NCBI GenBank assembly: GCA_030145525.1
Contig: JAQYVL010000071.1
Span: forward strand, 1-32,585
Direction of reading: 5' to 3'
DNA from: Desulfobacterales bacterium
Lineage (GTDB): Bacteria; Desulfobacterota; Desulfobacteria; Desulfobacterales; SURF-7
DNA length: 32,585 nt
The notes under the pieces are model-generated. The model was given only the letters and a program-made list of their open reading frames with translations, ran no database searches and had not been told where the DNA came from. Of the stretch, positions 1-32,585 are shown piece by piece. Position 1 is the stretch's first letter. Every line of letters starts with the position of its first letter. The translations under genes were made by a program, and so were the position numbers.

Positions 1-80
1 TGAGTTAAGATTGATGGCTTCGCAAAATGTCGACTGTAACAGATTCATCAAACTGATTTCCGGACCCGGGCTTAATAAAT

Positions 81-491
81 ATGGAGAAAGAGCAAATTGT
101 TGTCAGGATAAACGAACTGCTGCAAGAGATGTCGAAAGACCGTCTTGTTTTGCTGTTAAATCGTTTGGAAAAAACACCTTCAAGATGGAAGCGAAAGCAC
201 GCAAGAAAAACATGTTCCATTTCGGTTGACTTTGATACGAGCGACTATTCCAGCCAGAAGCCGATTCGGAATGTAAGTATCAGCGGGGCTTATGTTGAAG
301 CGAATGAATCCTTTTCCGTCGGTCAGCAGATTGTACTCTGGTTATCTATTCCGAATGCAGAGAACGCTTCTTTTAAAATACATGCAACTGTTGCCCGAAG
401 AGATGCCAATGGGATCGGAGTTAAGTTTGCAAATCTGTCCGGGTATCAGAAGGAAATGCTGGAACGGTTTAATGATTCGGATCAATTTTAA
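81..491 (+). CDS. PilZ-domain protein (putative c-di-GMP binding)
   Basis: 136 aa ORF; RKTCSISVDF...PIRNVSISGAYVEA...GQQIVLWLSIP...ATVARRDANGIGVKFANLS matches PilZ architecture (R-x3-R-like start, N/D-x-S-x-x-G motif, GIGVKF end). Confidence 0.75.
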   Translation: MEKEQIVVRINELLQEMSKDRLVLLLNRLEKTPSRWKRKHARKTCSISVDFDTSDYSSQKPIRNVSISGAYVEANESFSVGQQIVLWLSIPNAENASFKIHATVARRDANGIGVKFANLSGYQKEMLERFNDSDQF

Positions 492-618
492 TTTGTTATT
501 CAGGAGGCCTGGAAAAACACATTGCCTTTATTTAATCGGATTGTTCCTGTATAATTTTAGGGGTATTGATTTTTTTCTTGCATTTAATTATTATAAAATA
601 TAAATTAATTGGCTGTTT

Positions 619-646
619 GCAAGGCAGGGTGCCTTGCTGTTTCTTT
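619..646 (+). terminator. hairpin gcaaggca-ggg-tgccttgc followed by tgtttcttt; terminator or infC leader hairpin
   Basis: 8-bp perfect stem 619-626/630-637, 3-nt loop, T-rich tail; between the PilZ ORF and infC. Confidence 0.45.
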
Positions 647-696
647 ATTAAGATACAACGAAAAGTTGGCGACAATCATTAGGAGGAGGTGCTGGT

Positions 697-1221
697 ATAA
701 AAAGACCAAAACGGAACGGTATTAAGATAAACGTCAATAGAAATATCAGAGCAAGAGAAGTAAGGGTTATAGACTCGGAGGGCAACCAACTCGGAGTTCT
801 TGCTATTCATAAAGCGCTTGCAACTGCAGGTGATTTTGGCCTTGATCTGGTTGAGGTCTCACCCACGGCAAATCCGCCGGTATGCAAAATAATGGATTAT
901 GGCCGGTATAAGTATGAGCTGACAAAAAAGCATCAGGAAGCAAAAAAGAAACAGAGCTCATTCCAGGTTAAGGAGATCAAGATAAGACCGAAAACCGAGA
1001 CTCATGATTTGCAGACCAAGCTTGGTCATATAAAAAAGTTTCTTGGTAAAAAGGACAAAGTCAAGGTAACCGTCGTTTTCAGGGGGCGTGAAATTACGCT
1101 TTCTCAGCGTGGCCGCGAACTTCTTAATGAGATTGCATTAGAAACAGAGGAGCTGGCTGTGATAGAGCAGACTCCAAAGTTTGAAGGCCGTACAATGGTT
1201 ATGATTCTTTCGCCAAAATAG
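697..1221 (+). CDS. infC: translation initiation factor IF-3, apparent AUA start
   Basis: The frame of the 892..1221 ORF is open upstream to 697: (I/M)KRPKRNGIKINVNRNIRAREVRVIDSEGNQLGVLAIHKALATAGDFGLDLVEVSPTANPPVCKIMDYGRYKYE..., a canonical IF3 N-domain. Strong SD aggaggagg at 681-689, 7 nt before ATA at 697. Confidence 0.93.
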   Translation: MKRPKRNGIKINVNRNIRAREVRVIDSEGNQLGVLAIHKALATAGDFGLDLVEVSPTANPPVCKIMDYGRYKYELTKKHQEAKKKQSSFQVKEIKIRPKTETHDLQTKLGHIKKFLGKKDKVKVTVVFRGREITLSQRGRELLNEIALETEELAVIEQTPKFEGRTMVMILSPK

Positions 1222-1491
1222 GCGATCCGGTCAGTTTTTGTGCAGAGCCTTCTTTACTTTAATGATTGCATCATATTCATGGCGTGATGCTGCAATTCGG
1301 GTATTCGCGCCATCTGTGTTTGTATAAGGCGACCTGTTTTTGGAATTCAGAGGTTGAATTGATATCGTAATTTCGGAGCGCTTCCGGTACACCAGTGATC
1401 GTTTCTTAATTAAAAGACGTATAAATTAGCATGTTATAAAGTCGCAACATCGACATGCTGTGTTGAAAATAGTGTTAAGGAGAAAATGAAA

Positions 1492-1689
1492 ATGCCAAAA
1501 ATTAAAACCAATCGTGCAGCGGCAAAACGTTTTAAAAAAACAGGGTCCGGCAAAATCGTTTACCGAAAATCACATGCCAGTCATATTTTGACCAAAAAGA
1601 CCACAAAGAGGAAAAGAACCCTCAGAAAGGGGCATATTGTGGATAAAACCAATAGGAAAGAGATAAAACTTCTCCTTCCCAATGGATAG
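1492..1689 (+). CDS. rpmI: 50S ribosomal protein L35
   Basis: [50 protein letters not shown] track starts at 1486, but ATG 1492 fits L35 N-termini and the aaggag SD spacing. Confidence 0.93.
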
Positions 1690-1760
1690 CCGGATATTTC
1701 CAGAGGTGACTTATGAACAGCCCAATCTAACGGAAGGGCTGTATTGCAAGGAGAATAATT

Positions 1761-2108
1761 ATGCGAGTTAAAAGAGGTTTCAAAGCAAGAAGGCGCCGGA
1801 AAAAAGTTCTGAAGCTGGCAAAGGGATTTCGAGGCGGTCGGAGCAAGCTGTTCCGAACCGCGGCGGATTCGGTTGACAAGGCTCTTATGTATGCTTACAG
1901 GGACCGCAGAGTACGGAAGCGTGACTTCAGGCGACTGTGGATATTGAGAATCAATGCTGCGGTAAGGATGAACAATCTGTCTTACAGCAAATTCATACAC
2001 GGGTTGAAGCTTGCAGATGTAAAGATTGATCGTAAGGTGCTGGCTGATCTTGCCATATCCGATCCAAAGGGGTTTGCGGAAATTGCTGCCCTTGCAGCCA
2101 CGCAGTAG
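1761..2108 (+). CDS. rplT: 50S ribosomal protein L20
   Basis: [67 protein letters not shown]; canonical L20. Confidence 0.96.
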
Positions 2109-2209
2109 TCATTTTTTCAAACAAACCAATATCCGGAGCTTTTCAACTTTTGCGGGCGTTTTTCGTTATGCAAAGCAGGGATTTCGGCTGAATTGATTGG
2201 GCGTTACCA

Positions 2210-3217
2210 GTGGAAAATACAGTAGAACAGATCAGGGATGAGGCGCTGGCTGAACTGGAAGGCGTCTCCGAAGTAGCCGGTATTAAAGATCTTTCCGTTA
2301 AGTATCTTGGCCGAAAAGGACTTGTTTCGCTGTTTTTAAGAAACATTTCAAGCCTTCCAAAAGAGGAAAGGCCTGAAGCCGGAAACAATGCCAACAAGGT
2401 TAAGAACCTGCTTGAAAAACGGTTTGAAGAGACACGGGTGCGGCTTGAATCCGGCGCAGCGGATTCCGGATCAGGCATTGACGTATCTCTTCCGGGAAGG
2501 CCTTCAAGCAGCGGCGTGCTTCACCCGATTTCTCAAATAAACAATCAGATCACGGATATCTTCGCCAGACTTGGGTTTGATATTGCAGAGGGCCCTGAGG
2601 TTGAGACAGACTATTATAATTTTGAAGCACTCAATTTTCCGAAAAATCACCCGGCCAGGGACATGCAGGATACATTTTTTATTTCGGACGATATCGTGCT
2701 CCGTACGCATACATCACCGCTTCAAATTCGGATTATGGAAAAAGAGCATCCCCCGATCCGTGTAATTATGCCGGGAAGGGTTTATCGGTGTGACTCTGAT
2801 TTAACGCATACTCCTATGTTTCATCAGGTTGAAGGACTTGTGGTTGATAAGGATGTCAGTTTCAGCGATCTGAAAGGGATTTTGACCACTCTTGTCCATC
2901 AGATATTTGATGAAGAGATTTCACTTCGTTTCCGGCCCAGTTTTTTCCCTTTTACCGAACCGAGTGCTGAGGTTGATATTCTCTGTGTCATCTGCAGAGG
3001 TAAAGGATGCCGAGTCTGTTCCCAGACCGGATGGCTTGAGGTGCTCGGCTCTGGTATGGTTCATCCTGCAGTGTTTGAAAATGTTGATTATGACACATCC
3101 AGGATTTCAGGTTTTGCTTTTGGTATGGGCGTTGAACGGATTGCCATGCTAAAATATGGGATTGATGATCTTAGAAAATTTTTTGAAAATGATTTCAGAT
3201 TTTTAGGGCAATTTTAG
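2210..3217 (+). CDS. pheS: phenylalanyl-tRNA synthetase alpha subunit (GTG start)
   Basis: 335 aa; HPISQINNQITDIFARLGF, GRVYRCDSDLTHTPMFHQVEGL, FGMGVERIAMLKYGIDDLR class II motifs. Confidence 0.96.
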   Translation: MENTVEQIRDEALAELEGVSEVAGIKDLSVKYLGRKGLVSLFLRNISSLPKEERPEAGNNANKVKNLLEKRFEETRVRLESGAADSGSGIDVSLPGRPSSSGVLHPISQINNQITDIFARLGFDIAEGPEVETDYYNFEALNFPKNHPARDMQDTFFISDDIVLRTHTSPLQIRIMEKEHPPIRVIMPGRVYRCDSDLTHTPMFHQVEGLVVDKDVSFSDLKGILTTLVHQIFDEEISLRFRPSFFPFTEPSAEVDILCVICRGKGCRVCSQTGWLEVLGSGMVHPAVFENVDYDTSRISGFAFGMGVERIAMLKYGIDDLRKFFENDFRFLGQF

Positions 3218-3218
3218 G

Positions 3219-5630
3219 ATGAAATTCAGTTTAAGCTGGTTAACAGAGTATATCCCGGTTGAAATTTCGGCAGCCGAGCTTTCAGATCGATTGACCATGG
3301 CCGGATTGGAAGTGGATTCCATATCCGACCGTTATGAATACCTGGACACCGTTATCACCGGCCGTATTGTTGAAAGTAAACCCCACCCGGATGCGGAAAG
3401 CCTGAAGCTCTGTGTTGTTGATATTGGAGGCGAGAAGCTTGAAATTGTATGCGGAGCCCCAAATGCTGAAATCGGCATGGTCACGGCCTGTGCAATCCCG
3501 GGCACGGTTTTCCCGGACGGAAGGGTCCTTGAAAAGGCGGTTGTCCGCAATAGAGCGTCAAACGGAATGTTGTGCAGTGAGTATGAGCTGGGTATCGGGT
3601 CTGCTTCTTCCGGTATTTTATCATTGAATTCGGATATCGCTCCTGGAGAAAAAGTTGCAAAAGTACTCGAACTTTCCGATACGGTATTTGAGGTTGACCT
3701 CACCCCGAACCGCCCTGATTGCCTTGGTATCATCGGTATTGCAAGGGAAGTTGCAGCCATACAGAGCGGCCCTTTAAGGTATCCTGAAAAGACGGATGCC
3801 GGTTCCGGTTCAGCTGTTTTTGATTATACCTCGGTTTCAATTCAAGATCCCGATTTATGTCCCCGATATTGCGCAAGGGTTGTTCTGGATGTTACCATGG
3901 GCTCTTCCCCTTTCTGGCTCCAGGATCGTCTCCTCTCTGTCGGGCTGAGGCCGATCAACAATCTTGTTGATATTACCAATTTTGTAATGATGGAAACCGG
4001 CCAGCCCCTTCATGCTTTTGACTTCGATAAGCTTGCCGATAATCGCATTGTTGTAAGAGCTGCTGAAAAAGGAGAATCATTCACGACCCTTGATGGGAAG
4101 GAGCGAAAGCTTTCGTCCGGAATGCTGATGATTTGTGATGCGGAAAAACCGGTTGCCCTCGCAGGCGTGATGGGCGGGTTTAACTCTGAAATCAGTGAAG
4201 AGACGCGGAGTGTTTTAATAGAAAGTGCCTGTTTTAATCCGGCTTCTGTGCGGAAGACTTCAAAAAGTTTGGGCCTGTATACCGACGCTTCCTATCGTTT
4301 TGAGAGAGGAGTTGATCCCGATGGTACGGTAGCTGCTCTTAATCGTGCCGCAGTTTTAATGCAGGAGATTACCGGGGGAAGGCTTGTTGAAGGGGTTATA
4401 GACGAGCATCCGGGACCGGCTGAGATTAAAACGATACCCTTGAGTGTTAAAAACACCAATCGGCTTCTGGGAACGGATCTGGATCAGAAGTCCATGGCGG
4501 ATCATCTCAAATCAATTGAGTTTTCTGTTGAAGAAAGAGGGGATGACCTTCTTGCGGTCACCGTTCCTTCATTTCGTGTTGATGTGTCGAGGCATGAAGA
4601 TCTTGTGGAAGAAGTAGCCAGACTTTCCGGATATAACAGCATACCAACGACGTTTCCCTTGATCCCTTCAGATACAAGGCTTCCATCCAGACGATTGGTG
4701 ATCAGGAACGAGATTAAAAATCTTTTGCTTGGATATGGATTTTCCGAGGCGATAAATTACAGCTTCATAAATCGTTCGGCCTGTGAACAGCTGAGACTTG
4801 GAATGGATGATCCCAGGCGAAACATGCTTGAAATATTAAATCCTCTGTCCGAAGAACAGTCTGTGATGAGAACCTCCCTGATACCGGGTCTTATCGGAAC
4901 AATGCATCGAAATGTTTCAATGCAGATTAAAACATTGAGGCTGTTTGAAATCGGAAAAATTTTTTTTAATACCGGGAAAGACAAGTTGCCCAGGGAGGTA
5001 GAAAACCTGGCTTGTATCTGGACGGGAAAAAGAAATGAATTCTCCTGGCATGACAAGGGGGTGGATTGTGATTTTTATGATATAAAAGGGGTTGCGGAAG
5101 GTCTTTTCAAGGCCCTCAGAGTCGAGAAAGTTAAATTCACTTCTCTGCCTGCTGAATCATGCTGTTATTTAAAGCCGGGTCATAGTGCAGGGATTTATGC
5201 CGGTGAAGAGATCATAGGGGTTGTGGGAGAGATCCATCCGGAAGCGGCCGCCAATTTCGATTTAAAGCAGCCTGTTTCTATTTTAGATCTGGATCTGGAT
5301 CTTCTTATTCCACTGATACCCGAGGAGAAAACATCAAAACCGTTACCGAAATTCCCTTCGGTTTCAAGAGACATTACAATGATTGTCGACCGCGATATAG
5401 AGGCGCAGTCGATTATTGAACATCTTGAAAGTGTTAATGAAAATATACTTGAAAAAGTACAGCTTTTTGATGTATATGAAGGGAAGCCTGTTCCGGAGGG
5501 AAAAAAAAGCCTGTCTCTGAGGTTAATTTACCGATCTCCGGAAAAGACCCTGGAAGATGAGTTTGTCAATAGTATTCATAACCGTATTTCCGGAACCGTT
5601 TTAACAGCTTTTAATGCAAAATTACCATAA
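3219..5630 (+). CDS. pheT: phenylalanyl-tRNA synthetase beta subunit
   Basis: 803 aa; MKFSLSWLTEYIP, EMAP/OB tRNA-binding region, B5 and FDX-ACB domains; follows pheS. Confidence 0.96.
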   Translation: MKFSLSWLTEYIPVEISAAELSDRLTMAGLEVDSISDRYEYLDTVITGRIVESKPHPDAESLKLCVVDIGGEKLEIVCGAPNAEIGMVTACAIPGTVFPDGRVLEKAVVRNRASNGMLCSEYELGIGSASSGILSLNSDIAPGEKVAKVLELSDTVFEVDLTPNRPDCLGIIGIAREVAAIQSGPLRYPEKTDAGSGSAVFDYTSVSIQDPDLCPRYCARVVLDVTMGSSPFWLQDRLLSVGLRPINNLVDITNFVMMETGQPLHAFDFDKLADNRIVVRAAEKGESFTTLDGKERKLSSGMLMICDAEKPVALAGVMGGFNSEISEETRSVLIESACFNPASVRKTSKSLGLYTDASYRFERGVDPDGTVAALNRAAVLMQEITGGRLVEGVIDEHPGPAEIKTIPLSVKNTNRLLGTDLDQKSMADHLKSIEFSVEERGDDLLAVTVPSFRVDVSRHEDLVEEVARLSGYNSIPTTFPLIPSDTRLPSRRLVIRNEIKNLLLGYGFSEAINYSFINRSACEQLRLGMDDPRRNMLEILNPLSEEQSVMRTSLIPGLIGTMHRNVSMQIKTLRLFEIGKIFFNTGKDKLPREVENLACIWTGKRNEFSWHDKGVDCDFYDIKGVAEGLFKALRVEKVKFTSLPAESCCYLKPGHSAGIYAGEEIIGVVGEIHPEAAANFDLKQPVSILDLDLDLLIPLIPEEKTSKPLPKFPSVSRDITMIVDRDIEAQSIIEHLESVNENILEKVQLFDVYEGKPVPEGKKSLSLRLIYRSPEKTLEDEFVNSIHNRISGTVLTAFNAKLP

Positions 5631-5669
5631 TTGCATCGGCAGTAATTCATAACCCGGACTGACAAAATT

Positions 5670-6020
5670 ATGAAAAAAAACGGAAAAATCGAATTAAACA
5701 TACCTGATAAGCTTTATTTCAGGATCGGAGAGGTCGGCAATCTGACAGGTCTGGAAGCGTATGTGCTTCGATTCTGGGAAACCGAATTCAAGGGGATCAG
5801 CCCGAAACGGACAGAATCCGGGCAGAGGCTCTACCGCAAAGAGGATGTGGAACTGATATATCAGATCAAGCATCTTCTTCATGAGAAGAAATTTACCATC
5901 CAGGGAGCAAGGCAGCACCTGAGTTCCAAGCGTAAGGGGAAAAAGCAAAAATCAACCTCCGTCACTTTTGAAGAGATAAGCTCCGAACTTCATATTATGA
6001 GGGAAATTCTTGATTCTTAG
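5670..6020 (+). CDS. MerR-family transcriptional regulator
   Basis: KLYFRIGEVGNLTGLEAYVLRFWETEFKGISPKRTESGQRLYRKEDVELIYQIKHLLHEKKFTIQGARQHL; MerR wHTH. Confidence 0.85.
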   Translation: MKKNGKIELNIPDKLYFRIGEVGNLTGLEAYVLRFWETEFKGISPKRTESGQRLYRKEDVELIYQIKHLLHEKKFTIQGARQHLSSKRKGKKQKSTSVTFEEISSELHIMREILDS

Positions 6021-6093
6021 CCCCAACCCCTTTTGCCCGTTTTTCAGGTTGACAAGCATTGATTTTTATAATAATAAGTTTAGGCTTGGATAA

Positions 6094-6169
6094 GCGGGCA
6101 TAGCTCAGTTGGTAGAGTACAAGCTTCCCAAGCTTGGTGTCGCGAGTTCGAGTCTCGTTGCCCGCTCCA
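6094..6169 (+). tRNA. tRNA-Gly(CCC)
   Basis: Cloverleaf by eye: acceptor gcgggca/tgcccgc, D arm gctcagttggtagagt, anticodon stem caagc/gcttg with loop ttCCCaa, T arm gcgagttcgagtctcgt, discriminator T, encoded CCA. Confidence 0.93.
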
Positions 6170-6308
6170 GTTTTATGCCTTTTCCGGGCTCAGGGCGAGG
6201 CTGACTGTGGGTAGATTGTTTTGTGTTCATGCTGAATGCACGTTTATGGTTATGTTCATGATTTAGATAATTTTAATTACGATTTGGAAGTCTACCTAAA
6301 GCGGGAGG

Positions 6309-6332
6309 AAACGGGCAAAAAGCCCGTTTTTT
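6309..6332 (+). terminator. intrinsic terminator / candidate attenuator immediately upstream of rimP
   Basis: aaacgggc-aaaaa-gcccgttt: 8-bp stem (6309-6316/6322-6329) plus T tract; ends 14 nt before the rimP ATG. Confidence 0.75.
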
Positions 6333-6345
6333 GTTTTAAAGGCTC

Positions 6346-6897
6346 ATGGAAGAGTTGAAAGGACAAAAGAAAAAGATCAGAAGGCAATCTCTGAAAAAGG
6401 ATCGCGTTAAAACAGCAGCGGTTCATGAAGAAAGCAGGGATATCGTAGCGCTGGCAAAGAAGATTGCAAAGCCTTTGTGCATAGCAGAGGGAATGGAATT
6501 GGTTCATATTGAATATCAGTATGAATCGGGAGGTATGGTTCTGAGGATTTATATTGACAAGCCTGGCGGAGTAACCATGGATAACTGTGTTCTGATCAGT
6601 CGCCAGCTCAATGATTTGCTGGACATTCATTTGGAAGGAAGTGCGGTTTACAATTTGGAGGTATCTTCACCAGGACCGGACAGACCATTGTTTGGAATTA
6701 ATGATTTTCAGAGGTTCCAGGGAGAACTTGCCTGGATCAAGACCATAGAGGCTATAGACGGGCGTAAAAACTTCAAGGGTGTACTTGCTGGTACATCTGA
6801 TGGAAATGTAAACATCAAGGTGGAAAACCGGGTCTTCTCAATTCCCAGTGAGGGAATAAAAAGAGCAAGGCTTGTTGATTACAATGGAGATAAATAA
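6346..6897 (+). CDS. rimP: ribosome maturation factor RimP
   Basis: IVALAKKIAKPLCIAEGMELVHIEYQ...LRIYIDKPGGVTMDNCVLISRQLNDLLD...LEVSSPGPDRPLF; precedes nusA. Confidence 0.93.
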   Translation: MEELKGQKKKIRRQSLKKDRVKTAAVHEESRDIVALAKKIAKPLCIAEGMELVHIEYQYESGGMVLRIYIDKPGGVTMDNCVLISRQLNDLLDIHLEGSAVYNLEVSSPGPDRPLFGINDFQRFQGELAWIKTIEAIDGRKNFKGVLAGTSDGNVNIKVENRVFSIPSEGIKRARLVDYNGDK

Positions 6898-8498
6898 TGC
6901 TAATAACAGACATAAAACGTGTTATTGAGCAGGTAAGCCGAGATAAGGGGATTGCTGTTGAGACTCTTGCCAAAACACTTGAGGAGGCTCTGAAATCAGC
7001 GGCCAGAAAAAAATTTGGAAATCAGATCGATATTGAGGCGCAGTACAGTGCGGAGACAGGCGAAATAGAGGTTTTTCAGTTCAAAGAAGTTGTCGAAACC
7101 ATAACAAATCCTGATTTGCAAATTAGTATTGAGGAGGGCCGTGAGCTTGATCCCGAATGTGAAGCAGGCGACAGTCTCGGAACAAAGGTGGATACGAGCA
7201 CATTTGGAAGGATTGCAGCGCAGTCGGCAAAGCAGGTAATCATTCAAAAGATGAAAGATGCTGAAAAAGAAGCAGTTTATTCCAACTGTATCGATCGAAA
7301 AGGTGAAATTATAAATGGCATTGTTCAGCGTATGGACCGTGGTGATATAATCGTTAATATCGGTCAGACAGAAGCCATCCTTCCGCACAGGGAGCAGCTT
7401 CCGAAGGAAACATACAGGCGCGGTGATCGCGTTCGTGCGAATATTATGAAAGTGTTTCCTGACTCACGCGGTCCGCAGATCGTTCTGTCGAGAACGCATC
7501 CCGAGTTTTTAATCAATCTGTTTAAAACCGAAGTTCCCGAAATCAGCGAAGGCATTGTAACGGTTCAGTGCGCAGTCCGTGAAGCCGGCGGCAGGGCCAA
7601 AATTGCAGTTAGCTCAACAGACTTTGATATTGATCCGGTTGGTGCCTGTGTCGGCATGAAAGGGAGCCGTGTACAGAATGTGGTTCAGGAACTTCGAGGT
7701 GAGAAGATAGATATTATTCCCTGGCATGTAGATGCGGCGAAATTTGTATGCAATGCGCTTGCTCCTGCTGAAATATCCAGGGTTATTATTGATGAGGAAA
7801 ACGGATCTATGGAGGTTATCGTTCCGGATGAGTTCCTTTCTGTTGCAATTGGTAAGCGCGGTCAGAATGTCAGACTGGCATCTAAATTGACAGGCTGGCA
7901 TCTTGATGTCCAAAGTGAATCCATATACAGCCAGGCAATGAAAGAAGGTTATGATTCACTCATGGGAGTTCAGGGAGTCAATATCGGCCTTGCTGATATT
8001 TTGTATGAAAAAGGCTTTTTTTCAGCAGAAGAGCTCAGCAATGCATCTGTCGAAGATTTGATGCAAATCAGAGGCATTGATGATGAGGAAAAGGCGGAAG
8101 AGCTGATAGAGAATGCCCGTGTTGCTGTTGAAGCCGAAGCATTGGAAAAGGAAAATCTTGCAGCAGAAGAGGTTGAGGAGCAGGCGAAGGAAGCCTCAGA
8201 AGAAACTGCTGTGGCAGAGGAGGTTGCTGAGAAGTCTGAAAAAAGTTTAACAGAATCCGCTACCGAAGAAGAGGATACGGAGGAGTCCGAGGAAATATCA
8301 GAGGAAACTGCTGCTGAGGAGAAGATTTCTGAAAAGTCTGAAATAGCGGCAGAAGAAGCTGCTGTAGAAGAAGAGGGGATGGAGGAGTCCGAAGAATTCC
8401 CGGGAAAAACTGTCGAGGCAAAGAAAGAAAAGCCGAAGGATGTTAAATCGGCTGATTCTGAAGTTGGACTTTCGGATGAGCCGAACGCGAGTGAATAA
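6897..8498 (+). CDS. nusA: transcription termination/antitermination factor NusA with acidic C-terminal tail
   Basis: S1/KH1/KH2 signatures (VGACVGMKGSRVQNVVQELRGEKIDIIPW, VAIGKRGQNVRLASKLTGW), HhH-like region, then a Glu/Ala/Ser-rich tail. Confidence 0.96.
   Translation: MLITDIKRVIEQVSRDKGIAVETLAKTLEEALKSAARKKFGNQIDIEAQYSAETGEIEVFQFKEVVETITNPDLQISIEEGRELDPECEAGDSLGTKVDTSTFGRIAAQSAKQVIIQKMKDAEKEAVYSNCIDRKGEIINGIVQRMDRGDIIVNIGQTEAILPHREQLPKETYRRGDRVRANIMKVFPDSRGPQIVLSRTHPEFLINLFKTEVPEISEGIVTVQCAVREAGGRAKIAVSSTDFDIDPVGACVGMKGSRVQNVVQELRGEKIDIIPWHVDAAKFVCNALAPAEISRVIIDEENGSMEVIVPDEFLSVAIGKRGQNVRLASKLTGWHLDVQSESIYSQAMKEGYDSLMGVQGVNIGLADILYEKGFFSAEELSNASVEDLMQIRGIDDEEKAEELIENARVAVEAEALEKENLAAEEVEEQAKEASEETAVAEEVAEKSEKSLTESATEEEDTEESEEISEETAAEEKISEKSEIAAEEAAVEEEGMEESEEFPGKTVEAKKEKPKDVKSADSEVGLSDEPNASE
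8200..8400 (+). repeat. imperfect tandem duplication coding for the acidic NusA tail
   Basis: SEETAVAEEVAEKSEKSLTESATEEEDTEESEEI followed by SEETAAEEKISEKSEIAAEEAAVEEEGMEESEEF; two ~34-aa copies. Confidence 0.7.
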
Positions 8499-8611
8499 CG
8501 TCCGGAAAATGAACCGGGCAATGGATATGAGAAAAGATAGAACACGATTGTTGAATCTGAGTTTGAGACTTGAATATAGAAGCTTTTTGTATTGGAGTTA
8601 AAGGGGGATGA

Positions 8612-11227
8612 ATGGCAAAAATCAGAGTTTATGAACTTGCCAGAGATCTAAACATTACGAATAAGACCCTTCTGGAAAAGATTAGGGATCTGAACGTTGA
8701 CGTTAAAAGTCATATGAGTTCACTTGATGGCGAAGCTGTTGCTTTAATCAAGTCTCATATCCTCGGCACAAAAGAGATGAACAAAATTGAAGAGCGGCGT
8801 GTCAAGCCAACGGTTATCAGGCGCCGGAAAAAAGTTGCTCCGGAGCTGCCTTCTTTATCTGAAGAACCTGAAGAGCCTGAAGAGCCTGAAGAAGTTCCTG
8901 AAGAAGATGATAAAAAGGCAGCCAGGGCAGTTGAAGAAGAGTTGCCTTCCGAGACCGAAGTTGCAGAGGAGCCTGAAAAAATTAAGCCTCCTGCTGAATC
9001 AGCGCCGGCGAAAAAAGCGGGTAAACCGAAAAAAGCTCCAAAAAAGGCTAAAAAGCAGGCTGCTGCAAAGATTATAAAGTTACCCACAGAGCCGCCTGAA
9101 GAAATTCCTGCACCGGTCGATGCAGTAGAGAGCGAGGTTAAAAAAGGGAAACCTGCCAGAAAGAGAAAGGGCAGGCCTGGTGCAAAATTGCCTGCAACGG
9201 AACCGGAAATTTCGCCATTGCCGGCCAAAGAAACAAAAGAAACAAAAGAAACAAAAGAAACAAAAAAATCGAAAAAGAAACTGAAACTGAAACAGGATGA
9301 GCCTGAAAAAGATCGGAAGTTTTTTAAGAAAAAGATTTCATTTCGTCGGAAAGCCGTTGTTGAAGGCAAGGCCCTCTATGACGGCGGGCGAGCCCGAGGA
9401 AGAAAAGGGCGCAAAGGATCCAAGGCCAGGCAGGCTACAGGAGAAAAGACTCAGATTACAACACCCAAAGCAATCAAAAGACGCATCAAGATCGATGAAA
9501 CAATTGTTCTTGCCGATCTTGCCAAGCGGATGGGTATAAAGGCCGGTGAAATGATCCAGAAGCTCATGACAATGGGTGTCATGGCGACCGTAAACCAGAC
9601 AATTGATTTTGATACTGCCGAGCTGGTTGCTGCGGAATTTGAATATGAAGTTGAAAAAGCAACCTTTGAGGAAGAGACATTTTTAAAGGTTGAAACAGAT
9701 GATTCGAGCAAACAGACAGACAGGCCGCCGGTAGTGACCATAATGGGTCATGTTGATCATGGCAAAACATCACTGCTCGATGTTATCCGAAAATCCAGCA
9801 TTGCTGATTATGAGGCAGGCGGAATAACCCAGCACATTGGAGCCTACAACGTAAAGACGGATAAAGGAAGGATTGTTTTTCTGGATACGCCGGGTCACGA
9901 AGCTTTTACAGCTATGCGTTCTCGAGGAGCCATGATAACGGATCTTGTTGTTTTGGTGGTCGCAGCAGATGACGGAGTCATGCCCCAGACTATCGAAGCG
10001 ATCAGTCATTCAAAGGCGGCAGAAGTTCCGATAGTAGTGGCTGTAAACAAGATAGACAAGGCTGAAGCAGATTCTGATCGAGTTAAACGGGAGCTTTCGG
10101 AACATGGAATTGTCTCAGAAGAGTGGGGGGGCGATGCGATATTTGTTAATGTTTCAGCAAAACAGAAGACAGGGATCGATGAACTTCTGGATATGATCCT
10201 TCTTCAAGCTGAAATTTTGGAACTGAAGGCCAACCCGGATAAACTTGCAAGGGGGCATGTTATTGAAGCCAAGCTTGATTCAGGGAGAGGGCCGGTTGCA
10301 ACGGTTTTGGTCCAGGAAGGGACTCTGCATACCGGAGATCCTGTGGTATGCGGTATTCATTATGGCAAGGTCCGGGCGATGCTGAATGACAGCGGGGAGC
10401 ATGCTTATGATGCAGGACCGTCGATACCGGTTGAAATTCTTGGACTGAACGGTGTACCTGTAGCCGGCGATGAAATGATTGTAATAGATGATGAAAAAAA
10501 TGCAAAACAGGTCAGTACCCACAGAGCTCAAAAGCAGCGTTCAAAAGAACTCGCCAAATCAAGCAGATTAAGCCTGGAAGGACTTTTTGAAAAGTTGGAG
10601 GAAGGCGAATTAAAGGAGCTGAAACTTATTATTAAGGCAGATGTTCAAGGTTCCATTGAAGCGCTCAAGGACTCGCTCATAAAGCTATCCGGTGATGAGG
10701 TCAAGATTAATGTAATACATGCCGCAACCGGGACTGTCACCGAATCGGATGTATCCCTTGCGGCGGTATCGAATGCAATTATCCTCGGGTTCAATGTGCG
10801 GCCCGGAGGCAAGGTCCAGGAGCTTGCGGCAGAAGAGAATGTTGATATCCGATTCTACGATATTATTTACAATGCTATCAAAGATATCAAGGATGCCATG
10901 GTTGGAATGATGGATTCGACCTATGAGGAGCAGATTCTGGGCCGGGCTGAAGTCCGTGAAGTTTTTGTTATTCCCAAAAAGGGAACCATTGCAGGTTCAT
11001 ATGTTACCAGTGGTAAGGTTGAAAGAGGGCAGCGCGCGCGGCTGCTCAGGGATGGTGTTGTGGTATATGACGGGAAAATTGTTTCCCTGAGAAGGTTCAA
11101 GGATGATGCCAAAGAGGTTCAGACAGGATACGAGTGCGGTATAGGCATCGAGAATTTTAATGATATTAAAGTGAATGATGAGATTGAGTGCTACTACCTT
11201 GAGGAGATTAAACCGACGATGGATTAG
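8612..11227 (+). CDS. infB: translation initiation factor IF-2
   Basis: 871 aa; IF2_N ([24 protein letters not shown]), GTPase motifs [29 protein letters not shown]; long charged linker. Confidence 0.97.
8867..8905 (+). repeat. in-frame 9-bp repeat cctgaagag (EEP) in the infB linker
   Basis: cctgaagag x2 followed by cctgaagaa, then gtt-cctgaagaa. Confidence 0.85.
9227..9262 (+). repeat. four perfect tandem copies of aaagaaaca (KET) in the infB linker
   Basis: aaagaaaca at 9227, 9236, 9245 and 9254; protein [12 protein letters not shown]. Confidence 0.95.
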
Positions 11228-11371
11228 AACTGGTTTCAAAACACCCCCTCAGACCGAATCTCTTTGTTGGGATGAGAGGTTTAATCCTCAAAATATTAAA
11301 TATATTCTTCCGGTTGAACCTCTCATCCCGCCGCGACCTTCGATCCGATTGATGGTTTTGAAACCAGTTCT
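11226..11371. repeat. nested long inverted-repeat element (MITE/REP-like) starting in the infB stop codon
   Basis: Outer arms agaactggtttcaaaac (11226-11242)/gttttgaaaccagttct (11355-11371) perfect over 17 bp; inner arms gggatgagaggtttaa (11269-11284)/ttgaacctctcatccc (11314-11329) 15/16. Confidence 0.85.
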
Positions 11372-11581
11372 ATGCAGGGTTCATTCATAAAAGATTATTT
11401 TACCTGATTTCTTATGCGTCTGGTTTAAATTTGTGACAGACACGTAAAAAGCCGGATGACGGCGCTCGCGCCGCTGTTAATGTAAATAACTTTTAAATTT
11501 GAATAGTTAGCTCGTTTATGCAAATTTTAGTTATTTGGAAGTTAACATTTTACATGGCGAGACCGAGTTAAATAAGTAGAA

Positions 11582-11869
11582 ATGGTTGTCGGTATTGGTA
11601 AAATTGTTTTCAGGCTTCATGATTGCAGAAGCCTGAAGGCCAAAAGAAAGATCGTTAAGGCGATTACGAGCCGGTTGCGCAACAGTTTCAATGCATCTAT
11701 TGCAGAGGTTGGCGCAAATGATATCCATCAGAGAGCGGAAATTGGATTTGCACTGGCCGGCAATGACCGGATGGTAATCAATTCAAAAATAGATAAAATG
11801 TTTAATATGGCGGATAACCTTGGACTGGCTGAAATAATCGATACCGATATGGAGATAATGAGTTTGTGA
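11582..11869 (+). CDS. DUF503 / YlxP-like protein
   Basis: MVVGIGKIVFRLHDCRSLKAKRKIVKAITSRLRNSFNASIAEVGANDIHQRAEIGFALAGND; typical DUF503, between infB and rbfA. Confidence 0.9.
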   Translation: MVVGIGKIVFRLHDCRSLKAKRKIVKAITSRLRNSFNASIAEVGANDIHQRAEIGFALAGNDRMVINSKIDKMFNMADNLGLAEIIDTDMEIMSL

Positions 11870-12249
11870 AACCATTTGCAAGAGCCGACAGAGTCTCAGG
11901 TCAGATCCGGAAAACGCTATCCGATCTGTTAAGAAAAGATATAAACGATCCACGCCTTGACAAAGCTACAATAACCGGAGTGAAGATGTCTCAGGATTTA
12001 AGACTGGCACATATTTATTTTTCGGTTTCAGGAGCTTCTTCAGACATGGGGCAGCTGACAGAGGATGCTGAAAAAGGCTTTAAAAGCGCTTTTGGATATA
12101 TAAAGCGAACGCTTGCAGGCCGACTGGGTCTCCGGTATATGCCGGATCTTCGATTTCATTATGACCGGTCTTTTGATTATGGGGCTCGGATTGATTCAGT
12201 ATTGAAAAATATAAAAACCGGAAATGCATCAGATAATAGATCATCTTAA
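11866..12249 (+). CDS. rbfA: ribosome-binding factor A
   Basis: RADRVSGQIRKTLSDLLRKDINDPRLDKATITGVKMSQDLRLAHIYFSV...LRYMPDLRFHYDRSFDYGARID. Confidence 0.94.
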   Translation: MKPFARADRVSGQIRKTLSDLLRKDINDPRLDKATITGVKMSQDLRLAHIYFSVSGASSDMGQLTEDAEKGFKSAFGYIKRTLAGRLGLRYMPDLRFHYDRSFDYGARIDSVLKNIKTGNASDNRSS

Positions 12250-13198
12250 CAATAGCCATCATATTCTGCTGACTTCTCATGTTCGGCCGGACGGTGATGC
12301 ACTCGGGGCAATGATATCCATGGGGCTTGCCTTAACGTCTTCGGGCAAGCATGTGACTATCTATAATGAGGACGAGGTGCCGAAAACATTTCGGTTTTTG
12401 CCTTCCGCGGATACGATTCTTCAACACTTAGACAGTTTTGATGCTTTTGATACAGCCGTCGTTCTTGATTGTGGAGGTCTGGAAAGGGTTGGCGGCAAGG
12501 CATCCGAGATCGGCCGTATTCCCGTGATAATTAATATCGATCACCACATTACAAATACCGGTTTCGGAAAGTATAAGATTGTTGATCCTTCCGCATGCGC
12601 GACATCTGAAATTGTTTACCGTCTTATAAAGCAAGCCGGTATAACCTTGAACCGGGCCATGGCGTTTTCAATCTATACCGGCATTATGACCGATACCGGC
12701 TCATTCCGGTATTCAAATACAAACAGGGAGGCGTTTGCCATCTGTGAAGAGATGGTCGGCCTTGGTGTTGACCCCAATTTTGTAGCCAGTCATGTTTCCG
12801 TTGCATACTCTCTCAGCCGGATTAAGCTTCTGAATATGGTTCTTGAATCCATAGAAGTGTCTGATAACGGTAAGCTGTCAATCATGGCCTTGACACAGGA
12901 GATGCTGAACAAGACCGGTTCAAAACCGGAGGATCTGGGAAGGCTGATTAATTATGCAAGACAGATTGAAGATGTCAAGGTGGCGGCATTGATATTTGAA
13001 AGCCGGAACAGATGCACCGATCTGCCTGAAAGTAAGCATCAGTTTCATATCAGCCTTCGTTCGGATGGATCAGTGGATGTTGCCGGTATAGCCGCGTCAT
13101 ATGGAGGAGGGGGACATAAAAGTGCTGCCGGATTCAATGTGGTTTCATCACTGTCGGAAATCAAGGCGAAAATACTGAATATGGCTGACAGTTTTTGA
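12224..13198 (+). CDS. nrnA: DHH/DHHA1 phosphoesterase, NrnA-like (oligoribonuclease/pAp phosphatase)
   Basis: HILLTSHVRPDGDALGAMISM, VVLDCGG, NIDHHITNTGFG, GGGGHKSAAGF motifs; overlaps the rbfA 3' end by 26 nt. Confidence 0.88.
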   Translation: MHQIIDHLNNSHHILLTSHVRPDGDALGAMISMGLALTSSGKHVTIYNEDEVPKTFRFLPSADTILQHLDSFDAFDTAVVLDCGGLERVGGKASEIGRIPVIINIDHHITNTGFGKYKIVDPSACATSEIVYRLIKQAGITLNRAMAFSIYTGIMTDTGSFRYSNTNREAFAICEEMVGLGVDPNFVASHVSVAYSLSRIKLLNMVLESIEVSDNGKLSIMALTQEMLNKTGSKPEDLGRLINYARQIEDVKVAALIFESRNRCTDLPESKHQFHISLRSDGSVDVAGIAASYGGGGHKSAAGFNVVSSLSEIKAKILNMADSF

Positions 13199-13213
13199 CC
13201 CGGATAAGACTCT

Positions 13214-14140
13214 ATGGCACTGGAAAAAAGCGGGATACTCATTATTGACAAACCTGCCGGCATGACATCTGCCAAGGTTGTGGCCTGGTTGAAAAAAAAT
13301 GCCGGTTACCGAAAGGCCGGACACGCAGGCACCCTGGATCCGCTTGCGACTGGCCTTTTGGTTTGCTGTGTCAATCAGGCAACAAGGCTTGCCCGGTTTT
13401 TTTTGCATGGAAGCAAAAAATACCAGGGAACTTTGATGCTTGGAACAGAAACAGATACGTTTGATGCTACAGGAGACGTCACAGCTACTTGTGATGTAAC
13501 AGGCCTTTCAGAAGAAAAGATCAAATCGGTTTTTTGCCGGTTTGAGGGAGAGATGGATCAGCTTCCACCTGTGTATTCAGCGTTGAAACATAACGGGGTT
13601 CCGCTTTACCGTTTGGCGCGCGAAGGAAAACCGGTTCAGAAACCGTCAAGGCGAGTTCATATTTCAAGCTTGCGGGTCCTTAAAATCGATTTGCCGCTGA
13701 TTCATTTTGAGGTATCGTGCTCTGCAGGAACATATGTCAGGACAATTTGCTCTGATATCGGTAAGGAGCTGGGATGCGGGGGTCATTTAAAAAATCTGCG
13801 GAGGACTGAAAGCTGCGGGTTTTCTGAAGACCATGCCATTACCATGGAAGAGGTGGAGAAGCTTCTGACAGAAGGTGGATTGTCGGAAAAGCTGATCGAT
13901 ATGAGCGAGGCCCTTGAAGACATGAAAGGATATGTAGCGGACCAGGAGCTTACGGATAAGGTGCTATACGGGCAGCCTATAACAGGAAGGGTTTTGGAGA
14001 ATAAAAGGATACAGCCCGGGAAGAAGGATCGGTATAGGAAATTTATAAGAATTGTTGATCCGGAAAACAATCTGCTTGCTGTTATGGGCAATGAAAAAAA
14101 TAGTGATGTTTATGATTACTGTTGTGTTTTTCATCCCTGA
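13214..14140 (+). CDS. truB: tRNA pseudouridine(55) synthase
   Basis: GILIIDKPAGMTSAKVVAWLKK...KAGHAGTLDPLATGLL...CSAGTYVRTICSDIGKELGCGGHLKNLRRTESCGF. Confidence 0.96.
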   Translation: MALEKSGILIIDKPAGMTSAKVVAWLKKNAGYRKAGHAGTLDPLATGLLVCCVNQATRLARFFLHGSKKYQGTLMLGTETDTFDATGDVTATCDVTGLSEEKIKSVFCRFEGEMDQLPPVYSALKHNGVPLYRLAREGKPVQKPSRRVHISSLRVLKIDLPLIHFEVSCSAGTYVRTICSDIGKELGCGGHLKNLRRTESCGFSEDHAITMEEVEKLLTEGGLSEKLIDMSEALEDMKGYVADQELTDKVLYGQPITGRVLENKRIQPGKKDRYRKFIRIVDPENNLLAVMGNEKNSDVYDYCCVFHP

Positions 14141-14227
14141 GCATCATAATGCAGATACAAATTTCAAAAAATAAAACAGTAAAAAAATTTCAATACTCAA
14201 ACAATCCACAAGAGGAGGCCAAAGAAA

Positions 14228-14497
14228 GTGACGCTTACAACGAGTGACAAGAAAGGTATGATTGATCGGTTTAAACTGCATGATGACGACACCGGATCAC
14301 CGGAGGTTCAGATAGCGCTTCTTACAAGCCGCATTTCCTACCTTACGGAACATGTTAAGGTCCATAAAAAGGATCATCATTCCAGAAGAGGCCTGCTGGT
14401 TCTGGTAGGTAGACGCCGCAGGCTGTTGAATTATGTAAAAAGCAAGGATATCAGCCGTTACCGTACACTAATTGAAAGCCTTGATCTTAGAAGATAG
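14228..14497 (+). CDS. rpsO: 30S ribosomal protein S15 (GTG start)
   Basis: [62 protein letters not shown] aggagg upstream. Confidence 0.96.
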
Positions 14498-14808
14498 AAA
14501 TGTTGAAGACATAGCCTCATGCAGGTTTGCCTTGATTGTTTTGATTTTATGGGTTGCACTTTTCCCGGGTTGAAATTTTTTGGACTTCAGCAAAACGATG
14601 AGTGAATATTTCAAGGCAGGAGAAGCCCTGGTAACAAGTGCTTTAATACCTGATACCTGCAGAATTCGTAAAACCCCTTTTTTTACAAGAAGCTGAAAAG
14701 GCACTTGGGAGCGGCTATACCGCCCGGCTAGGGAGGGGCAATCCGGCAGCATGATTTCTGGGAAGATGTTTCGTTTCAGTGACGGTGCTGCCATTACAGG
14801 AGATTAAA

Positions 14809-16917
14809 ATGGAAATTTCATATAAGACTGATATTGGAGGAAAAACCTTTGATATACAGGTTGGCAAGCTCGCCAAGCAGGCTTCGGGTTCGGCTCTGGT
14901 ACAGCTTGGAGAGACAATTGTTCTGGTTACCGTGGCTGCAGCCAAATCAGAGAGAGCAGGGTTAGATTTTCTCCCTCTTACCGTTGAATATCAGGAAAAA
15001 ATTTATTCCGCAGGCCGGATTCCCGGAAATTATTTCAGGCGTGAAATTGGTCGTCCAAGTGAAAAAGAGATTTTAACCTGCCGTCTGATTGACAGACCTA
15101 TCCGGCCTCTTTTCCCCAAAAATTACTTTTTTGAAACACAGGTAATCGCAACTGTCCTGTCCATGGACAAAGAAAATGATCCTGATGTACTTGCGATGAT
15201 TGGAACATCGATTGCCCTCGAAATATCCGATATTCCCTTTGAAGGTCCCATTGCAGCCGTTCGGGTTGCCAGGATTGACGGTGAGTTTGTCGTGAACCCC
15301 ACAATAAGTCAGTGCAAAAACGAAAACTGTGACATCAATATAGTAGTTGCCGGATCAAAGACCGGTGTTGTCATGGTTGAAGGCGGCGGCAATGAGGTAA
15401 GTGAAACCGATATACTGGAGGCGATTTTTTTCGGTCACAATGCGATGCAGCCGTTTATCGACATTCAGAAAAAGATGAAGGAGGAAGTAGGTGTCGAGAA
15501 AAGGGTTCTGCCTGTTGTGGAAAAGGACCAGGCGCTGATAGACAGGCTTGAAGCCGAGACAAGGTCTGATTTTCGTGAAGCCCTTGTTGTTCCTGAAAAA
15601 ATTAAACGAAGCAATGCAGCAAGCAAAATAAAAACAAAGGTGCTGGAAGATCTGGGTGAAGAATATGAAGATCGTAAGGCGGAGATCAGCGGCATTCTAA
15701 AAGATATACAAAAATCCATAAGCCGCAGCCTGATCCTGGATGAAGGACGCCGGATGGACAACCGCAGGTTTGATGAAGTAAGGACGATTACATGCGAGGT
15801 GGGCAATCTTCCCAGACCTCATGGAAGCGCACTTTTTACCCGCGGAGAAACACAGGTGCTCGGTGTGCTGACCCTCGGGTCCGGTCAGGATGAACAGCGG
15901 GTTGAAACCTTGGGCGGAGAAGAGTTCAGACCGTTCATGCTCCACTATAATTTTCCGCCATATTCAGTTGGAGAAGTGAGGCGGGTGGGCGGGCCCAGCC
16001 GTCGTGATATCGGTCACGGAAACCTGGCAACCCGGGCCATTGAGAAAGTTCTGCCGAGCAAGGAGGAATTCGATTATACGATTCGCCTTGTTTCGGAGGT
16101 TTTTGAATCGAACGGATCGTCTTCCATGGGAACGGTCTGCTCGGGCATTCTCGCTTTGATGGATGGCGGTATTCCCATAAAGGCGCCGGTATCCGGCATT
16201 GCCATGGGTCTTGTAAAGGAAGGAGACAAGACCGTTATTTTGTCTGATATACTTGGGGATGAGGACCATACCGGTGATATGGATTTTAAGGTCGCAGGCA
16301 CAAAGGATGGAATCACAGCGCTCCAGATGGATATCAAGATTCATGAGCTTTCCAGGGAAATTATGGACAAAGCACTGGAGCAGGCAAAACAGGGGCGCTT
16401 GCATATTCTTGATAAAATGATGGAAGCCTTGAGCAAATCACGGGATGAAATATCACCCTACGCACCGAAAATCATATCGATAAAAATTAATCCCGATAAG
16501 ATTCGTGATATTATTGGGCCCGGCGGTAAGGTTATCCGGGCTCTTCAGGCTGAAACCAACACCCGCATTGAAGTGGATGATTCCGGAGAGGTAAAGATTT
16601 CCGCCCTGACCCAGGAAGAGGGTAACGCGGCAATGAAAATGATTGAAGATATTGCCATGGACCCTGAAGTGGGTAAGATATATGAAGGAAAGGTTGTAAA
16701 AATAACCGATTTCGGAGCATTTGTACAGGTTAAGCCGGGTACGGACGGGCTGGTCCATATTTCTCAGCTTGCCAACCATCATGTCAAAAAAGTTACAGAT
16801 GTTGTTAATGAAGGCGATATCATAAAAGTCAAGGTTCTGGAAGTAACACGGGACGGAAAAATTCGACTGAGCCTCAAGGATGCGCTGGAAGAAAACGATG
16901 GAGAGAGGCATTCATAA
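14809..16917 (+). CDS. pnp: polyribonucleotide nucleotidyltransferase
   Basis: Two RNase PH domains, KH ([26 protein letters not shown]), S1 ([31 protein letters not shown]). ORF track start 14779 (gtg) is probably too long; ATG 14809 has an aggag SD. Confidence 0.95.
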
Positions 16918-18157
16918 AACTGTCCTGAATAATGGCGTTACTCTTTTAACACAGAGGGTTCCTCATGCCCGATCCGTATCAATGGGAGTCTGGGTAAACG
17001 TTGGTGCAAGGGATGAAACTCTCGATCAGAGCGGGCTTTCCCATTTTATCGAGCATATGATTTTCAAGGGGACCCGTAAAAGAGATGCTTTTCAGATTGC
17101 AAAAGAGTTTGATGCCATCGGCGGCCAGACCAATGCCTTCACCTCCATGGAGATTACCTGTTACCATGCAAAAGTCATGGATACCCATCTTTCGACTATG
17201 GTGGATATTCTCTCCGATATTTTTTTAAATTCAGTTTTCAGCTCTGAAGAAGTGGAAAAGGAACGCCCTGTAATCCTTCAGGAGCTCGGAATGGTGGAAG
17301 ACAATCCTGAAGAATGGGCCCACACGCTTCTTTTGAAGAGCTTCTGGGGCGATCATCCGCTGGGGCGATCCATAATCGGCACCCAGGAAAATATTATCCG
17401 GTTTGATGCGGATACAATTAAAAGTTTTCTGGAACAGTTCTATCAGCCGGATAGAATTGTCATTTCTGCCGCGGGAAATCTTGAACACAAAAATTTTGAG
17501 AGTTTAATAAGACCCTCCTTTGAAACCGTTAAAAAGGGAAACAGCCTTCCCGAACGTATTCCCCCTTGTGCAAAGCCATCAGCCAATATCAGTCAGAGAG
17601 AGCTGGAACAGGTCCATATCTGCCTGGCCACATCCGGAATTACAACAACGGATACGAGGCGTTATGCCTTTTCTCTCATGAATACTATCCTGGGAGGAAA
17701 TATGAGTTCACGGCTTTTTCAGGATATTCGCGAGCGCCGCGGACTGGCTTATTCGGTTTATTCATTTGCCTCTTCGCATACAGATACAGGTATGCTTGGA
17801 ATCTATGCCGGGGTTTCACCTAAAAAAACAGACGAAGTTATGGAACTTCTGGTTGATCAAATCAAGAAATTGGAATATTCTCGGATAAGGGAGTCTGAGC
17901 TTTCCGATGCAAAACAGTATACAAAAGGGAATATTCTGCTTTCATCGGAAAACATGGACAACCTGATGGTTCGAATTGCTCAGAATGAGATCAGTTTCGG
18001 GCATGAAATTCCGATTCAGGCGGTTTTAGATGAAATTGAAAAAGTAACTGTAGATGATATAATGGAGCTGAACCATTCGCTTTTAAAAGAAAAGTGCCTG
18101 GCCCTAAGTGTCCTTGGTCCTGTTTCAGACCTGAAAACGGATATATCGCTCAATTAA
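16898..18157 (+). CDS. M16-family zinc metalloprotease (pitrilysin/MPP-like)
   Basis: [29 protein letters not shown]; HxxEH motif (HFIEH); frame open from 16880, ATG 16898 more likely. Confidence 0.9.
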
Positions 18158-18178
18158 AGATTATTATTAAAGGCTAAC

Positions 18179-18634
18179 ATGAGCAAACCTGTTATAAAAT
18201 TTCTTCGACTGCGACCGGATCAAGATGCTGATGTTCCCCTGCCTCGCTATATGACTTCCCAATCCGCCGGGATGGACATAAGCGCGGCTCTTGATAAAGA
18301 TTTTATCCTTGAGCCCGGAGCCATCAGCCTGATTTCTACCGGGTTTGCCATGGCGCTTCCTCCCGGCTTTGAGGCCCAGATCAGGCCGAGAAGCGGTCTG
18401 GCGGTTAAACATGGAATCGGACTTATTAATTCGCCCGGAACAATTGATTCGGATTACCGGGGTGAGGTTAAAATTGCAGTTGTCAATTTGGGAAAAGAAT
18501 CTTATACATTTCACCGGGGCGACAGAATTGCACAGATGATCATTAAAAAGGTATACCAGGCGCGCGTCTCTGTAGTAGAAGAGCTGGATGAAACCGGACG
18601 GAACACAGGCGGGTTCGGTCATACCGGGGTATAG
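18179..18634 (+). CDS. dut: dUTP diphosphatase
   Basis: PRYMTSQSAGMDISA, RPRSGLAVKHGI, NSPGTIDSDYRGEVKIAVVN, GDRIAQMII, GRNTGGFGHTG: all five dUTPase motifs. Confidence 0.95.
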   Translation: MSKPVIKFLRLRPDQDADVPLPRYMTSQSAGMDISAALDKDFILEPGAISLISTGFAMALPPGFEAQIRPRSGLAVKHGIGLINSPGTIDSDYRGEVKIAVVNLGKESYTFHRGDRIAQMIIKKVYQARVSVVEELDETGRNTGGFGHTGV

Positions 18635-19430
18635 AATTTTGAACACAAAGAGATCGGATTCAAACCTGAGCATTTGCGTTCTGGCAAGCGGCAGCAAGGG
18701 GAATGCTATTTTTGTATCCGATGGATCGACATCCATCCTTTTTGATGCAGGTCTTTCCGGAATAGAGATTGAACGAAGGCTTGAGTCAAAAGAACTTGAT
18801 CCCGAACAGATTGATGCCATTGTCGTTTCGCATGAACATGGCGATCATATTCAGGGTGTCGGGGTTCTCTCCCGGCGTTATCGGCTTCCTGTACATATCA
18901 CTAAAAAAACACATCGGGCAGCAGGAAACTTTTTAGGAAAACTCCATATACCCGTTAATTTTAAATGCGGCAACCCATTCAGCATCGGCTCTTTAGCCAT
19001 ACACCCTTTTTCGATTTCACATGATGCGGTTGATCCGGTCGGTTTCACGATAAGCAGAAACGGGATCAGGCTCGGCATTGCAACCGATCTCGGCATTGCA
19101 ACAACCATGGTAAGGGAGCATTTAAAGGGATGCGACCTTATTGTTATGGAGGCCAATCATGATTCCCGAATGCTTTCCGAGGGACCCTATCCATGGCCTC
19201 TTAAACAGCGGGTTAAAAGCAGAGCGGGCCATCTTTCAAATGATGATGCAAAGGTTCTTCTGGCTGAGGTAAAACAGAAGCGCCTTAAACACGTAATACT
19301 GGCCCACTTGAGCGAGACCAACAATACACAGGAAAAGGCTGTTTCAAGGGTTGGTGAGGCAATTTCCGGATCTGAAATCAATTTAGTCGTTGCACGCCAG
19401 GACTGCTCAAGTCAGATGATTCAGGTGTAA
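18588..19430 (+). CDS. MBL-fold metallo-hydrolase (YycJ/WalJ-like)
   Basis: LASGSKGNAIFVSDGSTSILFDAGLS...VSHEHGDHIQGVGVLSRRY; HxHxDH. Start uncertain: ATG 18588 overlaps dut by 47 nt, TTG 18639 is the alternative. Confidence 0.87.
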   Translation: MKPDGTQAGSVIPGYRILNTKRSDSNLSICVLASGSKGNAIFVSDGSTSILFDAGLSGIEIERRLESKELDPEQIDAIVVSHEHGDHIQGVGVLSRRYRLPVHITKKTHRAAGNFLGKLHIPVNFKCGNPFSIGSLAIHPFSISHDAVDPVGFTISRNGIRLGIATDLGIATTMVREHLKGCDLIVMEANHDSRMLSEGPYPWPLKQRVKSRAGHLSNDDAKVLLAEVKQKRLKHVILAHLSETNNTQEKAVSRVGEAISGSEINLVVARQDCSSQMIQV

Positions 19431-19456
19431 AAAAAGCGTATTGTTCAAATGACGGC

Positions 19457-20593
19457 TCAGGGCTTGTTTTTACTTTTTTGTTTCTGGGGCAGGGGCGCAA
19501 GCTCGTAGTTTCGGGTTCCGAGACCTATTTTTTCAGCATAGTCGAGTTGAATGGACCAGTCAACATATGGATAGAGCCCCTGAAATTTGTCTTCTCCGGC
19601 CTCCCTGTTTTCTTTCAGGCAGGAACCGGGCAGAGCTTTTTCCTTGTTCACAAGATCGACGGATGCCTGATCGATAGCAACCGGATCGGTGGAGGCGACG
19701 ATTCCGATATCCCGGACAAGGGGAGAATCGTTATGGCCGTAACAGTCGCAGGCAGGGGAGATGTCGGTGATAAAATTGACAAAAAGGGCTTTGTCGGCCT
19801 TTCCTTTCAGAACACCCATGGTGTACTCGACCATATTCTCCAGAAATACCGGGACAGACTGATCCCACTGAATCTGAATTGCGCTGTTCGGGCAGATAAG
19901 GATACACTCTCCGCATCCGATACATGTTTCCGGACTGATGAAGGCCTTTTTATCAGTAACTGATATTGCCTGCTGCGAGCAGTGCGGGATACAATCTTCG
20001 CAGCCAATGCATTTTTTTGCGACAACTTTCGGGCTGACGGTGGAATGCTGGGCGAGTTTTCCTTTTCTGGAAGCACAGCCCATTCCGATGTTTTTAAGGG
20101 TTCCGCCAAATCCTGAAAGTTCGTGCCCCTTGAAATGAGCAACGGAGACAATTGAATCCGCATTTATGATCTCAGATCCGATATAGACCTCTTTGAACCG
20201 GTTTTGGTTAATTTCAACAGCCACCTCGCTTTTGCCTCTCAAGCCGTCGGCAATCACGATGGGTGCATCTACAACCGAATAGGCAAAACCGTTTTGAAAT
20301 GCAGTTTTCAAATGGTTAACGGAATCGCTGCGTGTTCCCGCATATACGGTGTTGGCATCGGTTAAAAAGGGAGCGCCTCCGGCTTTTCGGATTGTATCTA
20401 CGATCTTTCGAAAAAAAACCGGCCGGATAAACGCCGAGTTTCCCAGTTCCCCGAAATGCAGCTTGACGGCAACTATTTCCCGTTTGGCAACAATCTGATT
20501 TAAGCCGGCTGTTTCCAGAAGCCTTCCAAGTTTGGAGATCAGATTTTCTTTGTGACCTGCACTCAAGTCAGTAAAATAAACCGTACTTTTCAT
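19457..20593 (-). CDS. DUF362-domain protein with two 4Fe-4S ferredoxin motifs
   Basis: AVKLHFGELGNSAFIRPVFFRKIVD...SVAHFKGHELSGFGGTLKNIGMGCASRKGK...CIGCEDCIPHCSQQAI...CIGCGECILICPNSAI. Confidence 0.88.
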   Translation of the reverse strand: MKSTVYFTDLSAGHKENLISKLGRLLETAGLNQIVAKREIVAVKLHFGELGNSAFIRPVFFRKIVDTIRKAGGAPFLTDANTVYAGTRSDSVNHLKTAFQNGFAYSVVDAPIVIADGLRGKSEVAVEINQNRFKEVYIGSEIINADSIVSVAHFKGHELSGFGGTLKNIGMGCASRKGKLAQHSTVSPKVVAKKCIGCEDCIPHCSQQAISVTDKKAFISPETCIGCGECILICPNSAIQIQWDQSVPVFLENMVEYTMGVLKGKADKALFVNFITDISPACDCYGHNDSPLVRDIGIVASTDPVAIDQASVDLVNKEKALPGSCLKENREAGEDKFQGLYPYVDWSIQLDYAEKIGLGTRNYELAPLPQKQKSKNKP

Positions 20594-20928
20594 GATTCCC
20601 CCTTATTAAAATCTTCTTCTGTTTTGAATTAAAGAGAAAAATATGGAAGACCTCCTCTTTCATCATTTCCGTTAATACGGTAATAGTTTAAGTTCCTATC
20701 CTTCCATAAATATAATTAGAACAATGCTATACGTATGCCATATTTTCGCAAATGCGACAATCCCTAATTGCAGTATCTGAAGTTGTCCTGGAGATGAATT
20801 CCAGGCGGAAAATTCAAATTACGTGTTGTATTTTGTTGATTTTTTTTGTAAACATGAATTGTATTCTATAAAAAGAACAGCTTTCATATTTGAGGATTAC
20901 TCCGATTTTGAATAAGCGGAGGGAATAA

Positions 20929-21495
20929 ATGAGTTCTAAAAAATGGTCATCATGGAAGACTGGCTGCATATTGCCGGGGCTGCTTTTCGTGTTTATCATG
21001 GTTTTCAGCGGATGTGCAGCCAAGAAGGGCAGGGTTGAAGGCCTTTCCCCTTATTATCCCGGACCTCAGATTGCTGTTGAGCCAATTGTTGCAAGGCTTG
21101 GGATTTCAACTCTGTTAAAAACGCCTATTCGGATCGGCGGCATGGGTTTTGACCCTGGGGATACGGTTTTTATTGACATTGTTGGTGGGGAGGGGAAGAA
21201 GTCCATATCGATTCCGGTGGATTCGGGAGATGTAGATCTGCATGGCGGGTTTACAGTCGAAATCAGTCAGGAAGTGAAACTGCTTGAGATTTTGAGACTT
21301 GATATTGATCCGAGCAACAATAAACCCATAATTGTCCGCTCTACGATTCCTCCAGGGGCGTATGTTTTAAAGGCTGAGAGCGTCGAGGCTGATAAAAAGG
21401 CGGAATGTGTGATTCGGTTCGAAGCTCCGAATAAAATGGATCGTTTTAAGGACTGGTTAAAGGTTAAGCTGAGAAAAATCAAAAAGAAAAGGTAA
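20929..21495 (+). CDS. putative lipoprotein, unknown function
   Basis: N-terminal hydrophobic segment with lipobox (LLFVFIMVFSGCAAKK); remainder beta-rich, no recognised domain; basic C-terminus. Confidence 0.65.
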   Translation: MSSKKWSSWKTGCILPGLLFVFIMVFSGCAAKKGRVEGLSPYYPGPQIAVEPIVARLGISTLLKTPIRIGGMGFDPGDTVFIDIVGGEGKKSISIPVDSGDVDLHGGFTVEISQEVKLLEILRLDIDPSNNKPIIVRSTIPPGAYVLKAESVEADKKAECVIRFEAPNKMDRFKDWLKVKLRKIKKKR

Positions 21496-21521
21496 GGTTC
21501 TGAAACCGCTGCTGAGCAATC

Positions 21522-22667
21522 CTACATACTGATAAGTTTTATGAAACTATCAATAAGAAAAGGATTAAATGCGGTCCCCTTTTCTTCGGTCAAAATTTTA
21601 ATGATTAGTTCAGTGCTTTTTGGCGGGCTGTAAGAGCGCCGGCTCCTCATGGCATCAAACACATCTGCAACGGCAATCATCTGGCTGACAATATTTGGGT
21701 TCCACTTACCCTTGATTAACGGATAGCCCGTTCCGTCATATTTAATGTGATGTTCCAGGGCGCCCAATACAGCTATCCTGGGCATGTTTTCAAGCCCTAA
21801 AATATAACGCGCACCTTTGGTTGTATGCGTTTCAATAATCGCTCTTTCTTCTCTGGATAATTTTCCCGGCTTATTCAATATCTCTTCCGGGATAAACAGC
21901 TTGCCTGCATCATGCATAACAGAGGCAACACCGATCTGATAAAGGTGCTCGCCGGAAAAGCCAAGTGATTCCGCCTGACTCATGGTCAGAATGCAAACAT
22001 TGATAACATGTGTGAAGGTATATTCATCTACAGATTTCAGTGACGCCAGCATGCTGATGGGATTTATGCCTTGTGTGAAACCTTTGACAAAGGCGCTGAT
22101 CATCTCTTCTACTCCGCGAATATCAAGCTGTTTTTTTTTGATCTTGATATCGCGGTAAATTCCTTTTATTTCAGACAGGGTGGCATCCCGAAGCGAAATG
22201 ATATCTTTCAGATTTTCATATGAATTATCCGACAATGATTCATCTTGAGAAAGTTCTGTATCATCCACCCTGATTTCAACCTTGCCTAACTTTATATGCT
22301 CGCTGCTTTTGAGAGCAGTCGTTTCAGATGAGGCAAGATCCTTAATCAGTTGATAAAGGATCTCTTTGGAAAGCCCTTCTATAAATGTAATTCTTTCAAT
22401 GTTGTTTTCCTGGAGTATGGTTACAAACTGATATATGTTCGGCCCACCGTCCTGAACGGTCTGATTGTTAAAAACAAGGTTCTCCCCGATAACGATCAGA
22501 GTTATTTCCTGTCCGATCTGAAGAATGCGGTCAAGTTCGAGATATGTTAATTCAATATATTGCTTTACCTGCGGGTGTTTGAAAGTGTAAAGCCGGGAGT
22601 TTGATATTGCGGCATTAAACGCTTTGATGATCTGCAGAAGATCTTTTTTATATTCGATTTCAGGCAT
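21522..22667 (-). CDS. HD-GYP-domain phosphodiesterase-like protein with N-terminal sensor-like module
   Basis: VASVMHDAGKLFIPEEILNKPGKLSREERAIIETHTTKGARYIL...ALEHHIKYDGTGYPLIKGKWNPNIVSQMIAVADVFDAMRSRRSYSPP. Confidence 0.88.
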   Translation of the reverse strand: MPEIEYKKDLLQIIKAFNAAISNSRLYTFKHPQVKQYIELTYLELDRILQIGQEITLIVIGENLVFNNQTVQDGGPNIYQFVTILQENNIERITFIEGLSKEILYQLIKDLASSETTALKSSEHIKLGKVEIRVDDTELSQDESLSDNSYENLKDIISLRDATLSEIKGIYRDIKIKKKQLDIRGVEEMISAFVKGFTQGINPISMLASLKSVDEYTFTHVINVCILTMSQAESLGFSGEHLYQIGVASVMHDAGKLFIPEEILNKPGKLSREERAIIETHTTKGARYILGLENMPRIAVLGALEHHIKYDGTGYPLIKGKWNPNIVSQMIAVADVFDAMRSRRSYSPPKSTELIIKILTEEKGTAFNPFLIDSFIKLISM

Positions 22668-22748
22668 TTTATGATAAGAGTAAAAAATTTTTAGATTTTA
22701 TTTTTGCAGACCTCGGTCTGATTATTTTATAAAAATTAAAGCTGTGTT

Positions 22749-25010
22749 TCATGTTCCTTCTTTCAGGCTTTTCGGATTTAACTCCATGCGCTTATTCATG
22801 AGTGCTTGGCATAGTTCTCTGATTTTTTTATTTTTCAACTGCAGCCCAATCTGTAGAAGGGGGAAAATATCTGTTTGCTGATATCCTTCCAGGGTTTCAA
22901 AAATGGTTTGCTTCATCTTTGATAGGGTTTTTGGATAAAAAGTGAAAGAGGTTTTTAGAATTTTTTGCAAAACCGTGATTGTATCCGGATTGCCTATACT
23001 GCCGAGCGCTTTTATCAGCTCTTCATTCTGCTGTATGGCGGATCGAAACAGCATCAGGCGCCGCATCATTTTGTTGAGATCGTTTGCAGTTTCCTGCACC
23101 CTGTAATGGCCTGCCAGACGAATGGCATTGGATGCGACCTCCGGCTGGTTTGAGCGAAGCAGTTGGCGAAGAAGATCCCCTGCCTCAGGAATTTTAAACT
23201 TTAAAAGTGCGGAAAGAGCTTCCAGTTTAACATTTTCATCATGATGATTCAGAAGTCCTGTCAGGTTGGAGGCAATCTCTTTATTGCCCAGTTTTCGAAT
23301 CAGGATAACGAAATTCCTTACAAAATTCGGCCTGGGGTCGTTTATACGCTTCAGGGCCTCAAGAGATGCCATTCTGTTGAAATTGGACAGTATTTCGATT
23401 ATGGGCGCCGCATCTTTTGGATTCTCTTTTTTGGCATACATATTGACTGCTTCCGGAACAATCTTTGGGCCGAGCATGACAAGGAATTCGGAAGCATCGC
23501 TGTTTTTTTGATCTTCGAGCTTATCAAACGCGGCGACCGTCATTGCGATAAAAAGCGGTTTTTGAAATTCCTTCAGATACTCCTTTGCTATTGCCTGCAG
23601 CTCCGGATTGGATTTATGGATGGCGTGCATTTGAAACGTTACGAATATTTCTTTAAGAAATGAAAAATATTCATGTCCCTCAAGGTTGCTTTTCTGGGAG
23701 ATTGAAATGATTCTTTTCGAATAATCCAGGTATTCTTCCGGTTCGATCTCCTCATCCATAAAAGCTGTGAGAACGCGGGCAATCTGAAAATCAAGGTTGT
23801 TATCCTCCAGGGTTTTAATATGCTCTTCCAGGTTAAATGTATCGTCATCTGTCTTTTCAATAGTTGTTCTATCCGCAAGGCCTCTGAGAGTATCACGGTA
23901 TTCCTTTTCAACAAAATGCTCATAATCTTCCCGTTTAAAAAGTTCTCTGGCCTCGTCGGACTGAATTTCAGGGGGACTCCCCTCAAAAGAAGTTTTCAGC
24001 TCCTCAAAATTTTTATCATCCTTGAGATTTAAACCGGCCATTTTCTGTACAAAACTCATCAGAGCCGGTGAAATTTCCTTTCCTTCCTCATTGGCCTGAT
24101 TCAGCATTTCAACAACAATTTTTTCTTCGAGTCCTTCCAGTATTTTTTTGCCTTTTGGTGTCTCCGCCTTTGGATTACATTGGTCAAAGACTGCCCTTAA
24201 AAATTGACTTCTGATTTCAGGATTAAGATTCTGTAACAGTTGATTCAGGTTATCCATGTGCAGGAGATCCTGCTGGTCGGCAAACTCCCCATCTGATATG
24301 TCATGGATCTGGTTCGTGATAAATTGTTCAAAGATTAGCCTGGCCTTCGTTTCATCAACGTCCTGTTCGTTCAGAAAGCGGGCAAGTTCAACCGGGTTGA
24401 CTTGACCCGCATCCAGAAAGGGCAGGCTCTCTTCTGAATCTGAAATTGTTCCGGCGGTCAGACTGGTAACAAAATCATGCCAGATCGTGGAAGTTTGTTT
24501 TCTCTCATCACCGGTTCGATCGATAATGATCTCTTTTTCTTCCGTAAGATGAAGTTTGCTGAAATCAACTGTTTGAATCTTGATATTCGAGAGAGAGTAC
24601 TCAGACGCAAACGCTTTAATACCGCCTTTCTCACGAACGATATCAGGTCTGTTGGAGATAAGTCTGAGAAATCTGAGAAGTTCTTTTTTCTCAAGCCCCT
24701 TTAAAAATGTTACGGATACAATATCATGCTGTTTCAGGGGGATTGAAAATTCTTTGAATATTTTATTTTTCGGGTCCAGATATTCCTTTCCGATAAGCAG
24801 GGCATCATCGGCAACGGTAATTGTAAACTTTTCACGGGAACTAAAAATCAGATTCAGCGCATTAATGGAACGCTCAATGCTCTGCTCAACCTGTGCGTGG
24901 CCGTCAGGATAAATCAGAACATTTTTACGAGTAATATTGAGCTCTATGACGGCTTCAGCCGGTTCCTGGTTTTTCGGAATATCTTTCTCTGGTTTCTGGT
25001 TTTCTGCCAT
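22749..25010 (-). CDS. large HEAT-repeat-like protein sharing an N-terminal module with the neighbouring HD-GYP protein
   Basis: 753 aa; C-terminal helical repeats (RNFVILIRKLGNKEIASNLTGLLNHHDENVKLEALSALLKFKIPEAGDLLRQLLRSNQPEVASNAIRLAGHY); N-terminus alignable to the HD-GYP N-terminus. Confidence 0.75.
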   Translation of the reverse strand: MAENQKPEKDIPKNQEPAEAVIELNITRKNVLIYPDGHAQVEQSIERSINALNLIFSSREKFTITVADDALLIGKEYLDPKNKIFKEFSIPLKQHDIVSVTFLKGLEKKELLRFLRLISNRPDIVREKGGIKAFASEYSLSNIKIQTVDFSKLHLTEEKEIIIDRTGDERKQTSTIWHDFVTSLTAGTISDSEESLPFLDAGQVNPVELARFLNEQDVDETKARLIFEQFITNQIHDISDGEFADQQDLLHMDNLNQLLQNLNPEIRSQFLRAVFDQCNPKAETPKGKKILEGLEEKIVVEMLNQANEEGKEISPALMSFVQKMAGLNLKDDKNFEELKTSFEGSPPEIQSDEARELFKREDYEHFVEKEYRDTLRGLADRTTIEKTDDDTFNLEEHIKTLEDNNLDFQIARVLTAFMDEEIEPEEYLDYSKRIISISQKSNLEGHEYFSFLKEIFVTFQMHAIHKSNPELQAIAKEYLKEFQKPLFIAMTVAAFDKLEDQKNSDASEFLVMLGPKIVPEAVNMYAKKENPKDAAPIIEILSNFNRMASLEALKRINDPRPNFVRNFVILIRKLGNKEIASNLTGLLNHHDENVKLEALSALLKFKIPEAGDLLRQLLRSNQPEVASNAIRLAGHYRVQETANDLNKMMRRLMLFRSAIQQNEELIKALGSIGNPDTITVLQKILKTSFTFYPKTLSKMKQTIFETLEGYQQTDIFPLLQIGLQLKNKKIRELCQALMNKRMELNPKSLKEGT

Positions 25011-25306
25011 TTCGCTATTTGAATACCGCCTTCTGAAGTGTTTTCCCTTAAAACCGGCAGGCGAAACTACTGATCTGACTTTTCGATACGGTGTTTATTA
25101 TCAAAAAAGATATATGAATACAACAGTTACATCCGGAATGCCTGGGCAGGAGTAAAAATTTTTTTGCGGAAACAGATTGTAGCGGCCACTTTTTTTATTT
25201 GCCAAAAGCCATCCGGAGTTATATGAGGAATGGATACAAGACAGGAATCCTACCGTCTTATAATCCGGAAAGCCAAACATATACAGATGGTTGAGAAAGA
25301 AATTTC

Positions 25307-26932
25307 ATGATTTTACATTTGCAAAGACCCTTTAGGATCAAGGCGGTACTGTTTGACTTTGACGGCACCCTGACACAACCGGGTGCAATTGATTTTTCAA
25401 TCATCCGAAAGGCGATCGGATGTCCCGAGAACCAGCCGATTATCGAATTCATTGAAGCGATTCCCGATAGAAATCTTCAGCAAAAATACTTTTTATATCT
25501 GGAACAGTTTGAGATGGAGGGGGCTGAAAAATCAATGCCGAATCCGGACGCGGAAACCGCTATACAATATCTGCGTTCTGCAAAGCTTTACACCGGTATT
25601 ATCAGCCGCAACGGAATGTTGTCAATAAAAAGAGCCTTTGAGAATTTTGGAAAACTGGGAATGGAAGATTTTGATCTTATCATCACCAGGGATGATCCGA
25701 TTGCCCCTAAACCGAGCGATGACGGAATAAATTTAGCAGCGGACAGATTTAAGATCAAACCTGAAGAGATTCTCGTTGTTGGAGATTATATTTATGATAT
25801 TGAGTCTGGAAATCGTGCCGGGGCTATAACGGTTTTTTTGTCCAATTCAGGGGCGGCGGCATCTTTCAACATTGAAAGCGATTTTCAAATTTCACGGCTT
25901 TCCGAACTGGGAAATATTGTTCGGCTGGGATTGCCCCTTTCTTCCGGAAAATTTCCGGCAGATCTTTTGAAACTTTTTCTTGATTCTCTTGAGTTCGAGG
26001 ATCCTTCAATTCTTGTTCGCCCCGGAATCGGGGAAGATAATGCCGTCGTCAGTATTGATGGGGAAGAAATTCTGGTGTTAAAATCCGATCCAATAACATT
26101 TGTTACAGAAAATCTGGGGTATTACACGGTGCTGATCAATGCAAATGATATCGCAACATCAGGTGCAAGACCCCGCTGGTTTCTTACGACCCTTTTTTTT
26201 CCACCTGGAGTGACTCCTTCGATGGTTTTTACTGTTATGAATGAATTGAAAAGGGCGTGTCAACAATTCGGGATCATGCTTTGCGGAGGGCATACGGAGA
26301 TAACCGATTCCGTAAATCGTCCTATAGTAACCGGTATGCTTGCCGGGACAGCGGATAAAAAATCCCTAATCGACAAAAAGCGAATAAAAAAAGGAGATCG
26401 GGTTCTGCTTACCAAAGGCGTGGCTGTAGAAGGGACGGCAATAATCGCCGGAGAATTGACGGAAAAGCTTGAAAATCTCGGGTTGTCTCAAATGACAATT
26501 GAATCCGCAAAGAGATTTCGGGAAAATATCAGCATTCTGGAGGAGGCCGGTATTGCAGCAGTCCATGAGGGTGTCACCGCCATGCATGATGTCACGGAAG
26601 GAGGGATAGCCATGGCTGTATATGAGCTTTCCGTGGCCTCCGGCTGTAAAATTGAAATTGATATGGATAAAATTTCTATTTTTCCGGAAACAGAAGAGAT
26701 TTGTCAGTTGCTTGATTTAAATCCGTTTGGCCTGATCGGTTCCGGCGCGCTTCTAATCTGTTGCAAACCAGTTTCTTTTGAGGGGCTTATAAAAAAAATT
26801 AAAAACGCCGGAATCGAAATTGCCGTCATCGGAGAGGTTGCAGAATCAGGAGAAGGCGTTGAGGCATTAAAAAATAACCGAAAAACATCATGGCCGGTTT
26901 TTGAATCCGATGAAATCACCCGTCTTTTTTAA
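25307..26932 (+). CDS. fusion protein: N-terminal HAD-superfamily hydrolase + C-terminal AIR-synthase-related (HypE/SelD/ThiL-like) domain
   Basis: HAD: VLFDFDGTLTQPG, IISRNG, GDYIYDIESGNRAG. AIRS: GEDNAVVSIDGEEILVLKSDPITF, INANDIATSGARPRWFLTTL, GGHTEITDSVNRPIVTGMLAG, MHDVTEGGIAMAVYELS. Confidence 0.87.
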   Translation: MILHLQRPFRIKAVLFDFDGTLTQPGAIDFSIIRKAIGCPENQPIIEFIEAIPDRNLQQKYFLYLEQFEMEGAEKSMPNPDAETAIQYLRSAKLYTGIISRNGMLSIKRAFENFGKLGMEDFDLIITRDDPIAPKPSDDGINLAADRFKIKPEEILVVGDYIYDIESGNRAGAITVFLSNSGAAASFNIESDFQISRLSELGNIVRLGLPLSSGKFPADLLKLFLDSLEFEDPSILVRPGIGEDNAVVSIDGEEILVLKSDPITFVTENLGYYTVLINANDIATSGARPRWFLTTLFFPPGVTPSMVFTVMNELKRACQQFGIMLCGGHTEITDSVNRPIVTGMLAGTADKKSLIDKKRIKKGDRVLLTKGVAVEGTAIIAGELTEKLENLGLSQMTIESAKRFRENISILEEAGIAAVHEGVTAMHDVTEGGIAMAVYELSVASGCKIEIDMDKISIFPETEEICQLLDLNPFGLIGSGALLICCKPVSFEGLIKKIKNAGIEIAVIGEVAESGEGVEALKNNRKTSWPVFESDEITRLF

Positions 26933-27069
26933 CCGTTTTTAGCGCTCTCTTTTCTGGACTGCTCAAAGCACCACCTGTAAAACTGAGGGCTTTGTTTTAA
27001 AAGATACGATAGTCTGTTAATTTGATTTTAAGATGTTAACCTTGTTTTATTGGACACAGGATTCCAGTG

Positions 27070-28056
27070 ATGAAGAAAATAATGATAAAACTCCTTATTC
27101 TGATTGTCCTTGCAGCAGGGACCCTTGCGGCCGCAGGAGGACACCTTGACAGGCCCATTCAGAAAATCGGCATGGCCTCGATTACGGATTCAAATCAACG
27201 CTACTTGAAAGATTCGTTTGACCGGGCCACAAACGGGTTTCTTATTCTCTCGGCGATTAAAAGCGGCTTGGCTGTAATTGAAGGGTCGGAAGTCGGTATC
27301 GGGTTCAGTCTGGAGTTGGGGGATATTGTTCAATCGATCTACGATTACGTGGATATTGCATGGAAAACAGCCCTTGCAGGTGGGACGGTTCTTTTGTTGA
27401 CGCGTCTGGCGCTTGATGCGGCAGCATTGATTGATGTTATCTTTCTTTCCTCCATGCTTTTTTTCATGATGATCACCCTTGCAGTTCACTGGTTTCTGCC
27501 TCACTTTCGAAGAATTTTTCGGTTTCTCAGGGAAGGTGTTCTTTTTTCAACTGTTTTTACACTCACCTTTTATCTGGTTCTTCCCTTTTCAATAACAGGA
27601 GCCTCCTATTTATCACAAAAAATTTCAAAGCCGCTGCTTCAGGAAACCCGGGAAGGTTTTTTGAGCATTCAGGAGGAATTTTCATCGGATAAATTAAATC
27701 AGAAACTGTTCCCGGACAGTATTGCAGGGAAAAATAGCTGGTACGCGAAATTTGATATCCCGTCGAATTATAAATCCGTTATAGCCCATTTCAAATCATT
27801 GCAGGTCTATTTCAAAGAAAAAACAGAAGAAATTGCGGTATGGACCATGAAACTGATTGCAGCTTATCTGTTTGACTGTATTATTTTTCCCCTGACCTTT
27901 TTCATCATTCTGTTTCTTTTTACCCGGGGTACGGTACGATATTTCATGGGTGTCAGCAGAAGTTTCGGTTTGCGTGATGATATGGACGCGATTTTTTTAA
28001 AATATATTAAAAGCAACCCGTCTTCAGCAGATTCGAATCCCCCTCAGGAAAGCTGA
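27070..28056 (+). CDS. integral membrane protein of unknown function
   Basis: 329 aa; N-terminal signal-like helix and several hydrophobic segments (AALIDVIFLSSMLFFMMITLAVHWF; GVLFSTVFTLTFYLVLPFSI; AAYLFDCIIFPLTFFIILFLF). Confidence 0.6.
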   Translation: MKKIMIKLLILIVLAAGTLAAAGGHLDRPIQKIGMASITDSNQRYLKDSFDRATNGFLILSAIKSGLAVIEGSEVGIGFSLELGDIVQSIYDYVDIAWKTALAGGTVLLLTRLALDAAALIDVIFLSSMLFFMMITLAVHWFLPHFRRIFRFLREGVLFSTVFTLTFYLVLPFSITGASYLSQKISKPLLQETREGFLSIQEEFSSDKLNQKLFPDSIAGKNSWYAKFDIPSNYKSVIAHFKSLQVYFKEKTEEIAVWTMKLIAAYLFDCIIFPLTFFIILFLFTRGTVRYFMGVSRSFGLRDDMDAIFLKYIKSNPSSADSNPPQES

Positions 28057-28073
28057 TTCATAATTTGCGAAAT

Positions 28074-28265
28074 CATCACGCTTGACGCATTCGTAAAAAG
28101 TCAAAATTTCGATGGCAAAGAAAAAAGTTCCCCGCTTTTAGCGGGATTTCCGCTTCGCTCCAACAAGCTATTCCAGTCTCGCAAATCACGAGGAATGACA
28201 CGCAGTGAAGCGTCAGCGCTAACCGCAACGCCGAAATTGGACTTTTTACGAAGCCATCACGCTTG
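28074..28265. repeat. palindromic MITE/REP-like element with terminal inverted repeats, bracketed by an 11-bp direct repeat
   Basis: TIRs ttcgtaaaaagtcaaaatttcg (28090-28111)/cgaaattggactttttacgaa (28232-28252); direct repeats catcacgcttg at 28074-28084 and 28255-28265; internal hairpin cccgc-tttta-gcggg. Confidence 0.8.
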
Positions 28266-28298
28266 TGTAATCACCATTTCCGTGATATTTTTTTGATC

Positions 28299-29066
28299 AT
28301 GGAAGATGTCTATATTCAAATACGTGAGCGCGCCAGACAGATTGTGTCGACCTTTCCGGTACAGCCTTTTTATGAGGATTTTGCTGAAGCAGTTGAGATA
28401 TCCCGCAGCATGTTTGAAACAGATCCAGTAATCCGCAGGCTGCGGGAGTTTGTCGATAAAAATATAGAAAACAACAACCTGGGGCACGGTCTGGATCATG
28501 CGATCAAAGTCACGCTTGATGCCGGCACCCTGATGGTTGTAGAAGGAGAACTGTCAGGGTATCTGGAAAAAAACAGAAAACGATCAGTGTTTCTGGCTCA
28601 GTGCGCCGGTCTTCTTCATGATATAAAACGATCCCAGAAAGGACATGCGGAGAAAGGCGCCGATTACGCGAGGGGAATGCTTGGCTCCTGGCAGTCTTTT
28701 AAACCGGATGAAGTGACGTGCATTGCAGGCGCCATCCACAACCATGAAGCTTTTAAGGAGCAGCAGTCCTGTAAAAGCCTTGAGGGAACTCTTATTTCCG
28801 ACTGCCTTTATGATGCGGATAAATTTCGCTGGGGTCCGGATAACTTCGCCTACACGGTATGGGACATGATTGAATTTGCAGATATACCGCTAACCAAATT
28901 TGTAAGCCTTTTTCCCAAAGGGATTGCAGCACTGGAGAAAATCAAGACTTCCTTCCGAACAACAACCGGCATGAAATATGGGCCACAGTTTATTGATACC
29001 GGTCTCGCCATTGGTGAAAAGCTATACAGGGTAATCCAGAAGGAATTTGCCGAATTTTTACGCTGA
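28299..29066 (+). CDS. HD-domain phosphohydrolase-like protein
   Basis: LGHGLDHAIKVTLDAGTLM...AQCAGLLHDIKRSQKGHAEKGADYARGML...AGAIHNHEAF; probable start ATG 28299 rather than the upstream 28263 of the ORF track. Confidence 0.75.
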   Translation: MEDVYIQIRERARQIVSTFPVQPFYEDFAEAVEISRSMFETDPVIRRLREFVDKNIENNNLGHGLDHAIKVTLDAGTLMVVEGELSGYLEKNRKRSVFLAQCAGLLHDIKRSQKGHAEKGADYARGMLGSWQSFKPDEVTCIAGAIHNHEAFKEQQSCKSLEGTLISDCLYDADKFRWGPDNFAYTVWDMIEFADIPLTKFVSLFPKGIAALEKIKTSFRTTTGMKYGPQFIDTGLAIGEKLYRVIQKEFAEFLR

Positions 29067-29583
29067 ACCGTTTTTGATTATAATAATATCGCTATTTTAC
29101 CATTCAACTCCCGGATTCCGGATTGATTAACTTGTCTGAGAAGCTGTTAGCGGGAAGCTATAAAAATATTTAATACTTTATGTGAATAATTATCGAGAAA
29201 AGCAGCGTGGTATAATCATATTCATTTGATATCATAATCTATATTTTAAAAACTATCTTCATCATCGCCATGATTCCATCCCAGACAAAACTCTAAAATA
29301 ATTTAATAATAGTTATAAAAAATGTTTTGTTTTTTTGTTTTGATAATCCAATTGAGTCCCGCCAAAATGGTGATCGTACAACAGTTTTTTTTAAATACTT
29401 TTTTATTTCAAATGGATATATATGAAAACAGCCATATACATTTAAAATGTAAAAAGTGGTATGAAATTTGAATAAACCAGTTCTGACATAAAAGTATACG
29501 ATTTTTAACAATTTTTAGTTTACAGCTAATTATTTATAATAGTAACAAAATGTTAGATGCAAGATGATTGTGGAGGCTATCGC

Positions 29584-30051
29584 ATGAGCTTTAAAAAGGA
29601 ATCCGGATTTACATTAATTGAACTGATGATGGTAATTGCCATAATGGTTATCCTGTCCGCTTTAGCGATACCAAACATGATCGGATGGCGGGATGCCTCA
29701 AAGTTGAGAAGTACGGTTAATAGTCTGCGAGGTGATCTTCAAATGGCCAGGTCATGGGCGATCAAACAGAATGTCGTTGTAAAGACACAGTTTGCCGCCA
29801 ACAGCTATGTCATTGCCGTTGAAGGAGGCCAGGTTCTCAAAAGACGGCAGTTGCCCGCCGGGGTGATTATTGATCTGTCGGATACGACGTTTAATGATGA
29901 CGACCTGGACGGCAGCCCCGACACGTCATTTAACGGTCGCGGAATACCGGTTCCCGGTGTTGCCGGGGATCTTGGGAATGTGGTGATCGAAGGCCGGGCC
30001 GGAAGAAGACAGATCAGCATCAATACGGTCGGCCGGGTTCAAATGTCATAG
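29584..30051 (+). CDS. type IV pilus minor pilin, GspH/FimT family
   Basis: MSFKKESGFTLIELMMVIAIMVILSALAIPNMIGWRDASKLRSTVNSLRGDLQMARSWAIKQN; class III prepilin peptide G|FTLIE; ggagg SD before ATG 29584. Confidence 0.9.
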   Translation: MSFKKESGFTLIELMMVIAIMVILSALAIPNMIGWRDASKLRSTVNSLRGDLQMARSWAIKQNVVVKTQFAANSYVIAVEGGQVLKRRQLPAGVIIDLSDTTFNDDDLDGSPDTSFNGRGIPVPGVAGDLGNVVIEGRAGRRQISINTVGRVQMS

Positions 30052-30064
30052 GGAAACAGGGGGC

Positions 30065-30688
30065 ATGAATTTGAAAAAGCATAACAGGGGTTTTACACTG
30101 GTGGAAGTTCTGGTCACACTGGCTATTGTTTCGATTGTCATGACGGTAGTCTACGTTGTATATGCTTCTTCTGTTCGATCTTACACCACTCAGGATGTCG
30201 CGGCAGGAGTTCAGCAAAGCATACGCGTCGGTATAGAATACGTGGCTCATGATATTCGGATGGCAGGTTTCGCGCCAACCACAGGCGACAATTTTGGAAT
30301 TGAGGAAGCTGCCGCCTCAAAAATCCGTTTTACCCTGGACACCATTGACACATCACTTGCCCCACCGGATTACAACGGTGTTATTGATGATGATGCTTCT
30401 GAAAGGATAACCTATTTGTTTGATTCGGGTAACAGACGGCTGATCCGGATTCTGGATGAAGACAAAGATACGGAATCGGAGCTTACTTTATTGGATAATG
30501 TGACCGCTTTATCCTTCCGGTATTTTGATGAAGCCGAAAATGACCTGGGTCTGCCGGTACCTGCATTGAACCTGGAAGATATTCGGGGGATTGATATTAC
30601 ATTAACGATTCGAGAGTCTGCCGGTCGCGGTGATCCTGTCGAACGGACCATAACCCAGCGGATATTGAGTCGTAATATAGGGCTTTGA
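30065..30688 (+). CDS. pilW: type IV pilus minor pilin, PilW-like
   Basis: MNLKKHNRGFTLVEVLVTLAIVSIVMTVVYVVYASSVRSYTTQDVAAGVQQSIRVGIEYVAHDIRMAGFAP. Confidence 0.85.
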   Translation: MNLKKHNRGFTLVEVLVTLAIVSIVMTVVYVVYASSVRSYTTQDVAAGVQQSIRVGIEYVAHDIRMAGFAPTTGDNFGIEEAAASKIRFTLDTIDTSLAPPDYNGVIDDDASERITYLFDSGNRRLIRILDEDKDTESELTLLDNVTALSFRYFDEAENDLGLPVPALNLEDIRGIDITLTIRESAGRGDPVERTITQRILSRNIGL

Positions 30689-31098
30689 TGGAAGGAAACA
30701 GGAAGATGAAAAAAGAAAAATCGAAACAGATCGGAAAAAAATGCAATGAACAAGGGTTCACCATAATAGAAGCACTGATCGGGATTGCAATTTTTTCAAT
30801 CGCTCTTCTCGCCATTGCAACGCTGACGATTTCTTCCATCAACGGGAATGCTACTGCCCGGAGGGTTACGGAATCATCGGCCTGGGCATCCGATCGGATT
30901 GAAAGGCTGATGGCCGTTGACTACGAAGACCTGGAAAGCAGCCCGGCTCCGGTGAGAGAAGGGGGTTATACAATTTCATGGGATGTCACAGATAATACCC
31001 CTATGGCCAATGTTAAAACTGTCAGGGTTACTGTCCTGAATGCACAGAGCCGGCCAAGGGATATCACGTTTGAGTACTACAAGGCAATAACTTATTGA
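30688..31098 (+). CDS. pilV: type IV pilus minor pilin, PilV-like
   Basis: EQGFTIIEALIGIAIFSIALLAIATLTISSINGNATARRVTESSAWASDRIERLM; prepilin peptide G|FTIIE; start overlaps the pilW stop. Confidence 0.83.
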   Translation: MEGNRKMKKEKSKQIGKKCNEQGFTIIEALIGIAIFSIALLAIATLTISSINGNATARRVTESSAWASDRIERLMAVDYEDLESSPAPVREGGYTISWDVTDNTPMANVKTVRVTVLNAQSRPRDITFEYYKAITY

Positions 31099-31112
31099 TA
31101 TGAAGGTGTAAT

Positions 31113-31709
31113 ATGAAAAACAAACGGAATATTATTTCCGATGATGGAGGGATGGTTCTTGTCTTAATTTTGATGATTATCGCGCTGATCACCCTTGCCG
31201 GCATATCTTCCATTGACACATCAACTACAGAGATGAAGACAGCTACCAATGATGTGCAGCATAAAATCGCATTTTATATAGCAGAAGGAGGGCTGGATGT
31301 TGCTTCCGAGCTTTTGGAGCAGAATCTTTGCTGCCCTTCGGGTTTTACGGAAGATGAGGAAGATCTGGGGGAAGCGACAATCGGTATCACAAGGACAACG
31401 GCTCTTGATTTCTGGAAGAATACAACCATGTCCGATCCATCGGATGCAAACCGGGACCTTTTTTTTCCGAATAATTACGGATCCGCCCCCCACACCAATA
31501 TTACAATGGCCGGCAACACGATTCTGGGAATGGGCTCTGCGCTTCAAATGGCAGCCGGCTATGAAGGAAAGGGAAAAGGCGCTGCCGGAGGAGGCGGGCA
31601 TATTGTATATGACATCCATGCACAGCATTTGGGAAGCGGCAATACCGTTTCCGAACTCATGATCCAGTGGCGGCACGTGATTGGACAGGAAGAAGACTGC
31701 AAATATTAA
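31113..31709 (+). CDS. pilX: PilX-like type IV pilus assembly protein
   Basis: DDGGMVLVLILMIIALITLAGISSIDTSTTEMKTATNDVQHKIAFYIAEGGLDVASELL; PilX N-terminal pattern, operon position. Confidence 0.75.
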   Translation: MKNKRNIISDDGGMVLVLILMIIALITLAGISSIDTSTTEMKTATNDVQHKIAFYIAEGGLDVASELLEQNLCCPSGFTEDEEDLGEATIGITRTTALDFWKNTTMSDPSDANRDLFFPNNYGSAPHTNITMAGNTILGMGSALQMAAGYEGKGKGAAGGGGHIVYDIHAQHLGSGNTVSELMIQWRHVIGQEEDCKY

Positions 31710-31817
31710 AAGGTTTTACTGAAAAACATCGTAAAGTTGAAGCACGTACCTTGAAATCTGAAAATTTTTGCTTCACCGGATGTTCGGCTTGGGAAACAAG
31801 CCACAAAAGGAGATATC

Positions 31818-32585
31818 ATGCAAGCGTTTAAAAAAAACATTTCGGCTTTTGTAATTTTGATCATTATTTTTTCCGTTAGCAGCCCCTGCCCCGAGGCTTT
31901 TGGAGGTAGCTGCGCAAGCGGCGTGGCGGTTCCCCCTTTTCTGGGCAGTAGCTCAACGCCCAATCTACTGATTTTGATCGACAATTCAGCCAGCATGTAT
32001 GATCTTGCCTATGTTAATGAAAGCAATCCCGAGGGCTGTTATGATGACACCTATAAGTCCATTCTAAGTTATGCCGGTTATTTTGAGCCGGATAAGTGGT
32101 ATGCGTATAGTTTTGGTGCGGAAAGATTCGTTCAGATAACCGATGCAGCCGCTGCGGCAATAAGTGCTTCGGCAACCTATAAAAGTTATGTTGAAAATGA
32201 TCCGGCAGATGCAGCCGATGACAGTGATGCCCAAGATGCCTTGATTATAATCAATGCCACTCCTGCGGTCACGGTTTTTGCTGGCAAAGGGAATTTTTTG
32301 AACTGGGCCACCGCGTCAAAGCTGGATATTGAGAAGAAGATTTTAACTGGCGGTAAGTATAAGCCGGCAGCAAGTGCGATATTGATGGAATCCAGGGGAT
32401 GCCTTAACCGGCGTATGATCAAAAAAATAGCCGCCAAAGATGCAGGCGGCGGTGATTTTTACCTGACCCTGGGGATCACCCCTCCCAGTGCGGAAGGATT
32501 TGATCCCTGGGAGGATGCCACCGTATATGCGGCCGGCAGCATTGTCAGCGATTATGGAAACTTCTACAGTACAGCAGCCGGGGGG
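31818..32585 (+). CDS. pilY1: PilY1-like type IV pilus tip/adhesin protein (5' part, truncated by window edge)
   Basis: Open from ATG 31818 to the window end, absent from the ORF track: MQAFKKNISAFVILIIIFSVSSPCPEAFGGSCASGVAVPPFLGSSSTPNLLILIDNSASMYDLAYV...GKGNFLNWATASKLDIEKKILTGGKY; DNSASM MIDAS-like motif and GNFLNW signature; aaaggag SD upstream. Confidence 0.87.
   Translation, partial: MQAFKKNISAFVILIIIFSVSSPCPEAFGGSCASGVAVPPFLGSSSTPNLLILIDNSASMYDLAYVNESNPEGCYDDTYKSILSYAGYFEPDKWYAYSFGAERFVQITDAAAAAISASATYKSYVENDPADAADDSDAQDALIIINATPAVTVFAGKGNFLNWATASKLDIEKKILTGGKYKPAASAILMESRGCLNRRMIKKIAAKDAGGGDFYLTLGITPPSAEGFDPWEDATVYAAGSIVSDYGNFYSTAAGG

Follow-up and report, generated by a model that had tools for sequence, protein, structure and literature searches.

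A HEAT-repeat protein and an HD-GYP protein with a homologous N-terminal module are encoded by a conserved, apparently undescribed bacterial gene pair

HD-GYP enzymes are common and, to our knowledge, their control is mostly unknown. Several described systems resemble the one reported here in part. In PmGH, whose architecture is GAF-helix-HD-GYP (PDB 4MCW), the homodimer is built by the N-terminal GAF domain together with a long helix, and not by the HD-GYP domain; proteins with tyrosine or phenylalanine at the position of its residue E185 constitute the Y/F, probably binuclear, subfamily (PMC4159591). In the complexes formed by RpfG, contact is made through the GYP motif (PMC4159591). Bd1817 of Bdellovibrio (PDB 3TM8) is without phosphodiesterase activity and has non-consensus ligands (PMC3774798), and the DUF3391 domain of the DUF3391-HD-GYP proteins consists mainly of antiparallel strands with one or two helices (PMC12943098).

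The locus that we compare with these systems lies in a window (the whole stretch of DNA analyzed) of 32,585 nucleotides from a Desulfobacterales bacterium. A preliminary description of this DNA had placed an HD-GYP gene beside a HEAT-repeat-like gene and had proposed that the two products share a homologous N-terminal module, here given the working name MOD, and may form a two-gene signaling unit. Both adjacent minus-strand ORFs were present as claimed, with the HEAT gene upstream (Table 1), and in relatives, too, the HD-GYP gene is preceded by a MOD-HEAT homologue. The C-terminal assignments were likewise borne out by Pfam: HD_5 matched the HD-GYP protein (E = 4.6e-20, 72.5 bits against a cut-off of 27.2), while in its neighbor HEAT_2 matched at residues 553-630 (E = 1e-14) and scored 55 bits against a cut-off of 27.7, with two stretches, and HEAT_PBS scored 22.2 bits against a cut-off of 20.9. 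With several repeats above the Pfam cut-off, the protein belongs among the HEAT-repeat proteins. Its C-terminal HEAT_2/HEAT_PBS repeats are also those of the PBS-lyase-type HEAT proteins (NblB and TIGR02270); unlike these, however, it scored far under the respective cut-offs (18.4 versus 300 and 14 versus 206.8 bits), and the matches miss MOD. No clear Shine-Dalgarno sequence preceding the HD-GYP ATG was found in the sequence and pattern scan of the intergenic gap, and a small inverted repeat located there, at 22707-22720, is within chance expectation. Control of the pair by a riboswitch was rejected, as the single Rfam match in the window is a tRNA.

Table 1. Features of the MOD-HEAT and MOD-HD-GYP gene pair, in window coordinates (AF2, AlphaFold2)
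Feature	Position	Strand	Details and evidence
MOD-HEAT gene	22749..25010	-	753 aa; ORF, Pfam HEAT_2; first gene of pair
MOD of HEAT protein, ~residues 18-158	24537..24959	-	A4 alignment and AF2 model
C-terminal HEAT-repeat region, ~residues 440-741	22788..23693	-	Pfam HEAT_2/HEAT_PBS; conserved HTC profile
Intergenic gap	22668..22748	.	81 bp; sequence and pattern scan
MOD-HD-GYP gene	21522..22667	-	381 aa; ORF, Pfam HD_5; second gene of pair
MOD of HD-GYP protein, residues 8-135	22263..22646	-	A5 profile, hhalign, AF2
Predicted helical linker from MOD to HD-GYP, residues 147-198	22074..22229	-	AF2 pLDDT 51-73
HD-GYP domain, residues 205-379	21531..22055	-	Complete site, probably of binuclear type

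The HD-GYP protein aligned with PmGH over 170 residues (E = 1.5e-28). Seven of the eight metal ligands of PmGH are retained (H220, H252, D253, H281, H306, H307, and D335), as is the GYP motif (G314-Y315-P316), and both sets of residues are invariant in alignment A2. K256, D338, and R344 lie in the site of the HD-GYP domain, and equivalents of PmGH D183, K225, D308, and R314 are present. The eighth ligand, PmGH E185, is replaced by Y216, a tyrosine that is also invariant in A2, which probably places the protein in the Y/F, binuclear subfamily. With these seven metal ligands, the GYP motif, and the catalytic equivalents kept, the protein is likely an active phosphodiesterase, the function that had been putatively assigned to it. 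Its substrate would be c-di-GMP or cGAMP, a preference that is not readable from sequence, and the genome from which the window derives encodes GGDEF proteins predicted to be able to supply the messenger. As in Bd1817 and the DUF3391-HD-GYP proteins, the HD-GYP domain stands behind an N-terminal domain of approximately 120-130 residues (PMC12943098), but unlike Bd1817 the window protein has consensus ligands. The closest parallel in layout is with PmGH, in which an N-terminal domain and a helical linker occupy the same places; the linker predicted here, modeled with low to moderate confidence, falls where the dimerizing helix of PmGH lies (PMC4159591). The two differ in that, besides the substitution at E185, MOD stands in for GAF and the gene for the enzyme is accompanied by one for a HEAT partner in which MOD is present as well.

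The N-termini of the HEAT and HD-GYP proteins are homologous. The 19 identities originally counted between two 73-residue strings were reproduced exactly, and the ungapped likeness over those residues stood; the true length of the module, however, is about 125-140 residues. BLASTP aligned the two N-termini without gaps at 23 identities in 93 positions (E = 6e-8), and their Smith-Waterman score of 95 compared with a mean of 33 (sd 5.2, maximum 60) for 2000 shuffles (z = 11.9). When the N-terminus of the HD-GYP protein was used to query its own whole genome, the only matches were itself and the HEAT N-terminus (E = 1.1e-5). These three results, including the restriction of the matches to two places, show that the likeness is not due to chance. 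Profiles of the two families aligned over 122 columns (99.5%, P = 8e-23), and a profile-profile comparison of deeper alignments with hhalign extended over 138 columns (99.8%, E = 2.4e-30).

Predicted structures agreed with this relationship. The HEAT-type module, modeled by AlphaFold2 from 72 HEAT-type sequences only (pLDDT 92.8, pTM 0.81), has the order H-H-E-E-H-E-H-h-h-E (H4-22, H28-45, E50-56, E59-62, H72-83, E86-92, H97-108, two short helices, and E132-136). The full HD-GYP protein was modeled apart, from its own family, and its module comprises H2-26, H32-51, E54-60, E63-66, H75-87, E92-96, H101-112, and E125-128. The two modules thus have a matching predicted order of elements, a comparison made at the level of element order, and the differing folds that the preliminary description had named as a ground for refutation were not encountered. 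The predicted H-H-E-E-H-E-H-E order is unlike DUF3391 as that domain is described, and DUF3391 was discarded as the identity of MOD: there was no Pfam match, and the predicted mixed alpha/beta order opens with two long helices.

Nor did a known Pfam domain, the other objection raised in advance, account for the module. No Pfam family matched more than one member among 72 HEAT-type and 58 HD-type modules, and GAF matched none of them. NCBIfam and PHROGs yielded no match on the MOD region. PADLOC did not match MOD either and returned just a weak generic HEAT match, on which basis a defense system was rejected. A sequence search of the PDB with MOD gave short matches only, to engineered or unrelated proteins; two of these, Octarellin V.1 and a designed cytochrome trimer, were discarded, the matches covering some 40 residues of engineered proteins. 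Compared by Foldseek with the PDB and with viral models, the MOD model had no match at E ≤ 0.001. MOD therefore appears to be unnamed in the libraries searched (Pfam, NCBIfam, PHROGs, PADLOC, and PDB sequences), and its fold is possibly absent from the PDB. The top Foldseek matches, non-significant at E = 0.13 or worse and TM ~0.17, were the GAF-containing proteins PelD and NifA, a non-significant lean that also fits a ligand sensor.

Relatives were gathered from phylum surveys and by scanning 84,980 species genomes. Among the genomes sampled, MOD occurred in 117 of 297 from the phylum of the window, 70 of 118 from Nitrospirota (the phylum of locus L024, Nitrospirae), 64 of 101 from Gemmatimonadota (the phylum of locus L035, Gemmatimonadetes), and 30 of 60 from the phylum to which a WOR-3 genome belongs. 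A Bacillota-group sample of 200 genomes yielded no instance of the module, and a second draw from that group contained it in one of 61, this being G302 itself, the genome that had brought the group in; its presence in G302 and in G297 may reflect transfer or mis-binning. One pair only was found in the window's own genome.

A maximum-likelihood tree built from 130 modules placed the HEAT-type and HD-type copies on opposite sides; it showed 2 label changes, where shuffled labels gave a mean of 42.7, and in 70% of bootstrap trees there was a single change. Each module of the window scored as its own type with type-specific profiles (150.7 versus 77.5 bits and 135.4 versus 65.5 bits). The distance matrices of the partners were correlated (r = 0.82, a value reached in 0 of 2000 permutations), with shared species history contributing to the correlation. 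The two types of MOD probably reflect an old duplication and have probably been inherited together; the existence of two lineages is explained either by (i) a duplication that predates the divergence of the sampled phyla, or (ii) early spread of a ready-made pair.

Conservation of the pair was assessed by reading loci of several kilobases around many MOD matches, chosen partly for unusual ORF lengths and not as a random sample. In these loci, a co-directional MOD-HEAT gene immediately precedes 65 MOD-HD-GYP genes, with a spacing of -28 to 167 nt (mostly <60 nt) between the end of the HEAT gene and the point at which the MOD match of the HD-GYP gene begins. At three others (L153, L155, and L016) the upstream HEAT gene is present but split or merged by frame breaks in the assembly, and just one MOD-HD-GYP gene, at L152, is clearly without a HEAT partner. 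No family recurred among the genes flanking the pair (41 and 42 neighbors; best counts 4 and 2), so the unit consists of two genes; a conserved larger operon was rejected, the neighbors having no common families beyond sporadic ones. In at least four phyla the pair keeps its order and strand although its neighbors differ. The suggestion that the two genes form a unit, for which conservation of the pair had been proposed as a check, has thus become a well-supported one, to which the two co-inherited lineages add. A literature search found no description of the pair; subscription papers were mostly outside its scope, and an account elsewhere is possible. The pair is real, well conserved, and apparently undescribed.

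Its persistence might be attributed to ordinary tandem paralogy, MOD having been duplicated next door and the genes kept together by co-expression in an operon, with no joint function. Whole pairs do occur in tandem copies (L116 and L165), which implies that duplication is common here. We consider this account improbable, however, in view of the unrelated C-terminal domains of the two proteins, the fixed order and strand despite changing neighbors, and the near lack of MOD-HD-GYP genes that stand alone. As the genes constitute a conserved ordered pair with a domain in common, the data suggest instead that the HEAT and HD-GYP proteins work as a unit.

MOD is also found in other architectures. 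One 1423-aa chain (L097) reads GGDEF - AAA_16/STAND - MOD - MOD - HEAT, and five further loci (L098, L099, L120, L145, and L146), of which the C-terminal part was read, encode chains of comparable length that likewise end in MOD-MOD-HEAT. With the GGDEF ... MOD - HEAT protein of L162, from the WOR-3 group, fusion of MOD-HEAT in cis to GGDEF extends to two phyla, and at L122 and L173 MOD stands ahead of PAS-HisKA-HATPase, i.e., in histidine kinases. The fusions to GGDEF proteins and histidine kinases indicate that MOD belongs to signaling proteins, and MOD-HEAT would, by its domain associations, go with both the making and the breaking of cyclic dinucleotides. Type-specific profiles did not divide the tandem modules into a HEAT-type and an HD-type copy, and the idea that they represent the pair fused was dropped; the tandem modules of the GGDEF proteins do not amount to a straightforward fusion of the two partners. 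Of the two roles originally proposed for the module, input and dimerization, the former gains support from these fusions; physical pairing of proteins via MOD would fit as well, the natural MOD-MOD tandems being suggestive only.

Conserved residues bear on the same question. A tyrosine is invariant in all 72 HEAT-type modules and conserved in at least 90% of the 58 HD-type modules, and the histidine that follows it (Y-x3-H) is widespread. Because both sit at the turn that joins helix 1 to helix 2 in the predicted structure, their role is more likely structural than catalytic. MOD might nonetheless be a small-molecule or redox/metal input domain, the two proteins forming separate homodimers linked by a common stimulus and transcript and not by mutual binding. 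The near-invariant tyrosine and widespread histidine would suit such a domain, as would the sensor-domain position that MOD holds in histidine kinases and HD-GYP proteins and the GAF fold of the non-significant PelD and NifA leads. We nevertheless judge this reading rather unlikely: the two residues look structural, serine replaces the histidine in the tandem modules of L097, no strongly conserved polar pocket signature is seen, few columns of alignments A4 and A5 being invariant, and a common stimulus alone leaves the near-constant adjacency and order unexplained.

The reading we prefer, with a probability of roughly 0.5, is that the pair is a two-protein cyclic-dinucleotide unit in which MOD-MOD assembly lets the HEAT scaffold control the HD-GYP phosphodiesterase. 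Assembly through MOD is the simplest reading because MOD and the linker hold the dimerizing places of PmGH and the second protein offers a paralogous MOD. An ancestral MOD gene of about 130 residues would have been duplicated before the carrier phyla split or at an early stage of its spread, one copy coming to head the HEAT scaffold and the other a putatively complete, binuclear-class HD-GYP phosphodiesterase. From genes that usually nearly touch, the scaffold would be translated before the enzyme, and MOD would pair with MOD, most likely as a HEAT-HD-GYP hetero-assembly that takes the place of homodimers or competes with them. Once the HEAT solenoid binds its client or signal, the helical linker would relay the state to the HD-GYP domain, such that hydrolysis of c-di-GMP (or cGAMP) is switched or localized. 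The homology, the matching order of predicted elements, the gene pair and its conservation, the two lineages, the intact catalytic residues, and the fusions to GGDEF and histidine kinase are established by the data, whereas we infer the MOD-MOD contact, the regulation, the client, and the substrate. As in the RpfG-GGDEF-PilZ system of Xanthomonas, an HD-GYP enzyme would act in complex with partners; unlike RpfG, the proposed contact is a common N-terminal module, and the partner is a HEAT scaffold.

MOD-HEAT genes without an adjacent HD-GYP gene are common, mostly in the WOR-3 group, indicating that the scaffold does not need an HD-GYP partner. That HEAT occurs without HD-GYP and the reverse hardly at all, as if HEAT were the output, would agree with information flowing in the other direction, the HD-GYP protein acting mainly as a trigger or adaptor whose nucleotide binding or turnover reshapes it and thereby releases or arms a HEAT effector. 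Trigger-enzyme behavior of this kind has been proposed for RpfG (PMC4159591). The described partners of RpfG, however, are PilZ adaptors and GGDEF proteins and not HEAT proteins, and we think a trigger role very improbable.

Tentatively, and with more doubt than confidence, we extend control by the scaffold to the family as a whole: MOD may be a new, widespread signaling and pairing domain, possibly of new fold, that defines a cyclic-dinucleotide class in which a HEAT scaffold exerts control either in trans, over hydrolysis (the HD-GYP pair), or in cis, over synthesis (GGDEF-STAND-MOD-MOD-HEAT), and heterotypic pairing between MODs serves as the switch. MOD is without a Pfam or NCBIfam model, yet in three phyla roughly 40-60% of the genomes sampled contain it. 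A name for the module would give hundreds of proteins an annotation and would connect seemingly unrelated diguanylate cyclases, phosphodiesterases, and histidine kinases. The module also makes heterotypic assembly of c-di-GMP enzymes testable, and a next-door partner with the same N-terminal module, kept across phyla, offers a concrete, testable mechanism for the control of HD-GYP enzymes.

When the HEAT region of the window's scaffold protein was compared with defence profiles in PADLOC, it matched HEAT-ARM_XIII weakly (21 bits), probably reflecting generic HEAT similarity. The 541-aa ORF, divergent from the MOD-HEAT/MOD-HD-GYP gene pair (MOD being the shared N-terminal module), combines domains in an uncommon fusion. 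The 188-aa ORF matched no family in Pfam or NCBIfam, its sole match being pilin-like and sub-threshold (0.02).

Features discussed (L-numbers, MOD-bearing loci of other genomes, with locus-internal coordinates)
Locus	Position	Strand	Feature
Window	19457-20593	-	378-aa DUF362 protein, 4Fe-4S ferredoxin-type motifs
Window	20929-21495	+	188-aa ORF, convergent to HD-GYP gene
Window	22749-25010	-	MOD-HEAT gene
Window	25307-26932	+	541-aa single ORF, HAD hydrolase and AIRS/AIRS_C (HypE/AIR-synthase-like)
L097	3-4271	+	GGDEF, AAA_16/STAND, MOD, MOD, HEAT
L116	3145-9396		Two tandem pairs
L122	1287-3656	-	PAS-HisKA-HATPase histidine kinase
L165	2072-11641		Two tandem pairs
L173	1965-4328	-	PAS-HisKA-HATPase histidine kinase

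Two contigs each carry two complete or near-complete tandem pairs, and MOD-HEAT genes lacking an adjoining HD-GYP gene are numerous in L160-L178, from the phylum that includes a WOR-3 genome. Both histidine kinases carry MOD in their N-terminal part, separated from PAS by residues without domain assignment. In the single chain of L097, the same MOD-HEAT scaffold is joined to a diguanylate cyclase and a STAND-type ATPase.
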